A stretch of DNA of 64,000 nucleotides from Prevotellaceae bacterium. Its GTDB lineage: Bacteria; Bacteroidota; Bacteroidia; Bacteroidales; UBA932. Made by a program: the position numbers and the translations under genes. The stretch's first letter is position 1. Each line of letters starts with the position of its first letter. Under the pieces are notes generated by a model. The model ran no database searches. It was not told where the DNA came from and saw nothing but the letters and a program-made list of their open reading frames with translations. The stretch lies in the NCBI GenBank assembly GCA_031266015.1, contig JAISBU010000033.1, positions 1 through 64,000 of the forward strand, in the 5' to 3' direction. Positions 1 through 64,000 of the stretch are shown here, in pieces.

Positions 1-132
1 GAGCTTGGCTGGAAACCTAAATGGGATATGCGTACTACCATTTCCAAAACGGTAGAGTGGTATAAAAACTACTCGAAAGAAGATATATATCAACTTTGTT
101 TAAAACAGATAGCAGAATACGTAAACAAATGA
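1..132 (+). CDS. rfbG: CDP-glucose 4,6-dehydratase, C-terminal end (partial)
   Basis: The reading frame is open from the window edge and encodes the last 43 residues of a protein. It starts ELGWKPKWDM and continues with TVEWYK, which matches the conserved end of CDP-glucose 4,6-dehydratases (short-chain dehydrogenase/reductase family). In the family this enzyme turns CDP-glucose into CDP-4-keto-6-deoxyglucose, the entry to CDP-dideoxyhexoses of O-antigens. The catalytic part lies outside the window, so the call rests on the tail and on the next gene, whose ATG overlaps this stop codon (ATGA at 129-132). Confidence 0.75.
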   Translation, partial: ELGWKPKWDMRTTISKTVEWYKNYSKEDIYQLCLKQIAEYVNK

Positions 133-1019
133 TAGTTTCTATTATCGGTACAAATGGTTTTTTGGCAGATACTATTGGGCGGTTTTGCGCAGAGCAATGC
201 CATTATAGTATTAGATGTTACGGTCTTTCAGAGCCCATACATCATTATGATTTGTTTGCACAAGTTAATTTGATGACACAATACTTAAATTATGATGAGT
301 TAGTGGAAAGCGACCTCATCGTATATGCAAGTGGTGCAGGCATTCAGTCGAATTTAGGCGAGAAATATGATTTAGTTTATGCGCTAAACGTAAACATTCC
401 GATTATCATATCTAAAGAGTTGTCAAAGCGCAGCTATAAAGGTACTTTCGTTACATTTGGCTCATGCTTTGAGATAGGAGCAAATAATCAAAACATACAG
501 TTTGATGAATCGCAATTAAGTATATCAACCTTACCAGCGCCAAATGATTACTGCATATCAAAAAGATTGTTGACACGTTTTGCCATGTCCGATGTTCCAA
601 CTTTTAATTATTTGCATCTTATTTTGCCAACGATATATGGAGCAGGCGAATCTAAGCATCGCCTAATACCCTATACCATTAATACCCTTAAAGAGGAGAA
701 AGTACCTCAATTTACAAATGGAGAGCAGGTTCGTCAGTACCTGCATATTAACGACGTTGTTAAAATTTTGTTTTCGTTGTATGAAAAAAAAGAGCAGGGA
801 ATTTTCAACATCTCCGGAGTAGAAACCTTGTCTGTTAAGCAAATTGTAGCTATTATTTTTTCTTTTTTTGGTAAAGAACTCCCGAATAACATTTTCGGTA
901 AAGAGCAACGAATAGATGTTTCCATGCAAAATTTACAATTAAATGGGAGTAAGCTATTTTCTATCTTGCCAAACTTCAAGTACTCTTTATTTTCAGAAGT
1001 AATTAAAGAATATTTATAA
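129..1019 (+). CDS. NAD(P)-dependent sugar-nucleotide reductase/epimerase (extended SDR)
   Basis: The protein has 296 residues when started at the ATG at 129, which overlaps the stop codon of the upstream gene; an upstream in-frame ATG at 96 would place 11 residues before the nucleotide-binding strand and lies inside the previous gene. The N-terminus has the Rossmann glycine motif GTNGFLADTIG, and near residue 140 there is the YCISK form of the YxxxK catalytic motif. This is an extended short-chain dehydrogenase. Next to a CDP-glucose dehydratase the likely job is reduction or epimerisation of CDP-4-keto-6-deoxyhexose, as done by CDP-abequose/paratose synthases, but the exact sugar cannot be read from sequence. 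Confidence 0.8.
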   Translation: MIVSIIGTNGFLADTIGRFCAEQCHYSIRCYGLSEPIHHYDLFAQVNLMTQYLNYDELVESDLIVYASGAGIQSNLGEKYDLVYALNVNIPIIISKELSKRSYKGTFVTFGSCFEIGANNQNIQFDESQLSISTLPAPNDYCISKRLLTRFAMSDVPTFNYLHLILPTIYGAGESKHRLIPYTINTLKEEKVPQFTNGEQVRQYLHINDVVKILFSLYEKKEQGIFNISGVETLSVKQIVAIIFSFFGKELPNNIFGKEQRIDVSMQNLQLNGSKLFSILPNFKYSLFSEVIKEYL

Positions 1020-1182
1020 ATGAGCTTAAAAAACAGGATACAAATTTTCGAACGAAAGCTATTAACGGACGAAAGGGGCTGGTTTTTGAAATAAGAGCGC
1101 CACAAATGATTTTATTTTAATGGCATATACCGATATGCCTTATGAGCCTACAGACACGATACAATATCCTACAGGTATTTGA
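1020..1182 (+). pseudogene. Internally deleted dTDP-4-dehydrorhamnose 3,5-epimerase-like gene
   Basis: An ATG directly after the previous stop opens a 24-residue frame ending DERGWFLK and a stop at 1092-1094, which looks like the N-terminus of RmlC/cupin-type sugar 3,5-epimerases. In the next frame, starting near 1090, the sequence reads NKSATNDFILMAYTD and continues MPYEPTDTI to a stop at 1180-1182, which looks like the C-terminus of the same family (alanine/leucine strand, then D-x-PY-x-P-x-DTI). The family is usually about 135-150 residues, so roughly 80-90 central residues including the active site are missing. The two ends meet near 1089-1092. I infer a single internal deletion. Confidence 0.7.
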
Positions 1183-1213
1183 GTAAAGTTTTCGTATAAC
1201 TTAGTACAAAAAA

Positions 1214-2134
1214 ATGGCAAGTAAACCAAATATACAGGTTTTTATTTTAACCTATAACCGTCCTGATTTAGTTGTAAAATCCATAAGCTCTGTATTGCAA
1301 CAATCTTATAAGGACATGGAAGTTATTGTTTCCGACAATTCTACCAATGATGCGACAGAAGCTATAATTCAGAATTCTTTTTCTAGCAAAGTAAAATACA
1401 TCAAACGAACCCCTTCTGTTGGTGATCTCATTGCTCATCTCAACATAATTTTGAAAGAGGTAGCTGCAGATTTCTTTATGATCTTTCATGACGATGACAT
1501 CATGTACCCTAACATGGTCGAAACCCTGTACAATAAAATATGCAGCGACTCTTCAATAGCAGCCGTAGCGGCAAATGCTCGGATTGTTAAAGGTTCAAAA
1601 TATACGGCAAAGGCATCTTTTTCATCTAAAACACCGTCGATTTGCATTAATACGCCCGATGAATTAGTTCGCCCATACCTCTGCGGTAGTGGTAATAAGA
1701 TAGCTCCGTTCCCATCTTATATGTATCGTAAGGAGGTAGCGGAGAAAATTGTTATAGATCCGAAACAGGGCGGAAAATACAGCGATACGTCATTTTTGAT
1801 AAAAGTTGCCCAGTCAGGTAAGATTATTTGGGTAAATCCGCCATTGATGGATTACTATTTCCACACAACACAGCTGAGCTATACCAATGACTTTTTGGCA
1901 AGACTTCGCTTGATTTACTTCATCAGCAGCAATACAAATTTCAAGCTGAGGAGCAAAGAGCTGCGGAACTACAGGTTGATGAATGTATATGGTAGCTGGG
2001 TCTATTCATTAAGAAACGGACAACCTTTTTCTTTGAAAAAAAAGGTAATGCTTCTTTTCTTTAAGTATTCGCCATTCAGCTGTTTTCCAAAAATAATTTT
2101 CCGTTTGCTAACCATAAAACCAAAAGTATTATGA
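1214..2134 (+). CDS. Family 2 glycosyltransferase
   Basis: This 306-residue protein begins with a GT-A fold signature: strand QVFILTYNRPDL, then VSDNSTND, and the HDDD metal/nucleotide motif near residue 95. It should transfer a sugar from a nucleotide donor to the lipid-linked repeat unit of a surface polysaccharide on the cytoplasmic side of the inner membrane. The start at 1214 follows an A-rich stretch without clear Shine-Dalgarno sequence. The gene overlaps the next by four bases (ATGA), so the two are likely co-translated. Donor and acceptor are unknown. Confidence 0.88.
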   Translation: MASKPNIQVFILTYNRPDLVVKSISSVLQQSYKDMEVIVSDNSTNDATEAIIQNSFSSKVKYIKRTPSVGDLIAHLNIILKEVAADFFMIFHDDDIMYPNMVETLYNKICSDSSIAAVAANARIVKGSKYTAKASFSSKTPSICINTPDELVRPYLCGSGNKIAPFPSYMYRKEVAEKIVIDPKQGGKYSDTSFLIKVAQSGKIIWVNPPLMDYYFHTTQLSYTNDFLARLRLIYFISSNTNFKLRSKELRNYRLMNVYGSWVYSLRNGQPFSLKKKVMLLFFKYSPFSCFPKIIFRLLTIKPKVL

Positions 2135-2988
2135 AAATTATAGAATGTTGCCCTTTTTTTAAAGAAAATCTCCTCGCAGCAGTTCACATAAAAGAGTCCT
2201 CTAAATGGGTGGACGAAATCCATATTATGGAGACTGACTATACGCATCAATATAAGGAGAAACCTTTTTATTTTGACTTGGAACCTTCTCCAAAAGTATT
2301 TTACCATCAGGCAAAAGTCAAGCATTTATTTAGGCCAGCGCGTAAATACATACCCTATTTACGCCCATTTAATAAAGTAAGCAAATGGTTTCCTGTATAT
2401 TTTAGAAATACCTCATGGTACAATGAGGCTGTACATAGAAAACTGGCATCTTCCGTAGATTTTTCCGACAATGATATTATTTTATTTCCGGATATAGACG
2501 AAATAGTGAATCCTGTCTACGCCGACAGATTGGTAGAAGAGGTGAAGAAAAGGGGTATCGCTACCATAAAATTACATTTTTCGCTTTTTTATTTTAATCT
2601 TTTTTCATTGAACTGGGGGGGAGCAAAAGACTACAGCTACAGAATTATAGCTTTAACGGGAAAAGTGTTCAGAGAACAATGGAAAAAAGATTCCGATTGG
2701 CTACGGAAGTCAGGTGAGCGCGGCCAGCTAACCGACTCTGTGTATTGCTTCGATGATTTTATGGGATTCCATCATTCCTGGCTGGGCGATGCAGCATCTA
2801 TCTCTCAAAAGTTAGGCGCTTATTCTCATGCAGACCAGAAAGAATATAATGATATTGAATATATCCAAACGTGCTTAAGAAACAAACAATCCATCTTTCC
2901 GGGGCACAAGCTGGAAGTTAACGACAATATTAAACTTTTAGACGCTGTGGAAGCCTTGAGAGAATCAAATCCTCAACTATTTATATAG
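2131..2988 (+). CDS. Family 17-like glycosyltransferase
   Basis: This 285-residue protein starts MKIIECCPFFKEN and has the motif LFPDIDEIVNP near residue 123, resembling the SDIDEIP core of GT17 (beta-1,4-N-acetylglucosaminyltransferase-like) proteins. In bacteria such proteins occur in capsule and O-antigen clusters. There is no signal peptide or membrane segment, in keeping with a cytoplasmic transferase. It overlaps the upstream gene by four bases and ends four bases before the next ATG. The GT17 family assignment is by motif memory; the sugar it moves is unknown. Confidence 0.72.
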   Translation: MKIIECCPFFKENLLAAVHIKESSKWVDEIHIMETDYTHQYKEKPFYFDLEPSPKVFYHQAKVKHLFRPARKYIPYLRPFNKVSKWFPVYFRNTSWYNEAVHRKLASSVDFSDNDIILFPDIDEIVNPVYADRLVEEVKKRGIATIKLHFSLFYFNLFSLNWGGAKDYSYRIIALTGKVFREQWKKDSDWLRKSGERGQLTDSVYCFDDFMGFHHSWLGDAASISQKLGAYSHADQKEYNDIEYIQTCLRNKQSIFPGHKLEVNDNIKLLDAVEALRESNPQLFI

Positions 2989-2992
2989 CATT

Positions 2993-4018
2993 ATGAAAAT
3001 TCTGTTTCATGATTTATACGCAGACCTGAATGTAAACAACAAGCTCTTCGAAGACGAAAATACCGCTATCGGAGATGATTTGTTAAAGCCTTTTCATGTA
3101 TTGGCAAAATTAGCTGAAAAACAAGGAGTTGAGGTGGGAACGTGGGCTAAAATTTCCAAAGAATCGGCAGATGCTATTGTGTTTGTTGACTATCCCAAGA
3201 TTAACGACCCTGTTTTTCAGTATGCGATACACCATGATGTGAAAAAATACTTGATTTCTTTAGAAAGTCCCATCATTAGCAAAAGAGGAATAGCAACATC
3301 CTGTCATGACAGCTTCGATAAAATTTTTACCTGGTCAGATGATTTAGTAGCGGCTAATCCTCAAAAATATATCAAAATCAACTATAGCTTCGACACTCCT
3401 CCCTCGTTTGCTGAAGGGTATCGTAGTAAACATTGTATTGTCATTGCCGGAAATAAAGGCAGCTCCGCTCCCAATGAGCTTTACTCGGAAAGATTAAAGT
3501 GTATAAAATGGTTCGAAGAGCACGCTCCTTCCGATTTTGACCTTTACGGATTGCAGTGGGATTTGGTATTGTGGAATTCTGATAAGCTCACAGGCCGTAT
3601 TTTTAATAAAATCAATCGGCAAATAAGATTTTTCCGACAAAATTTTAACGTGTACAAAGGCGCGGTTGAGCGGAAAAGAGCCGTAATGTCTTTGTATAAC
3701 TTTAGCCTGTGCTTGGAAAATGTACATGGGTATAATGGCTACATTACCGAAAAAATATTCGATTGCCTGTTTGCCGGGACTATTCCAATCTACAAAGGTG
3801 CACGTAATATTGCCGGCTACATTCCGCAGAGTTGCTTTGTAAATTACGATGATTTCAACAGCATTTCGGATATGCACGATTTCATAACCGGGATATCGTC
3901 CGGGCAAGTGCTTGCATACCAAAAAAACATAAAGGCGTTTTTGCAAAGTAAGGATTTTGAGCCTTTTCTCTCAACAACATTTGCCAACACTGTATTATCT
4001 AACATTGTATGCGATTAA
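2993..4018 (+). CDS. Family 10 glycosyltransferase (alpha-1,3-fucosyltransferase-like)
   Basis: The 341-residue protein carries the hallmark of GT10 enzymes in its C-terminal half: SLCLENVHGYNGYITEKIF followed by AGTIPIYKG and a P-x-S-C-F strand, the GDP-fucose binding region. Upstream, ERLKCIKWFEEHAPSDFDLYG is also typical. GT10 enzymes usually move fucose from GDP-fucose, but bacterial members can use other 6-deoxy sugars. The gene overlaps the following flippase gene by ten bases. Confidence 0.82.
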   Translation: MKILFHDLYADLNVNNKLFEDENTAIGDDLLKPFHVLAKLAEKQGVEVGTWAKISKESADAIVFVDYPKINDPVFQYAIHHDVKKYLISLESPIISKRGIATSCHDSFDKIFTWSDDLVAANPQKYIKINYSFDTPPSFAEGYRSKHCIVIAGNKGSSAPNELYSERLKCIKWFEEHAPSDFDLYGLQWDLVLWNSDKLTGRIFNKINRQIRFFRQNFNVYKGAVERKRAVMSLYNFSLCLENVHGYNGYITEKIFDCLFAGTIPIYKGARNIAGYIPQSCFVNYDDFNSISDMHDFITGISSGQVLAYQKNIKAFLQSKDFEPFLSTTFANTVLSNIVCD

Positions 4019-5337
4019 AATTGCCTGCGCACGATCGGTCAAAAAAAATGGTAGAAGGGGCTTTCTTTCAGGGGATTGCCTCTATCTTAATTAATCTTGC
4101 CCGATTCGCCATTATCATTATCCTGATTCGGTACTATTCAAAGGAGGAATTTGGGCTGTGGGCAGCCATTACTTCTTCCGCAGCCGTAATCGCTACCGGA
4201 GATTTCGGAATTGTGAATGCATTGCGTAATAAAATGAGTAAGCTAATTGTGTCGGGTAAAGAAGGATTGGAAGAGTGTCGGCTTTACTTTTTTTCTTCCT
4301 TCTATTTTTTCCTGCTTTTATCAGCTGTATTGAGCATCACGGTTTACTGGCTAAGCACCATACTGCCCTTTGAGAGCTTATTTAAAACTGATAACGCTTA
4401 CCTTAAAGAGCAAGGTGTTGCAATTCTTCTTTGGATTCAATGCTTGTTTTTTATCAATATACCTTTAGCTTTAGGAATTCCGCTCTTTTTCTCGTTTCAG
4501 GAAGCTAAGATTTCTGCCATCCTTTCATTCATTCAATCTATGCTTTCATTTATTTGCGTGATTGTTCTCGTATGGTTGAAAAAAGATATTGTAAGTATTT
4601 CAATCGTTTATTTTTCTACAAATGTTTTTGTAAGCTTGTTAGGAACGTTGGTTTTTTTATACAAGCGACGCTGGTTTAATATAAAAATACAAGCTGCTCG
4701 CTTCGTAGGTATCATTAAGGAATTGTTGCTGGTTGGTTGGAAGTTTATGGGAGTGCAGCTTACCGGTAGCTATTTGAAAAATATTGGAGTTATACTATCT
4801 AGCGCCGTATTGAGTGTTTCTGCCGCAGCTGATTTCTCCATTGTTCAAAAGTTATATGCTTTTGGACAAGGAATTTATTCCAGTATGCTAAATCCCATAT
4901 GGGGAGGCTATGCAGATGCTCATGCCCGTAACGACAAACAGTGGTGTAAGCATACGTTATCCAAGTCTATTAACTTTACGGCTGTTTATTTTATTGTACT
5001 CCTTGCTAGCATTATGGCATTTGGTAATATTATTGTAAAATTGGCAGGAGCCGGAAATTACCATATTTCTTACATTCTGTATCTTTTGTTTGGTCTACTA
5101 ACACTGAGTATGGCGTTTTTTGAATGTTCAGCGCTTATACAAAGTGCAATAAATAAAATTAACGTGTTATTGATTATTTTGTCCGTAGCAAGCCTTATTG
5201 TTTTTCCAATTGCTAAGAACGTTGCCCTGCCATACGGATTATCAGGATTAGTTCTGGTTTTGACTTTAATATGGATAGCTTTGACTGTCATATCATACTT
5301 TCAATCCCGCTCCATAATCCATAAAATAAGCGAATAA
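4009..5337 (+). CDS. wzx: Polysaccharide repeat-unit flippase (Wzx-like, PST family)
   Basis: The 442-residue protein is made almost wholly of hydrophobic segments, about twelve predicted transmembrane helices. After a short basic N-terminus comes the typical opening of PST flippases (GIASILINLARF, then EEFGLWA and a DFGI motif). It should move undecaprenyl-linked repeat units across the inner membrane. It overlaps the GT10 gene by ten bases and sits one gene before a polymerase candidate, the usual Wzx/Wzy arrangement. Confidence 0.88.
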   Translation: MRLKLPAHDRSKKMVEGAFFQGIASILINLARFAIIIILIRYYSKEEFGLWAAITSSAAVIATGDFGIVNALRNKMSKLIVSGKEGLEECRLYFFSSFYFFLLLSAVLSITVYWLSTILPFESLFKTDNAYLKEQGVAILLWIQCLFFINIPLALGIPLFFSFQEAKISAILSFIQSMLSFICVIVLVWLKKDIVSISIVYFSTNVFVSLLGTLVFLYKRRWFNIKIQAARFVGIIKELLLVGWKFMGVQLTGSYLKNIGVILSSAVLSVSAAADFSIVQKLYAFGQGIYSSMLNPIWGGYADAHARNDKQWCKHTLSKSINFTAVYFIVLLASIMAFGNIIVKLAGAGNYHISYILYLLFGLLTLSMAFFECSALIQSAINKINVLLIILSVASLIVFPIAKNVALPYGLSGLVLVLTLIWIALTVISYFQSRSIIHKISE

Positions 5338-5372
5338 TCATTTGTATCCACTCTGATTAATGTTATGCAGAT

Positions 5373-6590
5373 ATGAAACGAATAGCGCCCCACACATTAT
5401 TTTTTCTATTAATTTCTGTGCTATACGGAGTACCTCTGTTGCTTACTCTTTTTTTTGATATAAATAGCGAAATGCCCTATGTGGAAAAAATCATTCTTGC
5501 AAGCTATAAAGAAACACGTTTCAGCGTGCTGTGGATATATATTATCAGCGTTACCGCCTTTTTGTTTGGTTCAGGACTGGTTAATTCATGGTTGGGACAG
5601 AAGATTAAGCATTATAACATTCCTCTTGCAGTAAATCCGATAAAACGAAGCGGCCTGACATTGTCGCAACGCTTACTTATATACGTATTTGTAGCGTTAG
5701 GATGTGCTTTGGTTATACAAATGTATTTGGCAGGCGCTTTTTCCGACTATATGAAGTCTTTTGAAGCAAGCTGGGTTGCTCACAATATGTATACGGTACT
5801 GTGTGAGTTTTTCTTCTTTTTTTTCGTTTACCTGTGGATAAATTATAATGGGTACAAGAAGATTAAGGCAGTATTACTGATATTAATTTTTTTGACTGTG
5901 CTTAAAGGTTCTCGAATGTTTGTTGTGCCGTTGTTATTTCTTGTTATTTATAAATATATATATATTGATAAGCGCACCATTTCAAAAATAGTAAGGAAAA
6001 TGTTGCTATTGGGAGTTTTAGCAATAGGTGGATTCTTTTTCATGTTTTTTCATAGGCATGGCACTTCTTTGTCGGGAAAGGAAATAGCTCCCTTTTTATT
6101 TTTGCTTGTTCAATTTGAGGCTTGTGGTGTGCATATACCATTAATGAAAGAGATTTTACTGGGGTGGCATACACAATTTGCTCCAATGGTTACGCTAATA
6201 TCTGATACTATTCTATTTTTAGTGCCGCGATTTATTTGGGGAAACAAAAATGATTATCTTTATTTTGAGAATCAAATCCGTAATTATGACTTGAGCCCAT
6301 TTGGAGGAATGAATGGCGAGGCTTCTGCAATCATATACTTTGGAGTTTTATATCCTTTAGCCTTTTTTATAATTGGGGCAGCCTGTGCCTATATATATAA
6401 ATTACTGCAAACTCGAAAATATGCATGGATAAAGCCACTATACGTATATATGTGTTGTTCGTTGATGTTTACTTTCCTGAGAAATGGAGTATTAAATGCT
6501 TCAAAAAATATGGTAACCATATTAATTCTGTTTCTTGTGCTTGAACTGGCAAAACGGATCATTATACGTCCTACTAAGAATACATTATGA
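5373..6590 (+). CDS. wzy: O-antigen polymerase candidate (Wzy-like membrane protein)
   Basis: The 405-residue protein has about ten to twelve hydrophobic helices and one larger loop (around residues 270-320, with PRFIWGNKND and PFGGMNGEAS) that would lie in the periplasm. Wzy proteins share little sequence, so the call relies on topology, length and position between a flippase and transferases. The segment resembles the oligosaccharide repeat-unit polymerase families seen in Gram-negative clusters. Its last four bases overlap the next ATG. It is very AT-rich, as is usual for wzy genes. Confidence 0.75.
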   Translation: MKRIAPHTLFFLLISVLYGVPLLLTLFFDINSEMPYVEKIILASYKETRFSVLWIYIISVTAFLFGSGLVNSWLGQKIKHYNIPLAVNPIKRSGLTLSQRLLIYVFVALGCALVIQMYLAGAFSDYMKSFEASWVAHNMYTVLCEFFFFFFVYLWINYNGYKKIKAVLLILIFLTVLKGSRMFVVPLLFLVIYKYIYIDKRTISKIVRKMLLLGVLAIGGFFFMFFHRHGTSLSGKEIAPFLFLLVQFEACGVHIPLMKEILLGWHTQFAPMVTLISDTILFLVPRFIWGNKNDYLYFENQIRNYDLSPFGGMNGEASAIIYFGVLYPLAFFIIGAACAYIYKLLQTRKYAWIKPLYVYMCCSLMFTFLRNGVLNASKNMVTILILFLVLELAKRIIIRPTKNTL

Positions 6591-7660
6591 AAATAGCTTA
6601 TATATTACCCTCTTTAGTAAACAAAGGTCCCATAATTGTAGCGCAAAATTTGGCTAATGAATTATGCGCAAGGGGGCATCATGTAGATGTATACTATTTT
6701 GATGAAAAATATGGTGCTCACTTCAATTGCCCAACAAAAAAATTAGACAAAAAAAGGATGCCTGATTTTGATACGTATGATATTGTTCACTCCCACATGT
6801 ACCGGCCAGATAAGTTGCTGTCTAAAATCAAAAGAAGTTTTATACATGCAAAAGCTGTTTCAACCATTCATGCACATATAGAAAAAGACCTTGCCTATTC
6901 ATATAATAAATTGGTGTCTTTTATTTTTTCTTTGCTATGGATTCGCTACCTCAAAAAAATGGATATGGTAGTAGCCATTTCTCATTTTATAGAAAAAACA
7001 TATATACACAAGTTTAAGTGTATATCAACGGTTTACAATGGTGTTGATGTTGACATAAACACAAAATGTGCGGAAAATAAAATAATTGAAAAATTAACCC
7101 AAATTAACAATTTGTACAAAATTATCGGATCCTATGCAAGCCTTTCCTTCGGGAAAGGCTTGCATCAGGTTATTAACATTTTACCTGAAAAAAAAGATTG
7201 GGCGATGGTAATTATTGGTGAAGGACGGGAAAAAGCTAACCTTAAGAAGTTAGCCGCAAAGAATAATGTTTCCGACAGGGTGTTATTTTTTCCATATTTG
7301 ATAAATCCTTACAACTATTTGCCATTGTTTGACATATACGCAATGCCGTCCTATTCGGAAGGATTTGGCTTGGCATTGGTAGAAGCCGCTCTGGCAAAAG
7401 TCCCTGTTGTTTGCTCAGACATTGCTATTTTTAGAGAGCTGTTTAGCGAAGAAGAGGTTGCTTTTTTTACGCTTGATGACATGACGTCGCTATCCAATGC
7501 CATAGATGCTGCCTGCGCAAATAGAAAGCGTTTAGCAGAAAATGCGTATAAAAAAGCCACGTCTGATTATACAATTCATGCTATGGTCGACGGTTATTTA
7601 CACCTTTATAAAAGAATTTTGAATGATAACAGCATCAATCGTAATATACAACTCTCCTAA
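6587..7660 (+). CDS. Family 4 glycosyltransferase
   Basis: This 357-residue protein has a GT-B fold. The N-terminal half opens with MKIAYILPSLVNKGP and has the H-S-H motif near residue 70. The C-terminal half has the GT4 donor-binding region PSYSEGFGLALVEAALAK, with the E-x7-E pair. It is a retaining, nucleotide-sugar-dependent transferase of the polysaccharide cluster. The start overlaps the polymerase gene by four bases, and its last 38 bases overlap the next gene, an unusually long overlap even for this operon. Confidence 0.88.
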   Translation: MKIAYILPSLVNKGPIIVAQNLANELCARGHHVDVYYFDEKYGAHFNCPTKKLDKKRMPDFDTYDIVHSHMYRPDKLLSKIKRSFIHAKAVSTIHAHIEKDLAYSYNKLVSFIFSLLWIRYLKKMDMVVAISHFIEKTYIHKFKCISTVYNGVDVDINTKCAENKIIEKLTQINNLYKIIGSYASLSFGKGLHQVINILPEKKDWAMVIIGEGREKANLKKLAAKNNVSDRVLFFPYLINPYNYLPLFDIYAMPSYSEGFGLALVEAALAKVPVVCSDIAIFRELFSEEEVAFFTLDDMTSLSNAIDAACANRKRLAENAYKKATSDYTIHAMVDGYLHLYKRILNDNSINRNIQLS

Positions 7661-8438
7661 AAAGGATTTACAAATAGTTGTAGCTTGCGCTGCCAATAGC
7701 AGCATCAGTACAATCTATATAGTAGATAATGCACCTAACGATAATTTTAAAGAATTTGCACAAAGTTTATCTGAAAAAGTTGTATATATTCAAGGATGTG
7801 GGAATATAGGCTACGGCGCTGCGCACAACATAGCCATTCGAAAATCTATTGAAAGTGGTGCAAACTATCACTTGGTGCTTAATCCAGATATTGAATTTAA
7901 GCAAGGAACTATAGAAAAATTAGTGGAATTTATGGACGATAATTCTACCGTTGGATTAGTTATGCCTAAAATTTCATATCCCACTGGAGAAATTCAGTAT
8001 TTATGCAAGTTGCTGCCTACACCATTTGACTGGATCTTTAGACGTTTTTGCTTTTTTATGTCAATCGTTGAAAAACGAAATGAGAAATATGAATTGCGGG
8101 CATCTGGTTATGATAAAGTAATGAATATTCCATATCTATCTGGGTGCTTTATGCTGTTTAGAACTTTGGTACTATTAGAAGTCGGACTTTTCGATGAAGG
8201 AATTTTCATGTATGGAGAGGACACTGATATAACACGCAGAATACACAAAAAATATAGAACAATTTTTTATCCCAAAGTAACTGCTGTGCATAGACATAAC
8301 AAAGAATCGTATCGCAGCTATCGTTTATTGTGGATTCATATAAAAGCTGCAATCTACTACTTTAATAAATGGGGGTGGTTGTTTGATAAAGAGAGGCGAG
8401 AAATAAATAAGCGCGTTTTAAAAGAGTTAGGCATATAG
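7623..8438 (+). CDS. Family 2 glycosyltransferase, rhamnosyltransferase-like
   Basis: This 271-residue protein has the order of motifs seen in WbbL/RfbF-type rhamnosyltransferases: TASIVIYNSP, then YIVDNAPND, GNIGYGAAHNIAI, LNPDIEF as the DxD-type motif, and YGEDTDITRRIHKKY in the acceptor/catalytic region. It should add a sugar to the lipid-linked repeat unit. It is the last gene of the polysaccharide operon on this strand and starts 38 bases inside the preceding gene. Donor identity (dTDP-rhamnose or another deoxysugar) is inferred only from family resemblance. Confidence 0.85.
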   Translation: MITASIVIYNSPKKDLQIVVACAANSSISTIYIVDNAPNDNFKEFAQSLSEKVVYIQGCGNIGYGAAHNIAIRKSIESGANYHLVLNPDIEFKQGTIEKLVEFMDDNSTVGLVMPKISYPTGEIQYLCKLLPTPFDWIFRRFCFFMSIVEKRNEKYELRASGYDKVMNIPYLSGCFMLFRTLVLLEVGLFDEGIFMYGEDTDITRRIHKKYRTIFYPKVTAVHRHNKESYRSYRLLWIHIKAAIYYFNKWGWLFDKERREINKRVLKELGI

Positions 8439-8481
8439 CTTCAGATTGCCAGAGCATACATAGCATAATGAAGAATGGAAC

Positions 8482-8506
8482 TAATTTGATTATTTTAATC
8501 AAATTA
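8482..8506. terminator. AT-rich perfect hairpin after the polysaccharide operon
   Basis: Two perfect 11-base arms (8482-8492 and 8496-8506, starting TAATTTGATTA) flank a three-base loop. The hairpin lies 43 bases after the last glycosyltransferase gene. There is no T tract, and the stem is nearly all A and T, so it is at best a weak terminator. As a near-palindrome it could also be a regulator site upstream of the epimerase gene. Confidence 0.4.
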
Positions 8507-8581
8507 TAAGCAAATCTGCTTCGCATTTCTATAATGCGTTTATTACTACATACGGTTAATTACAAAAACTATGATTTAGTT

Positions 8582-9580
8582 ATGACAAAAATTTCCCTCA
8601 TCGGCGCTTCCGGCTTTGTCGGTACGCGCTTAATTGAATTGCTGAAACAACAGGACAACCATACCTTGCTCAACGTTGATAAAAACCAAAGCCGTTTTTA
8701 TCCTGAAATTACTGCCATTGCCGATACTCGCGACAAAGAAAAGCTGAAATCTTTGCTGCAGGGGCAGGATTTGGTGGTGCTACTTGCCGCAGAGCACCGC
8801 GATGATGTGTCGCCGACGTCGCTATACTATGATGTGAACGTGGAGGGGACGCGCAATGTGCTGGAGGCAATGGAAACGTGCGGCGTCAAAAGAATTATTT
8901 TCACCAGCTCGGTGGCGGTGTACGGCCTGAATAAAACTAACCCCAACGAAGCGCATCCTGCCGACCCGTTTAACCACTATGGCAAAAGCAAATGGCAGGC
9001 GGAAGAAGTGCTTCGCGAATGGTACCACAGAGACCCGCAAAACCGAAATCTGAATATCCTGCGTCCGACTGTAATTTTTGGAGAACGGAATAGGGGGAAT
9101 GTTTATAACCTTTTAAAGCAAATTTCAAGTGGAAAATTTTTGATGGTAGGTAAAGGGGATAATGTAAAGTCAATGGCATATGTGGGAAATGTGGTAGCCT
9201 TTATCCACTTTTTGATACGCGAAAAAACAGCGGGGTATCAAGTGTTCAACTATGTGGATAAGCCGGATTTTACCACCAATGAATTGGTAAAGCATGTGGG
9301 CAAAGTGTTGCAGAAGCATATCCCCACCGTGCACATTCCCTACTGGTTGGGTATGCTGGGGGGTTACTGCTTTGATGTCCAGGCCTTCGTTACCCGCAAA
9401 AAGCTTCCCGTAAGCGCTGTCCGCGTAAAAAAGTTTTGCGCTACCACAAAGTTCGATGCGCAGGCTGCCCACAACTCCGGCTTTCAAGCACCCCATTCTT
9501 TAGGCGAAGGGCTGGCGCGAACGCTCAAGTACGAGTTTCTACACCCGCAGCCGGACAATATCACCTTTGTATCGGAGTAA
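8582..9580 (+). CDS. NAD-dependent sugar-nucleotide epimerase/dehydratase
   Basis: I start this 332-residue protein at the ATG at 8582, giving MTKISLIGASGFVGTRLI with the Rossmann motif GASGFVG at once; an ATG at 8534 would add sixteen residues with no counterpart in the family. There is the YGKSK catalytic motif near residue 133 and RPTVIFGE near 160. The GNVYNLLKQI and KSMAYVGNVV segments resemble GlcNAc-type 4-epimerases of surface polysaccharide pathways. It stands apart from the operon upstream by 143 bases. Base use is less AT-rich than in the transferase genes. Confidence 0.82.
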   Translation: MTKISLIGASGFVGTRLIELLKQQDNHTLLNVDKNQSRFYPEITAIADTRDKEKLKSLLQGQDLVVLLAAEHRDDVSPTSLYYDVNVEGTRNVLEAMETCGVKRIIFTSSVAVYGLNKTNPNEAHPADPFNHYGKSKWQAEEVLREWYHRDPQNRNLNILRPTVIFGERNRGNVYNLLKQISSGKFLMVGKGDNVKSMAYVGNVVAFIHFLIREKTAGYQVFNYVDKPDFTTNELVKHVGKVLQKHIPTVHIPYWLGMLGGYCFDVQAFVTRKKLPVSAVRVKKFCATTKFDAQAAHNSGFQAPHSLGEGLARTLKYEFLHPQPDNITFVSE

Positions 9581-9608
9581 ATATCTCGCACATTAATCAT
9601 AAAAGCCA

Positions 9609-10460
9609 TTGATAGTGGAACCAAAAAATTCAATCAAGATTTTCGAAAACAAGAAAGTTCGCTCCGTATGGGACAGCGAGCAGGAAAAGTGGTACATCTC
9701 TGTGGTAGATGTGATCGCTGTTTTAACAGAAAGTCCTAACCCCAGAAATTATTGGAAAGTGTTAAAGCACCGTTTACGCGCGGAGGGGAATGAGTCGGTT
9801 ACAAATTGTAACCAACTGAAGCTACCTGCTGCGGACGGCAAAAAGTATTTAACCGACGTTGCCGACGTAGAGCAGTTATTTCGTCTTATTCAGTCTATTC
9901 CATCGCCCCGGGCAGAGCCTTTCAAGCAATGGCTTGCCCAAATAGCCCGTGAGCGCTTGGAAGAAATCGACGATCCGGAACTGGGTATTGAGCGGCTAAT
10001 GGAATATTACCACCGCAAAGGCTACTCGGAGGCGTGGATTAACCAAAGGCTTAAATCCATTGAGGTGCGTAAAGAGCTGACCGATGAGTGGGAACGGCGC
10101 GGCGTACAAAAAGGGCAGGAATTTGCAACGCTCACCGATATCATCACGCAAGGCTGGTCGGATCTGACTACAAAGCAGTACAAACGCTTCAAGGGGCTAA
10201 AGACCGAGAGCCTGCGCGATAACATGACCAATCTTGAGCTGGTGCTCAACATGCTTGCCGAAGCTACAACAACGGAAATTTCAAAAGAGAAAAACCCGAC
10301 TACCGTGACGGAAAACCGGGAAATTGCCCGTCAGGGTGGACAAATAGCCGGCAATACGCGCAAAGAAATAGAGGCTAAAACAGGCAAAAAAGTCGTGAGC
10401 CCGCTGAATGCAAAAAAGTTGCAGCTACTTGGCACAAAAGAAGCCCATAAAAATAGGTAG
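9609..10460 (+). CDS. BRO-N domain protein (antirepressor-like), non-ATG start
   Basis: The 283-residue protein has an N-terminal BRO-N DNA-binding domain (about residues 8-120: IKIFENKKVRSVWD, WYISVVDVIAVL, YLTDVADVEQLFRLI). A conserved C-terminal part follows with ENREIARQGGQIAGNTRKEI. Similar proteins are found in prophages and scattered on Bacteroidota chromosomes. No ATG exists before residue 131, so translation must start at TTG (9609) or GTG (9615). It lies alone between a sugar epimerase gene and the convergent kdsB gene, with no other phage gene nearby. Confidence 0.85.
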   Translation: MIVEPKNSIKIFENKKVRSVWDSEQEKWYISVVDVIAVLTESPNPRNYWKVLKHRLRAEGNESVTNCNQLKLPAADGKKYLTDVADVEQLFRLIQSIPSPRAEPFKQWLAQIARERLEEIDDPELGIERLMEYYHRKGYSEAWINQRLKSIEVRKELTDEWERRGVQKGQEFATLTDIITQGWSDLTTKQYKRFKGLKTESLRDNMTNLELVLNMLAEATTTEISKEKNPTTVTENREIARQGGQIAGNTRKEIEAKTGKKVVSPLNAKKLQLLGTKEAHKNR

Positions 10461-10507
10461 TGTCAAAAATTTTGTGTAAATAGCAAACTACGGGTAATCA
10501 TTTAATC

Positions 10508-10524
10508 TCAGGGTTAAACCCTGA
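10508..10524. terminator. Short GC-rich hairpin between convergent genes
   Basis: Eight-base arms TCAGGGTT and AACCCTGA surround a single A. Because the minimum loop is three or more bases, about six to seven pairs can form. The site lies between the convergent BRO gene and kdsB, where a bidirectional terminator is expected, but no clean T tract follows on either strand. Confidence 0.4.
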
Positions 10525-10629
10525 TTAAACGATTTTCAAAAATAGTCAAAAACTAGCTCAAAATTATGCAATAACAGCCCACTTAGCTGCGCAACGGCAT
10601 GAAAATAAAAATCAGAAGAGTATATAAGA

Positions 10630-11376
10630 CTACATAAATTTTTCCTTCACCCTCTCCAAATCCTCAGGCGTATCTATTGCCCAGGTTTCGAATTCTGTTA
10701 CGGCAACCTTAATACGGTAGCCGTTTTCCAGCCAGCGTAGTTGCTCAAGGCTTTCGGCCAGCTCCAGTGAACTTTGCGGCAGCTTGCAAACTTGCTGCAG
10801 TACATCGGTACGGTAGGCATAGAGACCTATGTGTTTAAAGAAAGGGTAGGAGGTTTGCCAGAGGGCATGCTCTTTATTGCGCAGGTATGGAATAGCTGAA
10901 CGGCTGAAATAAAGCGCGTATCCGTTTTTATCTACCGTAACCTTAGGGCTGTTGGGTGAAAAAACATCCTCCTCTTGGCTAAATTTCTTCACCAAAGTTG
11001 CCAGCTGTACGCCACTATCGGTAAAGCAACCTTTCAGCTGCTCCAGCTGCTGAGGCGCAATGAATGGCTCATCACCTTGAACGTTGACAACCACATCAAA
11101 CTTCTGATGGGTTTCGGTTTCTATTTTTAAGATGGCCTCGGCACAACGATCGGTACCGCTTTGGTGGCTTGGAGAGGTCATTACTACCTTTCCACCGAAA
11201 GCCTTTACGGCAGCGGCAATACGGTCATCGTCAGTAGCAGCATAGCAATGAGCAAACACTTGTTGTGCTTGCTCATAGGCTCGTTGTATCATGGATTTTC
11301 CGCCAATATCGGCAAGTGGTTTGCCGGGAAAGCGGGTTGAGGCGTAGCGGGCGGGAATTATGCCTACAAAGTTCAT
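10630..11376 (-). CDS. kdsB: 3-deoxy-manno-octulosonate cytidylyltransferase
   Basis: The 248-residue protein starts MNFVGIIPARYASTRFPGK, the CTP-binding signature of KdsB, and has VQGDEPF near residue 100. It activates Kdo as CMP-Kdo for lipid A-core synthesis in the cytoplasm. I chose the ATG at 11376 because family members begin three residues before the FVGIIPAR strand; an ATG at 11385 adds three residues. It follows the coiled-coil gene by about twenty bases and is probably in the same transcript. Confidence 0.95.
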   Translation of the reverse strand: MNFVGIIPARYASTRFPGKPLADIGGKSMIQRAYEQAQQVFAHCYAATDDDRIAAAVKAFGGKVVMTSPSHQSGTDRCAEAILKIETETHQKFDVVVNVQGDEPFIAPQQLEQLKGCFTDSGVQLATLVKKFSQEEDVFSPNSPKVTVDKNGYALYFSRSAIPYLRNKEHALWQTSYPFFKHIGLYAYRTDVLQQVCKLPQSSLELAESLEQLRWLENGYRIKVAVTEFETWAIDTPEDLERVKEKFM

Positions 11377-11395
11377 AGCACCCAACTGTTACTGC

Positions 11396-12427
11396 TTATT
11401 TTTTATTTTGTCTGGCAGCGGCAGCGGCTTCACGCTCTTTTGCTTTTTCGGCTGCTATTCTTTCTCGCTCTGCTTTGTCTGCCTCACGTTTTTCTGCGGC
11501 AGCGGCTTTTTCCGCATCACGCTTTTCTTTTTCCTTAGCCTTTTGCTCTGCGGCTTTCTCTCTTTCTTTGGTTTGCTTTTCTTTTTCTGCCTGACGTTTA
11601 GCGACCTCTTTATCTTTCTCTGCCTGAGCCTTTTCTTTTTCTTTATCCTTAACTTTCAGCGCTTTTTCTTTCTCCTCGGCACGTTTAGCGGCCTCCTTAT
11701 CCTTCTCTGCCTGAACCCTTTCTTTGTCTTTCTCTTTGGCTTTCAGTACTTTATCTTTTTCCTCGGCATGCTTGGCGACTTCTTTATCACGCAGCGCCTG
11801 CACTCTAGCCTTTTCAGCCTCTTTTTTCTCCTGCTCTTCCTTCTCCTTCTTTTCCCTTGCAATATCGTCTTTACGCAGGTTGTAAATTTCATCGTCTATT
11901 GCTTTCAGAGCAGCGTTAGCATCCTTCCAGCTGTCAGTAGCAACTTTTTCCTTACTCTTTGCGCGTTCCGAAAGCTTCTCACCCTCTTCCAGCTTCTTTT
12001 GAGCCACAGAAAATCTGTCGCTAAGATCCTTTGCATCAGCACGATAGGCTGCACGAACGGCGGACAACTTTTCTTCCGCTTTTTTTACAACTTTCGGATC
12101 ATCTGATTGTTGCTCTTTGGAAAGAATAGACAAGGATGCGTCAACGCGCTTATCCAGCTTATCCTGCTCATTCAAAATACCCTCCTGTTCGAGGGTTCCT
12201 TCCATGATAAGGCGTTTGCCCAGACGTTGAAGGCTATCAACCTCATTCTTCATCGCGTTAGTTTTGTTTACCTGCTTTTGTGCGCTGGCTCGCTTGTTGT
12301 TAAGCCCCTCCAGCTGCTTATCTTTGGCCGATGTCTTCGCCTCTTGGGCATGCAACGTCGTTGCCATAGGCGACAGCATGGTGGCACAAATTAAGCCAAT
12401 GGATAATAAAAGGATATTGTTACGCAT
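11396..12427 (-). CDS. Secreted Lys/Glu/Ala-rich coiled-coil protein
   Basis: The 343-residue protein starts with a signal peptide (MRNNILLLSIGLICATML, likely cleaved after LHAQ). Residues 30-180 are helical with spaced leucines, and from about 180 to the end the sequence is almost only K, E, A, R and D in short repeats such as AEKDKEAAKRAEEKEK. This predicts one long charged helix or coiled coil outside the inner membrane. It looks like TolA's middle domain, but there is no TolA end domain. The function is unknown. It has its own strong -7 box at 12506-12513, and kdsB follows. Confidence 0.75.
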   Translation of the reverse strand: MRNNILLLSIGLICATMLSPMATTLHAQEAKTSAKDKQLEGLNNKRASAQKQVNKTNAMKNEVDSLQRLGKRLIMEGTLEQEGILNEQDKLDKRVDASLSILSKEQQSDDPKVVKKAEEKLSAVRAAYRADAKDLSDRFSVAQKKLEEGEKLSERAKSKEKVATDSWKDANAALKAIDDEIYNLRKDDIAREKKEKEEQEKKEAEKARVQALRDKEVAKHAEEKDKVLKAKEKDKERVQAEKDKEAAKRAEEKEKALKVKDKEKEKAQAEKDKEVAKRQAEKEKQTKEREKAAEQKAKEKEKRDAEKAAAAEKREADKAERERIAAEKAKEREAAAAARQNKK

Positions 12428-12505
12428 TACAACAAAGAATATAATTTCACAAAAGAATCCCTAATCAACCTCCACAAGGCAAGGCGAAGGCCGATAATTT
12501 GCCTT

Positions 12506-12513
12506 CAAAGGTA
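12506..12513 (-). promoter_or_regulatory. Bacteroidota -7 box (TACCTTTG) for the coiled-coil gene
   Basis: The minus strand reads TACCTTTG, a full match to the TAnnTTTG -7 consensus, with TTTTTTG about twelve bases upstream. It lies about 80 bases before the ATG of the coiled-coil gene and directly after der. Confidence 0.6.
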
Positions 12514-12554
12514 CGATTTTTCACACAAAAAAGCAAATAAATTATGGCCCATAT

Positions 12555-13859
12555 TTACTTCTGACGCATGAATATTTGAATGGGGACACCGGTAAACTCG
12601 TAATTATCACGTAGTTTATTTTCCAAATACCGCTTATATGGCTCCCGAACGTATTGTGGCAGATTGCAAAAAAAAGCAAAGGCGGGAAAGGGTGTCGGAA
12701 GTTGGGTTATATATTTGATTTTCACATATTTACCCTTAATTGCCGGGGGTGGATAGGCGTCTATCGCCGGTAGCATAGCCTCGTTAAGCTTTGCTGTGCT
12801 GATGCGGCGTGTCTTATTTTCGTACGCCTTGGCAGCCCAGCTGATTACGTCAAAAATACGCTGTTTTTCTACTACGGAGGTAAAAATAATGGGAACGTCG
12901 TTGAAGGGCGCGATGCGCTTTTGTATGGCCTCCTTGTACTCCTTCATGGTGTTGGTTTCCTTATCTGTTACCAAATCCCACTTGTTTACCACAATTACGC
13001 AGCCTTTTTTGTTGCGTACGATGAGGTTGAAAATCGAAAGATCTTGCGCTTCAACACCCAATGTCGCATCCATCATAAGTATGCACACATCGGAGTGCTC
13101 AATGGCGCGAATGGCGCGCATTACGGAGTAAAATTCCAAATCTTCGGTAACTTTACCTTTCTTGCGCATCCCGGCGGTGTCGACCAAGAAAAAGTCGTGT
13201 CCGAATTTGTTGTAGCGGGTGTAAACCGAATCTCGTGTGGTGCCGGCAATGGGCGTTACAATGCTACGTTCCTCACCCAGAAAAGCGTTGATGATGGACG
13301 ATTTCCCAACGTTGGGTTTTCCAACAATGGCAATACGAGGTATGCCGGCAATATCTTCCTCTTCTGTATCGGGAAGGCGCTGCACGACTTCGTCTAACAC
13401 TTCGCCGGTACCGCTACCGCTGAGTGAGCATACGCAGTATAAGTTGCCCAATCCGAAGCGATGAAACACGTGTGAATCATAAATGCGCTCGTTGTTATCC
13501 ACCTTATTGGCCACAAGGATAACGTGCTTTTTTGAGCAGCGCAATACTTGCGCTATCGCCTCATCGTAATCGGTGATACCGCCTGTAACGTCTACCATAA
13601 AAAGGATAACATCGGCCTCATCTATGGCAACAAGCACCTGCTTGCGAATATCTTCTTCAAATTTGTCGCCGGAGTTAATGGCAAATCCTCCGGTATCTAC
13701 TACCGAAAACTCCTTGCCGTTCCAGTCGCTTTTTCCGTAGTGGCGGTCGCGGGTAACGCCCGCTACCTCGTCTACAATGGCCTCATGCATGCCTACCAGC
13801 CGGTTGAAGAGCGTACTTTTTCCCACATTTGGGCGACCTACAATTGCTACAATACCCAT
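12555..13859 (-). CDS. der: Ribosome biogenesis GTPase Der (EngA)
   Basis: The 434-residue protein has two GTPase domains in tandem, the mark of Der. The first P-loop is GRPNVGKST at residues 8-16, and the second is GKPNVGKSS near residue 182 with [10 protein letters not shown] after it. A C-terminal KH-like domain follows. Der helps to mature the large ribosomal subunit. It lies 65 bases after era on the same strand, a common Bacteroidota pairing. Confidence 0.97.
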
Positions 13860-13865
13860 ATCTAA

Positions 13866-13893
13866 ATTGAGAATTAAAAATTGAGAATTAAAA
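13866..13893. repeat. Two tandem 14-base AT-rich units between era and der
   Basis: The unit ATTGAGAATTAAAA occurs twice end to end (13866-13879 and 13880-13893). A further inverted fragment, CCTCAATT, lies near 13912 and can pair with the unit. The same words recur around 15770 (AATTCTCAAC), so this is a dispersed intergenic repeat type. Confidence 0.7.
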
Positions 13894-13924
13894 ATTATTC
13901 ATCCTCAATTTTTTTATTTTTCAT

Positions 13925-14806
13925 TTACTCCTGAATGTATCCGAACTCTCGCAGCTTTCTATCGCTATCCCTCCAGTCGGAATTTACTTTTACGAAAGTT
14001 TGTAGAAACACTTTTTTATCGAAAAATGTTTCCATGTCTTTTCGGGCTTCGGTGCCTGTTTTTTTCAGCATCTTGCCCTGATGTCCTATAATAATTGCCT
14101 TTTGCGATTCTCTGGCTACATAAATAATAGCGGAAATGCGATACATATCCGGCTCTTCCTGAAACGCGTCAACAACGACTTCCGTACTGTAAGGAATTTC
14201 TTTATCGTAGTTGAGCAGAATTTTTTCCCGAATAATTTCCGAGGCGAAAAAACGCAAACTTCTATCGGTAAGCTGATCCTTATCGTAGTAGGCATGGCCT
14301 TCGGGGAGCAGGTCTACCAGCTTCTTGAATAGCGCGTCGAGGTTGAATTTTTGTAGCGCAGAGGTCGGAAAAATTAAGGCCTTGGGCAGCAGCTCATGCC
14401 AACGCTCTACCAGCTCATTCAGCTTTTCCGGAGTACAAAGGTCTATCTTATTTACTACTATAACTGTCTGAATATCAATGTTTTTTAATTTTTCCAAATG
14501 CTCGGAGTGCTTGTCGTGCTGCTCTACCACATCGGTTACGTAGAGTATAATATCGGCATCTACCAGAGCGGCGCTCACAAACTTCATCATGGCCTCCTGC
14601 ATCTTGTAGTGGGGAGTGAGAATGCCCGGCGTATCGGAGTATACTATTTGAAAATCCTCGCCGTTTACGATTCCCATTATGCGGTGTCGCGTGGTTTGTG
14701 ACTTGTTGGTAATAATGCTCAAACGCTCGCCCACCAAGGCATTCATAAGCGTACTTTTACCAACATTCGGGTTGCCTATAATATTTACAAATCCGGATTT
14801 GTGCAT
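13925..14806 (-). CDS. era: GTPase Era
   Basis: The 293-residue protein has the P-loop GNPNVGKST at residues 11-19, the switch region SQTTRHR, DTPG, and NKID as the guanine motif. It ends in a KH domain with IIGHQGKMLKKTGTEAR around residue 240. Era binds 16S rRNA during small-subunit assembly. It is probably the first gene of an era-der transcript. Confidence 0.97.
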   Translation of the reverse strand: MHKSGFVNIIGNPNVGKSTLMNALVGERLSIITNKSQTTRHRIMGIVNGEDFQIVYSDTPGILTPHYKMQEAMMKFVSAALVDADIILYVTDVVEQHDKHSEHLEKLKNIDIQTVIVVNKIDLCTPEKLNELVERWHELLPKALIFPTSALQKFNLDALFKKLVDLLPEGHAYYDKDQLTDRSLRFFASEIIREKILLNYDKEIPYSTEVVVDAFQEEPDMYRISAIIYVARESQKAIIIGHQGKMLKKTGTEARKDMETFFDKKVFLQTFVKVNSDWRDSDRKLREFGYIQE

Positions 14807-14928
14807 GATCAGCTGTTAGCTCCTGCTTGCCATTCACGAATCAAGTTCGAAATGACAAAATGCTTTAATCTACGAAGGTAACAATTCCCGTTCTTTTTTC
14901 CTATTTTCCGTTTGTTCTCTTTTTCTTG

Positions 14929-14936
14929 TACCTTTG
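14929..14936 (+). promoter_or_regulatory. -7 box (TACCTTTG) immediately before the hydrolase ATG
   Basis: TACCTTTG is a full match to the Bacteroidota -7 consensus and ends only four bases before the ATG at 14941. The transcript would therefore start at or next to the start codon, so a leaderless mRNA is predicted. Confidence 0.65.
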
Positions 14937-14940
14937 CTGC

Positions 14941-15753
14941 ATGGAAAAGTTTGTAAGCGCGTGCGGTATCCCCGTACGTATTGCCACTCAAGGCGATAAT
15001 AAGGATAAAAGGCAGGCGGTTGTGCTGCTTCACGGCTACTTGGAGAGTCTGGAAATTTGGGAAGATTTGTCAAAAGCGCTTGGCGCCGTATGCTACACCG
15101 TATGTTTTGATATGCCGGGGCATGGCTTTAGCGGGACACGCCCCGAAGCTAATACCATGGAGTTTATGGCCGATGTGGTAGAAGATTTGTGCCGTCAGCT
15201 GGGCGTAGAAAAATGCCTGCTTGTTGGGCACTCCATGGGCGGCTACGCATCGCTGGCGTTTGCGAAAAAATATCCGCAAATGCTGGCAGGGATCTGCCTT
15301 TTGCACTCCTCTCCCAATGCTGATACGGAGGAGAAGCGAGTGAACAGAGACAGGGAAATTACGCTAATTCAATCGGGTAGAAAGGCGCTGCTTGTTACCA
15401 CCGCTATTTCGAACATGTTTGCGCAAGCAAATCTGCAGCGCATGGCAAATCGTATTATGGAGCTGGAGGTTAATGCAAATATTGCTGATAATGAGGGTGT
15501 TATCTCTTGCATAAGAGGCATGAAGGAGCGTGAAGATTTGAATGATATGCTTGCAAAGCTGGATAAGCCAACCATGCTTATTTTGGGAAAAGCTGACAAG
15601 TACATTGCCTGGGAATCGGCAGAGGCGTTGATGGAGCGCTTACCTAAGGCTAAAAAGTTAGTTTTGGAAAATTCCGGGCACTGCGGTTTTTTTGAGGAGC
15701 CGGAGGTTGTAAAGAATGGGCTGCTGGAGTTTATTAGCTCCGTATTTGCATAG
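14941..15753 (+). CDS. Alpha/beta hydrolase
   Basis: The 270-residue protein has the oxyanion segment LLHGYLES near residue 30, the nucleophile elbow GHSMGG with serine 98, and a C-terminal histidine in SGHCGFFEEP. These make up an alpha/beta hydrolase catalytic set, with an acid expected near ADKYI. No signal peptide is seen, so it acts in the cytoplasm. I take the ATG at 14941 because the -7 box overlaps the upstream ATG at 14926. The substrate is unknown. Confidence 0.9.
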   Translation: MEKFVSACGIPVRIATQGDNKDKRQAVVLLHGYLESLEIWEDLSKALGAVCYTVCFDMPGHGFSGTRPEANTMEFMADVVEDLCRQLGVEKCLLVGHSMGGYASLAFAKKYPQMLAGICLLHSSPNADTEEKRVNRDREITLIQSGRKALLVTTAISNMFAQANLQRMANRIMELEVNANIADNEGVISCIRGMKEREDLNDMLAKLDKPTMLILGKADKYIAWESAEALMERLPKAKKLVLENSGHCGFFEEPEVVKNGLLEFISSVFA

Positions 15754-16215
15754 TATTTTCCAATGGCAAGTGCAGTTATGATATTTTTAATTCTCAACTT
15801 TTCAATAAAAAAATCCCTTAGCCAACCCTCCCGCACCGGAGGCTCTGCAAAGCCCATGCGAACAGGTAAGTTGACCAAAGGATTTTAGCTTGTCAGGCTC
15901 ACGCATGACGACAAACGCACACGGCAGGAGGTTCCTCCACTCCGCTATGCAGAGCCTGCCCTGAGCGAAGTTGAGGGGAGCGGAATGACGAGGGCGGGGA
16001 TTCCTCCACTCCGCTACGCTCCGGTCGGAATGACGAGGCGGAGGTAAGGAAAAAAGTGTTGGCGGCGGCTTCGCCGCTCCTTGGTTCAACAAGCTCAGGG
16101 TGACAGCGCACTGTCGACTTTTTAAATTATGAAACATGTAACGAATTATTTGACTTTTGCAGCATTACTGCGAACTTACTTATTTGTATGATGCATTTCT
16201 CGCAGCCTCAGCCAG
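15754..16215. repeat. Non-coding region with dispersed repeat copies
   Basis: No gene is supported in this stretch. Two copies of a unit beginning TTCCTCCACTCCGCTA start at 15932 and 16001 and both end in CGGAATGACGAGG (15981-15993 and 16026-16038). A third element, from about 16068 to 16110, holds GGCGGCGGCTTCGCCGC and then an inverted GTCACCCTGAGC word. Related fragments occur at 21441-21490 and 45615-45650. Near 15770 there is also a piece of the AT-rich era/der repeat. Short frames here only translate the repeats. Confidence 0.75.
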
Positions 16216-16241
16216 GCGGAATCTGTAATTCCGCTTTTTTT
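16216..16241 (+). terminator. Rho-independent terminator just before cca
   Basis: Arms GCGGAAT (16216-16222) and ATTCCGC (16228-16234) with a five-base loop are followed by seven T (16235-16241). This is a good intrinsic terminator on the plus strand. It ends one base before the -7 box of cca, so it would insulate cca from upstream transcription. No obvious gene is terminated, which leaves room for a small RNA from about 16140 on. Confidence 0.7.
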
Positions 16242-16242
16242 G

Positions 16243-16250
16243 TACCTTTG
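16243..16250 (+). promoter_or_regulatory. -7 box (TACCTTTG) of cca
   Basis: TACCTTTG matches the -7 consensus and ends eight bases before the cca ATG, again predicting a very short or absent leader. Confidence 0.65.
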
Positions 16251-16258
16251 CAGGGCAA

Positions 16259-17659
16259 ATGCAAAACTATCCCTTACATAACCCAATTTTCAAGAAAATT
16301 TCAGATGTAGCACAAAAGCAAGGCGTACGTGCCTTTGTGATTGGCGGCTATGTACGCGATCTTTTTCTTAACCGTCCATCAAATGACATTGATATTGTGG
16401 TAGAAGGCAGCGGTATTGCGCTGGCTGAGGAGTTGGGAAAACTTTTGCGAGCCAACGTCAGCGTGTTCAAGAGTTTTGGTACAGCCATGCTGCGCAACGG
16501 CGATGTAGAGCTGGAGTTTGTTGGCGCTCGTAAAGAATCATACCGGGCAAGCTCACGTAAACCTATTGTAGAAGACGGCACGCTGGAAGAAGATCAGGAG
16601 CGTCGTGATTTTACCATAAACGCCATGGCTCTGAGCCTCAATGCTAAAGACTATAGTACGTTGGTAGATCCGTTCAACGGCATACGGGATTTGAATGACA
16701 AGCTCATTCGCACCCCGCTCAATCCCGATGTAACCTATAGCGACGATCCGCTACGCATGATGAGGGCCGTTCGATTCGCAACACAGCTTGGATTCAAAAT
16801 TGTGGACGAATCAAAGGAGGCTATTCGTCGCAATAGACAACGTATTGCTGGCGGAGTAACTTCGGTGGAACGCATTACCGACGAGCTGAATAAAATAATG
16901 GTCACAGCCAAGCCGTCCGTAGGGTTTCTTTTGCTTGATGAACTAGGACTGCTAGAGCTGATTTTACCACAGATATATCGCCTCAAAGGCGTAGAAGTTC
17001 GTGGTAAACATCATCACAAAGATAATTTTCTGCACACGCTTCAGGTACTTGACAACGTTGCTCTAAAATCAGATAACCTTTGGCTACGTTGGGCTGCACT
17101 GCTACATGATGTGGCTAAGCCGAATACAAAAAAGTACGAAGAAGGACACGGATTTACTTTTCATGGGCATGAGTTTATTGGGGCAAAAATGGTGCCGAAA
17201 ATTTTTGCTCAGCTGAAACTTCCGCTCAATGAAAAGATGAAGTACGTGGAAAAATTAGTTGGGTTACACCTCCGACCAATTGTACTATCGCAGGAAGAGG
17301 TAACGGATTCTGCCGTTCGCCGGCTACTCTTTGATGCGGGCAACAGCATTGATGATTTGATGCTGCTGTGCGAGGCTGACATTACTTCTAAAAACGAGGA
17401 TACAGTAAAACGGCATTTGCAAAACTTTACCATTGTACGTGAGAAGCTGAAAGAGGTTGAGGAAAAAGATCATATTCGCAATTTTCAACCTCCTGTCAGC
17501 GGAGAGCTCATTATGCAAATTTACAAGCTCCCACCCTGTCGTCAGGTAGGACAACTAAAGGACGCTATCAAAGAAGGTATTCTAAACGGCGATATTCATA
17601 ACGATTACGACGAAGCCTACGCATATATGCAAAAGGTAGCAAAGGAGTTGGGCTTATGA
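16259..17659 (+). CDS. cca: CCA tRNA nucleotidyltransferase / poly(A) polymerase family with HD domain
   Basis: The 466-residue protein has the class II nucleotidyltransferase head: VIGGYVRDLFL near residue 28, then the D-x-D catalytic pair (aspartates 43 and 45), and RRDFTINAMAL near 120. The HD domain is shown by LLHDVAKP near 287. In the family it adds or repairs the CCA end of tRNA. Its last four bases overlap the Nudix gene start (ATGA). Confidence 0.93.
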   Translation: MQNYPLHNPIFKKISDVAQKQGVRAFVIGGYVRDLFLNRPSNDIDIVVEGSGIALAEELGKLLRANVSVFKSFGTAMLRNGDVELEFVGARKESYRASSRKPIVEDGTLEEDQERRDFTINAMALSLNAKDYSTLVDPFNGIRDLNDKLIRTPLNPDVTYSDDPLRMMRAVRFATQLGFKIVDESKEAIRRNRQRIAGGVTSVERITDELNKIMVTAKPSVGFLLLDELGLLELILPQIYRLKGVEVRGKHHHKDNFLHTLQVLDNVALKSDNLWLRWAALLHDVAKPNTKKYEEGHGFTFHGHEFIGAKMVPKIFAQLKLPLNEKMKYVEKLVGLHLRPIVLSQEEVTDSAVRRLLFDAGNSIDDLMLLCEADITSKNEDTVKRHLQNFTIVREKLKEVEEKDHIRNFQPPVSGELIMQIYKLPPCRQVGQLKDAIKEGILNGDIHNDYDEAYAYMQKVAKELGL

Positions 17660-18168
17660 GCGTGAGAGAAGAAATTTTTCCTTTGGTAGACGCTGACGGG
17701 AATATCATTGGCAAGGCATCCAGAGCAAAATGTCATAGCGGCAGCAAGCTGCTGCATCCTGTTATTCACCTGCACTACTTCAACCTGCAAGGGCAGCTGT
17801 ATCTACAAAAACGCGCTCCTCACAAAGATATTCAACCGAATAAATGGGACACTGCTGTGGGCGGTCACATAGATTATGGTGAGGAAGTAGAAGCTGCGCT
17901 ACGCCGCGAAGCAAAAGAAGAGCTGGGGTTGCAGGATTTTCAACCGGTCTTTCTGTTCAAGTATATTTTTGAATCTGAGATTGAGCGAGAGCTGGTACAT
18001 GTTTACTATACCACATCAGACTTACCACCCAAGCCGGACTTGGATGAAGTTAGCGAAGGGCGTTTTTGGAGTGTAACCGAGATTATTGACGTGCTTAACG
18101 AAGGAATTTTTACGCCGAATTTCGAGGGGGAGATCCAACGTGTCTTAACAACAATAGAAGCTCGTTAG
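17656..18168 (+). CDS. Nudix hydrolase
   Basis: The 170-residue protein has a complete Nudix box at about residues 70-92 ([20 protein letters not shown] and LG). Such proteins cleave nucleoside diphosphates linked to another group; the N-terminal part ([19 protein letters not shown]) resembles the isopentenyl-diphosphate-isomerase-like branch of the family, whose substrates are not settled. It overlaps cca by four bases and meets hisS tail to tail with a four-base overlap, so neither has a spacer terminator. Confidence 0.9.
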
Positions 18169-19517
18169 AATGTAGAAAGCAACTCCTCGTGTGAAAGCAT
18201 CTTTTGCTCGCCTGTCTTCATATTTTTTAGCGCCACCATTCCTTTTTCCAGCTCACTTTCACCTATCACTGCCACATAAGGAATTTCACGCTTATTGGCG
18301 TAATCAAATTGTTTTGATAGCTTTCTATTTTCGGGATAAACTTCTACAGCTATTCCTTTTTGACGAAGCTGCAATGCCAACTTCACGCTAGCCAGCTCCT
18401 CCTTTTCTCCAAGATTCACAAACATTACTTGTGTACCCATCAATACGCTTTCCGGGAATAAGTTCAGCTGTGTCATCACATCGTAAATGCGATCTGCGCC
18501 AAACGAAATACCTACACCGGAAACATTCGGCAAACCAAATACTCCCGTCAGGTTATCATAGCGACCTCCTCCTGTTATGCTGCCAATCTCAACATCGTTA
18601 GCCTTTACCTCAAAAATAGCGCCGGTGTAATAGCTCAAGCCTCGCGCCAGCGACAAATCCAGCTCTATTTTGCAAGACATATCCAGGTTTTGCAAGTACT
18701 CGAAAATAGTTGTTAACTCCTGTACTCCAAGTGAACCAACTTCTGAATTTTTCAGCGCCTCACGCATCTTAGCTAGCTTATCGGCATTACTGCCCGACAA
18801 GGTCAAAATCGGCTCCAGCACGGCAATTGCGTTATCACCAATACCACGTTCACGCAGCTCTGCCTTCACTTTACCCAACCCAATCTTATCAATTTTATCA
18901 ATTGCTACAGTAATATCGGTTAGCTTATCTGCAGCATTCATCAGCTCGGCAAGACCGCTCAACACCTTGCGGTTGTTAACCTTTAGCGTAACGTTGATAT
19001 TTAACTTCTTGTAAACCTCATTCACAATTTGAATCAGTTCCACCTCATTCAGCAGAGAAGTTGAACCAACTACATCCACATCGCACTGGTAAAACTCACG
19101 ATAGCGGCCCTTTTGCGGACGATCGGCACGCCAAACCGGCTGAATCTGATACCGACGGAATGGGAATGAAATTTCACTTTGATGCTGCACCACGTAGCGT
19201 GCAAACGGTACGGTCAAATCATAGCGCAAGCCTTTTTCGCAAACATTTATAAATGAGGCGCTTGAATGGTTTAAATCTTCTGCCGTTAGCTTAGAAAAAG
19301 CATCACCCGAGTTGAGTATCTTGAACAACAGCTTATCACCTTCGTTGCCGTATTTTCCCAGCAAAGTAGGCAGGTTCTCCATAGCCGGAGTTTCAATTTG
19401 CTGAAAGCCAAAAGTTTTAAATACACTTTTTACCGTATCAAAAATATAGGTACGCTTTGCTGTTTCAATCGGTGAAAAATCACGGGTTCCTGAAGGTATG
19501 CCTGGTTTCTGAGCCAT
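18165..19517 (-). CDS. hisS: Histidine-tRNA ligase
   Basis: The 450-residue protein is a class II aminoacyl-tRNA synthetase. It has motif 2 [20 protein letters not shown], the histidine signature [10 protein letters not shown], and GGGRYDNL of motif 3 context. A C-terminal anticodon-binding domain follows. It charges tRNA-His. It is convergent with the Nudix gene and overlaps it by four bases. Confidence 0.97.
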
Positions 19518-19602
19518 ATATAATTTACAGTTTAGCTATGTTGAGCCCGCAAGTCCGGTTCATAATTTGCGATTCACCACTCGTATAAATGGATGCGTAA
19601 AG

Positions 19603-21387
19603 TTACGACTTTTTGTACCAAAAAAAGTAGCTGTTTTGCTGCTGCTTCTGCTCCCTGGTACGCGCTACGAATATTTTCTCCTTGGTATACGGATTTATGC
19701 TTGTGTAGTACATTACAGCGCTCAAGGTCATGGGAGTAGGCGTAAAGTCTTGCACTTGTTCAAGTTTAAACCCTTGTTTTTTAGTTACTTGTAACAATTG
19801 CCGCATATCCTCGGCGGTACACCCCGGATGGCTGGAAATGAAGTAGGGTATAAGCTGCAAGCGCAGGTTTTCCTTACGGTTTTGCGCGTCAAACAGCCCC
19901 TTCAACTTTTCAAATAGCTTATACGAAGGCTTGCGCATGGCTACCAATACCTTATCAGAAGTATGCTCAGGAGCCACTTTTAGACGTCCGGAAATGTGAT
20001 GGCGCAGCATATCCGAAAAATATTTTTCACTCTCTTTATTCAAAAATCCCTGCTCATTCAGAAGCATATCATAACGAATCCCGCTACCTACAAAGGCTTT
20101 TTTGATCCCCTCAACTCCCCTCACCTTTTGCAATAAGGTCATTAAAGGCTTCACATCGTTATTCAGATTCTTGCATATGCGAGGATAAACGCAAGAGTAG
20201 CGCTTACACAAGCGGCACACGCCCGCATCTTTTCCCTGCATTTTGTACATGTTTGCCGATGGCCCGCCCACATCTGATAAGTACCCTTTGAAGTCCGGCA
20301 TTTGAGCCGTTCTTTTTACCTCCTGCAAAATGGATTTCTCAGAGCGGCTGGCCACATGCTTGCCCTGATGCATGGATATGGTACAGAAGCTGCATCCTCC
20401 GAAACAACCACGATGGATATTGACAGAGTGCCGCACCATTTCATACGCTGCAATGCGCTTATCCTTGTAGCGGGGATGCGGCATACGCGTATACGGCAGG
20501 TCAAAGGAACCATCAACCTCAGCCTCACTCATTGGTGGATAAGGCGGATTAACCATTACCGTATTTTGTCCTACATGCTCGCACAATACTTGTGCTTGAA
20601 TTTTATTGGATTCCTCCTCTACTTTTACAAAATTCTCGGCAAACTTTTCTTTGGATTTTACACATTCTTCAAAAGAATGGAGCATAATATGGCCAATGCC
20701 GTTGGTCAGGACTTCCGCACTTCGAGTACTCCCGCCGGCGGGGAGCGTACCCTTGCGCAAATAGACTGTTTGAGGTATATTGGTAAGTTCTCCTATCTTG
20801 TCTCCTGCAGCCAATCTTTTTGCGATCTCTACAATAGATTTCTCGCCCATGCCATACACCAGCATATCGGCGTTGGTTTCGCACAAAATACCCGGACGCA
20901 GCTTATCCTGCCAATAATCATAGTGCGTAAGCCTGCGCAACGAAGCCTCAATACCTCCAATAACTACAGGAATCTCCGGAAATAGCTGTTTTACGATTTT
21001 GGCATACTCATAGCAGGCATAATCGGGGCGCATATCGTTGCGCTCATCAGGCGTATAGGCATCATTGCTGCGCAAACGCTTGTTAGCGGTGTAGTGGTTC
21101 ACCATGCTGTCCATGCAGCCGGAGGTAACTCCAAAGAAAAGCCTTGGCGCACCCAGCTTTTTAAAGTCACGCAAATCATCGCGCCAGTTGGGTTGCGGTA
21201 CAATAGCCACACGATAGCCTTGCGCCTCAAGCACACGACCGATAACCGCAGCGCCAAACGACGGATGGTCAACATAGGCATCGCCTGAAAAAAGGATTAC
21301 ATCGAGGTAATCCCATCCTTTTGCCACAACTTCTTTTTGTGAGGTTGGAAGAAATTTAGATATGCGTGGCGACAGGCTCATTTTCAT
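19603..21387 (-). CDS. YgiQ-family radical SAM protein
   Basis: The 594-residue protein matches the YgiQ (UPF0313) family along its length: the N-terminal segment DVILFSGDAYVDHPSFG, the cobalamin-binding-like fold, and the radical SAM cluster motif RGCFGGCSFC with cysteines 328, 332 and 335. The reaction is unknown. The -7 box at 21389-21396 ends two bases before the first ATG (21387), so the second ATG (21381) may be the real, leaderless start. Confidence 0.9.
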   Translation of the reverse strand: MKMSLSPRISKFLPTSQKEVVAKGWDYLDVILFSGDAYVDHPSFGAAVIGRVLEAQGYRVAIVPQPNWRDDLRDFKKLGAPRLFFGVTSGCMDSMVNHYTANKRLRSNDAYTPDERNDMRPDYACYEYAKIVKQLFPEIPVVIGGIEASLRRLTHYDYWQDKLRPGILCETNADMLVYGMGEKSIVEIAKRLAAGDKIGELTNIPQTVYLRKGTLPAGGSTRSAEVLTNGIGHIMLHSFEECVKSKEKFAENFVKVEEESNKIQAQVLCEHVGQNTVMVNPPYPPMSEAEVDGSFDLPYTRMPHPRYKDKRIAAYEMVRHSVNIHRGCFGGCSFCTISMHQGKHVASRSEKSILQEVKRTAQMPDFKGYLSDVGGPSANMYKMQGKDAGVCRLCKRYSCVYPRICKNLNNDVKPLMTLLQKVRGVEGIKKAFVGSGIRYDMLLNEQGFLNKESEKYFSDMLRHHISGRLKVAPEHTSDKVLVAMRKPSYKLFEKLKGLFDAQNRKENLRLQLIPYFISSHPGCTAEDMRQLLQVTKKQGFKLEQVQDFTPTPMTLSAVMYYTSINPYTKEKIFVARTREQKQQQNSYFFWYKKS

Positions 21388-21388
21388 G

Positions 21389-21396
21389 CAAAGATA
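21389..21396 (-). promoter_or_regulatory. -7 box (TATCTTTG) of the YgiQ gene
   Basis: The minus strand reads TATCTTTG, a full match to the -7 consensus, directly before the first ATG of the YgiQ gene. Confidence 0.6.
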
Positions 21397-21440
21397 ATAC
21401 CATTTACGATTGAAGATTTACGATTTTTGGGTGCGGATGC

Positions 21441-21490
21441 GTTGTTACCCTGAGCTTCGGTTCCTCCGCTACGCGGAGCCTGCCCCGAGT
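21441..21490. repeat. Dispersed repeat fragment upstream of the YgiQ gene
   Basis: The words ACCCTGAGC, GGTTCCTCCGCTACG and GAGCCTGCCC correspond to the larger repeat at 15930-15975. It lies between folD and the YgiQ gene. Short ATTTACGATT words at 21402 and 21417 are also repetitive and recur near 45592. Confidence 0.6.
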
Positions 21491-21585
21491 ATATTCCCTA
21501 ATTCAAAAAGTACATTTTTTACCCGAAGTGTACCAAAGATAGTAAATTTTTACTTCCAAATTTTCTCCGAAAAATCTACGGTTTA

Positions 21586-22467
21586 CTACCCATATACCTC
21601 TTTTTTGTAGGCCTTTAAGGTGTTTTTCATGAGCGAAATAATGGTCATGGGACCAACGCCACCGGGAACAGGTGTAATGTAGCTGCACTTAGGCGCTACC
21701 TCATCGTACTTAACATCTCCCTGGAGCCGGAATCCGCTCTTGGTATCAGCGGCAGGAACACGCGTGATGCCCACATCAATAACTACGGCACCTTGCTTTA
21801 CCATTTCAGCGGTTAAAAATTCGGGATGCCCCAAGGCCGCAACAATAATATCAGCCGTACGGCAAATCTCCTTAATATTCTTGGTGCGGCTATGGCAAAC
21901 GGTTACGGTACAGTCGCCGGGAGCCCCCTTTTGTGATAAAAGGTTCATCATGGGGCGTCCTACAATACTGCTACGACCAACCACCACGGCATGTTTACCG
22001 CTTGTTTCAATCCTGTAGCGCTTGAGTAACTCCATTATACCCGCCGGTGTTGCCGATACGTACGATGGCAAACCTATCGTCATACGACCGACGTTGATTG
22101 GATGAAATCCGTCAACATCCTTTTTGGGATCGATAGCCTCAACTACTTTTTGCTCGTTAATGCGCTCAGGAAGAGGTAGTTGTACAATAAATCCATCAAC
22201 GGTTTCATCGGCATTCAGCTTGGCAATCTGCACCAACAACTCCTGCTCGGTAATAGCATCCTCGAAGCGCAGCACCTGAGATTTAAAACCGCATTCGCCA
22301 CATGCCTTTTCTTTACCTGCCACGTATGTTTGGCTGGCTCCGTCATTGCCAACAATAATAGCCACAAGCTGCGGAATGCGTTTGCCGGCCGCTGCCAATT
22401 GAACCACCTCTGCCGCTATTTCGCCACGCACCTCAGCTGCTATTTTTTTACCGTCTAAGATTTGCAT
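21586..22467 (-). CDS. folD: Bifunctional methylenetetrahydrofolate dehydrogenase/cyclohydrolase
   Basis: The 293-residue protein shows FolD signatures: YVAGKEKA with the catalytic lysine near 52, VQLPLP near 95-100, [10 protein letters not shown] at 164-173 for NADP binding, and [10 protein letters not shown] near the end. It interconverts methylene-, methenyl- and formyl-tetrahydrofolate in the cytoplasm. It lies 10-11 bases after a TPR protein gene and is the last gene of a run that begins with ffh. Confidence 0.97.
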
Positions 22468-22477
22468 GTTTCAGTGA

Positions 22478-23320
22478 TTAGCGGTTAATGATTAGGAATA
22501 ATTCTTTTTCTATTTGCTGCAAGTATACTTTATCAGGATAATCAATGTAGCTGCTCTTGCCCGGTAAAGATTTTCCTGACAAAAAATACTTTTTGGCTTT
22601 TTCAAGATTCCCTTTACACTCTTGTACATTGCCCTGGTGTTTATAAACCATTGCTGCATAATAGTACGCATCTGCGACATAATCGTTGTTTTTTACTTGC
22701 GCAGCAAAAGATTTTAAGGCTTCATCGTGCTGCTTTAGCTCCATTTGTAAAACGCCCAAATGCAGATAGTCAAAAGGACCGGCGTACGGTGCCTTAGCCA
22801 AATAATCTTGCATTATAGCCAGCGCATTGCCCTTTTGCCCAAGGGCAGCGTATGAAAACGCACGCACCATCTGCAAGTGATAATCTCCATTATAAATGTA
22901 GCCAATATCAATCGTTAGTAATGAATCGCAACGCTCAATATCGGAAATAGCGCCCTCATAGTCACGCAAAAACATGAAGCGTGCTCCTCCACGATAGCCC
23001 ATGTAGGTATTCGGTTCGTACTTTACTGCGCTGTCTATTAACTGCTTCCATTGCACAAATTCGCCACGCTTAAGGTAAGGAATTGCCTTTACGTAGTACG
23101 CCTTGCCAAAGGTGGGACAAAGAAAAACGTTGGTATCAAGGGACATTTGCGACAGGCGGCTTCCCTGCTTATAGCTCCAATCCCACGCAGCACGGTTGTA
23201 ACTTTGGCAAGCCTCGTAGCATGGCGAGTCTTTATCGTATAGTGCATCACAGTTAATTTCTTGCGCAAACAAAACACCAACAACAAGGTTACAAGTATAT
23301 GTCAGTAATACGCGTTTCAT
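22478..23320 (-). CDS. Exported tetratricopeptide-repeat protein
   Basis: The 280-residue protein begins with a signal peptide (MKRVLLTYTCNLVVGVLFAQ). The rest is helical, with TPR-like pairs (AFSYAALGQKGNALAIMQDY, then LGVLQMELKQHDEALKSFA, then YYYAAMVYKHQGNVQECKG). I start it at the ATG at 23320; one codon earlier (23323) is a GTG that overlaps the stop of the previous gene. No partner or function is known. Four cysteines lie near the N-terminus of the mature protein. Confidence 0.75.
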   Translation of the reverse strand: MKRVLLTYTCNLVVGVLFAQEINCDALYDKDSPCYEACQSYNRAAWDWSYKQGSRLSQMSLDTNVFLCPTFGKAYYVKAIPYLKRGEFVQWKQLIDSAVKYEPNTYMGYRGGARFMFLRDYEGAISDIERCDSLLTIDIGYIYNGDYHLQMVRAFSYAALGQKGNALAIMQDYLAKAPYAGPFDYLHLGVLQMELKQHDEALKSFAAQVKNNDYVADAYYYAAMVYKHQGNVQECKGNLEKAKKYFLSGKSLPGKSSYIDYPDKVYLQQIEKELFLIINR

Positions 23321-23322
23321 CA

Positions 23323-23901
23323 CTATGGAAGTATTAACTCTATAGCACCATCCTTCATTTTGAATGTCAAACGCTGGTAGTAGTCATACGCTTTTATTAC
23401 CGATGTTGTATCGGGGTTATCAATAAACAAAGGCACCATGCGCGATTCTTTACCAACCTGAAACACTTCCCAACCTTTCAAACTTTTACACAAGGTCATC
23501 AATTGCCTAGTGATGCTGCTGTCAAATTGCATCGGCTGATAATTTCTATTCATTGACTCCATGCGGAATCGTCCGGATTCGCCTTTACAGCTTACCATAA
23601 AGCGAACGGTTATCCATCCCGTTTGCCCTTTTACTTTACCAGGCTTAAACCCTTTTGCAAAATATTCATTTACAAAATCTTTTCCACCATCTATGCACAA
23701 CGAACCGCCATTCTTATTATAAGGCATAGCCCTTTGTTCGTCGCAGGGTATAAAGGTTGTATCGTCCAGCTTGGGATCGAAAGGAATATCGCCAACCATG
23801 CGCAAGTACTCCTGTTCATGTATTTTCTGTTGAGCAAGAACGAGGATTGTTGATGATAGAATCAACAGCAATACCCATAATATGGAGCAATATCTTTTCA
23901 A
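23323..23901 (-). CDS. Exported protein with TonB-C-like segment
   Basis: The 192-residue protein has a signal peptide (MKRYCSILWVLLLILSST, cleavage likely after VLAQ). A segment near residues 95-150 (GWITVRFMVSCKGESGRF, then a helix leading to LKGWEV) resembles the end domain of TonB-type proteins, but there is no membrane anchor of TonB type. It lies directly before the TPR gene with overlapping ends, so the two are probably made together. Function unknown. Confidence 0.65.
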   Translation of the reverse strand: MKRYCSILWVLLLILSSTILVLAQQKIHEQEYLRMVGDIPFDPKLDDTTFIPCDEQRAMPYNKNGGSLCIDGGKDFVNEYFAKGFKPGKVKGQTGWITVRFMVSCKGESGRFRMESMNRNYQPMQFDSSITRQLMTLCKSLKGWEVFQVGKESRMVPLFIDNPDTTSVIKAYDYYQRLTFKMKDGAIELILP

Positions 23902-23939
23902 GTTAAATGAATATCCTTACATCTTAAAGGTTGCATTAT

Positions 23940-25262
23940 CTACCGCCTTCCCATCATACTCATCAAGTTCTTCGCACCTCCGCCACTCATGCTCTTCATC
24001 ATTTTACGGGTATCTTCAAACTGCTTAAGCAGGCGGTTTACCTCTTCAATTCCACGACCGCTGCCCGCTGCAATACGCTTACGCCGACTACCGTTCATAA
24101 CGTCAGGATTCTCACGCTCTTGTGGTGTCATTGACGAAATAATCGCCTCAATTCCCTTGAAGGCATCATCGTCAATATCAATATTTTTAAGGGCTTTACC
24201 TATGCCCGGCAGCATGCCCAGCAAATCTTTCACGTTACCCATTTTCTTGATTTGTTGAATCTGAGCGATGAAGTCGTTGAAGTTAAACTGATTTTTGGCA
24301 ATACGCTTTTGTATGCGGCGTGCCTCCTCCTCATTGTATTGCTCCTGAGCGCGCTCCACCAACGACACAATATCGCCCATGCCAAGAATGCGGTCGGCCA
24401 TACGATCGGGGTAGAATACCTGCAAGGCATCCATCTTTTCGCCGGCGCTCAAGAATTTGATCGGCTTATGCACCACGGCGCGAATAGAAAGCGCAGCGCC
24501 ACCACGAGTATCGCCGTCCAGTTTGGTAAGAACAACACCGTCAAAATTCAACCGCTCATTGAATTCTTTAGCGGTATTCACAGCATCCTGTCCGGTCATG
24601 GAGTCAACCACAAACAGCGTTTCCGAGGGTGACACCGCCTTTTTTACAGCCTCAATCTCACGCATCATTTCCTCATCAATAGCTAAACGACCGGCGGTAT
24701 CTACAATTACAACATTGTGACCATTCTTTTTGGCAAAGTCAACGGCATTCTTGGCAATTTGCACAGCGTTTTTATTGCCTTCCTCGGTATACACTGGCAC
24801 GCCGATCTGCTCTCCCAAAACTTTCAGCTGATCAATGGCCGCAGGACGATAAACATCACAAGCCACAAGCAAAGGCGAGCGACCTTTTTTATGAATCGTA
24901 GAGGCCAACTTGCCGGAAAAAGTTGTTTTGCCGGAACCCTGCAAGCCTGCAATCAACACAGCTGCCGGAGAGCCTTTCAGATTAATATCTTCGGACGCTG
25001 AACCCATCAAAATTACAAGCTCGTCACGCACAATCTTGGTGAGCATTTGCCCCGGCTTAACGGCTGTAAGCACATTCTGACCAAGGGCTTTTTGCTTTAC
25101 ATCATCGGTAAAACTTTTTGCAACTTTGTAGCTCACATCGGCATCCAACAATGCTTTACGAATTTCTTTAACGGTTTCGGCAACGTTTATCTCGGTAATT
25201 TTACCTTCACCTTTAAGCGTTTTAAACGCGCGATCCAGCTTATCTTGTAGGTTTTCAAACAT
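23940..25262 (-). CDS. ffh: Signal recognition particle protein Ffh
   Basis: The 440-residue protein has the NG GTPase domain, with P-loop GLQGSGKTT at residues 106-114 and DTAGR, and a methionine-rich M domain at the end (MKSMSGGGAKNLMSMMG). It targets nascent membrane proteins with the SRP RNA. I start it at the ATG at 25262 (MFENLQDKLD); the upstream ATG at 25289 would add nine residues not found in the family. Confidence 0.97.
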   Translation of the reverse strand: MFENLQDKLDRAFKTLKGEGKITEINVAETVKEIRKALLDADVSYKVAKSFTDDVKQKALGQNVLTAVKPGQMLTKIVRDELVILMGSASEDINLKGSPAAVLIAGLQGSGKTTFSGKLASTIHKKGRSPLLVACDVYRPAAIDQLKVLGEQIGVPVYTEEGNKNAVQIAKNAVDFAKKNGHNVVIVDTAGRLAIDEEMMREIEAVKKAVSPSETLFVVDSMTGQDAVNTAKEFNERLNFDGVVLTKLDGDTRGGAALSIRAVVHKPIKFLSAGEKMDALQVFYPDRMADRILGMGDIVSLVERAQEQYNEEEARRIQKRIAKNQFNFNDFIAQIQQIKKMGNVKDLLGMLPGIGKALKNIDIDDDAFKGIEAIISSMTPQERENPDVMNGSRRKRIAAGSGRGIEEVNRLLKQFEDTRKMMKSMSGGGAKNLMSMMGRR

Positions 25263-25277
25263 GGTATAGAGTCGTAA

Positions 25278-25303
25278 GTTGACAGTCAATAGTCGACAGT
25301 CAA
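25278..25303. repeat. Left inverted repeat beside the four-helix-bundle gene
   Basis: This 26-base segment, starting GTTGACAGTCAATAGTCGAC, is the reverse complement of 25684-25709 at 22 of 26 positions. Inside it the word GACAGTCAATAG is present twice in tandem. Confidence 0.7.
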
Positions 25304-25307
25304 TAGG

Positions 25308-25652
25308 TTATATTTTTATTGATTTTATTAATCCGGTCATAAGGCGGCTTACTTCTTTGCTCAACTCCATAATGGCCGCTGAACAATCTGTAAATTTCAA
25401 TTTCTCTGCCAAATAGAGCATTGATCGCACTTCGCTACATGAGGCTTTTGCTATGTACAGAAATTTTACAAAGTCAGCATCTGAGCTTCTGTCAAATCCT
25501 TCCGCAATATTATTTGAGACTGAAACCGCCGCCCTGCATATTTGATTTTTAAACGAAAAATCTTTACAATCATCAAAAGCCGCATAAACCACTACTGCCA
25601 GCTCCTGCGCTTTTTGCCATGCAATAATATCTTCAAATTTTGTAATTACCAT
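25308..25652 (-). CDS. Four-helix-bundle protein (23S rRNA intervening-sequence protein family)
   Basis: The 114-residue protein matches the small four-helix-bundle family first seen in 23S rRNA intervening sequences: FEDIIAWQKAQEL at the start, QICRAAVSVSNNIAEGFDR in the middle, and helical EVRSMLYLAEKL after it. Members are common, mobile-looking single genes in Bacteroidota, and their role is unknown. Here it lies between ffh and argS and is flanked by inverted repeats, as if inserted as one unit. Confidence 0.88.
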   Translation of the reverse strand: MVITKFEDIIAWQKAQELAVVVYAAFDDCKDFSFKNQICRAAVSVSNNIAEGFDRSSDADFVKFLYIAKASCSEVRSMLYLAEKLKFTDCSAAIMELSKEVSRLMTGLIKSIKI

Positions 25653-25683
25653 AAGTAAAAAGTTAACAATTACAAGCTGCGAG

Positions 25684-25709
25684 TTGACTGTGGACTATTT
25701 ACTGTTTAC
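25684..25709. repeat. Right inverted repeat beside the four-helix-bundle gene
   Basis: This segment begins TTGACTGTGGACTATTTACT and matches the reverse complement of 25278-25303 at 22 of 26 bases. Its end holds short tandem TTTACTG words. Confidence 0.7.
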
Positions 25710-25723
25710 TGTTTACTTCTTTT

Positions 25724-27502
25724 TTACATTCTTTCCGGAACTTCCATCCCCAGCAATTCTGTGGCGGTTTTGATTACGTTTCCTATTTGCTGCAGAAGCT
25801 CCAGACGTTGCAATTTCACGTCAACATTTTCTTCCTTCAAGATAGAAACGTCATGGTAGTACTGGTTAAACTCTTTGGCAAGCTCATACACGTAGTTAGC
25901 AATGAGCGCGGGCGAATGCTCTGCACCTGCCTGCGCTACTATCTGTGGAAAATCGGCTAGATTTTTCACCAGCTCTACCTCTTTCTCTCCCAGCATAGCC
26001 GTACCTATCGTTGGAGCCAGATTCTGCTCCTGCGCTTTTCGTAAAACAGAGCGGATACGAGCATGCGTATACTGCAAGAAAGGTCCGGTATTTCCATTAA
26101 AGTCAATGCTTTCATTAGGATCGAAAAGCATGGTTTTTTTAGGGTCAACTTTCAAAATGAAGTACTTCAGCGCCCCCAATCCAATCATGCGGAACAGCTG
26201 TTGTCGCTCATCCTGCGGAATGCCGGCCAGCTTACCTAGCTCTAACGACGTATCACGAGCAGTGGAAATCATGGCATCCATTAAATCATCGGCATCTACC
26301 ACGGTACCTTCACGGGATTTCATTTTGCCCTCCGGCAGCTCCACCATGCCGTACGACAGGTGGTAAATATAATCCGACCAATCGTAACCTAACTTTTTAA
26401 GCACTAATTTTAGCACCTGAAAGTGGTAGTTTTGCTCGTTGCCTACCACATAAATCAGCTCTCCGAATTTATACTCTTCATGGCGTTGACGGGCAGTTCC
26501 CAAATCCTGTGTCATGTACACCGAGGTACCATCGGAGCGTAGCAGGAGCTTCTGGTCAAGTCCATCGGCTGTAAGGTCAACCCATACAGAGCCATCTTCT
26601 TTTTTGAAGAAAACGCCTTTCGCCAAACCGTCGTTAACAATCTCTTTACCAAATAGATACGTATTTGATTCGTAGTATGTTTTATCAAATGAAACGCCCA
26701 GCTGCTTGTAGGTAACATCGAAGCCTTCGTATACCCAACCGTTCATTTTTTCCCAGAGATCAACCACCTCCTTGTCGCCCTGCTCCCACTTAAGCAGCAT
26801 TTCCTGCGCCTCAACAATCGCAGGCGCCTGCTTCTTTGCTTCATCCTCAGAAAGGCCTTTCTGCATAAGCTCCACAAGCTGCTCCTTGTACATTTTGTCG
26901 AACTTCACGTAGTAATCTCCCACCAAATGATCGCCTTTTTTCCCCGACGACTGCGGCGTTTCTCCATTACCAAACTTTTGCCAGGCCAGCATTGATTTAC
27001 AAATATGTATACCTCGATCATTAACCAGGTTTACTTTGATAACATTATGACCGTTAGCTTCCAGGATTTTTGCAACGGAGTAGCCCAGCAGGTTGTTACG
27101 GATATGGCCCAGGTGCAAAGGCTTGTTGGTGTTGGGAGAAGAGTACTCAACCATCACCGTGCGGCCTGAAGCGCCTTTTGAATTCACACCAAAACTCTGA
27201 TCATCAATAATTTGACTTAATTGCCTCAGCCAAAAATCTGTTGACAGCTTAATGTTCAGGAAGCCTTTTACAACGTTGAAATTTTCAACCTGCGGTACGT
27301 TAGCCTTAAGCCACTCTCCCACCTCCGTAGCGGTTTGCTCGGGCGACTTGCGGCTTAACCTGGTAAGGGGAAATGTAACAAGGGTAACGTCGCCCTCAAA
27401 CTCCTTACGAGTTTTTTGCAGCTGCAAGGGTACGCTGTCGGTATTGTAAAGGGATAGGGAGCATTTTTTTAGCTGCTCTCCTACAAACAGCTCCACATTC
27501 AT
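25724..27502 (-). CDS. argS: Arginine-tRNA ligase
   Basis: I start this 592-residue protein at the ATG at 27502 (MNVELFVGEQLKK), because 45 more residues from the upstream ATG at 27637 have no counterpart in the family and would be cluster-poor in known motifs. It has the class I signature HLGH at residues 130-133 after SSPNTNKPL, and EGKMKSREGT in the place of KMSKS. It charges tRNA-Arg. The C-terminal anticodon domain is complete, ending in VPERM. Confidence 0.96.
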   Translation of the reverse strand: MNVELFVGEQLKKCSLSLYNTDSVPLQLQKTRKEFEGDVTLVTFPLTRLSRKSPEQTATEVGEWLKANVPQVENFNVVKGFLNIKLSTDFWLRQLSQIIDDQSFGVNSKGASGRTVMVEYSSPNTNKPLHLGHIRNNLLGYSVAKILEANGHNVIKVNLVNDRGIHICKSMLAWQKFGNGETPQSSGKKGDHLVGDYYVKFDKMYKEQLVELMQKGLSEDEAKKQAPAIVEAQEMLLKWEQGDKEVVDLWEKMNGWVYEGFDVTYKQLGVSFDKTYYESNTYLFGKEIVNDGLAKGVFFKKEDGSVWVDLTADGLDQKLLLRSDGTSVYMTQDLGTARQRHEEYKFGELIYVVGNEQNYHFQVLKLVLKKLGYDWSDYIYHLSYGMVELPEGKMKSREGTVVDADDLMDAMISTARDTSLELGKLAGIPQDERQQLFRMIGLGALKYFILKVDPKKTMLFDPNESIDFNGNTGPFLQYTHARIRSVLRKAQEQNLAPTIGTAMLGEKEVELVKNLADFPQIVAQAGAEHSPALIANYVYELAKEFNQYYHDVSILKEENVDVKLQRLELLQQIGNVIKTATELLGMEVPERM

Positions 27503-27672
27503 ATCCGTTAAAAAAGTTTTAACTGTAAAGATATGAAAAAATTGGGACTTACAGAAGCGCAAAACCATGCTTCTATTATGGACTTTGCGAAGCGTTACAG
27601 AGGTTAACCTCTGTAATGCAAAAAGGCTGCTCAACACACTTTTGAATTGAAAATAACGGCTATACCAAACTG

Positions 27673-28464
27673 CTATTGCCCCAACGTGAACACGTATTTT
27701 ATTGTACCATTCTGGTATACAGGGGCATTGGGGCTAGCTTTAATAAACTTGGCTCGTAGCGCAGCTCTCTCGGCTGCAGCAAACAGTGAGGTATTGAGTA
27801 CTGTAGAGCCAACCTGTTGCGCTTTTGCCTCCACAACGTTACCGTTGCGGTCTACCTTTATTTTTACAATAACCTTGCCGGATTCTTGTACCCGGTAATC
27901 AGGCTCAGGCAAGCGACCATCAAGAGAACGTCCGGAAAGACTTGCCTCGCTCACATCTCCAAGTCCTCCTTGTCGGTTAGGAGAACTTGAAGAACCCTCC
28001 AACCCACCCTGGTTGCCGGAAACATTATCCTCCCCATCGCCCTGGGAGTTGGCAGTACCTGCTCCCGGAAATAGCGCGCTTTGGTTTACAGTGCGCGGCT
28101 TTTCAACGGGCTTTGCAAGCTCCTCTGTTACAGGTTTTTTAGTTGGTTCGGCTTTTACTTCTTTCTGCTGCCTGCGAGGTTTCTTCTTGGCTTTATAGGC
28201 AGGAGCTTGCTCGTAATCCTGCGTCATTATATCACGGTTTTCCTTTACAGCCGGCGCTACAGGTTTTGGAGTCGCCTGTTGTTTTTCCGCTTTTCGTGGT
28301 TCAGCGGCTCCGCTGCCGGCAGGGCTATCTCCAAAGTTGATAAGAATACCTTGCTCGCCCGGTAGCGGGTAGGGTATCTGGTATCCCCAGTAAATGAGCA
28401 TAAAAAGCAGCGCACCATGAAAAATTACGGTAGCCACAACGCCTCTTATTTTGTCTGCCTGCAT
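27673..28464 (-). CDS. tonB: Energy transducer TonB
   Basis: The 263-residue protein has one N-terminal membrane helix (about residues 8-28), a proline/lysine-rich stretch (about 55-130), a glycine/serine-rich stretch, and a C-terminal TonB-like domain (VIVKIKVDRNGNVVEAK to the end). It should couple the proton-motive force of ExbB/ExbD to outer-membrane receptors. It lies last in an exbB-exbD-tonB operon and overlaps exbD by one base. Confidence 0.9.
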   Translation of the reverse strand: MQADKIRGVVATVIFHGALLFMLIYWGYQIPYPLPGEQGILINFGDSPAGSGAAEPRKAEKQQATPKPVAPAVKENRDIMTQDYEQAPAYKAKKKPRRQQKEVKAEPTKKPVTEELAKPVEKPRTVNQSALFPGAGTANSQGDGEDNVSGNQGGLEGSSSSPNRQGGLGDVSEASLSGRSLDGRLPEPDYRVQESGKVIVKIKVDRNGNVVEAKAQQVGSTVLNTSLFAAAERAALRAKFIKASPNAPVYQNGTIKYVFTLGQ

Positions 28465-28874
28465 TACTGCCTACCCTCGGGGCTAGTGGCCAGAATTACC
28501 TTCCAGCGGTTATCTTTCGCAATATTCATGACCTTTACAACCTCCTCCATAGTTGCCGTTTTTTCAGCATGAAGTGATACGGTAGGATCCTCTACGCCAA
28601 ATAGCGCCAGCTTAAGTTTTGACTCCAGCTCCGCGCGCGTAAGCGGACGTGTGCTGCCATCTACATAGTAGAACTGGTCTCCATGACGAACAGATACGGT
28701 TATCGCCGGCTTTGCCTTAACCTGATTGCTGCTCTGCGGCAACAGCAGCTTAAGCGCATTGGGGCTAACCATGGTAGAGGTAATCATGAAGAATATCAGG
28801 AGCAAGAATACCAGGTCGCTCATGGAGGACATGCTCATGGAGGGATCCGGCTTCAATGTACGTTTTATTGCCAT
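28464..28874 (-). CDS. exbD: Biopolymer transport protein ExbD/TolR
   Basis: The 136-residue protein has the ExbD plan: a short cytoplasmic part, one membrane helix with the functional aspartate (MSDLVFLLLIFFMITST), and a periplasmic domain. With ExbB it forms the proton channel that drives TonB. It starts twelve bases after exbB ends. Confidence 0.93.
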   Translation of the reverse strand: MAIKRTLKPDPSMSMSSMSDLVFLLLIFFMITSTMVSPNALKLLLPQSSNQVKAKPAITVSVRHGDQFYYVDGSTRPLTRAELESKLKLALFGVEDPTVSLHAEKTATMEEVVKVMNIAKDNRWKVILATSPEGRQ

Positions 28875-28886
28875 AGTAATCTCTAC

Positions 28887-29537
28887 TTATTTGGAGTGCA
28901 GCAAGTCCATGAACTCTATTGTGCTGGCTTCCAGACGAAACACCACCCGTTGTATCTGTGCTACCAAACCATTATACCCGAAGTAAGCCATAATACCTAC
29001 GATAAGACCGGCAACCGTAGTAACCATTGCCTCATATATACCGGAAGAAAGCACCTGAATATCCAGGTTGTTTCCGGCAACCGACATATTGAAGAAGGCG
29101 CGAACCATACCGGTAACTGTTCCCAAGAAACCTAACATGGGAGCGCCTCCGGCTACGGTTGCCAAAATAGCCAAACCTTTTTCCAACCTTGATACTTCAA
29201 GCCCACCAACGTTTTCAATAGCCGTTTGAATATCGCTAAGCGGAGCGCCCATACGCTTGATTCCCTTCTCAATCATACGGGCCTGTGGTGTAGCATTTGC
29301 CTGGCACATTGCTATAGCGGCATCGGTACGGTTAGAGGTTATATACTCCCTAATGTTGCTCATGAAATGATCGTCTACCTTGGCCGCACGATGAATGGCC
29401 ATAAAGCGTTCGCCAAAAATAAACACCGCTACAATAGAAAGTAACAGGATGGGAATCATAACCCAGCCGCCCTTTATGGCCAGGTCAATAAAATCCAGCT
29501 GCTGCTGACTGGCGGCCTGTAGTAAAGTAAGGTTCAT
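28887..29537 (-). CDS. exbB: MotA/TolQ/ExbB proton channel family protein
   Basis: The 216-residue protein has three membrane helices; the second and third (LGFLGTVTGMVRAFFNM and TTVAGLIVGIMAYFGYN) carry the conserved ExbB/TolQ pore residues. It is the first gene of the three-gene TonB energising operon. A 157-base spacer with no clear signal separates it from tamB upstream on the same strand. Confidence 0.94.
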   Translation of the reverse strand: MNLTLLQAASQQQLDFIDLAIKGGWVMIPILLLSIVAVFIFGERFMAIHRAAKVDDHFMSNIREYITSNRTDAAIAMCQANATPQARMIEKGIKRMGAPLSDIQTAIENVGGLEVSRLEKGLAILATVAGGAPMLGFLGTVTGMVRAFFNMSVAGNNLDIQVLSSGIYEAMVTTVAGLIVGIMAYFGYNGLVAQIQRVVFRLEASTIEFMDLLHSK

Positions 29538-29694
29538 AGCTGTTTTTTTGAGTAATAATGTTTGTAGACTAATGAAATTTGATACGAAGTTTGCAAAAAA
29601 GAGGGAGTTTAGCTAATTATTGCGGTTAAATACCGTTAACACATCTGCCTCACAGGCGCTATCTGCCGCTGAAAGCCTTGCGGTATACCGAAAA

Positions 29695-32600
29695 CTACTC
29701 GCGGTGCGCCGGAAATGAGTCCGGCGGCGCAAACGGCTTCTCTACGGTTGGCTTTTTGCTACTGCCCTCACTCTTTTTATTCCGCCTGAACATAGCGTCC
29801 CACAGTTCGCTAAAGGAGTTAAACTCTTCCTGGTACACCACTCCTACACCATAGCGGTTGGCGCCTGTAACCATTTCCGTGTACTGGTCGTTGGAATGGC
29901 TGAATGCCTTTACCCGCAGCTTGCCATTTTTATCCAACAACACCTCAACATCCACATCTCCTACCCAATCGTTTTCATTGCCAGCACCTCCACCCGTGGA
30001 TACAACTCGCTGATGTTCAGCAGTTCCGGTTAGTAGAAGCCTGTCGGAAAAAAAGCTGGTGGACAAGGCTACGCCATAGTCCGTACCGTCTGTTGCGCCA
30101 CTTGCCGCTGCCGGATTATATATCACGTTGAGGTTGGCTTTTCCTCCAAGCATTTGAGAAAAAACGTTGCCCACCTGCGATGCAATAAGCTCGCCCACCG
30201 TAACGTTTGTTGCCAAAACACCTGCCGCGGCAGTGGCATCATCCTGAGTGGGTACAAAGCGGTTAATGATTAGCAGCGATAAGAATTGGGTGGTAATGTT
30301 ATCTTCCGTATTGAGCTGCGCCTGCATGCGCTCACGGGTATCAACATCGGCAGTGGGGGCATCTATGGCAAACTTAAAGGTGGGCGACACCAGCTTTCCC
30401 GAAATGTATACTTTACAATCTATCGGAACCGAACGCCTGTAGCGGCTGGTGGTATCGCCGCCAAACAAGTCGGACAGGGACACCCGGGGAATTTTATACA
30501 CGGCCTGTATATCTGCCGTTGCATCGTTGATGGAGCCATTGAAACTTATGCGTCCGCCACTCTCGATCTTAAACACCCGATTTACAATGTTTTGCAAAGA
30601 GATAGAGTAGCTACCCTTCTGTATGGTGTAGTCGCCAAAAATACGAAATATATCCCGTACAGGCTCTACCTCCATTTTGATGTTACCGGAACCGGAGGCG
30701 CGAATAATATCGCCCGTGGCTTCGTTCAGCACCAACGAAATATCCGCATCGTTGCTCACATTCAAATTTAGATCCACAACAAGATCTGTGGGCTGCTTGC
30801 TCTCATCTTCATCTTTCTCCTTCTCTTTTGTACCTGACTTACTTACAAAGTCAATGAATGAGGTTTGGCGCACCTGTGCTTTGTGGCTCAACGGGATGAA
30901 AATATTGGTGTTTTTATCCGTAGCCGCCGCCGCCCTAATATTTGTAGAGCCGCTTTTTCCGCTTATCTGCACCGCTCCTGTGGCATAGGCTTGTCCATAA
31001 AACAAATCATTTTGCAGCTCTGTGGTATTGAGCACATGAAAATTCCTGGGCGCAACGTCTACGCTGTAGTAGCATTGTTTAGGCTGCGTTACGTTTCCAA
31101 CGGTCAACGATACGGTTGCCTGGCGTTTCTGGTCATCCAGCGCCACTGCATTTTTCAGCAGCAGCGTGCTGTTGTTAAACTCCAAAGGTCCGTTGGCAAT
31201 ATCGTACTTGGTGTTGAGGTAGTCTACCAGCAAAGAAATATCCTGCGCTTTCAGCTTACCATTCAGCTTGAGGTTCTTCACACTTCCGGAAACGTTCACG
31301 TTACCGCTTACATTTCCTTGTATATTTGACAATACGCCTTGCAGTAAAGGCGATAAAAAGTACAAATCAACGTCGCTCAGCTTTGCGTTGGCTACCACGT
31401 TTCCATTTGTCCGCACGGCGCCACCCAAGCTCACCATATCACGACCCCCGCGATTGATATTCGTCAGCAACGTTAAGTCTCTCTCCCCTGGCTCTAAAAA
31501 ACTCTTGAGGGTTAAGTTGCCTACCAACTTCTGATCAAAGTAAATATCGGTTACATCCAAGTTGGCAAAAAACAGCGGGCTCTCGGAACGAATCCCGTTG
31601 ATAGTAGCATCACCCGAAGCTATTCCGATAAGATCAATTTGCTTGCCGGATAGCTTTAGCAGCGCGCCAATATCAAGATTATGCAAGTTTACCGCCAGCG
31701 TATCTCGTTGATTTTTAGCAATGGTTCCTTCCACCCTTACGTGCTGATCGGCATACTCCAGCTGCAACCCGCGTATGGTCAACAAATCCGGCTCTACGCG
31801 AATGCTACATTTTGACAAGTCCCAAAGCGACTTGCCCAGCGCAACTTTGGATGGAAATAAGAACACCTCCAGCGACTTTTCATGTTTAGCATTTTTGAAA
31901 AAATTGCAATGCAGATGTAAACCTCCCGACGCAATAGCCGTACTATATGCAGAGGATAAGGAAAGACCCCCGGGAGAGAGCGTACCTTTAACCTCCAAGT
32001 TGCCAAGTAATGGCGAATTCTCGTTGGTTATACTATTTACATTTCCCTTTATCAGCAACGTAGAATCGCCGGGCGTCAGGCGAAGCGACACATCTTGCAG
32101 TGCAACATTCTTGTATGCCAGCTTTGAGGAGTGTAGCTCAAGCCGAATAGCAGACTTTTCTGCGGCCACATGTCCGGCAATAGTTGTACTGTCCGCCAGG
32201 TAAATATCCGGCATTAAGGAGTGCAACAGCTTAGCCAACCTTTTTGTTCGCACATAAATGGTATACTCATCGGTATGATAGCTAGCTCCATGATTTTCTG
32301 AGCTGTCCTGAGGTTTCAATCCCAATATGTTTCCATACCGGGGCATGTAGTGCTCCAGCGTTCCTTCAAGAATGTGTAAAGCGTTACGTAAATTTCCTTT
32401 GGCCACTACATCGGCGTCTATAATGTCAGAGCGCAAAATCACCTTCTCTACCCCGTTGTACATCGAAACTTCGGCCCTAATGTTGGCCGCAGTATGAACG
32501 CCTGCTCCTGATGTATACTTAACCTTTGAAATATTGGCTGTACCAGATGAATTATCCAGCGTTTTTCCAGCGTAGTTCACCACAGCATTCAACTCCAGCT

Positions 32601-34203
32601 GAGATATTGAATCACGCTTATTCAATCCTAGCTTTACCAAATCCGCAAAGTACAGGTTCAACTTGTAGTCAAACACCGGAAGCTCTTTCTCAAAATCCAA
32701 TCTACCTTGAAAGTTCAGCTGCAAATTTTTATCGTTACACGTAAGGTTGCCCAAGAATTTACGATCGGTAACCAACCCTTTGAGCTTTACGCCACGATAG
32801 GTGTAGCCTCTATAGTCGATTCGGGGAACTTCCAAGTCTGTATTGATAGATAGCTTCTTGGCCTGCTCCACCGTTCCGCTTGCCTTCCCTGAAAGGGTTA
32901 CTAAGCCTAAATCACTAATGTTGAGCAATTTACCTAAATCGAATTCAGAGGCAGCTAAACTTCCCTCTAAAAAAATTGAAGAATCAGGTGAAGGTTTAAA
33001 GGCCAAGTCTGTTACCACTCCTCCTACGCCTGTGGTAAGCGTACTTGCCAGTACAAAGTCGCTCAAAAAACCAGTGTAGCGCAGCTTACCGGAAACGCTA
33101 CCCAGCTGCTCTATCACGCTGCTCTGGTGCAAAACCTTTTCCAGCTTCAGCTGCTGCAGAACCGTATGTATGTCTCTTTGGTCGCTTACCAAATCTCGAA
33201 TCTCGATATCGAAAAATGTGTGCGCAACTTCGGGCAATCCGTTCAGCGAGAAGTCAACTTTAACTTTTGTTTGTGAACCAAAAGCCAGCTGCAGTCCACG
33301 TCCCTTAAGGTTGGTAACGGGTCCGCGCGCTGCGCCTGTTAAGGTTATGGGCAAATGCGTCCTGGGAAACTTTTTAGCAAAAAATGATATGGAGTACAAG
33401 TCCAGCTTAGCCCCTGTAAAGTCCGCAGACATGCTTACATAGTCAACATAGCTCTCGGCAAATTGAGCAAACCGCTCATAATCCATACGGTAGTACTTTG
33501 CCCTTATCAGCGAATACTGATCCTGGAGTCTAAGGTTTTGTATATCAATAAATTTCGAACAAACACGAACGTTGCCACTCAGCTCTTTCAGGTAAAATCC
33601 GCTACGCTCTCTGAAGGTTAACCCCTCCAGCGTTGCCCGCAGGGTGTCACCCAGCTTAAAATGGCTAACCTCGCAGGAGATGTTGTTTAGCCGCAGGTTC
33701 GCAAAGTTTATAACGCTGTCAATATCGCCCTCGTCGTATACCGGATTCTCAAACGAGAAGGCCATATTCTCCACTACCACCCTATTTACTACAATATGCC
33801 AGGGCTGTTTTTCCGTAGGAGCCGGCCTCGCGGTATCGGATTTGGCAAAAGCTTCGCTTATGAAGCTGAGGTTGGTTCCCACGCTATCCTTTTCCAGATT
33901 GAAGCTGCCTCCGGAAAGGCGTAAAGTTCCCACGTCCAGCCTGTGGCGTTTAATGCTTATGTTGGTTAGTGAAATGGAGAGTTTTTGTGCGGAAATCAGC
34001 GTATCGCCACACAAATCCTGTACATATATATCTCTAAGCATCAACCTGTTAAACAATCGAAAATGAATACTTCCAACGCTTACGGTGGTACTAAACTTGG
34101 TCGATAATGTATGTGTTGCCTCATCTACCAGATACTTCTGCACCACAGGATGCTGTATGGTAAAAAAGGCCATGAGCGGCACCAGAATCAGCACCCCCAG
34201 CAC
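29695..34203 (-). CDS. tamB: TamB-like translocation/assembly protein, non-ATG start
   Basis: The protein of about 1500 residues has one N-terminal membrane helix, a very long beta-rich middle (AsmA/DUF490-like repeats), and the TamB C-terminal domain (for example IYISGKLVSPTFKFAID and the final LLLTGTAEH strand). TamB proteins bridge the periplasm and help move lipids or insert outer-membrane proteins. No ATG precedes residue 11; the frame is open back to a stop at 34249-34251 and reads HEVIKKFAIILCS before the GTG at 34203. That basic stretch looks like the true N-terminus, so a rare start codon is possible. Confidence 0.88.
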   Translation of the reverse strand: MLGVLILVPLMAFFTIQHPVVQKYLVDEATHTLSTKFSTTVSVGSIHFRLFNRLMLRDIYVQDLCGDTLISAQKLSISLTNISIKRHRLDVGTLRLSGGSFNLEKDSVGTNLSFISEAFAKSDTARPAPTEKQPWHIVVNRVVVENMAFSFENPVYDEGDIDSVINFANLRLNNISCEVSHFKLGDTLRATLEGLTFRERSGFYLKELSGNVRVCSKFIDIQNLRLQDQYSLIRAKYYRMDYERFAQFAESYVDYVSMSADFTGAKLDLYSISFFAKKFPRTHLPITLTGAARGPVTNLKGRGLQLAFGSQTKVKVDFSLNGLPEVAHTFFDIEIRDLVSDQRDIHTVLQQLKLEKVLHQSSVIEQLGSVSGKLRYTGFLSDFVLASTLTTGVGGVVTDLAFKPSPDSSIFLEGSLAASEFDLGKLLNISDLGLVTLSGKASGTVEQAKKLSINTDLEVPRIDYRGYTYRGVKLKGLVTDRKFLGNLTCNDKNLQLNFQGRLDFEKELPVFDYKLNLYFADLVKLGLNKRDSISQLELNAVVNYAGKTLDNSSGTANISKVKYTSGAGVHTAANIRAEVSMYNGVEKVILRSDIIDADVVAKGNLRNALHILEGTLEHYMPRYGNILGLKPQDSSENHGASYHTDEYTIYVRTKRLAKLLHSLMPDIYLADSTTIAGHVAAEKSAIRLELHSSKLAYKNVALQDVSLRLTPGDSTLLIKGNVNSITNENSPLLGNLEVKGTLSPGGLSLSSAYSTAIASGGLHLHCNFFKNAKHEKSLEVFLFPSKVALGKSLWDLSKCSIRVEPDLLTIRGLQLEYADQHVRVEGTIAKNQRDTLAVNLHNLDIGALLKLSGKQIDLIGIASGDATINGIRSESPLFFANLDVTDIYFDQKLVGNLTLKSFLEPGERDLTLLTNINRGGRDMVSLGGAVRTNGNVVANAKLSDVDLYFLSPLLQGVLSNIQGNVSGNVNVSGSVKNLKLNGKLKAQDISLLVDYLNTKYDIANGPLEFNNSTLLLKNAVALDDQKRQATVSLTVGNVTQPKQCYYSVDVAPRNFHVLNTTELQNDLFYGQAYATGAVQISGKSGSTNIRAAAATDKNTNIFIPLSHKAQVRQTSFIDFVSKSGTKEKEKDEDESKQPTDLVVDLNLNVSNDADISLVLNEATGDIIRASGSGNIKMEVEPVRDIFRIFGDYTIQKGSYSISLQNIVNRVFKIESGGRISFNGSINDATADIQAVYKIPRVSLSDLFGGDTTSRYRRSVPIDCKVYISGKLVSPTFKFAIDAPTADVDTRERMQAQLNTEDNITTQFLSLLIINRFVPTQDDATAAAGVLATNVTVGELIASQVGNVFSQMLGGKANLNVIYNPAAASGATDGTDYGVALSTSFFSDRLLLTGTAEHQRVVSTGGGAGNENDWVGDVDVEVLLDKNGKLRVKAFSHSNDQYTEMVTGANRYGVGVVYQEEFNSFSELWDAMFRRNKKSEGSSKKPTVEKPFAPPDSFPAHRE

Positions 34204-34341
34204 AGAACACAGTATGATTGCAAACTTTTTTATAACTTCGTGGCTAAATTAGTCTGTAAAACCGCAACTTACAAAGTTAGCGTTTCTCTTGAAGAAAAGT
34301 GCTTAAAACCGAATAACAGCTTTAATTTTTTTAAATTACCC

Positions 34342-35361
34342 GTGACAAATAACAGCATAATACTTGGCATAGAATCCTCCTGCGACGACACCTCTGCTGC
34401 TGTTATTCGTGGTACCGAACTTCTTTCCAATATTATTGCCAACCAAAGCGTGCACGAGGCATACGGCGGGGTGGTACCGGAGCTGGCCTCCAGGGCCCAC
34501 CAGCAAAATATTATTCCCGTAGTGCATCGCGCGCTTACCGTAGCACAGGTAAAACCGCAAGAACTCAGCGCCATTGCTTTTACCCGAGGCCCGGGGCTTA
34601 TGGGCTCACTTTTGGTGGGAGTATCATTTGCAAAAGGGCTGTCATTAGCCACAGGCGTGCCGTTAGTGGAGGTTAACCACCTTCAAGGGCACGTCCTTTC
34701 GCACTTTATTGATGAGCCAGGCAAACAGCTGCCACATCCTAAATTCCCATTTTTATGCCTACTCGCCTCAGGTGGACATACACAAATTTTGCTGGTAAAG
34801 GCTCCGCTACAGCATCAGCTCATTGGTCAAACTATTGACGATGCCGCAGGTGAGGCATTTGATAAGTGTGCTAAAGTAATGGGGTTATCCTACCCCGGTG
34901 GCCCTGTGATTGACAAGCTGGCTGCACGGGGTAACCCGGATAGATTTTCCTTTGCCAAACCCCAAATTCTTGAGCTGGACTACAGCTTCAGCGGATTAAA
35001 GACCTCGTTCCTCTACTTTTTGCGGGATGAAGCTGCTCTCAACCCCAGCTTTATTGAAGAAAATAAGGCAGACCTCTGCGCTTCTCTGCAACGCACTATT
35101 GTTGATATACTCATACACAAGGTAGACAAAGCCATTAAGCAAACAGGAGTAAAAGAAATTGCAGTAGCTGGAGGAGTATCTGCAAACTCTGGATTAAGAA
35201 ACGAACTTAAGTGCTGGGGAAAAAAGCGAAGCTGCAACGTATACCTACCCGAACTTCGCTATACTACTGACAATGCGGCTATGATTGCCACTGCCGGACA
35301 TTACTTGCTACAAGAAGGGAAAACTGCACCGCTGGATATTGCGCCACTGGCAAGAATGTAG
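34342..35361 (+). CDS. tsaD: tRNA N6-adenosine threonylcarbamoyltransferase
   Basis: The 339-residue protein starts with GTG at 34342 and reads TNNSIILGIESSCDDTSAA, the conserved TsaD opening. Histidines 113 and 117 in VNHLQGH bind the metal, and GGHTQ and GGVSANSGLR complete the ATPase fold. It transfers the threonylcarbamoyl group to A37 of tRNAs that read ANN codons. Frames that begin further upstream (34111) overlap tamB and are not supported. Divergence from tamB is a common Bacteroidota arrangement. Confidence 0.96.
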   Translation: MTNNSIILGIESSCDDTSAAVIRGTELLSNIIANQSVHEAYGGVVPELASRAHQQNIIPVVHRALTVAQVKPQELSAIAFTRGPGLMGSLLVGVSFAKGLSLATGVPLVEVNHLQGHVLSHFIDEPGKQLPHPKFPFLCLLASGGHTQILLVKAPLQHQLIGQTIDDAAGEAFDKCAKVMGLSYPGGPVIDKLAARGNPDRFSFAKPQILELDYSFSGLKTSFLYFLRDEAALNPSFIEENKADLCASLQRTIVDILIHKVDKAIKQTGVKEIAVAGGVSANSGLRNELKCWGKKRSCNVYLPELRYTTDNAAMIATAGHYLLQEGKTAPLDIAPLARM

Positions 35362-35366
35362 TTCTG

Positions 35367-35828
35367 CTACCTCAAACCAAAGAGTCTGCCATCAAACTCA
35401 AAAGGTTCAGCACCTACTATTTTAACTTCTGCAAAACGAGCGTGTAAAGGGTTCAACAGATAGTTATACTCTCCTTGAACCACCGCAGAAGGAACTTTCA
35501 GCGCAAGCACATCCCGCTCTTCTATATACTTATTGCCCAACTGCTGCGTGGATTCAGCATGAGGAAAAGACTTCCAAGTATCAGGAAGAGAGCTCTCAGA
35601 GAGTTCTCCAATGCTATCATCGGGAATATCCAGCATCACCAAAAAATAATCTTTAGGTAAAATACCCAAAGGTACGTGCACTGCGATTTCCGCAACACAA
35701 AGTGCCCGAGAATTTGCAGAATATACCATTGGAACTCCTCGGCTATTCCATCGTCCACCAGCTCGTTCCGCTCCTTTACCCGATAGGTCCCGAGCGTACT
35801 TCTCTTTAGATAATCTATAGACCCTCAT
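35367..35828 (-). CDS. RES-domain toxin
   Basis: The 153-residue protein starts MRVYRLSKEKYA at 35828 and has the RES-family set: GGRWN (arginine 26), VYSANS with tyrosine 36 and serine 37, and a conserved glutamate near 47 in CVAEIAVHV. RES toxins degrade NAD+ or modify a partner and stop growth until neutralised. Its ATG overlaps the antitoxin stop codon by one base (TAATG), so the pair is translationally coupled. Confidence 0.93.
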   Translation of the reverse strand: MRVYRLSKEKYARDLSGKGAERAGGRWNSRGVPMVYSANSRALCVAEIAVHVPLGILPKDYFLVMLDIPDDSIGELSESSLPDTWKSFPHAESTQQLGNKYIEERDVLALKVPSAVVQGEYNYLLNPLHARFAEVKIVGAEPFEFDGRLFGLR

Positions 35829-36322
35829 TACGCCAACACACCAAACTCTATACGACACAACTCATTGCGTATCAAATCAATGCCAAAAGAAGTATCAAGT
35901 AGGGTCCTGGGAGTAATTCCACCAAGTGCTACATTATTAGCCTCTAACCAAACATGAAAGGCATTACTGCTGCCAAACACATCTGCGCCATAGCGCATAA
36001 GCATATCTATTGCCAAAATTTTCTCTGAGTATATTGGAGCAAATGTTTTATTTTCTTGTTCGTATCGCTGCATCGTACGTTCCGAAATATTTAGTATTTC
36101 GGCCCAATCATCTAACGAGAACTCACTTTGTTTGGCTACTCGCTTAAAAACAGGAAACTCCACGCCATGCTTAACCAACCCAATAGCAGCGTAGGCGCCT
36201 CTATTATCCATCATACCATATGCCACAGCAGACTCCGCCAGTATATCCAAGTGTTCATCTGCTAACTCGTAGGATTTGGGCAGCGCCTTTTTTGATTTAC
36301 CTGTATTTTTCATAATATCCAC
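35828..36322 (-). CDS. Xre/DUF2384-type antitoxin of the RES module
   Basis: The 164-residue protein has an N-terminal helix-turn-helix-like region (LDDWAEILNISERTMQRYE near residues 70-90) and the C-terminal DUF2384 domain (YGADVFGSSNAFHVWLEA and LLDTSFGIDLIRNEL). It should bind the RES toxin and repress its own promoter, as in known Xre/RES pairs. An ATG three codons on (36313) is an alternative start. Confidence 0.92.
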   Translation of the reverse strand: MDIMKNTGKSKKALPKSYELADEHLDILAESAVAYGMMDNRGAYAAIGLVKHGVEFPVFKRVAKQSEFSLDDWAEILNISERTMQRYEQENKTFAPIYSEKILAIDMLMRYGADVFGSSNAFHVWLEANNVALGGITPRTLLDTSFGIDLIRNELCRIEFGVLA

Positions 36323-36335
36323 ATTTTTCTCTCCA

Positions 36336-36343
36336 CAAATATA
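36336..36343 (-). promoter_or_regulatory. -7 box (TATATTTG) of the Xre/RES operon
   Basis: The minus strand reads TATATTTG, a full -7 match, 13 bases upstream of the antitoxin start and directly beside the operator repeats. Confidence 0.65.
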
Positions 36344-36345
36344 CT

Positions 36346-36391
36346 ACATTTGTCATAAAAAATATGACAAATGTCAATTTTTTATGACAAA
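36346..36391. promoter_or_regulatory. Candidate antitoxin operator: inverted repeat plus extra half-site
   Basis: Perfect 12-base arms ACATTTGTCATA (36346-36357) and TATGACAAATGT (36363-36374) flank a five-base AT spacer. A third copy, TATGACAAA, lies at 36383-36391. The repeats lie directly upstream of the -7 box, where an autorepressor would block RNA polymerase. Confidence 0.65.
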
Positions 36392-36422
36392 AAATATAAG
36401 TGAGTGATTATCAATACTTTAT

Positions 36423-36464
36423 AAAAGATTCGGCTTAGTCAAACCTGACTAAGCCGAATCTTTT
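36423..36464 (-). terminator. Strong bidirectional terminator
   Basis: Arms of 16 bases or more starting AAGATTCGGCTTAGTC (36425-36440) and their complement (36447-36462) enclose a six-base loop, with T runs on both strands. It lies after the FKBP gene that ends at 36486 and before the toxin-antitoxin promoter on the same strand. Confidence 0.85.
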
Positions 36465-36485
36465 TTTATACGAACTACGATAACT

Positions 36486-37505
36486 TTACTCGCTATCAAA
36501 GTATATCTTGTACCTCAACGGTGTATACGGATATATCTGAGGTGCTCCGCTCATGTAGCCTGTGGATCCATACCCCCAGGTAGAAGTAAATATTACTTCT
36601 ATTGTACTTCCTGGGGCAATATGCCAAAGTGCAGCATTAAATGCGGGAATCAACTCTCCCGCAGAACCATACGTATAAGTCAGGTAGGACGAATACTTGC
36701 TGGTATCAGAGCCCGAACTTGGGTAGCGATTGTATTTTTTAGCCACTGCACCAACGTTACTATCTAACAAAAAGGTATCCAAGAAATAACCTGAGTACTT
36801 CAAGCTTGGAACATCTCCCTTTTTCAAATAGGGTGTAGAATCAGTAGGTGCAACGGTATCTACATATTTGATATAAATTCCGCTCAACACTGCTCCAGTG
36901 GAATCCAACAGCTCAACAAACTCATTATCGGCTGTCTTTATCGCATTAACCTGATCTAGCTCATATTGTTTGGGATCATCTACTATACCACGCATGGTCA
37001 ATTCCAAAATAATAGGGGTATTGCCGCTAATGCTGCTACTTCCCGAAGAACCGTAGGCCATCCAGGAAGGCAGCAAAACCTTCATTACGTCTCCCACATA
37101 CATTTTGCCAAGAGCAGCGTATAAACCCGATAGCATTGTACCACTCCAATACTGCGAATACACCGGAATATAGTGTGTAGTATACGAAAACGTACCCAGC
37201 AAATGTGCTTTTGTCGAATCGGTTTCCATGAACTTTGTACCATTCAGGTACATTCCGGTATAGTCGAACTGCACCCACTGGCTAGTATCACCAGTAAACT
37301 GAACCGTACCGCCACTCGGCGTATAATTGAGAATGTATATACCGCTTGTATGCAGAGAATCAACCAAATCTGGATAGTAAAGGGTTAAGTATGCATCAAT
37401 TTGGCGCTGTTCCCATTCGCGAGCAGACTCACTCTTTTCTTTTGCGCATCCGGATAGCAACAATGCGACTAATAACAGTAACCTTAGCTGAAAAAATTTA
37501 TGCAT
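36486..37505 (-). CDS. FKBP-type peptidyl-prolyl isomerase lipoprotein, two-domain
   Basis: The 339-residue protein starts with a lipoprotein signal (LLLLVALLLSGC, lipobox cysteine near residue 20). It holds two FKBP-like domains, about residues 60-170 and 220-339: each has a beta-strand Q/K-x-x-x-x-GxFL opening and an ending with Y-x-P-x-x-P-like strands. Domain 2 lacks several active-site aromatic residues, so isomerase activity is not sure there. It is the last of four related genes. Confidence 0.82.
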   Translation of the reverse strand: MHKFFQLRLLLLVALLLSGCAKEKSESAREWEQRQIDAYLTLYYPDLVDSLHTSGIYILNYTPSGGTVQFTGDTSQWVQFDYTGMYLNGTKFMETDSTKAHLLGTFSYTTHYIPVYSQYWSGTMLSGLYAALGKMYVGDVMKVLLPSWMAYGSSGSSSISGNTPIILELTMRGIVDDPKQYELDQVNAIKTADNEFVELLDSTGAVLSGIYIKYVDTVAPTDSTPYLKKGDVPSLKYSGYFLDTFLLDSNVGAVAKKYNRYPSSGSDTSKYSSYLTYTYGSAGELIPAFNAALWHIAPGSTIEVIFTSTWGYGSTGYMSGAPQIYPYTPLRYKIYFDSE

Positions 37506-37537
37506 AATTCAAATAAATCTTGCGAAACCAAAAATTA

Positions 37538-38089
37538 TTACTGCAATCCCACAATCCAAACCTCAAATGCCAGAGCAGATTCCGAAGGAACCATACCAAC
37601 CTGGAGCTTACCATATCCTTGAGTAAACGGAAACATGAGCAAACCATGTTCGCCGTACGACATACGCTGTACACCTTTATCCAAACCATCTATAACCTCT
37701 CCTTTACCCACAACAAACGGAGCAATTTTCACAGGTTCCATACTATTCTGAACAGCGACATCATTCAGGCTTGTAGCGTATACGCTACCAATGTTACTAC
37801 CGTTTACAATGTATGCCACATACTCCACCTGTACAGTACCTCCTTTCTCAACTTGCCAGCAGGTAATAATCGTATCCACACCAATAATTGCGGTATCACA
37901 AAATGGTGCATCCAGCTGCGCATAGTAAACACCACCCTCTTCACTAATCGGATAATGATGATTTGTCAGGTAGGTTTCAATGTTTTTCTGCTGTTGCTCC
38001 TCCACGCTCTCCTTGTTGCACGTTGCAAACAAGAAAAGCGCTACCGGAACAGACAGCATTCCAAAAAGATATTTATACAACTTTATCAC
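37538..38089 (-). CDS. FKBP-like lipoprotein, divergent
   Basis: The 183-residue protein has a lipoprotein signal (VALFLFATC near residue 24). The C-terminal half (IDGLDKGVQRMSYGEHGLL and VPSESALAFEVWIVGL) follows the FKBP fold outline, but the usual aromatic active-site residues are largely missing. It probably acts as a chaperone or adaptor rather than an isomerase. It lies between two more typical FKBP genes. Confidence 0.72.
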   Translation of the reverse strand: MIKLYKYLFGMLSVPVALFLFATCNKESVEEQQQKNIETYLTNHHYPISEEGGVYYAQLDAPFCDTAIIGVDTIITCWQVEKGGTVQVEYVAYIVNGSNIGSVYATSLNDVAVQNSMEPVKIAPFVVGKGEVIDGLDKGVQRMSYGEHGLLMFPFTQGYGKLQVGMVPSESALAFEVWIVGLQ

Positions 38090-38091
38090 AG

Positions 38092-38937
38092 CTACTTCTT
38101 AATCACCTTTACTACTTCCACCTCATACACCACAGGCGTGTGAGGCGGAACTATATCTGCCAGACCTTTTATACCAAACGCTAAATCCGATGGCAAAATG
38201 AATTGTGCTTTTTCTCCCTCAGTCATGCCCGCTAATGCTTTCTCCAAGCCCTTTACCACCTGCCATTGCTGACCCCTAACATATCGGAAGGCCTTTTCTT
38301 TTGTAGCTCCATCATCAAAAACATATCCATTCAAAAAACGCCCCTCGTAGCTAATCATCATAGCTTCACCATATTTTTCAGCCTTTTTACCATTACCGGT
38401 CTGCTGCTGCTTTTTCCAGCTCTCTCCTGCTTGCTTGTAATCCGAATGCTGCTTTTGGTATGCTTTTATTCGCAACGATTCATATCGCTGCTGCTCTTTA
38501 CAAAAAGCATCATATCCATCGTCCAGTATAATATCGGGTTCTACAACACGCAACACTCCAACTTCAACCGTAACCTTATCCTTGCTTTGAACTCCCTTCG
38601 CTTTTGGAAAATTAATCATGCTTCCCGTAAAAATTCTGTAAGGCATCACAAACTCAGCGCTATCATTTTTTGAAAGCATCATTAGCCCGGCTTCAAGCGA
38701 GTTCTTAGAAGCATCCATAGGTACGCGAAGCCAGCACCTGTCATTAAAAACAACCGCCTGTGTCGATGCATTCCTGCAGCGCACCTGCAGCTGCACGTAA
38801 CATCCTTCACCTATTTTTATGCTCGACTTACCCAGCTTACAGATCCTGTACTGAATATCGTTACTCAGCCTGGTATAGTTGGCATTTGCCGATATAGTAA
38901 GCAACAGAAGCGTACAAAAAAAGACCGGCTTTTTCAT
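38092..38937 (-). CDS. FKBP-type peptidyl-prolyl isomerase
   Basis: I start this 281-residue protein at the ATG at 38937, because it gives a signal peptide (MKKPVFFCTLLLLTISANA); the ATG at 38955 adds six residues in front of it. The end is a good FKBP domain (GRFLNGYVFDDG, VVKGLEKALAGMTEGEKAQF, and PPHTPVVYEVEVVKV). The first half may be a second, degenerate FKBP unit. It should work in the periplasm or on the outer membrane. Confidence 0.87.
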   Translation of the reverse strand: MKKPVFFCTLLLLTISANANYTRLSNDIQYRICKLGKSSIKIGEGCYVQLQVRCRNASTQAVVFNDRCWLRVPMDASKNSLEAGLMMLSKNDSAEFVMPYRIFTGSMINFPKAKGVQSKDKVTVEVGVLRVVEPDIILDDGYDAFCKEQQRYESLRIKAYQKQHSDYKQAGESWKKQQQTGNGKKAEKYGEAMMISYEGRFLNGYVFDDGATKEKAFRYVRGQQWQVVKGLEKALAGMTEGEKAQFILPSDLAFGIKGLADIVPPHTPVVYEVEVVKVIKK

Positions 38938-38964
38938 ATATTTGAAGAAAATCAAAAATATTCT

Positions 38965-39525
38965 CTAAAAAGTTGAGTAGCTGTTTTTTGCCACCTTTAC
39001 TACCTCGAATTCACAAACAATAGCGCTACGAGGTGGTATCTTATCGCCGTCTCCCATAAGCCCGTACGCCAAATACGACGGAAAAAGCAACCGCACTTTG
39101 GAGCCTTCTTTCAATCCTTGCGCAGCCATGTGCAATCCTGTTATTCCGGCGCTTCCGTTCACCACCAGCTCCAATGGATGTTGGATATCGTACACGTAGC
39201 AAAGCATTCCATCCAACAGCCAAACCTTACCAACCAAACGAACCGCATCACCGGCTGCCACAATATTACCTTTTCCTGCTTTCAGCAACTCCATATAATA
39301 ACCGCTCGCGGTACGCTCCATCTTCAGCTGCTGACGTTGAACATAGGCTTGCAAAACATCCAATTCTTTGTCACTCAGGTACTTATTTACATCTTCCAGT
39401 CGCTGCTTATCTTTAGAAACAACCATTTGTTGCGGGAGCAGCTCCTTCACCTTTCCTCGCTTACACCCAAGCACACATAAGGTGGATAGCAGTATCCAAA
39501 GCGATATTGTCAGAACTCCCCGCAT
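38965..39525 (-). CDS. FKBP-type peptidyl-prolyl isomerase lipoprotein
   Basis: The 186-residue protein has a lipoprotein signal (LLSTLCVLGC). The C-terminal FKBP domain ends PPRSAIVCEFEVVKV, with LAYGLMGDGDKIPP before it, as in active family members. The ATG overlaps the stop codon of the phosphoesterase gene (TAATG), so it is coupled to that gene and heads the FKBP series. Confidence 0.88.
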   Translation of the reverse strand: MRGVLTISLWILLSTLCVLGCKRGKVKELLPQQMVVSKDKQRLEDVNKYLSDKELDVLQAYVQRQQLKMERTASGYYMELLKAGKGNIVAAGDAVRLVGKVWLLDGMLCYVYDIQHPLELVVNGSAGITGLHMAAQGLKEGSKVRLLFPSYLAYGLMGDGDKIPPRSAIVCEFEVVKVAKNSYSTF

Positions 39526-40541
39526 TACCAGCTCTGCACTTTTAGTACGTTTTCAAAGTATGTACAGCAATTTTTCAATGAGCCAAAGTACTTACCACCA
39601 GCCGCATTGAAGTGTCCTCCCCCATTAAAATATTTTCGCGCCAACTCGTTTACAGAAATCTCTTTTCCTTTTGAACGCAACGAAACTCGAATATGTGTAC
39701 GATCCAGCGACTCGTAAAAAAATGCCGTTACCTCAATCCCTTTAATGGATAACGGATAGTTCACAAAGCCTTCTGCATCTCCGGCTTTAAACTGGAAGCG
39801 TTCCAACTCCTCTCGTGAAAGCGCCATGTACGCTGCTTTCTTCTCCGGAATGAGCTGCATTTTTTCTGACAAGCAGTAGCCCAAAAGTCGTAACCTGCTC
39901 CCACTATATCCTTCAAAAACTTTGCTGGCAATCTCATCCTTATCAATTCCCAGCTCCATTAAATCCGCAGCAATACGAAAAGGTTCCGGCGAATTTACGC
40001 TGTGATTAAAAGAACCTGTGTCAGTCAAAATTCCCACATACAAGGCCTCCGCCTCACCTTTTGTCAGGGTATTTCTCCCACCAAGCGCTACAATAATTTT
40101 GTAAACCAGCTCACAGGTAGAGCTTGCCGCAGTGTTTGAAAACACGAGGTCAAACTCATCCGAAGGTTGCGGATGGTGGTCTATAAGTATCTTAGTCGCA
40201 GTACCCTTTTTTACCTCTGCACCTAGCTCCTCTATTCTATATAAATTATTAAAATCCAAGCACATAATCAAGTTGCAGCCTGCAACATAACCTTTTACAG
40301 CGTCCTTATTTTCAGCGTAAATCAACGAGTCTGAAGCTAAAGGCATCCAAGCCAGAAATTCCGGAAATCTATTCGGAAAAATGGCTTTGGTTTCCAACTC
40401 CGGATGAGTCTTTTGCAGGTAGCTCCAAAACCCCAAAGACGAACCCACCGCATCGCCATCAGGGTTAATGTGAGAAAGGATGGCGCAACGCTTCGAATTG
40501 CCCAAAAGTACGCCAAGCGCCTCTATATTGCTGCCTATCAA
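39525..40541 (-). CDS. DHH/DHHA1 phosphoesterase (NrnA-like)
   Basis: The 338-residue protein has HINPDGDAVGSS near residues 24-35, then CLDFNN, then the DHH motif in LIDHHPQP near 130, and the DHHA1 motif GGGHFNAAGG near 312. NrnA-type enzymes degrade short RNA and dephosphorylate pAp. It is the first gene of the operon with the FKBP proteins and starts with no other gene within 310 bases. Confidence 0.93.
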   Translation of the reverse strand: MIGSNIEALGVLLGNSKRCAILSHINPDGDAVGSSLGFWSYLQKTHPELETKAIFPNRFPEFLAWMPLASDSLIYAENKDAVKGYVAGCNLIMCLDFNNLYRIEELGAEVKKGTATKILIDHHPQPSDEFDLVFSNTAASSTCELVYKIIVALGGRNTLTKGEAEALYVGILTDTGSFNHSVNSPEPFRIAADLMELGIDKDEIASKVFEGYSGSRLRLLGYCLSEKMQLIPEKKAAYMALSREELERFQFKAGDAEGFVNYPLSIKGIEVTAFFYESLDRTHIRVSLRSKGKEISVNELARKYFNGGGHFNAAGGKYFGSLKNCCTYFENVLKVQSW

Positions 40542-40852
40542 AATTATATGCTTTTAATACGAGTTTTAAATTTACCACTCTTTAAGTTGACAGCCAAACA
40601 TACGCAGTTAAAGAATGTGATACAATTTGACCACCTCTGATTAGATAATTGCAATCACCTGACAGCCAAATTGTTACAAAAAGAGCTTATTCGAAAAGAA
40701 AGCTGGCAAACCAATATCTTAACTTATGCCTAATTCAGACTATTGCAAAAAGTATGCTCATCTTTATTTAAGCACTACTGCCCGTCAATCATATTAGCAG
40801 TTCGGATTTTTACCTCAATGCTTTTTATCCGTTTTTTTACCTGCAGCTTCAA
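40542..40852. other. Intergenic region with no recognised gene
   Basis: I see no supported coding region or RNA gene here. The word TGACAGCCAAA is present twice (near 40590 and 40660), and the sequence is AT-rich, so promoter signals for the phosphoesterase gene are likely at its left side. Confidence 0.5.
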
Positions 40853-41467
40853 CTACTTTATCTCGGTTTTCAGCATTTCCTGTCCTTCAATGCTAGCCAC
40901 CAGCACATCGCCAACAGCCACCGGCCCCACTCCCGAAGGAGTTCCTGTAAATATGAGGTCGCCTATCTTAAGCGAAACAAATTGTGAAACGTAGGCTACT
41001 ATCCTATCAAAGCTGAATATCATATCACGACTACGCCCTTGCTGTACAATCTCTCCGTTGCGTGTAAGCGAAAAATGTATGTCGTTCACGTCCCGAATTT
41101 GCTCTACAGGTATAAGCTGCGAGCTAATGGGCGCCGAATAGTCAAACGCCTTGCATAGCTCCCACGGTAGCCCCTTTTCCTTACACTCGCGCTGTATGTC
41201 ACGTGCCGTAAAGTCAACACCTACGCCAATTTGATCATAGTACCGATGAGCAAATTTCTCACTTATCCCACGTCCCAACCTGCATATTTTCAACACCAGC
41301 TCCACCTCATACTGCAGGTCTTGCGTAAATTTCGGATAGTACAACGGTGCGTTGTTGCGCAGTAAAGCCGTGTCCGGTTTCATAAAAAATACAGGATCGC
41401 CCTCGTAGCCACCAAAAAGTTCCTTATTGTGCTCGCTGTAGTTATGTCCAATGCAAATTATTTTCAT
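40853..41467 (-). CDS. Fumarylacetoacetate hydrolase (FAH) family protein
   Basis: The 204-residue protein starts at the ATG at 41467 (MKIICIGHNYSEHNKEL), which is the normal FAH family opening; the ATG at 41530 adds 21 residues not seen in relatives. It has the metal-binding set E-V-E-L in YEVELVLKI and GVDFTARDIQ, and ends with IFTGTPSGVGPV. Small one-domain members often work as acylpyruvase or oxaloacetate decarboxylase. The substrate here is not known. Confidence 0.9.
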   Translation of the reverse strand: MKIICIGHNYSEHNKELFGGYEGDPVFFMKPDTALLRNNAPLYYPKFTQDLQYEVELVLKICRLGRGISEKFAHRYYDQIGVGVDFTARDIQRECKEKGLPWELCKAFDYSAPISSQLIPVEQIRDVNDIHFSLTRNGEIVQQGRSRDMIFSFDRIVAYVSQFVSLKIGDLIFTGTPSGVGPVAVGDVLVASIEGQEMLKTEIK

Positions 41468-41602
41468 AGAGATGTGTACGCTATATCTTATCTTATTTGG
41501 GAAATAAATTTCTCCGGTACTAAGGTTCAAGTATTTTCTTTGCGTTTATACCGTTTGGTTTATTCCGGTAATAATTAAAATATTCTTGAACCATAATTTA
41601 TA

Positions 41603-41645
41603 CTTTATGCATAAAGCAAATCAGCATTTCGTTTTTTGAAATGCT
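41603..41645. other. Two palindromic elements between amt and the FAH gene
   Basis: A perfect 14-base palindrome CTTTATGCATAAAG lies at 41603-41616. A hairpin with arms AGCATTTC and GAAATGCT and a seven-base T-rich loop follows at 41623-41645. The hairpin has a T-rich tail only on the plus strand, while amt ends on the minus strand, so its role as a terminator is doubtful. Confidence 0.45.
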
Positions 41646-41673
41646 CATTTTTACATTTTGTCAATGTCTGATT

Positions 41674-42987
41674 TTATTCGTCTTCGCTGTAAGCCATTTC
41701 GCCGTGCTGCGTGATATCCAAACCTAACAATTCTTCTTTGCCCGACACGCGTAAACCAACGGTTTTATCAACAATTTTGAAAAGAATAAAGGTCATTATC
41801 GCGCTGAAGCCCACCGTTACTAAATTAACAACCACCTGTACGCCAAGCTGATGCCAATTGCCATACAGCGCGCCTTCTGCGCCACCTGTAACAAGCTTCG
41901 TGGCAAAAACGCCGGTGAGAATTGCACCCACAAAACCGCCAACGCCGTGAACGCCGAATGCGTCAAGCGAATCGTCATAGCCCGCTTTGGGTTTCACATA
42001 AGCCACAAAAGTAAAGCAAACGATGGCCGAAAACAACCCGATAAACAGCGAACCGAGCGCATCAACCGAGCCTGCAGCGGGCGTAATAGCCACCAAACCC
42101 GCCACCGCACCTGTACAAATGCCAATAACGGTTGGTTTTTTATTAATTACCCATTCGAGCGTCATCCAAGCGGTTGCCGCAACGGCAGTTGCCAAATGCG
42201 TTACCAAAAATGCGTTGGCCGCCAAACCGTCAGCCGCCAAGCCGCTGCCCGCATTAAACCCAAACCAACCGAGCCACAACAGCGCTGTTCCAAGCACCAC
42301 AAAGGGAATGTTGTGCGGAATAATCATGCTTGTGCCGTAGCCCTGCCGTTTGCCGAGCATCAGTGCCATAACGAGCGCCGAAACCCCCGCATTGATATGC
42401 ACCACCGTTCCGCCTGCAAAATCAAGCGCACCGAGCTGCATCATCCAGCCGCCGCCCCAAACCCAGTGAGCCACAGGGTTATAAACAAGAATTGTCCAAA
42501 GCAGCGAGAAAACGAGAAAGCCTTTAAATTTAATTCTCTCAGCAAATGCGCCAACGATAAGCGCGGGCGTAATTACTGCAAATTTACATTGGAAAAGCGC
42601 AAAAAGTGTTTCTGGAATGTTGCCTGCCGTGAGCGCATCTTTGCTGATGCCAAAAAGGAAAAGCTTATCAAAACCGCCAACGATAGCGCTAATCCAAGTG
42701 CCTTCAAAGCTCGTTCCGAACACGGCGGAGTAGCCATACACTATCCATTCAATCGTAATAACAGCGGTCAGCACAACGCACTGCATCATTACGCTCAACA
42801 CGTTTTTACGGCGAACCATGCCACCGTAGAAAAATGCCAAACCCGGAATAGTCATCAGCATTACGAGCATGGTTGCCGCCAAAATCCACGCGGTATTGCC
42901 GCTATCTAAAGTTGCTGCGCCGTCTTGCGCAAACATTATCATTGGGCAAAAAAGCAATGCCCCTACTGTTGATAGAATTTTTTTCAT
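41674..42987 (-). CDS. amt: Ammonium transporter Amt
   Basis: The 437-residue protein begins with a signal peptide (MKKILSTVGALLFCPMIMFAQ), as other Bacteroidota Amt proteins do, followed by eleven membrane helices with the Amt signatures FFYGGMVRRKN and DFAGGTVVHINAG. It brings ammonium into the cell. I place the start at 42987; an ATG nine codons upstream is possible. It lies downstream of a PII gene in the usual glnK-amt pair. Confidence 0.95.
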   Translation of the reverse strand: MKKILSTVGALLFCPMIMFAQDGAATLDSGNTAWILAATMLVMLMTIPGLAFFYGGMVRRKNVLSVMMQCVVLTAVITIEWIVYGYSAVFGTSFEGTWISAIVGGFDKLFLFGISKDALTAGNIPETLFALFQCKFAVITPALIVGAFAERIKFKGFLVFSLLWTILVYNPVAHWVWGGGWMMQLGALDFAGGTVVHINAGVSALVMALMLGKRQGYGTSMIIPHNIPFVVLGTALLWLGWFGFNAGSGLAADGLAANAFLVTHLATAVAATAWMTLEWVINKKPTVIGICTGAVAGLVAITPAAGSVDALGSLFIGLFSAIVCFTFVAYVKPKAGYDDSLDAFGVHGVGGFVGAILTGVFATKLVTGGAEGALYGNWHQLGVQVVVNLVTVGFSAIMTFILFKIVDKTVGLRVSGKEELLGLDITQHGEMAYSEDE

Positions 42988-43081
42988 TTTATTATGTTTT
43001 TTTCCGTGAGGCAACGCTACGCTTGCCTTAGGGTTATGAAAGCTTTATCTTGTCAGGCATTTCATTTGTAAATTTTGCAAT

Positions 43082-43426
43082 TTATTTATTGTATAACGAC
43101 TCATCGCCACGCTCGCCTGTGCGGATGCGAACCGATTGTACAATGTCCGATACAAAAATGCGCCCATCGCCGCTCTCGCCGGTGTAGGCGGCTTTCAGAA
43201 TAACTCCAAGCGATTTTTCTACATTGGCATCGCGCACCACAAACGACACGTAAATACGGTCGATAGCATTCACATCGTAGGCTATTCCTCTGAAAATCAG
43301 ACCCTGTTTGGCATCTCCCTGTCCTTTTACTTCCCACCACGAGAGGAAATCAATATCGGCATCGTGCAGGGCTTTACGCACTTCTGCAAATTTCGCCTTG
43401 CGAACTATCGCTTCTATTTTTTTCAT
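43082..43426 (-). CDS. glnK: Nitrogen regulatory protein P-II
   Basis: The 114-residue protein is of PII type: MKKIEAIVRKAKFAEVRKAL at the start, a T-loop with tyrosine (FRGIAYDVNAIDR), and the B- and C-loop signature AYTGESGDGRIFVSDI. It would sense 2-oxoglutarate and ATP and block Amt. It lies 94 bases before amt on the same strand and shares its promoter. Confidence 0.94.
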   Translation of the reverse strand: MKKIEAIVRKAKFAEVRKALHDADIDFLSWWEVKGQGDAKQGLIFRGIAYDVNAIDRIYVSFVVRDANVEKSLGVILKAAYTGESGDGRIFVSDIVQSVRIRTGERGDESLYNK

Positions 43427-43491
43427 ACGCTGACTATTTTTTGATGGTTAACGAATAATATTTTTATGACATTCTGTCGCGACTTCAACCA

Positions 43492-43499
43492 CAAAAGTA
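43492..43499 (-). promoter_or_regulatory. -7 box (TACTTTTG) upstream of glnK-amt
   Basis: The minus strand reads TACTTTTG, which fits TAnnTTTG. It lies about 65 bases before the glnK start. A small inverted repeat GTAGC/GCTAC overlaps at 43497-43511 and could be a regulator site. Confidence 0.55.
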
Positions 43500-43740
43500 G
43501 CACAACGCTACTATCGCTTCCAAGTAAAAATAAAAACGAAAAAAAATAAAAATTTTACTGGTTACGATTTATAACTTATTTGACTAAATTTGTTTTTGTT
43601 TAAACTAAATTACGATGAATGCGGTAAGGTTAGCGATACTCCTAACGCCCAATGTCATTAAGCTAAGGGCTTAAAAATGAATATTCGATGCCGAGCATCC
43701 CCACGCAAAGCGCGGTAGCGATGCAAACAAGTAAAATTCC
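43500..43740. other. Divergent intergenic region
   Basis: Between glnK and the YhcH-type gene I find no coding sequence. It is very AT-rich at 43530-43610, with short runs of G+C near 43690-43730. It contains the divergent promoters at its ends. Confidence 0.4.
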
Positions 43741-43748
43741 TACCTTTG
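43741..43748 (+). promoter_or_regulatory. -7 box (TACCTTTG) of the YhcH-type gene
   Basis: TACCTTTG at 43741 is a full match, 27 bases before the ATG at 43776. Confidence 0.65.
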
Positions 43749-43775
43749 CAAAAAACAACCTTAATTCTTTTTACC

Positions 43776-44222
43776 ATGATAGTTGACAGCCTCAGCAACG
43801 CGAAAAAATATTTTTCGCTAAATCCACACTTCGAAAAAGCATTCAACTTTCTTGCCAGGCAAGACTTGAAAAACATTGCCGAAGGAAAATACGAAATTGA
43901 CGGCGCCAACGTATTTGCTACCGTTATGGTGCGTGAAGGACTAGCGCCGGAGGCTGCCAAGTTCGAGGCTCACGATAGCTACGTTGACATTCAGCTTGTG
44001 CTTGATGGTAAGGAGGGTTTTGGCTGGAGCCGGCGTGCCGATTGCAAGAATGTAAAGGATGCATACAATGCAGATAAGGATATTATCTTTTTTGCAGATA
44101 AGCCGGACACCTACGTGGAAACAAAGCCCGGACAAATGGCCATCTTCTTCCCCGAAGATGCTCACGCTCCACTGGTAGGTAGCGGACAAATCAAGAAAAT
44201 GGTAGTGAAAGTAAGAGCGTAA
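43776..44222 (+). CDS. YhcH/YjgK/YiaL family protein (DUF386)
   Basis: The 148-residue protein starts MIVDSLSNAKKYFSLNP and has the family's beta-barrel signature (FEAHDSYVDIQLVLDGKEGFGW and MAIFFPEDAHAPLVG) with conserved His and Asp residues for metal binding. Members act in sugar-acid catabolism, for example as anomerases, or affect biofilm formation. The upstream ATG at 43746 lies inside the promoter. A terminator follows, so it is a single-gene unit. Confidence 0.9.
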   Translation: MIVDSLSNAKKYFSLNPHFEKAFNFLARQDLKNIAEGKYEIDGANVFATVMVREGLAPEAAKFEAHDSYVDIQLVLDGKEGFGWSRRADCKNVKDAYNADKDIIFFADKPDTYVETKPGQMAIFFPEDAHAPLVGSGQIKKMVVKVRA

Positions 44223-44241
44223 AACAGCTTACGTAAACAAT

Positions 44242-44280
44242 AAAATGGCGACCTCAAAAGAAGCCGCCATTTTTATTTTG
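44242..44280 (+). terminator. Rho-independent terminator after the YhcH-type gene
   Basis: Arms AAAATGGCG (44242-44250) and CGCCATTTT (44265-44273) with a 14-base loop are followed by T-rich sequence. It lies about 20 bases after the stop codon. Confidence 0.75.
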
Positions 44281-44333
44281 CTACTGTTTTTCCGGACGGC
44301 CTGAGCGCTATGGATAGCGGCATTCTTGATTTA

Positions 44334-44402
44334 TCAAAAACGAATATCGTACTTTGCGGCTTCGGCAAGTATTTTCAGCTTCTCCAGAACTTGGTCGGTC
44401 AT
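44334..44402 (-). pseudogene. 5'-terminal remnant of a radical SAM DNA modification/repair-type gene
   Basis: A 22-codon frame (ATG at 44402, stop at 44334-44336) includes the segment KLKILAEAAKYDI. That matches my memory of the start of the 'putative DNA modification/repair radical SAM protein' family, whose N-terminus reads KLKILADAAKYDVSCSSSGS. The cysteine motif and the rest of the gene are gone. Upstream on the minus strand there is a TACCTTTA -7-like box and a CCGGTT/AACCGG inverted repeat (44428-44452). Confidence 0.5.
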
Positions 44403-44573
44403 ATCAGCTTACCTCTTTTACTGTTATCGTCCGGTTATTTATACCAACCGGATTATAAAGGTACAAAGAGTTAACATTATAAAGAGAATTTGCCCGAGTG
44501 GGATTAGTCAATATTCTTATTGCCAGAACATTACGTTATTAACAGTCCCAACAGGCGTGCCCGAAAATTTTCT
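44403..44573. other. Intergenic region upstream of the LuxR gene
   Basis: No gene is supported. An inverted repeat CCGGTT/AACCGG lies near 44431-44451 and may belong to the old promoter of the remnant gene. The right end holds the LuxR promoter. Confidence 0.4.
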
Positions 44574-44581
44574 TAACTTTG
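44574..44581 (+). promoter_or_regulatory. -7 box (TAACTTTG) of the LuxR gene
   Basis: TAACTTTG fits the -7 consensus and lies ten bases before the ATG at 44592. Confidence 0.6.
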
Positions 44582-44591
44582 CATAGCTAAT

Positions 44592-45587
44592 ATGCTCACT
44601 TTACGCATGAATCTCCTTCTTCCCGAACATAAGCTATCAACCATGCTGCTACAACACCAAGAATTAATTTCGGTGGCAGCACGCTGTGGTATTGAGCTGG
44701 GTTTGGGAGATAAAACTACTCGTGAGGTTTGCGCGTCACAAAGTATCGATGTTGATTTTTTTGTGGCGCTACTCAACACGGTAAGCCATGAGCGCTACTA
44801 CGCAGAGCAGCTTCTTCGCCCCAACAGCACTTTGCTGCTGGTGGACTACCTGAAGAAAACGCACGTATACTACCGGCAAGCCTTGCTCCCTGTTGCACAG
44901 GTGCACGTACAGAAGTTAATGATGTCGGCAGGCGTATCAAATAGGATCTTGCAGCAGGTAGAAGAACGCTTTTCGCAATTTGAGGAAAAAATACTACGCT
45001 TTTTCTCGCAGGTAGAGGAAGAACTTTTCGCTTACATTAAACATCTATACAACAACAACTTAAATCTAGCAGCAGGTAGAGCCATCCACGAGGTTGACGT
45101 GGAGTTGTTTGGTAGCGATATGGTTGCCCTTAGGGTACAAAGCGACAAAGTAAAAACCTTGCTGTGGGACTCTCTAAACCTGCTGGTAAAAGATCTCGTT
45201 GGCAACTTTGACAGGCCGCTTCGTAACGCTGCTATTTTTCATATTTCCGCTATAGAAAAAGACTTTTCCGCCTACATCAGGCTGCTTGAACGGTTGCTTT
45301 CGCCAGCTATTCTTGATATGCGCAACAACTTGATTAGCAAAAAACTAGAGAATATATTCCGTCACAACAGCCAGCACGTTGATGCCAGCGAAAATAAGGA
45401 GCTGTCCGAGCGTGAGCGTGAAATATTGGCTTTGATTGCCAAGGGTTTGAAGAGCAAGGAAGTTGCACAGCAGCTCAACATTAGCCGGAATACGGTACAG
45501 GCGCACCGTAAAAATATCTCTGCTAAACTTGGACTAAAAACCATCTCAGAGCTCACCGTGTATGCCGTGATGAATGGCGTAGGATAG
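44592..45587 (+). CDS. LuxR-type regulator with degenerate YtfE/RIC-like N-terminal part
   Basis: The 331-residue protein ends in a LuxR-type helix-turn-helix (about residues 268-330: LSEREREILALIAKGLKSK, RNTVQAHRKNISAKLGL). The first 45 residues (AARCGIELGLGDKTTREVCA and SIDVDFFVALLN) follow the ScdA_N outline of YtfE/RIC iron-sulphur repair proteins, but lack their cysteine pair. The middle is all helical (KKTHVYYRQALLPV, VEERFSQFEEKI, VEEELFAYIKHLY) like the hemerythrin part of YtfE, with most histidine ligands replaced. It should be a transcription factor; its signal is unknown. It has its own promoter and is monocistronic. Confidence 0.7.
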   Translation: MLTLRMNLLLPEHKLSTMLLQHQELISVAARCGIELGLGDKTTREVCASQSIDVDFFVALLNTVSHERYYAEQLLRPNSTLLLVDYLKKTHVYYRQALLPVAQVHVQKLMMSAGVSNRILQQVEERFSQFEEKILRFFSQVEEELFAYIKHLYNNNLNLAAGRAIHEVDVELFGSDMVALRVQSDKVKTLLWDSLNLLVKDLVGNFDRPLRNAAIFHISAIEKDFSAYIRLLERLLSPAILDMRNNLISKKLENIFRHNSQHVDASENKELSEREREILALIAKGLKSKEVAQQLNISRNTVQAHRKNISAKLGLKTISELTVYAVMNGVG

Positions 45588-46070
45588 CACCATTTACGAT
45601 TTACTGGCGCGAGTACGCTGTCATGCTGAGCAAAGCGAAGTGTGCGCGTGTTCACCCAGCGTACGCGGTAATACACCCGCAGCCCCGACTCCGTCTCGCT
45701 GCAGGTGAGTTCGTATGGCAAGTGCGGCGCCTGTGCCACCAGCTGCCAGCTGCCATCGGTGATGGGGCGGGCTCGCCTATCTTGTGCCAAATCTCGAAGC
45801 CGACGGCGTGAGCGGGCTTGGCGGCACTTTTGCTGCCGATGTCGCGCACGATGAGGGTGCGCTTCTGGATTTCCTTAAAAATTACCTCCAACTCCGAACG
45901 GCTGTTGATGGCGGGCGGCATCGGTCATGGTCGGGTTGTAATCTGTACTCATTTCTTGTTCTCCTTTGCTTTAAGTTAATAGTTGAATGAGGGTTGATAA
46001 TTACTTTAAGATAACTACTTGATAGTCAAATATTTATGGCTTTAGCTGGAAGGTGTAAAATAGGATTGCA
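45588..46070. other. Mostly non-coding region with a decayed gene
   Basis: Apart from the pseudogene at 45640-45952, no gene is seen. The left side (45590-45650) holds dispersed repeat words (ATTTACGATT, and GCTGTCATGCTGAGCAAAGC). The right side is AT-rich. Confidence 0.5.
45640..45952 (-). pseudogene. Frameshifted fragment of a Bacteroidota fibronectin-like domain protein
   Basis: From the ATG at 45952 the minus strand reads MSTDYNPTMTD; the homology then moves to another frame with ELEVIFKEIQKRTLIVRDIG and SAAKPAHAVGFEIWHKIG, and again to a third with LTCSETESGLRVYYRVRWVN. Together these match the C-terminal domain of a common Bacteroidota hypothetical protein (segments VRD-x-x-S-x-x-AKP, G-x-EI-x-W and Y-x-x-RW-x-NT). 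At least two frameshifts are needed. After RVRWVNTR the sequence runs straight into the dispersed repeat near 45650, so the old 3' end is lost. Confidence 0.6.
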
Positions 46071-46187
46071 GGGCGCTTGATCAGTGATTAATGATTTACT
46101 ATTGACGATTGACGATTGATGGTCGCAAGTCAACAAACTCACGTCATCGCGAGCGAAGCATGAGGCGTGGGGTTGACGCAGCCAATC
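46071..46187. repeat. Short repeats downstream of the M56 gene
   Basis: The word TTGACGA occurs in tandem near 46102-46118 (ATTGACGATTGACGATTG). A copy of the common CGTCATCGCGAGCGAAGC element follows near 46142. It ends just before the stop codon of the M56 gene. Confidence 0.6.
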
Positions 46188-47351
46188 CTACTTGTTCTTC
46201 AGAATGTCTACGGATTGAATGCTGTTGACGTCAATAGCATTCCACTCTTTCTCCATAGCCGCCTTTTCTTCTTCGTTGTTAATACTGAAAACCCTGGTTG
46301 TGCTGTCCTTTAAAGTTACAATAACGGTTGCCGGGTATTGAATTTCACTCTTCCTGCTATTTTTTGCCTTTACTACGTTTATGGATTGAATCCCATCCGG
46401 ATCAATTGCCGCCATTTGGGCTTTCAGGGCTGTCCTTTCCTCTTCGTTGCCGGCAGTTAGCGTCAGCACTTTACCGGTTTTTAGCGTAATAATAATAGTA
46501 TCTATATCCGACGCTGCCGGCGCCTGTCCGGTTGTACTACTTTGGTTGCACCCGAAAACGGCCACAAGTGCGGCAACGGTCATGGTGATACCCAGTATTC
46601 TGAGCGCCATAAATTTTGTAGGTTTTGCTTTTGTGATCATGGTTAAACGTTTTTTTATAAGTGAATAGTTGAAGCCATTGGAATACTCCGGATGTAGACC
46701 GATAGATTGTTTAAAAAGCAGCTCCTTGTAGGTTTGGATATTAGCTCCCTTATCCAGCGCTTGTTTGTCCGCAATATACTCGTGCACCTCGGTAAGTGCC
46801 TGCTTTATTCTCCAAGCAAAAGGATTGAACCATTGCATTATAATGAACGATTCGGCCAAAAGTAAATCTACGCTGTGCAGCTGGCTTGCGTGCGCCCGTT
46901 CGTGCAACAGCACCTGGTTGTAGTCGTCATCGGTCATCGCCGATTTGTTCACGTATATTTTCCGGAAAAATGTAAAAGCCTTGTAGCTGCCGTTTAATCC
47001 TATACCGGAGGTAATTGTACGCAGTAAAAACAGCCGCTTCAAAAATCTAACCGTAAAGTAAGCAACGCCAACCATGTAGATAGCGCCTAATATCAATGCC
47101 ATGATTGAGGTTGATGATGTTGCGGCAAGATTTTCTAGATTTTGAACTTCGATTACTTGCCACGGAGTGACATTTGCAGCTGGCCAAATGGGTAACTTAA
47201 GCGCGGGAATGATAATGCTTAGCGGCATGCATAGCAGCAAGTACACCCGGCATAGCGTAAAATGCGAGGAGTTGCGCAAAAGCAGCATGTAGCCCACTCC
47301 CAATATGGTAGCGCAAAGGCTCGATTCCAAAATGTAGTATAGCGCGTTCAT
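46188..47351 (-). CDS. M56-family peptidase / BlaR1-like signal transducer with duplicated tail
   Basis: The 387-residue protein has four membrane segments in the first 270 residues and the zinc motif HERAH (150-154) followed by ESFIIMQWFNPFAWR, typical of BlaR1/MecR1-type peptidases. A helix near residues 250-270 (LRILGITMTVAALVAVFGC) is followed by two similar outer modules, each with a strand, an acidic helix (NEEERTALKAQMAAI and NEEEKAAMEKEWNAI) and an IQS-hydrophobic-LK-type end. It is the sensor partner of the BlaI-type repressor upstream, with a four-base overlap. The signal is unknown. Confidence 0.85.
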   Translation of the reverse strand: MNALYYILESSLCATILGVGYMLLLRNSSHFTLCRVYLLLCMPLSIIIPALKLPIWPAANVTPWQVIEVQNLENLAATSSTSIMALILGAIYMVGVAYFTVRFLKRLFLLRTITSGIGLNGSYKAFTFFRKIYVNKSAMTDDDYNQVLLHERAHASQLHSVDLLLAESFIIMQWFNPFAWRIKQALTEVHEYIADKQALDKGANIQTYKELLFKQSIGLHPEYSNGFNYSLIKKRLTMITKAKPTKFMALRILGITMTVAALVAVFGCNQSSTTGQAPAASDIDTIIITLKTGKVLTLTAGNEEERTALKAQMAAIDPDGIQSINVVKAKNSRKSEIQYPATVIVTLKDSTTRVFSINNEEEKAAMEKEWNAIDVNSIQSVDILKNK

Positions 47352-47749
47352 TTCCTGTGAGATTTTTTTGGTTTTTTTGATGTTTTTTCGTTCAACTTCC
47401 GCTCCACCATTTGCTTAATCTCCTCAAGCTCATGTACAGATAAATTTTCCTGCCGGGCAAAAAATGAAACCATTTTCGGAAATGAATTTTCAAAATAGCT
47501 GTCCATAATATTTCGCATGAAGCTGCGGGTATATTTTTCCTTCTTTACCAAAGGGAAGTAGCGGTGCGAGCGGCCGAAAGGTTCATGCGCTACCATTGCC
47601 TTCTGCTCCAGAATGCGCACAATAGTTGATACCGTATTGTAAGCCGGCTTTGGCTCCGGCATGTCGTCAATAATATCCTGTACAAAAGCATTGCCCTTTT
47701 CCCAAAGGATTTGCATAATCTCACTTTCGGCTTTGGTTAACTCTCTCAT
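47348..47749 (-). CDS. BlaI/MecI/CopY-family transcriptional repressor
   Basis: The 133-residue protein has the winged-helix head of BlaI (MRELTKAESEIMQILWEKGN, then YNTVSTIVRILEQK) and a helical dimer end. In the family it represses its own operon until the M56 partner triggers its cleavage. It starts the two-gene operon; a good palindrome lies at its promoter. Confidence 0.92.
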   Translation of the reverse strand: MRELTKAESEIMQILWEKGNAFVQDIIDDMPEPKPAYNTVSTIVRILEQKAMVAHEPFGRSHRYFPLVKKEKYTRSFMRNIMDSYFENSFPKMVSFFARQENLSVHELEEIKQMVERKLNEKTSKKPKKSHRK

Positions 47750-47774
47750 TTTTCCGGTTAGGTTTATTCTTCTG

Positions 47775-47782
47775 CAAATATA
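47775..47782 (-). promoter_or_regulatory. -7 box (TATATTTG) of the BlaI/M56 operon
   Basis: The minus strand reads TATATTTG, a full match, 26 bases before the BlaI-type start codon. Confidence 0.65.
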
Positions 47783-47815
47783 AACTAAAAATTTAGTTTT
47801 ATAACTATGTTTTTA
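47782..47815. promoter_or_regulatory. Candidate BlaI-type operator palindromes
   Basis: Eight-base arms AAACTAAA and TTTAGTTT with a two-base AA spacer span 47782-47799. A second, looser pair (AACTA/TAGTT) follows at about 47802-47818. Both touch the -7 box, where the repressor would act. The ACTA half-site is like known BlaI/MecI sites (TACTACA-type). Confidence 0.65.
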
Positions 47816-47831
47816 GTTTAAAATACGCTAT

Positions 47832-48076
47832 ATATTTATAATCTATTGATTATCAATATTTTAATTTAGAAAGAAGGATGGTGGTTTTTAGAATTTTGTT
47901 CTATCAATAGCTGGTTTACCGGCTTTGAGTTGCTGAAATTTTTCGCTACTCAGCGCAGAAAATGTCATTTTCCGGGCATGGTAAAAAACGGAAAAACTCA
48001 CTATCTTTACAAAAACGAATAGTTTAAAAGTAGTTTCCGGAAGTTGAATTCGTTATGTTTACACAGAAATCACAAG
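47832..48076. other. Intergenic region between BlaI and the flavodoxin-fold gene
   Basis: I find no gene here. It is AT-rich. A TATCTTTA -7-like word near 48001 may be the promoter of the flavodoxin-fold gene. Confidence 0.4.
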
Positions 48077-48718
48077 ATGAAAAAAATAGTTGCAATTAAC
48101 GGAAGCCCCCGCAAGAACGGCAATACAGCAACGTTGCTGCAAAACATCCTGAATGGCGCTAAATCTCAAGGCGCCGAAGTTGAGCTGGTCAACTTAGCCA
48201 GCCTCAGCTACAAAGGCTGTACCAGCTGCTTTGCCTGCAAGCGCAAGGGGACGGAGTTTATAGGAAAATGCGCCGTGAAGGACGAGCTGACGCCTGTGCT
48301 GGAAAAAGCAATGGCAGCCGACGCTGTTGCCTTGGGTTCGCCAATCTACGTTGGCGATGTTACGGGGCTAATGCGCTCGTTTATTGAGCGGTTTGCCTTC
48401 ATGAATATTTCGTACAGCAGCAAAGGAAGCTGGCATAAGGTTGCCCGAAAAAACGGCGCGTTTGTTTACACCATGAATGTCAACAAACTGCAAGCCAAGC
48501 TGTTTTCCTATGTATATATGATGAATACCGGAATACTAAAGAAGTTTGGAGGATACACAGCCCAGCTTCTCGCCACCAATACCTACCAATTTGATGACTA
48601 CTCACGCTACGATGCCCTCAACTTTGATGAAGCGAAAAAAAGAAAATGTAGAGAAACCCGCTTCCCAAAAGATTGCAAGAAAGCGTACAGGATAGGGCAG
48701 GAGTTAGCAACCAAGTAG
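48077..48718 (+). CDS. Flavodoxin-fold NAD(P)H-dependent oxidoreductase
   Basis: The 213-residue protein starts MKKIVAINGSPRKNGNT, the FMN-phosphate loop of the flavodoxin/iron-sulphur flavoprotein family, and has a CxxCxxC-like cluster GCTSCFACK near residues 45-53 and LGSPIYVGDVTG in the FMN site. The upstream ATG at 48044 would add eleven residues and is not favoured. It should reduce a small molecule or iron centre; the substrate is unknown. Confidence 0.88.
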   Translation: MKKIVAINGSPRKNGNTATLLQNILNGAKSQGAEVELVNLASLSYKGCTSCFACKRKGTEFIGKCAVKDELTPVLEKAMAADAVALGSPIYVGDVTGLMRSFIERFAFMNISYSSKGSWHKVARKNGAFVYTMNVNKLQAKLFSYVYMMNTGILKKFGGYTAQLLATNTYQFDDYSRYDALNFDEAKKRKCRETRFPKDCKKAYRIGQELATK

Positions 48719-48828
48719 AGCAGCAGCAGAAAAAATAGCTAACGCTGTTGCCTTAGCACTGCTGTAATTCGTTTAAATTGCTTACTTTTATGTCTATAAT
48801 TCTGATTACATCACATGGGGAAGACACG

Positions 48829-50142
48829 ATGAAACAACACAACAAATTGATACTCGGCTTCGTGCTGGGTGTGGCATTTGGCCTGATTGGCTACTATTTC
48901 TTCCCGGCCACAGAATTCACTTTCATGACACGGGTCAGCGAGGTATTCACCTTCGTTGGTGCGATCTTCCTGCGCCTGATCTTCATGGTTGTCATTCCGC
49001 TGATCGTTTCCGCCTTGATGCTCGGAACTCTGGAGCTCAGCCAGGGCGCCAGCTTCGGTAAGGTGGGCAGCCGTTGCTTGCTGTTCACTATCGTGCTCAG
49101 CAGCATCGCAGCCGTCATCGCCATCAGCATCACCAACCTCCTCAAGCCGGGTGTCGGGCTGGACTACGATGCGGCGGCCCTGTCCGCAAATCAGGGTGTT
49201 CTGTCCATCCAGAAGGACGTGGCGGCGACCCAGGTCAAGCCGTGGTTTCAGTATCTGGTCGATCTGCTGCCGCAGAACCCGATCGATTCCGCCGCGCGCG
49301 CCTTCTCCGGCGAAATCATCGCTTTGATGGTTTTCGCGCTGCTCTTCGGCTGGGCCTTGAGTTCCATCATCAGAGATAAGGAGCATCCGTTCACCCAGGT
49401 TCTCGATGTGATTTTCAAGGCAAGCATGAGGATCATTGAGCTGGCCATGGTGCTTGCGCCCTACGCCATTTTCGGCATCGTCTTCAACACCGCCTACTGG
49501 ATGGGCGCTGGCTTTCTCGGCAACGTCGCCTACTTCGCTTTCGTCGTCATCCTCGGTCTGCTCCTGCAATTCTTTGTGGTTTACAGCATATTCTTGGCGA
49601 CCATTGGCCGGACCAACCCGCTGTCGTTCTACAAGCAGTGCCGCGACGTTTATCTTTATGCTTTCTCGACGGCATCTTCGAACGCGACGCTGCCGATAGC
49701 GCTGGCTTGCGCCGAAAATGTGCTGAAAATTCCGTCCCGAATTGCCCGCTTCGTGGTGACTATCGGCGCTTCGACCAATCAGAACGGTTCGGGTCTCTAC
49801 GAAGGCGTAGTCGTGATGTTCATGGCCCAGGTCTTCAATATCGACCTGACCCTCGGGCAGCAGGTTCTGATCATCATGATGTCCATGCTGGCGTGTGTCG
49901 GTACGGCGGGTATTCCCGGCGGATCGCTGCCGCTGATTGTGGTGCTGATGGTACAGGTCGGCATTCCGGCCGAAGGTATCGGCTTGATACTCGGCATCGA
50001 CCGCTTCCTCGATATGTGCCGTACTACCTTGAACGTCGCTGGCGACTTGGTCATTGCCAAACTAATCACCGCATCGTTGAACAAGAAGGATTTGGCGGAC
50101 AATGCGCGAAGCCGAAACCGCATAAACAGATTGCTAAATTAA
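48829..50142 (+). CDS. Dicarboxylate/amino-acid:cation symporter, recently transferred
   Basis: The 437-residue protein has eight membrane helices and two re-entrant loops of the DAACS family: STASSNATLPIALAC near residue 280, GASTNQNGSGLYEG near 308 and NVAGDLVIAKL near 412. It imports dicarboxylates or amino acids with Na+ or H+. The coding sequence is far GC-richer than its neighbours (39 of 60 bases in 49261-49320 against 26 of 60 in 48601-48660), with GCC, CTG and ATC codons, and a clear GGGGAAG ribosome-binding site sits before the ATG at 48829. That points to recent transfer from a proteobacterium. Confidence 0.93.
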   Translation: MKQHNKLILGFVLGVAFGLIGYYFFPATEFTFMTRVSEVFTFVGAIFLRLIFMVVIPLIVSALMLGTLELSQGASFGKVGSRCLLFTIVLSSIAAVIAISITNLLKPGVGLDYDAAALSANQGVLSIQKDVAATQVKPWFQYLVDLLPQNPIDSAARAFSGEIIALMVFALLFGWALSSIIRDKEHPFTQVLDVIFKASMRIIELAMVLAPYAIFGIVFNTAYWMGAGFLGNVAYFAFVVILGLLLQFFVVYSIFLATIGRTNPLSFYKQCRDVYLYAFSTASSNATLPIALACAENVLKIPSRIARFVVTIGASTNQNGSGLYEGVVVMFMAQVFNIDLTLGQQVLIIMMSMLACVGTAGIPGGSLPLIVVLMVQVGIPAEGIGLILGIDRFLDMCRTTLNVAGDLVIAKLITASLNKKDLADNARSRNRINRLLN

Positions 50143-50158
50143 ATTTTATAGAGATAGC

Positions 50159-50524
50159 ATGAAAAAAAATTGGAAAAATATCTTTTTAAGAGGAGCCTGC
50201 TTGACTTCCGCTACGTTTGTATTCCAAGCATGTTACGGTGGGCCTCAAGATTTTGGATTAGACTTGCTGGTTGAAGGAGAGGTCAGCTCAAAAAACACCG
50301 GACTTCCCATAAAAGGGATAAAGGTTTCTGTTGCCAACAGCATACAGCAGACTTATACTGACGAAAAGGGAAGCTTTTCATTCTACACGGAAAGGCTTGA
50401 CAGCGCCAAAATTCAATTCGAAGATACCAATTCGGTAGAAAACAAAAGCTTTGTCGGTAAGGATACCCTGTTGAGCATCAGCGGAGATAATATTTACCTG
50501 AAAATTGAGCTGGAAGAAAAGTAA
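50159..50524 (+). CDS. Radical-SAM-associated putative lipoprotein
   Basis: The 121-residue protein has a lipoprotein-type signal (residues 1-25) ending in QAC and then YGGPQDFG, the CYG-x-P pattern of the small lipoproteins that are found next to a radical SAM enzyme in Bacteroidota. The rest is a carboxypeptidase-regulatory-like beta domain (LPIKGIKVSVANSIQQTYT, then DEKGSFSFY). It ends one codon before the radical SAM gene, so the two are one unit. The lipoprotein is likely the substrate of that enzyme. Confidence 0.85.
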   Translation: MKKNWKNIFLRGACLTSATFVFQACYGGPQDFGLDLLVEGEVSSKNTGLPIKGIKVSVANSIQQTYTDEKGSFSFYTERLDSAKIQFEDTNSVENKSFVGKDTLLSISGDNIYLKIELEEK

Positions 50525-51607
50525 ATGAAACATTTGCTGCGCAGAATGGCTTTTCGTCAGTTCAAGAAGCATGAAGCTTCGCTGCACGAGCTGAGCTACC
50601 TGTTTTGGGAGTGCACCACCCGGTGCAACCTGAACTGTAGGCATTGCGGAAGCGACTGCTCAAAAAACAGCTCCTGCAAAGACATGCCCTTAAATGATTT
50701 CCTGACGGCTCTTGATACGATTGAAAAAATCCCCGAAAACTTCACCGTTGTTTTAACCGGAGGAGAGCCGCTGCTAAGAAAAGACATAGAGCTTTGCGGT
50801 AGAGAAATAAGAAAACGCGGCATGAGGTGGAGCATGGTAACCAACGGCTACCTGTACAGCAGGGAGAAACATATTTCGCTGCTCAACGCCGGGTTGGGTG
50901 CGCTCACCATCAGCCTCGACGGATTAAAAGAATCGCACAATTGGCTTAGAAACAACAGCAGCAGCTTCGATAGGGTTGATGCGGCAATTGAGCTGGCAGC
51001 AAGCTCATCCCGGATTAATTTCGACGTTGTAACGTGCGTGAATAAGAAAAATTTCCACGAGCTTGAGCAGATAAAAAAATATCTGACCGGCAAAGGCGTA
51101 AAAGCTTGGCGGCTTTTTACGATTATTCCCATCGGGCGGGCGAAAAATAACCCCGACATGTTTTTAGACAATTGGGAATTTGAAGCGCTAATGGATTTTA
51201 TACGCCAAGCAAGAAAAGACAGCAAAATAGATGTAAAATTCAGCTGCGAGGGCTTTGTTGAAAAGTATGAATGGAAAGTGAGAGACGGCGGCTTTTTTTG
51301 CAGAGCCGGAATTAATATAGGTTCCGTTTTAGCTGACGGCGCTATTGCTGCATGCCCGAACATAGACAAAAGCTTTGCGCAGGGGAATATTTACAAAGAT
51401 AATTTTTTCGAAATATGGAAAACCAAATACCAACCTTTCCGAGACCGCAGCTGGACAAAAATAGGACAATGTGAAAATTGTAAGTCCTACAAAGACTGCC
51501 AGGGGAATGGCTTTCATTACTGGCACGGAGACAAAAATAACGTTCTGGTATGCCACAAAGAAAAACTAAAAACAACGAACCGGAAGTTGAATAAAAGAGA
51601 AAAATAA
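50525..51607 (+). CDS. Radical SAM/SPASM-type maturase of the lipoprotein pair
   Basis: The 360-residue protein has the radical SAM motif CNLNCRHC (cysteines 34, 38 and 41) and VVLTGGEPLLRKD. The C-terminal part has a SPASM-type cysteine set (CRAGINIGSV, ACPNIDKS, GQCENCKSYKDC and VCHKEK) that would hold extra iron-sulphur clusters. It should modify a peptide, most likely the lipoprotein encoded three bases upstream. The modification is not known. Confidence 0.9.
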   Translation: MKHLLRRMAFRQFKKHEASLHELSYLFWECTTRCNLNCRHCGSDCSKNSSCKDMPLNDFLTALDTIEKIPENFTVVLTGGEPLLRKDIELCGREIRKRGMRWSMVTNGYLYSREKHISLLNAGLGALTISLDGLKESHNWLRNNSSSFDRVDAAIELAASSSRINFDVVTCVNKKNFHELEQIKKYLTGKGVKAWRLFTIIPIGRAKNNPDMFLDNWEFEALMDFIRQARKDSKIDVKFSCEGFVEKYEWKVRDGGFFCRAGINIGSVLADGAIAACPNIDKSFAQGNIYKDNFFEIWKTKYQPFRDRSWTKIGQCENCKSYKDCQGNGFHYWHGDKNNVLVCHKEKLKTTNRKLNKREK

Positions 51608-51615
51608 AGGTAAGC

Positions 51616-54600
51616 ATGTTGAAAATGATGGACTATAAAAACGAATTGATTCACTATATTTCCGAACTCAACAGTAAGTACAAAGAGGGTATTACCACCG
51701 AACATTCGTTTCGGGGAGCGCTGGAAGCTTTGCTCAAAAACATGACCGATTTTGCGGTAGTAAATGAAGCGCGGCATATCGCCTGCGGAGCGCCCGACTT
51801 GACGCTTTTGCAGAATAATATCCCTGTCGGCTACGTGGAGGCAAAAGATATTGGCAAAAACCTGAACTCGAAAGATTATAAAAATCAATTCGACAGATAT
51901 AAAAAAGCGCTTGACAACCTTGTTATCACCGACTACCTGACATTTCAGCTTTTTGAAGGCGAAAGTTTAGCTACCGGAATCGCCATCGGTAAAATTTTGC
52001 CGAATAAAATTGAACCGATACCCGAAAACTTCAACGCTTTTGCCGAAATGATTAAGGCTTTTTCGCTCTATAATGGCAAATCAATAAAGGATTCGCGGAA
52101 GTTGGCGGAATATATGGCTGCCAAGACGCAGCTTTTGGCAGAAGTGATTGAAAAAACCATTGCAGGTAAAAACGAAAGCAACTCGCTCCGTCAGCAGCTC
52201 AAAGGCTTTCAGCAGGTACTACTGCCCACGATGACAGATATGCAATTTGCCGATATTTACGCGCAAACCATTGCATACGGTATGTTTGTGGCGAGATTGC
52301 AGGATAATTCAGCTACTGATTTTACCCGTCAGAAAGCAGCAACGCTAATTCCGCAGTCCAATCCTTTCCTGCGCAATCTTTTTCACTACGTTGCAGGTTT
52401 CGACCTCGACGAAAATATCCGGTGGATTGTTGATTCGCTTGCCGACATGTTTAACTATGTAGATGTTACGGCTATTCACAAAGAATTTGAAAGCAAGGAT
52501 AAAGACCCTTTTCTGCATTTCTACGAGGATTTTCTGACCAAATATGACAAGCATCTGAAAACCGCAATGGGCGCGTACTATACGCCATTGGCGGTGGTTA
52601 AATTTATCGTAAATGCTGTTGATGATATACTGAAAACCGATTTTAACCTTGCAAAAGGCTTGGCTGATAATTCAATGGTTAGCATCAAAAACCATGAATA
52701 CCACAAAATACAAATTCTCGACCCTGCCACCGGTACAGGCACTTTCCTTGCGGAAGTAGTACGCAAAATTTACCGGCAATTTGCAGGCAATGCCGGAATG
52801 TGGAACGATTACGTAAAAAATCACCTTATTCCGCGCCTCAACGGTTTTGAAATAATGATGTCGCCCTACACAATGGCGCATTTGAAAATGGAAATGATTT
52901 TGCAGGAGTTGGGCGCAACCAGCACAGAGCGCCTGCACATTTACCTTACAGACGCATTGGAAAATCCCCAACAGAGCATACAGCAAATCCCTTTTGCGCA
53001 GTGGCTGAGCAACGAGGCAACCGAAGCCGCAAAAATCAAAAATGATGTGCCGGTGATGGTTGTTTTGGGTAATCCGCCGTACAGCGGCGAAAGTCAGAAC
53101 AAGGGCGAATGGATTTTGAACCAGATGAAAGACTACAAAAAAGAGCCGACAGGCGGTCGTTTACAGGAAAAAAATCCAAAGTGGCTGAACGATGATTACG
53201 CAAAATTTATTCGCTTCGGACAATATTTTGTCGAGAAAAACGACGGAGGAGGCATTTTAGCATACATCAACAATCACAGTTTTTTGGACAATCCTACTTT
53301 TCGCGGTATGCGATACAATCTGCTGCAAACTTTTGACAAAATTTATATCCTTGATTTACATGGCAACGCAAAGAAGAAAGAAACCGCGCCCGACGGCGGC
53401 AAAGACGAAAATGTATTCGATATACAGCAGGGCGTTTCCATTAATATTTTTGTGAAAACAGGCCGTAAAAAGACGAGTGAATCAGCAAAGGTTTTTCATT
53501 ACGACCTCTATGGTAAACGCTCGGAAAAGTACAGCTTCCTGTTGAACAACAATTTGCAAATCTTTAAAAAGCATGATTTGAAGTTGACCGAACCTCAGTT
53601 TTTTTTCACAAGAAAAGATTTTTCGTTGCAGAAAGAATATAAAAAAGGTTTTAGCGTGCAGGAATTATTTCCGGTCAATTCTGTCGGCATTGTTACTGCC
53701 CGCGATGAATTTACCATCCGTGACACGGCGCAGGCTGTACAAGATACTATTACCGAGTTCTTGCGATATGATGATAAGGCGGCGCGGGAACGATTTGATT
53801 TAGGAAAGGACGCGCGGGACTGGAGCGTTACAACGGCAAGAAAAGATTTAACCCCCAATCCTGATGTTTCAAATATCGTAAAAATCAATTACCGTCCATT
53901 TGATACCCGCTATACTTACTATACCGGACATTCAAAAGGCTTTCATTGTATGCCCCGTGGAAACGTTATGCGCCATTTTCTAAAAGGTGAAAATGTAGGA
54001 TTAATGGTATGTCGGCAACAAAAGACAAACAGTTTTCATCATTGTTTAGTTCACAAAAACATTGTAGAGTCAAGTTTTGTATCTAATAAAACCTCGGAAA
54101 TAGGGTATTCTTTCCCCCTTTACCTTTATCACGAACATTTCGGCAAAATTGAAAAAGTAGCGAATTTGAATAAGGCGATTGTTGCGAAAATAAAAGAATA
54201 TGTTGGAAAGGAAATCTCACCAGAACAAATCTTCGATTACATTTACGCCATTCTTCATTCACCTGCATATCGTACAAGATACAAGGAATTTCTGAAAATT
54301 GATTTTCCGCGCATACCCTATCCCGAAAATGCAGAACAGTTTAAGAAAATGGTGACCTTAGGTAAAAAGTTAAGAAAATTGCATTTAATGGAAGATGTTG
54401 CCGTTACGGCTACAATGGCCAATTTCCCAAAATCGGGAAGCAATAATGTTGAAAATTCATTTACCGAAAAATCCGGCACTTACCGGGATAGCAAGGTTTG
54501 GATTAACGACGCTCAATACTTCAGCAACGTTCCGTTAGAAGCGTGGAGCTTCTACATCGGCGGCTACCAGCCCGCCCAAAAGTGGCTCAAAGACCGCAAA

Positions 54601-54714
54601 GGGCGCACGCTGGGATATGAGGATATTGTGCACTACCAAAAGATAATCGCAGCTTTAACCGAAACAGGAAAAGTGATGCAAGAGGTGGATGCGGAAATGG
54701 GAAAAAGGAAATAA
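51616..54714 (+). CDS. Helicase-less Type ISP-like restriction/modification enzyme
   Basis: The 1032-residue protein begins with a nuclease-like part: APDLTLLQNNIPVGYVEAK, where aspartate 61, glutamate 75 and lysine 77 form a PD-(D/E)xK set. The middle is an N6-adenine methyltransferase with GAYYTP, motif I DPATGTGTF from residue 369, and motif IV NPPY from 486. The C-terminal third, with FFTRKDFSL and YRPFDTRYTYYTGHSKG, matches the target-recognition/C-terminal domain of Type ISP enzymes. No helicase part is present, so one chain would methylate and cut DNA. It starts eight bases after the radical SAM gene. Confidence 0.88.
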   Translation: MLKMMDYKNELIHYISELNSKYKEGITTEHSFRGALEALLKNMTDFAVVNEARHIACGAPDLTLLQNNIPVGYVEAKDIGKNLNSKDYKNQFDRYKKALDNLVITDYLTFQLFEGESLATGIAIGKILPNKIEPIPENFNAFAEMIKAFSLYNGKSIKDSRKLAEYMAAKTQLLAEVIEKTIAGKNESNSLRQQLKGFQQVLLPTMTDMQFADIYAQTIAYGMFVARLQDNSATDFTRQKAATLIPQSNPFLRNLFHYVAGFDLDENIRWIVDSLADMFNYVDVTAIHKEFESKDKDPFLHFYEDFLTKYDKHLKTAMGAYYTPLAVVKFIVNAVDDILKTDFNLAKGLADNSMVSIKNHEYHKIQILDPATGTGTFLAEVVRKIYRQFAGNAGMWNDYVKNHLIPRLNGFEIMMSPYTMAHLKMEMILQELGATSTERLHIYLTDALENPQQSIQQIPFAQWLSNEATEAAKIKNDVPVMVVLGNPPYSGESQNKGEWILNQMKDYKKEPTGGRLQEKNPKWLNDDYAKFIRFGQYFVEKNDGGGILAYINNHSFLDNPTFRGMRYNLLQTFDKIYILDLHGNAKKKETAPDGGKDENVFDIQQGVSINIFVKTGRKKTSESAKVFHYDLYGKRSEKYSFLLNNNLQIFKKHDLKLTEPQFFFTRKDFSLQKEYKKGFSVQELFPVNSVGIVTARDEFTIRDTAQAVQDTITEFLRYDDKAARERFDLGKDARDWSVTTARKDLTPNPDVSNIVKINYRPFDTRYTYYTGHSKGFHCMPRGNVMRHFLKGENVGLMVCRQQKTNSFHHCLVHKNIVESSFVSNKTSEIGYSFPLYLYHEHFGKIEKVANLNKAIVAKIKEYVGKEISPEQIFDYIYAILHSPAYRTRYKEFLKIDFPRIPYPENAEQFKKMVTLGKKLRKLHLMEDVAVTATMANFPKSGSNNVENSFTEKSGTYRDSKVWINDAQYFSNVPLEAWSFYIGGYQPAQKWLKDRKGRTLGYEDIVHYQKIIAALTETGKVMQEVDAEMGKRK

Positions 54715-54740
54715 AGAAAGAAAATAGCAAAGGGAAACGA
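54702..54740. repeat. Direct repeat A at the end of the restriction gene
   Basis: The segment AAAAAGGAAATAAAG (from 54702) to CGA (54740) spans the stop codon of the restriction gene. It recurs with few changes at 55736-55777, at the end of rhuM. Both encode a C-terminal KRK. Confidence 0.75.
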
Positions 54741-54751
54741 AAAAAACCGCA

Positions 54752-55750
54752 ATGAAAAATGAAATTCAGAAAATAAATACCAGCTTCGTAATTTACGAAA
54801 CAGATGATAAAGTGGCAAAAGTAACGGTACGATTGGAAGAAGAAACCGTTTGGCTGACACAAAAACAGTTGGCAGAGATTTTTGACACAACAAAACAAAA
54901 TATCGGGCAGCATGTCAAAAATATTTTGGAAGAAGGAGAATTGAATCGAGATTCAGTTGTAAAGTTTTTCTTTACAACTGCCTCCGACGGGAAAAACTAC
55001 AACACAGAACATTACAACCTTGATATGATAATTTCGCTCGGTTATCGTATCAATTCAAAAGTGGCGACAAAATTTCGTCAGTGGGCAACAGAGCGTTTAA
55101 AAGAATACATTGTAAAAGGTTTCACGCTCGATGATGAACGCCTCAAAGGAAACGGTAATCGGTATTTTCGCGAACTTTTGCAACGCATTCGCGATATTCG
55201 TTATTCCGAAAGAAACCTTTGGCAACAGGTTACGGACATTTACGCTACAAGCGTTGATTACGATCCTCGCAGTACAATTACGCTTGATTTTTTTGCAACC
55301 GTTCAAAACAAAATGCACTATGCTGTTCATAAACAAACAGCCGCCGAAGTGATTTACAGTCGTGCAGATGATGAAAAACCAATGGTTGGAATGACAAATT
55401 TCAAGGGCAACTACATTACCAAAGAAGATGTTCGCATTGCTAAAAATTACCTTTCGGAACTTGAATTGCAAAAACTCAATCTGCTGACCGAAGGTTTTTT
55501 AGGTTATGCCGAATTGCAGGCATTAGAACAAAAGTCGATGACGATGAACGACTGGAAAAGCTTTTTAAACTGGCAACTACGAATGTTGAACAAAGATATT
55601 TTGAACGACAAAGGCAGAATATCACATCAGCAAGCCATTGAAAAAGCCGAAAAAGAATTTGACATTTATCGCAGTCGTGAAATGAAACAGCTGGAAAGCG
55701 ATTTCGACCGCACCGTGAAACAATTAACTGAAACGAAAAAAAGGAAATAA
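54752..55750 (+). CDS. rhuM: RhuM-family protein
   Basis: The 332-residue protein matches RhuM over its length: EETVWLTQKQLAEIFDTTKQ as a DNA-binding-like head, YNLDMIISLGYRINSKVATK and FRQWATERLKEYIVKG in the middle, and a conserved C-terminal region with DYDPRSTITLDFFATVQNKM. RhuM was first described as a Salmonella virulence gene and is often found beside restriction systems; its activity is unknown. It is followed by two broken copies of itself. Confidence 0.92.
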   Translation: MKNEIQKINTSFVIYETDDKVAKVTVRLEEETVWLTQKQLAEIFDTTKQNIGQHVKNILEEGELNRDSVVKFFFTTASDGKNYNTEHYNLDMIISLGYRINSKVATKFRQWATERLKEYIVKGFTLDDERLKGNGNRYFRELLQRIRDIRYSERNLWQQVTDIYATSVDYDPRSTITLDFFATVQNKMHYAVHKQTAAEVIYSRADDEKPMVGMTNFKGNYITKEDVRIAKNYLSELELQKLNLLTEGFLGYAELQALEQKSMTMNDWKSFLNWQLRMLNKDILNDKGRISHQQAIEKAEKEFDIYRSREMKQLESDFDRTVKQLTETKKRK

Positions 55751-55777
55751 ATTAAAGAAAATGGCAAAGGAAAACGA
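55736..55777. repeat. Direct repeat B at the end of rhuM
   Basis: This repeats 54702-54740 (AAAAAGGAAATAAA..., then AAAGAAAATGGCAAAGG) and includes the start of the next, truncated RhuM copy. The pair of repeats frames the intact rhuM gene. Confidence 0.75.
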
Positions 55778-55898
55778 CAATCAATTTACTATTTTCAAGA
55801 CCGAAGAGGAAAGAATTTCGGTTGATGTGCGTTTTGAAGGCGAAACGGTTTGGCTAACGCAAAAGCAGCTGGTAGAGATTTTTGACACCACAAAATAA
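55761..55898 (+). pseudogene. Truncated RhuM copy (45 residues)
   Basis: The ATG at 55761 opens a 45-residue frame reading MAKENDNQFTIFKTEEERIS and then FEGETVWLTQKQLVEIFDTTK before a TAA at 55896-55898. The end is almost the same as residues 30-48 of the intact RhuM protein. The rest of the gene is missing; the DUF3781 gene begins five bases later. Confidence 0.8.
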
Positions 55899-55903
55899 AT
55901 TTT

Positions 55904-56155
55904 ATGCAAACAGATTTGATTTCAAATTTGGATAAGATTCATACAACAGCATTAGGAGAGGAACGAATAAGAAAAAATCTTTGTTTAAATACGAATGATG
56001 TTGTAAATTGGTGTACGCAAAAAATTGTAAATCAGGATAGTCGCATAATGAGGAAAGGCAAGAATTGGTACGTATATGTAGATGATTGTAAAATAACCGT
56101 CAATGCGCATAGCTATACTATAATCACCGCCCATAGAGATAAAAATAAGGTTTAA
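55904..56155 (+). CDS. DUF3781 family protein
   Basis: The 83-residue protein matches DUF3781 (RIRKNLCLNTNDVVNWCTQK, then GKNWYVYVDDCKITVNAHSY and TIITAHRDK). The family is small, single-domain and of unknown function. Here it lies between RhuM fragments in a restriction-linked island. Confidence 0.85.
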   Translation: MQTDLISNLDKIHTTALGEERIRKNLCLNTNDVVNWCTQKIVNQDSRIMRKGKNWYVYVDDCKITVNAHSYTIITAHRDKNKV

Positions 56156-56161
56156 GCTGAC

Positions 56162-56500
56162 ATGCCAATCAATTACAATCAGCCAGCCAATTCATCCTTT
56201 ATCAGGATAATAATGGTATAGCCAGTGTCAACATCCGTTTCGATGGCAAATGTGAGTGGGTTGAGTTCAAAAAAGCGCCATTAAATTATACAACCTTGAT
56301 GTAATTATTTCTGTTGGCTGCCGCCTTAAATCTCTCTGTATCAAACAGTTTCGGCAGTAAGTTACCAAGCGCCTGAATGAATATATCCGTAAAGACTTTG
56401 CGATGAATGATGAGCGGCTGAAAAATCTTCGGCGCCTGCAAGTATCGACACAAAAAATGCTAAAACAGGCGCAGGGTTTAGTTGCCGGAAGCCTTAATTT
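56162..56500 (+). pseudogene. Third, decayed RhuM copy
   Basis: From 56191 the frame FILYQDNNGIASVNIRFDGK resembles the RhuM N-terminus and stops. A second frame from about 56289 reads YNLDVIISVGCRLKSLCIKQ then FRQ, and after a stop continues TKRLNEYIRKDFAMNDERLK, which matches residues 89-130 of the intact copy with an in-frame stop and a frame change. The C-terminal two thirds are gone. Confidence 0.65.
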
Positions 56501-56503
56501 GCT

Positions 56504-56511
56504 TATTTTTG
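56504..56511 (+). promoter_or_regulatory. -7 box (TATTTTTG) of the transsulfuration gene
   Basis: TATTTTTG fits TAnnTTTG and lies 60 bases before the ATG at 56572, inside the tail of the old RhuM copy. Confidence 0.55.
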
Positions 56512-56571
56512 TGCCCAAATTTCATCGCATTGTCCGAGTAAAGTAATAAAATAATAAAATCTGTACACAAC

Positions 56572-57771
56572 ATGGCACAAGAATTACAGCACACACAGCC
56601 CGGCAGCGCTCCGGCGCAGGCCTTTGGGTTTGCCACCAGAGCCGTTCACGCGGGCGAGGAGGTTGACCTTAGAGAAGGGGCTACCGGCGAAGTAGTGGCC
56701 GCCATACACCTGGCCACCACCTACGCCCGCAAAAAAGTAGCCGAGCCGGGGCGCTACGAGTACATCCGCCTGCAAAACCCCACCCGCGAAGCGCTGGAGC
56801 TAAAGCTGGCCTCGCTGGAAAACGCGCAGTACGGACTGGCTTTCAGCTCCGGGCTGGCGGCCGAAACAACCCTCCTGCTGGCGCTGCTCAAGGCGGGCGA
56901 CCACATTGTTGCCTTTGACGATTTGTACGGCGGCACCAAACGGCTGTTCGAGCAAATATTTGCCAATTTTGGCATCGAAGCCTCATACGTTGACGCCACC
57001 AGCGCCCAGCTGGTAGAAGACGCGCTGAGGCCGGCTACCAAAATGGTGTGGGTAGAATCGCCCACCAACCCCCTGCTCAAGCTCGCCGACATCCGCGCTA
57101 TTGCAGAAATCACCCGGCGGCGCGGGGTAGCTTTGGTGGTGGACAATACCTTTCTGTCGCCCTGCCTCCAAAGGCCGCTGGACTTGGGCGCCGACGTGGT
57201 GGTGCACAGCGTTACCAAGTACCTCGGCGGGCACAGCGACGTGCTGGGAGGCGCTCTGCTGCTCAACAGCCGGCAGCTCTACGAGCAGCTGCAGTTCAAC
57301 CAGAACTCTACGGGCGCGGTGCTACCGCCCTTCGACTCGTACCTCACGCTGCGGGGACTCAAAACGCTGGCGCTGCGCATGGAGCAGCACGGCAAAAATG
57401 CGCTGGTGGTAGCGCGCTACTTGGATAAGCATCCCCGAGTGAGCCGCGTGCTCTACCCGGGCTTGGAGAGCCACCCGCAGCATGCGCTGGCAAAGGTGCA
57501 GGCAAGCGGCTTTGGCGGGATGCTCTCGTTCGACGTAAAGGGAACGGCTGCCGACGCCGAAAACTTTTTGGAGCGCCTGCGGATATTTACGCTGGCCGAA
57601 AGTTTGGGCGGCGTAGAGTCGCTCATCGAGCTGCCCGCGCAGATGACCCACGTATCGGTAGAAAAAGCCGAGCGCGAAAAAATCGGCATTACCGACACCC
57701 TAATCCGCGTATCGGTAGGCATAGAGGACGTGTCCGACCTGATTGCCGACTTGGAGCAGGCGCTGGCTTGA
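56572..57771 (+). CDS. PLP-dependent transsulfuration enzyme (cystathionine gamma-synthase/lyase family)
   Basis: The 399-residue protein has the Cys/Met-metabolism PLP fold: YEYIRLQNPTREALE near residue 62, SSGLAAETT near 92, and the PLP lysine (216) in SVTKYLGGHSDV, with GGVESLIELPA near 349. It could be a cystathionine gamma-synthase, gamma-lyase or O-acylhomoserine sulfhydrylase; sequence alone does not settle it. The gene is very GC-rich (40 of 60 bases in 57181-57240), unlike the AT-rich RhuM genes before it. Confidence 0.9.
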   Translation: MAQELQHTQPGSAPAQAFGFATRAVHAGEEVDLREGATGEVVAAIHLATTYARKKVAEPGRYEYIRLQNPTREALELKLASLENAQYGLAFSSGLAAETTLLLALLKAGDHIVAFDDLYGGTKRLFEQIFANFGIEASYVDATSAQLVEDALRPATKMVWVESPTNPLLKLADIRAIAEITRRRGVALVVDNTFLSPCLQRPLDLGADVVVHSVTKYLGGHSDVLGGALLLNSRQLYEQLQFNQNSTGAVLPPFDSYLTLRGLKTLALRMEQHGKNALVVARYLDKHPRVSRVLYPGLESHPQHALAKVQASGFGGMLSFDVKGTAADAENFLERLRIFTLAESLGGVESLIELPAQMTHVSVEKAEREKIGITDTLIRVSVGIEDVSDLIADLEQALA

Positions 57772-58210
57772 CAGTATGCCATTACACGAATAATATGCTT
57801 ATACGGTTAGAGTATGAATATTAGGAAAACTGCATTGGATGATTCCCCGTTCGGTTGCCGTATCCGTGCAGGTTGTACCTAATAGTATCATTTTAGTACC
57901 GGAATAATCTATAAGGTCAACTTGAATTTATGAATATATAATATTCATTAAGCTATATAATGCTTTTTTTATCAAAGCGCTATCTTTGCGTCTCTGATAA
58001 AGATAATATCTTCCTAAAAGTTGTCTTGAACCTATTTTTATTCCCAAAATGTCTATTAGAATGGATTGCAACAAGTAGCTTTGAAAGAGCAAAACACTCC
58101 GTTCGACAAAATGTTGCCGTTGCCATTGAGCGGCATTTGCAACATCGTATCTGGCGTGTAAGTGCTTGATATCCAAGGTTTTGTGGATATGTATAAGAGG
58201 GTAGATTTGC
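57772..58210. other. Intergenic region with a lone -7 box and hairpins
   Basis: No gene is supported. There is an AT palindrome at 57930-57948 (ATGAATAT, ATA, ATATTCAT), a full -7 box TATCTTTG at 57981-57988 on the plus strand with no gene after it, and a long imperfect hairpin at 58111-58145 with arms ATGTTGC and GCAACAT. A 69-residue frame at 57960-58169 begins upstream of this -7 box and is unlike anything I know. A small RNA or a gene remnant is possible. Confidence 0.4.
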
Positions 58211-58552
58211 TCATCCTCCGGCTTTCTTTGCCTTGTATCCTGCCTGGGATAGCAGCTCCAGCGCCTTATCCCTGAGGTCGCCTTGAAGTAAGATTTCTCC
58301 ATCCTTGGCGGAACCACCTACACCACATTTAGCTTTGAGCATCTTGCCCAAAGCCTCAAGGTCTTCCTTTGTGCCAACGAAGTTTTCTACCAGCGTAACC
58401 TTTTTCCCGCCACGCTGCTTTTTATCAAGCAGCACCCGTAAGTCTTGCTGCTGTGGCGGCAGCGTTTCCATGTTTTCCTCCTGTTGCTTTTCGTAGTCAA
58501 AGTTGGGATTTGTGGAGTACACTACGCCAAGTCTTTCTTTCCAGTCGGCCAT
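58211..58552 (-). CDS. SUI1/YciH-type translation initiation factor
   Basis: The 113-residue protein has the SUI1 domain in its second half (KKVTLVENFVGTKEDLEALG and KCGVGGSAKDGEILLQGD). It resembles bacterial YciH, which influences start-site selection at the ribosome. It lies about 29 bases after the DUF2807 gene on the same strand. Confidence 0.9.
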   Translation of the reverse strand: MADWKERLGVVYSTNPNFDYEKQQEENMETLPPQQQDLRVLLDKKQRGGKKVTLVENFVGTKEDLEALGKMLKAKCGVGGSAKDGEILLQGDLRDKALELLSQAGYKAKKAGG

Positions 58553-58581
58553 GGCCTTGAGATATTATAAATCGTTGTATA

Positions 58582-59331
58582 TTACTGGTTTACCTCGCTT
58601 TCCTTTACAGGTAGCTCCCCTGCTACAATCTGTCCTTCGCCGTAATTCATCAAGTCCCTGTGCTTTGCCGGGCCATAGCAGGTTATAACCGCGTTGGCAT
58701 GATTTTTGACAGAGAATTGATGCCTGGCGTACACTTCGGTTTTTCCGTTGCCCTTATTGTTGAGCAACAAAATATTCGCCTCCATTTCCCGACAAGCCAG
58801 CTTACCGTCGCCAGCATTCACAATATCGAAAGTAGTGCATTTGCCTTTTAGCGCCAGCCGTCCGGAGCCTTCACGTACCAACACCAGCGTGGCGGCCTGT
58901 ATGTACAGCATGCCGCTTCCCTCGCCAAGCATTTTAATGCCTACGGGGCCATTTACCGTAAGGGCAGAGACGGTATGAATGTATGCTTTGCCCGTGCTGT
59001 AAATAGAAGTTACCTGCTTGACGTAAATTTTTATGGTGAGCTGCGTGTACATGGGGCGGGCGTGCTTTTCATCAACGTTCACGTATAGCGTGTTGGCGGT
59101 GCTTGAAATTTCAAAGTACTCCATTAGGTTGTCATCGGTTTCAATGATCACCTTATGCTCGTCCGATGGGATAATTTCTACCAATCCGCGCGTGGCAAGA
59201 TTCAGCCGTTCAAAATCGTTGAGGTATACTTCTTTGCTTACCACGTTTTTGCTGCCTTGTATTTCAACTTTTTGCAACAGCTGTCGGCGGATTCCTTTCT
59301 TCTTGTGTGTGAAATTCTTGGGGGCAGACAT
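58582..59331 (-). CDS. DUF2807 (head-GIN type) protein without a signal peptide
   Basis: The 249-residue protein has the DUF2807 beta-repeat pattern (DFERLNLATRGLVEIIPSD and YVNVDEKHARPMYTQLTIKI). The starting residues (MSAPKNFTHKKKGIRRQLL) are basic and hydrophilic, so no export signal is visible, while most members are exported. No earlier start that would give a signal was found. Function unknown. Confidence 0.78.
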   Translation of the reverse strand: MSAPKNFTHKKKGIRRQLLQKVEIQGSKNVVSKEVYLNDFERLNLATRGLVEIIPSDEHKVIIETDDNLMEYFEISSTANTLYVNVDEKHARPMYTQLTIKIYVKQVTSIYSTGKAYIHTVSALTVNGPVGIKMLGEGSGMLYIQAATLVLVREGSGRLALKGKCTTFDIVNAGDGKLACREMEANILLLNNKGNGKTEVYARHQFSVKNHANAVITCYGPAKHRDLMNYGEGQIVAGELPVKESEVNQ

Positions 59332-59526
59332 GATATTTTTATGTTTTAGGTTTGTAATTATGTGGTCATTGTGCCAGCTCGCGTTACTTCTTGTATTGAT
59401 TTTTACTCTCTATTTTTACAAAGATACAAAAAGATGTTTTAAAATGTATTTCGTTGATAATAAGCATACTATCGTTTATCCGTAAGATTTAATCTATTTG
59501 TTTAATCATTTAATTAAAATTGTTTT
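59332..59526. other. Divergent intergenic region
   Basis: AT-rich, without a supported gene, between the DUF2807 gene and the TetR gene. Confidence 0.4.
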
Positions 59527-59534
59527 TACCTTTG
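59527..59534 (+). promoter_or_regulatory. -7 box (TACCTTTG) of the tetR-efflux operon
   Basis: TACCTTTG is a full match, 21 bases before the TetR ATG at 59556. It probably drives the whole efflux operon. Confidence 0.65.
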
Positions 59535-59555
59535 CTGTAGAAATTCTTACCCAAC

Positions 59556-60200
59556 ATGAAACCAAAGGTTATAGCAAAAGACCTTAGCACGGAGGAAAAA
59601 ATCAGAGAGGCCGCAAAAACGCTATTCATACAAAAGGGATATGCGGCTACCCGCACTCGTGATATCGCGGATTTGGCCGGAATAAACCTGGCCTTGCTCA
59701 ACTACTACTTTAGGAGCAAGGAGAAGCTGTTTAACCTTGTGATGATGGACGTTGTGCAAAGTTTTATGAAAATACTGCGCACAATGCTGGATGACGAAAG
59801 CACGACTTTGGCGCAAAAATTAAAAACAGGCGTCAATAATTATATAAATCTTTTGCTGGAAAATCCGCAGCTACCGACGTTCTTTTTGAATATAATGCAG
59901 GCTCCAACCCAAGAGTTGGAACAGCTCTTGAGCCAACTTTCAATAACGCCGCGCGTGGTACGTAACTTGTCGTTCTTTAAGCAAATGGAGAAGCAAAAAC
60001 GGCGCTCCGGCTCTAAATTTGATTCCATGCAGCTGCTGGTAAATTTGATTAGCCTTTGCATTTTTCCCTTTGCGGCAAAACCTGCCTTGGATAAAATTTT
60101 GGGCGTAGGGCATAACGAGTTTGCAGCCATGATGGAGCAGCGCCGTGCGCTTATTCCTTTGTGGATGAGGGGAATGCTCAACATGCAATTTGGTAAATAG
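59556..60200 (+). CDS. TetR/AcrR-family transcriptional regulator
   Basis: The 214-residue protein has the TetR helix-turn-helix near residues 10-55 (REAAKTLFIQKGYAATRTRD, LAGINLALLNYYFRSKEKLF). The rest is helical for ligand binding. It is first in the operon with TolC, HlyD and ABC genes and should control them by binding a transported compound. Confidence 0.92.
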   Translation: MKPKVIAKDLSTEEKIREAAKTLFIQKGYAATRTRDIADLAGINLALLNYYFRSKEKLFNLVMMDVVQSFMKILRTMLDDESTTLAQKLKTGVNNYINLLLENPQLPTFFLNIMQAPTQELEQLLSQLSITPRVVRNLSFFKQMEKQKRRSGSKFDSMQLLVNLISLCIFPFAAKPALDKILGVGHNEFAAMMEQRRALIPLWMRGMLNMQFGK

Positions 60201-60244
60201 TGAATGAAGCGAGGGTGCGCTCATAAATAAATAAGTAAAACCTT

Positions 60245-61525
60245 ATGGCTACTCTGAAAAAAACAGGTGCGCTACTATGCTGCTCGTTGATTCTTTCAAC
60301 GGCTATAGCGCAACAGCAGCTTACGGTTGACGATTGCTACGCGTTGGCTCGAGAAAATTATCCGCTGACCCAACAGCGTGGCTTGATAGAAAAAAGTCGT
60401 GACTACTCTTTGGAGAATGCGGTTAAAGGCTACCTCCCGCAGCTCAATATTGTCGGTATGGCCACGTATCAGTCAGATGTGGTAAGCCTGCCAATTCCGG
60501 ATAACCTTGGTATTGATATTCCGGCTCTGAGTAAAGATCAGTATAAAATTTACGGAGAAGTAAGTCAAACGATCTACGACGGTGGAAACGTTCGATTGCA
60601 GCGCAAGGCAACAAAAACAGCTGCTTTGGTGCAGGAGCAATCGTTGGAGGTAAATCTTTACGCCTTGCGGGATAGAGTGGGACAGCTGTTTTTCGGCATT
60701 TTGCTTTTTGATCGTCAGCTGGAGCAAAATGCGTTGCGAAAGCAGGATTTGGAAAATGGACTTAAGACCATGCGGGCAGCAGAAGACAACGGCACAGCCT
60801 TGCATAGCGATGCGGATGAAGTACAGGTGGAGCTGCTCAATGCCGGACAGCAGGAGGTAGAGTTGAATGCTGCCCGTAACGCTTATGCTGAAATGCTGAG
60901 CTTGGTTATAGGACGGGCTGTAACCGATAGCGTTATTCTTTTGCCCTCGGATAAGCAAGCGCCGTCAATGCAGAAGGCTAACGTCAATCGTCCGGAAATG
61001 CGGCTGTATGATTTGCAGAAGCAAAATCTTGACGTGCAAAAATCACAGCTCAATATGCTCAATACTCCCAAGTTGAGCCTCTTTTTGCAGGGAGGCTACG
61101 GTAAGCCGGGGTTGAATATGCTGTCAAATGATTTTGAATTTTACTACATCGGAGGAGTGCGCTTCAGCTGGAACATTCCCGGACTTTACACCTTGGGCAA
61201 AGAGAAAAAGAATATCGGATTGCAACAGCAAATGCTGGATGCACAAAGGGAAACCTTTGTCTTTAATACAGAATTACAGGTAAGCCAGCAACACCATGAA
61301 GTTCAAAAGCTACAAGAGCTGATAAATAACGATAGCGAAATTGTGCAGCTTAGAACCTCCATCAAAAATACCGCCAAAGTGCAGCTGGATAATGGAGTCA
61401 TGACATCGCACGACTATATTGCACGTGTAAATGCTGAAAATCAAGCTCGACAAGCGTTGGCTATTCATGAAATTAACCTGATGCAAACGCTTTACAACTA
61501 TAGGACAGCTATTGGAGAAAAATAG
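60245..61525 (+). CDS. TolC-family outer-membrane efflux protein
   Basis: The 426-residue protein has a signal peptide (LLCCSLILSTAIAQQ) and TolC-type helical repeats (QLTVDDCYALARENYPLTQQ near the start, and a repeat with NPEMRLYDLQ-like sequence after residue 255). It would form the outer-membrane channel of the pump. Its last 14 bases overlap the first ATG of the next gene. Confidence 0.9.
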   Translation: MATLKKTGALLCCSLILSTAIAQQQLTVDDCYALARENYPLTQQRGLIEKSRDYSLENAVKGYLPQLNIVGMATYQSDVVSLPIPDNLGIDIPALSKDQYKIYGEVSQTIYDGGNVRLQRKATKTAALVQEQSLEVNLYALRDRVGQLFFGILLFDRQLEQNALRKQDLENGLKTMRAAEDNGTALHSDADEVQVELLNAGQQEVELNAARNAYAEMLSLVIGRAVTDSVILLPSDKQAPSMQKANVNRPEMRLYDLQKQNLDVQKSQLNMLNTPKLSLFLQGGYGKPGLNMLSNDFEFYYIGGVRFSWNIPGLYTLGKEKKNIGLQQQMLDAQRETFVFNTELQVSQQHHEVQKLQELINNDSEIVQLRTSIKNTAKVQLDNGVMTSHDYIARVNAENQARQALAIHEINLMQTLYNYRTAIGEK

Positions 61526-61538
61526 TATTTATGGAGGT

Positions 61539-62483
61539 ATGAAAATGAAAAATTTGTTTGTAAGTTTGCTGCCATTCTTGCTCTTTTCGTGTAGCGGTAG
61601 TGGAAAATTTGATGCCTCGGGAACCTTTGAATCCGATGAGGTTATTGTTTCTGCGGAGCAGTCGGGAAAGCTGCTTTCGTTTACCGTGAATGAAGGCGAT
61701 GTTATTCCGTTGGGGAAAATTGTCGGCTTTATTGACGTTACCACGTTGCGCCTGCAAAGAGAGCAGGTGCAGGCTACCATTGATGCCCTGAATCAAAAGT
61801 TGACAGACCCGCAGCCTCAGCTTGATTTTGTGAAACGCCAGCTGGCCGTGCAGCAATCCAACGTAGATTATTTGCTTAGCGAACAAAAGCGCATTCACAA
61901 CCTTGTGCAGCAGGACGCGGCCACTGCCAAGCAGCGTGATGACATTGACGCACAGGCAGACGCTGCTCAGAAGCAGCTGGAGGTGTACCGTCAGCAGATT
62001 ACGCTGTATACGTCCAACATTGCTACTCAAAACCGTAGCATAACCAGCGAACGCCCTCCCTTGCAAAAGCAGCTCGCTATGGTTGAAAATAGTATTGACA
62101 AAGGAAAAATTGAGAATCCTTTAGCTGGAACTGTACTTACAAAATACGCTATGGAGGGTGAGGTGGTAACTTTTGGTAAGGCGTTATACAAAATTGCTCA
62201 TGTGGATACGCTTACGCTACGCGCATATGTTACCGGAAATCAGCTACCACAGCTGAAGTTGGGCGATGAGGTGCAGGTATTTGTAGACAAAAACAGGAAA
62301 GAGTATAATCAGTACAGCGGCATAATTACCTGGATTTCAGACAAAGCGGAGTTTACTCCAAAAACCATTCAGACCAAAGACGAGCGGGCCGGTTTGGTTT
62401 ACGCTATAAAAGTACGGGTAAAAAACGATGGATTGCTTAAAATAGGAATGTACGGCGAGGTAAAATTTATCGAAGAAAAGTAG
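61539..62483 (+). CDS. HlyD-family efflux adaptor lipoprotein
   Basis: I start this 314-residue protein at the ATG at 61539, so that a lipoprotein signal (LFVSLLPFLLFSC) follows; the upstream ATG at 61512 adds nine residues. There is a biotinyl-lipoyl-like segment (EQSGKLLSFTVNEGDVIPLGK), a long coiled coil (about residues 75-185), and a beta-barrel end. It links the inner-membrane ABC part to TolC. It is like YhiI in layout. Confidence 0.9.
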   Translation: MKMKNLFVSLLPFLLFSCSGSGKFDASGTFESDEVIVSAEQSGKLLSFTVNEGDVIPLGKIVGFIDVTTLRLQREQVQATIDALNQKLTDPQPQLDFVKRQLAVQQSNVDYLLSEQKRIHNLVQQDAATAKQRDDIDAQADAAQKQLEVYRQQITLYTSNIATQNRSITSERPPLQKQLAMVENSIDKGKIENPLAGTVLTKYAMEGEVVTFGKALYKIAHVDTLTLRAYVTGNQLPQLKLGDEVQVFVDKNRKEYNQYSGIITWISDKAEFTPKTIQTKDERAGLVYAIKVRVKNDGLLKIGMYGEVKFIEEK

Positions 62484-62534
62484 CAGTGAGCAGTGAACTA
62501 TGATATCATGCTGAGCACGTCTATTTATTTGTAA

Positions 62535-63440
62535 ATGATTGGGTTACGAAACATAACCAAAACCTATAGTAAGGGCAGTGTGTTGGCGGTAGACGATGTG
62601 TCGTTTTTTGTTGACAAAGGAGAGCTGTTTGGCCTTATTGGTCCGGATGGAGCAGGGAAAACCAGCATATTCAGAATGCTGACAACCTTGCTGTTACCCA
62701 CCTCCGGCAGTGCTATGGTTGATGGCTATGATGTAGCTAATGATTATAAGGAAATTCGTCGTACAGTTGGCTATATGCCCGGAAAATTCTCACTATATCA
62801 GGATTTGTCGGTGGAGGAAAACCTGCACTTTTTTGCTACGATGTTCAATACCAGCATAGCGGAAAACTACGCTATGGTAAAGGATATCTACGAGCAGCTG
62901 GCGCCATTTAAAAAGCGCCGGGCCGGAGCCCTGTCCGGAGGTATGAAGCAAAAGCTGGCCTTGTGTTGCGCTCTTATACATAAGCCGACCGTTTTGTTCC
63001 TGGATGAGCCCACTACCGGTGTTGATGTAGTTTCACGTCGTGAGTTCTGGGACATGTTGAGGCGGCTTAAGTCACAGGGTATTACCATTTTAGTGTCCAC
63101 GCCATACATGGATGAGGCGGTTTTGTGTGAGCGCATCGCTCTTATTCAGAAAGGGCGGATTCTATCTATTGATACGCCACAAAATATTGTGGATAGCTTT
63201 CCGGTAGCGCTTTACGCTGCAAAGTCCGACGGTATGAATGCTTTGCTGAGCGACGCCCGTGCATATCCTCACATGGGCAGCTGCTATGCTTTTGGCGAGT
63301 ACTTGCACTTGACGCTTAAAGAGGGGAGCGTTGAGGATTTTTCTCGTTACCTTGGAACGAAAAAGCATTCTAATATAGAGGTAAAATCCATTAAACCGGG
63401 GATTGAAGATTGCTTTATTGAACGAATGACAGGCAATTAA
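62535..63440 (+). CDS. ABC transporter ATP-binding protein (first of two)
   Basis: The 301-residue protein has Walker A GPDGAGKT at 36-43, the signature LSGGMKQKLALCCALIHKPT, and Walker B VLFLDEPTTG. The end is a longer regulatory domain. It energises the pump. The gene lies 51 bases after the adaptor; part of a dispersed repeat (GCTGAGCACG) sits between them. Confidence 0.94.
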   Translation: MIGLRNITKTYSKGSVLAVDDVSFFVDKGELFGLIGPDGAGKTSIFRMLTTLLLPTSGSAMVDGYDVANDYKEIRRTVGYMPGKFSLYQDLSVEENLHFFATMFNTSIAENYAMVKDIYEQLAPFKKRRAGALSGGMKQKLALCCALIHKPTVLFLDEPTTGVDVVSRREFWDMLRRLKSQGITILVSTPYMDEAVLCERIALIQKGRILSIDTPQNIVDSFPVALYAAKSDGMNALLSDARAYPHMGSCYAFGEYLHLTLKEGSVEDFSRYLGTKKHSNIEVKSIKPGIEDCFIERMTGN

Positions 63441-63534
63441 ATTGTAAATATAAAGTATAATACACGCTTTACATTGCACAGTTTATTTGAACATTTAGGC
63501 TGGTCTGAAGTTTGGAATTTTAAATTAAAAAACC

Positions 63535-64000
63535 TTGAAAGTCATTTCCGTAGATAAGCTGACTAAAACCTTCGGGAGTTTTACCGCGGTGGATCATATT
63601 TCATTTGATGTGAATCAGGGTGAAATATTCGGATTTTTAGGCGCTAATGGCGCCGGTAAAACTACCGCCATGAAGGTGCTGTGCGGGTTACTTTCGCCTA
63701 CAAGCGGTAGCGCTACCGTTGCCGGGTATGATGTGTACAGGCAGCCCAATAAAATTAAGCAGAACATAGGCTACATGAGCCAAAAGTTTTCCCTGTATGA
63801 GGATTTGACAGTACTTGAGAATATGAACTTCTATGGCGGAGTGTATAACCTTAATAATGAGCAACTTAACACACAGCGTGAGCAGCTGATTAACCGTCTG
63901 GATTTGCATAATGAGGCTAAGAAGCGAGTGTCCGAGCTGCCTTTGGGGTGGAAGCAGAAGGTGGCATTTCTGGTGGCTATAATGCATCATCCAAAAATTG
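63535..64000 (+). CDS. ABC transporter ATP-binding protein (second), partial, TTG start
   Basis: The frame begins with TTG at 63535, just after an in-frame stop, and reads LKVISVDKLTKTFGSFTAVD, then Walker A GANGAGKTT. It runs to the window end at the Walker B region (VAIMHHPKI). No ATG lies before the P-loop. Two ABC subunits in tandem with HlyD and TolC recall the YhiI-RbbA-YhhJ set, where one protein holds both ATPase units. The membrane subunits should follow outside the window. Confidence 0.85.
   Translation, partial: MKVISVDKLTKTFGSFTAVDHISFDVNQGEIFGFLGANGAGKTTAMKVLCGLLSPTSGSATVAGYDVYRQPNKIKQNIGYMSQKFSLYEDLTVLENMNFYGGVYNLNNEQLNTQREQLINRLDLHNEAKKRVSELPLGWKQKVAFLVAIMHHPKI

Follow-up and report, generated by a model that had tools for sequence, protein, structure and literature searches.

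A TIGR04133 radical SAM/SPASM enzyme and its adjacent CYGGP lipoprotein: a likely tyramine-splicing gene pair

Among the described systems close to the locus reported here is the PlpXY splicease, in which PlpX, a radical SAM enzyme with a SPASM domain, works with PlpY and excises tyramine at an XYG site (-135.07 Da), leaving an alpha-ketoamide; for the gene pair described below, this hallmark is a prediction. We take TIGR04103 ("nif11-class peptide radical SAM maturase 3") to be the InterPro family of PlpX. Scott et al. (Chem, 2022) surveyed spliceases and may already cover part of the present proposal. The natural sites at which PlpX cuts are MYG and LYG; one splice tag, PIRPLYGLPI, has the form XYGxP, and another tag, functional in one protein context, carries RPGYGLPI, a derivative of RPLYGLPI (PMC10533398; PMC11002830). 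The beta-residues of spliceotides have been reported to confer protease inhibition (PMC10373908). RiPP-lipoprotein hybrids also have a precedent, in MNIO systems: DAG-RiPPs, which likewise occur in Bacteroidota, resemble the present pair in combining a lipoprotein signal peptide with posttranslational modification and differ from it in being made by MNIO enzymes, the section describing them mentioning no radical SAM example (PMC12636315).

The gene pair and its family

The window, i.e., the whole 64,000-nucleotide stretch of Prevotellaceae DNA analyzed here, contains a small lipoprotein-like ORF and, abutting it with zero intergenic bases, an ORF encoding a radical SAM/SPASM enzyme (Table 1). 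A first-pass annotation had already recognized this arrangement, together with a restriction gene starting eight bases farther on, a CYG-x-P pattern and a carboxypeptidase-regulatory-like fold in the lipoprotein, and a chemistry that seemed unreported for such proteins, and these descriptive points hold up, as do its coordinates. The restriction ORF does start 8 bp past the enzyme stop codon; upstream, 16 bp separate the lipoprotein ORF from the end of a sodium:dicarboxylate symporter gene. The fold is best described as a CarboxypepD_reg-like domain, weakly matched (CarbopepD_reg_2, 31.5 bits, below the gathering score of 32.2). A literature search covering the accessions TIGR04133 and TIGR04134 and radical SAM/lipoprotein systems returned no paper naming the family, so that, as far as could be checked, the chemistry is indeed unreported.

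Table 1. Window positions of the gene pair, its predicted functional parts, and the downstream neighbor
Feature	Position	Strand	Length and basis
Lipoprotein-like ORF, putative substrate	50159..50524	+	121 aa; signal peptide, residues 1-24; CarboxypepD_reg-like domain, residues ~38-88
Signal peptide (residues 1-24), candidate recognition leader	50159..50230	+	More conserved than the mature domain in type B
C25-Y26-G27-G28-P29, predicted modification site, with the lipobox Cys as X	50231..50245	+	Motif conservation
TIGR04133 radical SAM/SPASM enzyme	50525..51607	+	360 aa; profile score and Cys pattern
Type IIG (Type ISP-like) restriction-methylation enzyme	51616..54714	+	1032 aa; neighbor, judged to lie outside the system

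With 476.9 bits against NCBIfam TIGR04133, the enzyme lies above the curated cutoff of 425 and is a member of that family, the usual partner of which is the TIGR04134 lipoprotein; the pair is therefore a known, catalogued family lacking a functional assignment. RefSeq already labels such pairs TIGR04133/TIGR04134, for instance, in Treponema saccharophilum and Parabacteroides distasonis, and annotation of this kind goes no further than "radical SAM/SPASM protein" and "putative lipoprotein." The window lipoprotein, at 28.3 bits, falls below the curated TIGR04134 cutoff of 39.8; because it adjoins a TIGR04133 gene and has YGxP, as TIGR04133/TIGR04134 pairs do, we consider that it acts like a member.

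What sets it apart from TIGR04134 is its short form, with the lipobox Cys serving as X in XYG. We refer to the canonical form, with a lipobox Cys, some further residues and then YGxP, as type A and to the window form, in which the lipobox Cys doubles as the C of CYGxP, as type B. In the window protein, that Cys is residue 25; the preceding segment (LTSATFVFQAC) fits the standard lipobox pattern, and YGGP comes next. The corresponding DNA pattern for ACYGxP has a single match in the whole genome, at the motif listed in Table 1. The same genome carries a second, canonical type A pair on contig C60 (enzyme, 573 bits; lipoprotein, 89 bits), to which the window enzyme and lipoprotein are 52% and 27% identical, respectively.

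An alignment of 28 type B lipoproteins has just four invariant columns, A24-C25-Y26-G27, followed by P in 27 rows; the lipobox Cys expected of a bacterial lipoprotein or DAG-RiPP is invariant in these rows, though replaced at two Spirochaete loci described below. Signal peptides are also alike elsewhere, with Arg at position 7 in 24/28 (Asn in the window protein), Phe at position 20 in 25/28, and Gln at position 23 in 25/28. Among the 19 full-length rows, mean pairwise identity is 0.43 in the signal peptide versus 0.32 in the mature domain. This greater conservation suggests that, before export, the signal peptide serves the enzyme as a recognition leader.

Pairing and the XYG motif in related loci

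One genome scan yielded 80 related loci with flanks of up to 10 kb, of which 78 contain a TIGR04133-like ORF; sorted by hand, 4 are truncated by the end of a contig, 66 have an adjacent partner, and 8 lack one. The two-gene arrangement, found in 66 of the 74 loci having usable flanks, together with the invariant A-C-Y-G of the type B lipoproteins, takes the pairing beyond chance. Among ORFs of at least 80 aa, the lipoprotein is the sole recurrent neighbor of the enzyme across the family, other recurrent neighbors being confined to small sets of related genomes. Of 41 genomes from relatives of the window, 14 have a TIGR04133 enzyme, as do 31 of 61 genomes from the phylum of the Fibrobacter locus.

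Behind a signal peptide or hydrophobic segment, XYG was found in 65 of the 66 adjacent partners, and CYG-x-P is indeed the key pattern. This count was set by hand, as an automatic tally gave 69, including false hits (e.g., at L025 and L070, whose true partners were identified separately), and missed L057 and L068. Exceptions to the motif are a partner without YG (L087), one with YATP (L013), and one with YG only within its domain (L006). Enzymes without an adjacent lipoprotein were noted at L026, L031, L038, L040, L043, L047, and L096. Five of these loci (L031, L038, L040, L043, and L096) share an outer-membrane-like neighbor, and their substrate may therefore sit elsewhere.

What stays the same among the partners is the motif rather than the fold. 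Type B partners from the rumen (L048, L052, and L056) no longer have the carboxypeptidase-like domain: their signal peptide is followed by CYGxP and then by some 35 residues, most of them acidic. At L012, the partner is another kind of protein and contains the motif twice (ACLYGTP and ACVYGSP), and the L069 partner has it three times. At two Spirochaete loci (L039 and L045), the lipobox Cys is replaced by Ala or Gly and AYG or GYG is kept. The TIGR04133 enzymes of L148 and L149, from the same phylum as L090 (see below), have as neighbors small proteins of unrelated sequence that contain VLYGPPP, MMYGPV, and AKYGGPP. Fibrobacter genomes have arrays of paralogous lipoproteins with one to six XYG sites per protein; across 32 of these proteins, YG occurs 63 times, versus 13.6 expected from composition, with X mostly Leu and V, A, C, or I next, followed by P. 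Overall, the motif is linked to the enzyme gene in Bacteroidota, Fibrobacterota, Spirochaetota, and others on unrelated scaffolds; the same loci have 42 background lipobox ORFs, just one of which shows YGxP within 25 aa.

In the Fibrobacter arrays (L072, L074, L075, L077, and L159 to L177), one or two TIGR04133 genes are surrounded by as many as about 15 genes for paralogous lipoproteins. Within them, X varies among L, E, D, V, K, M, and A, and they look like a diversified product family.

Kinship with TIGR04103-type enzymes and predicted chemistry

The window enzyme has the radical SAM cluster motif CxxxCxxC (Cys 34, 38, and 41) and six SPASM cysteines (259, 277, 316, 319, 325, and 343). The seventh SPASM Cys, present in 13/13 TIGR04103-type enzymes of our panel and in 8/8 enzymes of a further group (here called "mid"), is absent from TIGR04133, which has C-x3-G/S/A/P instead of C-x3-C. 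Against TIGR04103, the window enzyme aligns over its full length with 117.4 bits, far from the cutoff of 725; NirJ2 and AhbD are its next-best families, and these two and TIGR04053 all rank above TIGR04103. Elsewhere, TIGR04103 is the second-best NCBIfam family (L075, L090, and L045), TIGR04133 is third best for three other enzymes (L099, L100, and L133), and for L001, L017, L091, and L149, a family other than TIGR04103 ranks second. TIGR04103-like enzymes are common in the phylum to which L090 belongs (Myxococcota, according to the origin label in the tree), and the 30 such loci fetched there are likewise below the 725-bit cutoff.

In a tree built with a quick method and a small outgroup, TIGR04133 forms one clade (support, 99) neighboring the clade of TIGR04103-type and mid enzymes (98), and both are separate from NirJ/Ahb (99); when mycofactocin-type outgroups were sought, a single weak match turned up. 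The window enzyme, with NirJ2 and AhbD as next-best families, resembles NirJ/AhbC/AhbD in profile and differs from them in its clade and in having a co-occurring protein partner rather than heme substrates. Its structure model is confident (mean pLDDT, 94.4), and the nearest solved folds include the protein- or peptide-modifying SPASM enzymes anSME, SkfB, CteB, SuiB, ChlB, and PqqE; searches of solved structures found no splicease. Residues R205, A206, and P278 are common to TIGR04133 and TIGR04103-type enzymes and almost wholly missing from the mid group.

All 13 TIGR04103-type enzymes in the tree adjoin XYG proteins or peptides. Twelve of these enzymes have partners that start with a zinc-ribbon-like segment and in most cases also contain a membrane or lipobox segment, with sites such as SACYGQPP, GCAYGMPP, ALYGAP, and VYGVPA; the remaining enzyme (L099) adjoins short LYGV/PYGV peptides. 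Together with the TIGR04133 partners, this amounts to two enzyme families and several unrelated scaffolds with one motif. At L108 to L137, the proteins next to TIGR04103-like enzymes have XYGxP motifs, a membrane or lipobox segment, and, at the N terminus, a zinc ribbon (CPxCxRHVR...CPFC) that may be a recognition leader. The mid group consists of TIGR04103-like enzymes (L100, L138, L139, L141, L143, and L145 to L147), and inspection of their loci revealed no XYG partner alongside. Since these enzymes are nearer to TIGR04103 in the tree than TIGR04133 is, and since TIGR04133 has no seventh SPASM Cys, kinship alone cannot fix the chemistry, and we rejected it as sole proof.

Compared with PlpXY, the window pair shares a SPASM radical SAM enzyme, TIGR04103 among the nearest enzyme families, and an XYG(xP) motif in the adjacent putative substrate (CYGGP). 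It differs in its putative substrate, an exported, lipoprotein-like protein, that of PlpX being a Nif11- or nitrile-hydratase-leader peptide; in having one SPASM Cys fewer; and in the absence of PlpY, as there is no room for a PlpY-like gene beside the window pair and none recurs across the family among ORFs of at least 80 aa.

Gene pairing, conservation of the motif over unrelated scaffolds, the motif and kinship in common with TIGR04103-type enzymes, and conservation of the signal peptide are best explained if the enzyme modifies the XYG site of the lipoprotein, which we consider very probable, and by analogy with PlpX, the two genes are likely a modification unit with tyramine-splicing chemistry. 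After translation, the prolipoprotein would be met, still unexported, by the enzyme in the cytoplasm, the signal peptide probably being read as the leader. C25-Y26-G27 would then be altered with loss of C8H9NO (tyramine excision), followed by Sec export, lipidation of Cys25, and cleavage ahead of Cys25, lipidation and anchoring being expected in most members; the end product would be an anchored protein with an alpha-ketoamide. Given the protease inhibition reported for spliceotide beta-residues, the role that we favor, plausible and speculative, is reversible covalent inhibition of proteases by the membrane-anchored protein, the protease reading X as the specificity residue. More broadly, gut, rumen, and environmental bacteria might carry anchored proteins with a backbone-spliced alpha-keto-beta-amino acid near the lipid, introduced by a large family of as yet unassigned enzymes with the signal peptide as leader; in type B, the lipidated Cys would be the beta-residue, and Fibrobacter would have panels with different X, a composite picture that, in our judgment, could fall either way.

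With XYG as the modification site, the reaction can be tested by a mass shift of fixed size. If the proposal is true, gut and rumen bacteria are predicted to display electrophilic ketoamide proteins on their envelopes, and the family would offer new tools for the enzymatic introduction of beta-amino acids into proteins; TIGR04133/TIGR04134 pairs are widespread yet annotated by generic names only.

Alternative readings and neighboring genes

Less likely, the enzyme might carry out other radical chemistry at the same Y-G-x-P site: a Tyr cross-link (cyclophane or ether), epimerization, or oxidation of Tyr or Gly. The fold is common to SPASM enzymes of many reactions, and the lack of one SPASM Cys relative to the TIGR04103 type may mean a different auxiliary cluster and a different reaction. 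What speaks against it is that the conserved X-Y-G unit is the known splicease motif and that there is no fixed partner residue, the position two past Tyr being T, M, A, V, C, I, or P in other partners. A three-residue cyclophane (triceptide) starting from Tyr requires a side-chain carbon two residues on; in the window, the third residue of YGG is Gly, and we therefore disfavor this product. It is even less probable, to the point of being doubtful, that YGxP is a sorting or structural signal and that the enzyme acts elsewhere, e.g., on a small molecule, like its NirJ/AhbD relatives. Such a role would fit the rank of NirJ2 and AhbD among the families matched and the eight loci in which the enzyme has no adjacent lipoprotein. 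It does not account for a motif that is tied to the enzyme gene across phyla and unrelated scaffolds, is rare among background lipobox ORFs, and is repeated inside single proteins, which would be needless for a sorting signal. Modification of the XYG site remains our preferred reading.

From the short distance to the restriction gene, the first-pass annotation had raised the question of a joint role and proposed a check of whether such pairs recur beside defense genes. Pair and restriction gene lie on the same strand, 8 bp apart, and the restriction gene and the RhuM-family gene behind it resemble a small defense patch. However, no homologue of either gene was found in the 80 related loci, in which only the lipoprotein recurs beside the enzyme, and downstream genes in the eight closest type B loci differ from those of the window. 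Of 296 Bacteroidota genomes, 46, counting that of the window, have a relative of the restriction gene; 19 further loci were fetched with about 1.5 kb on either side, and in none do these flanks hold the pair. Given this lack of recurrence, we rejected the idea that the pair is linked in defense to RhuM or the restriction gene; a joint defense unit is highly improbable, and the adjacency is best seen as local.

The RhuM-family gene (window positions 54752 to 55750), directly 3' of the restriction gene, corresponds to the PADLOC candidate defense system PDC-S05, and the two genes may be a small defense patch of their own. Mobile carriage of the pair was dropped from consideration, as a search found no match among phage records and only three matching plasmid records. 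The dicarboxylate symporter gene (48829 to 50142; ~56% GC) and a gene at 56572 to 57771 (~60% GC), by eye a Cys/Met-metabolism-like PLP enzyme, bracket a lower-GC stretch that holds the pair, the restriction gene, and RhuM; transfers are possible. Farther downstream, on the reverse strand (58211 to 58552), a small ORF resembles, again by eye, an SUI1/eIF1-type translation factor.
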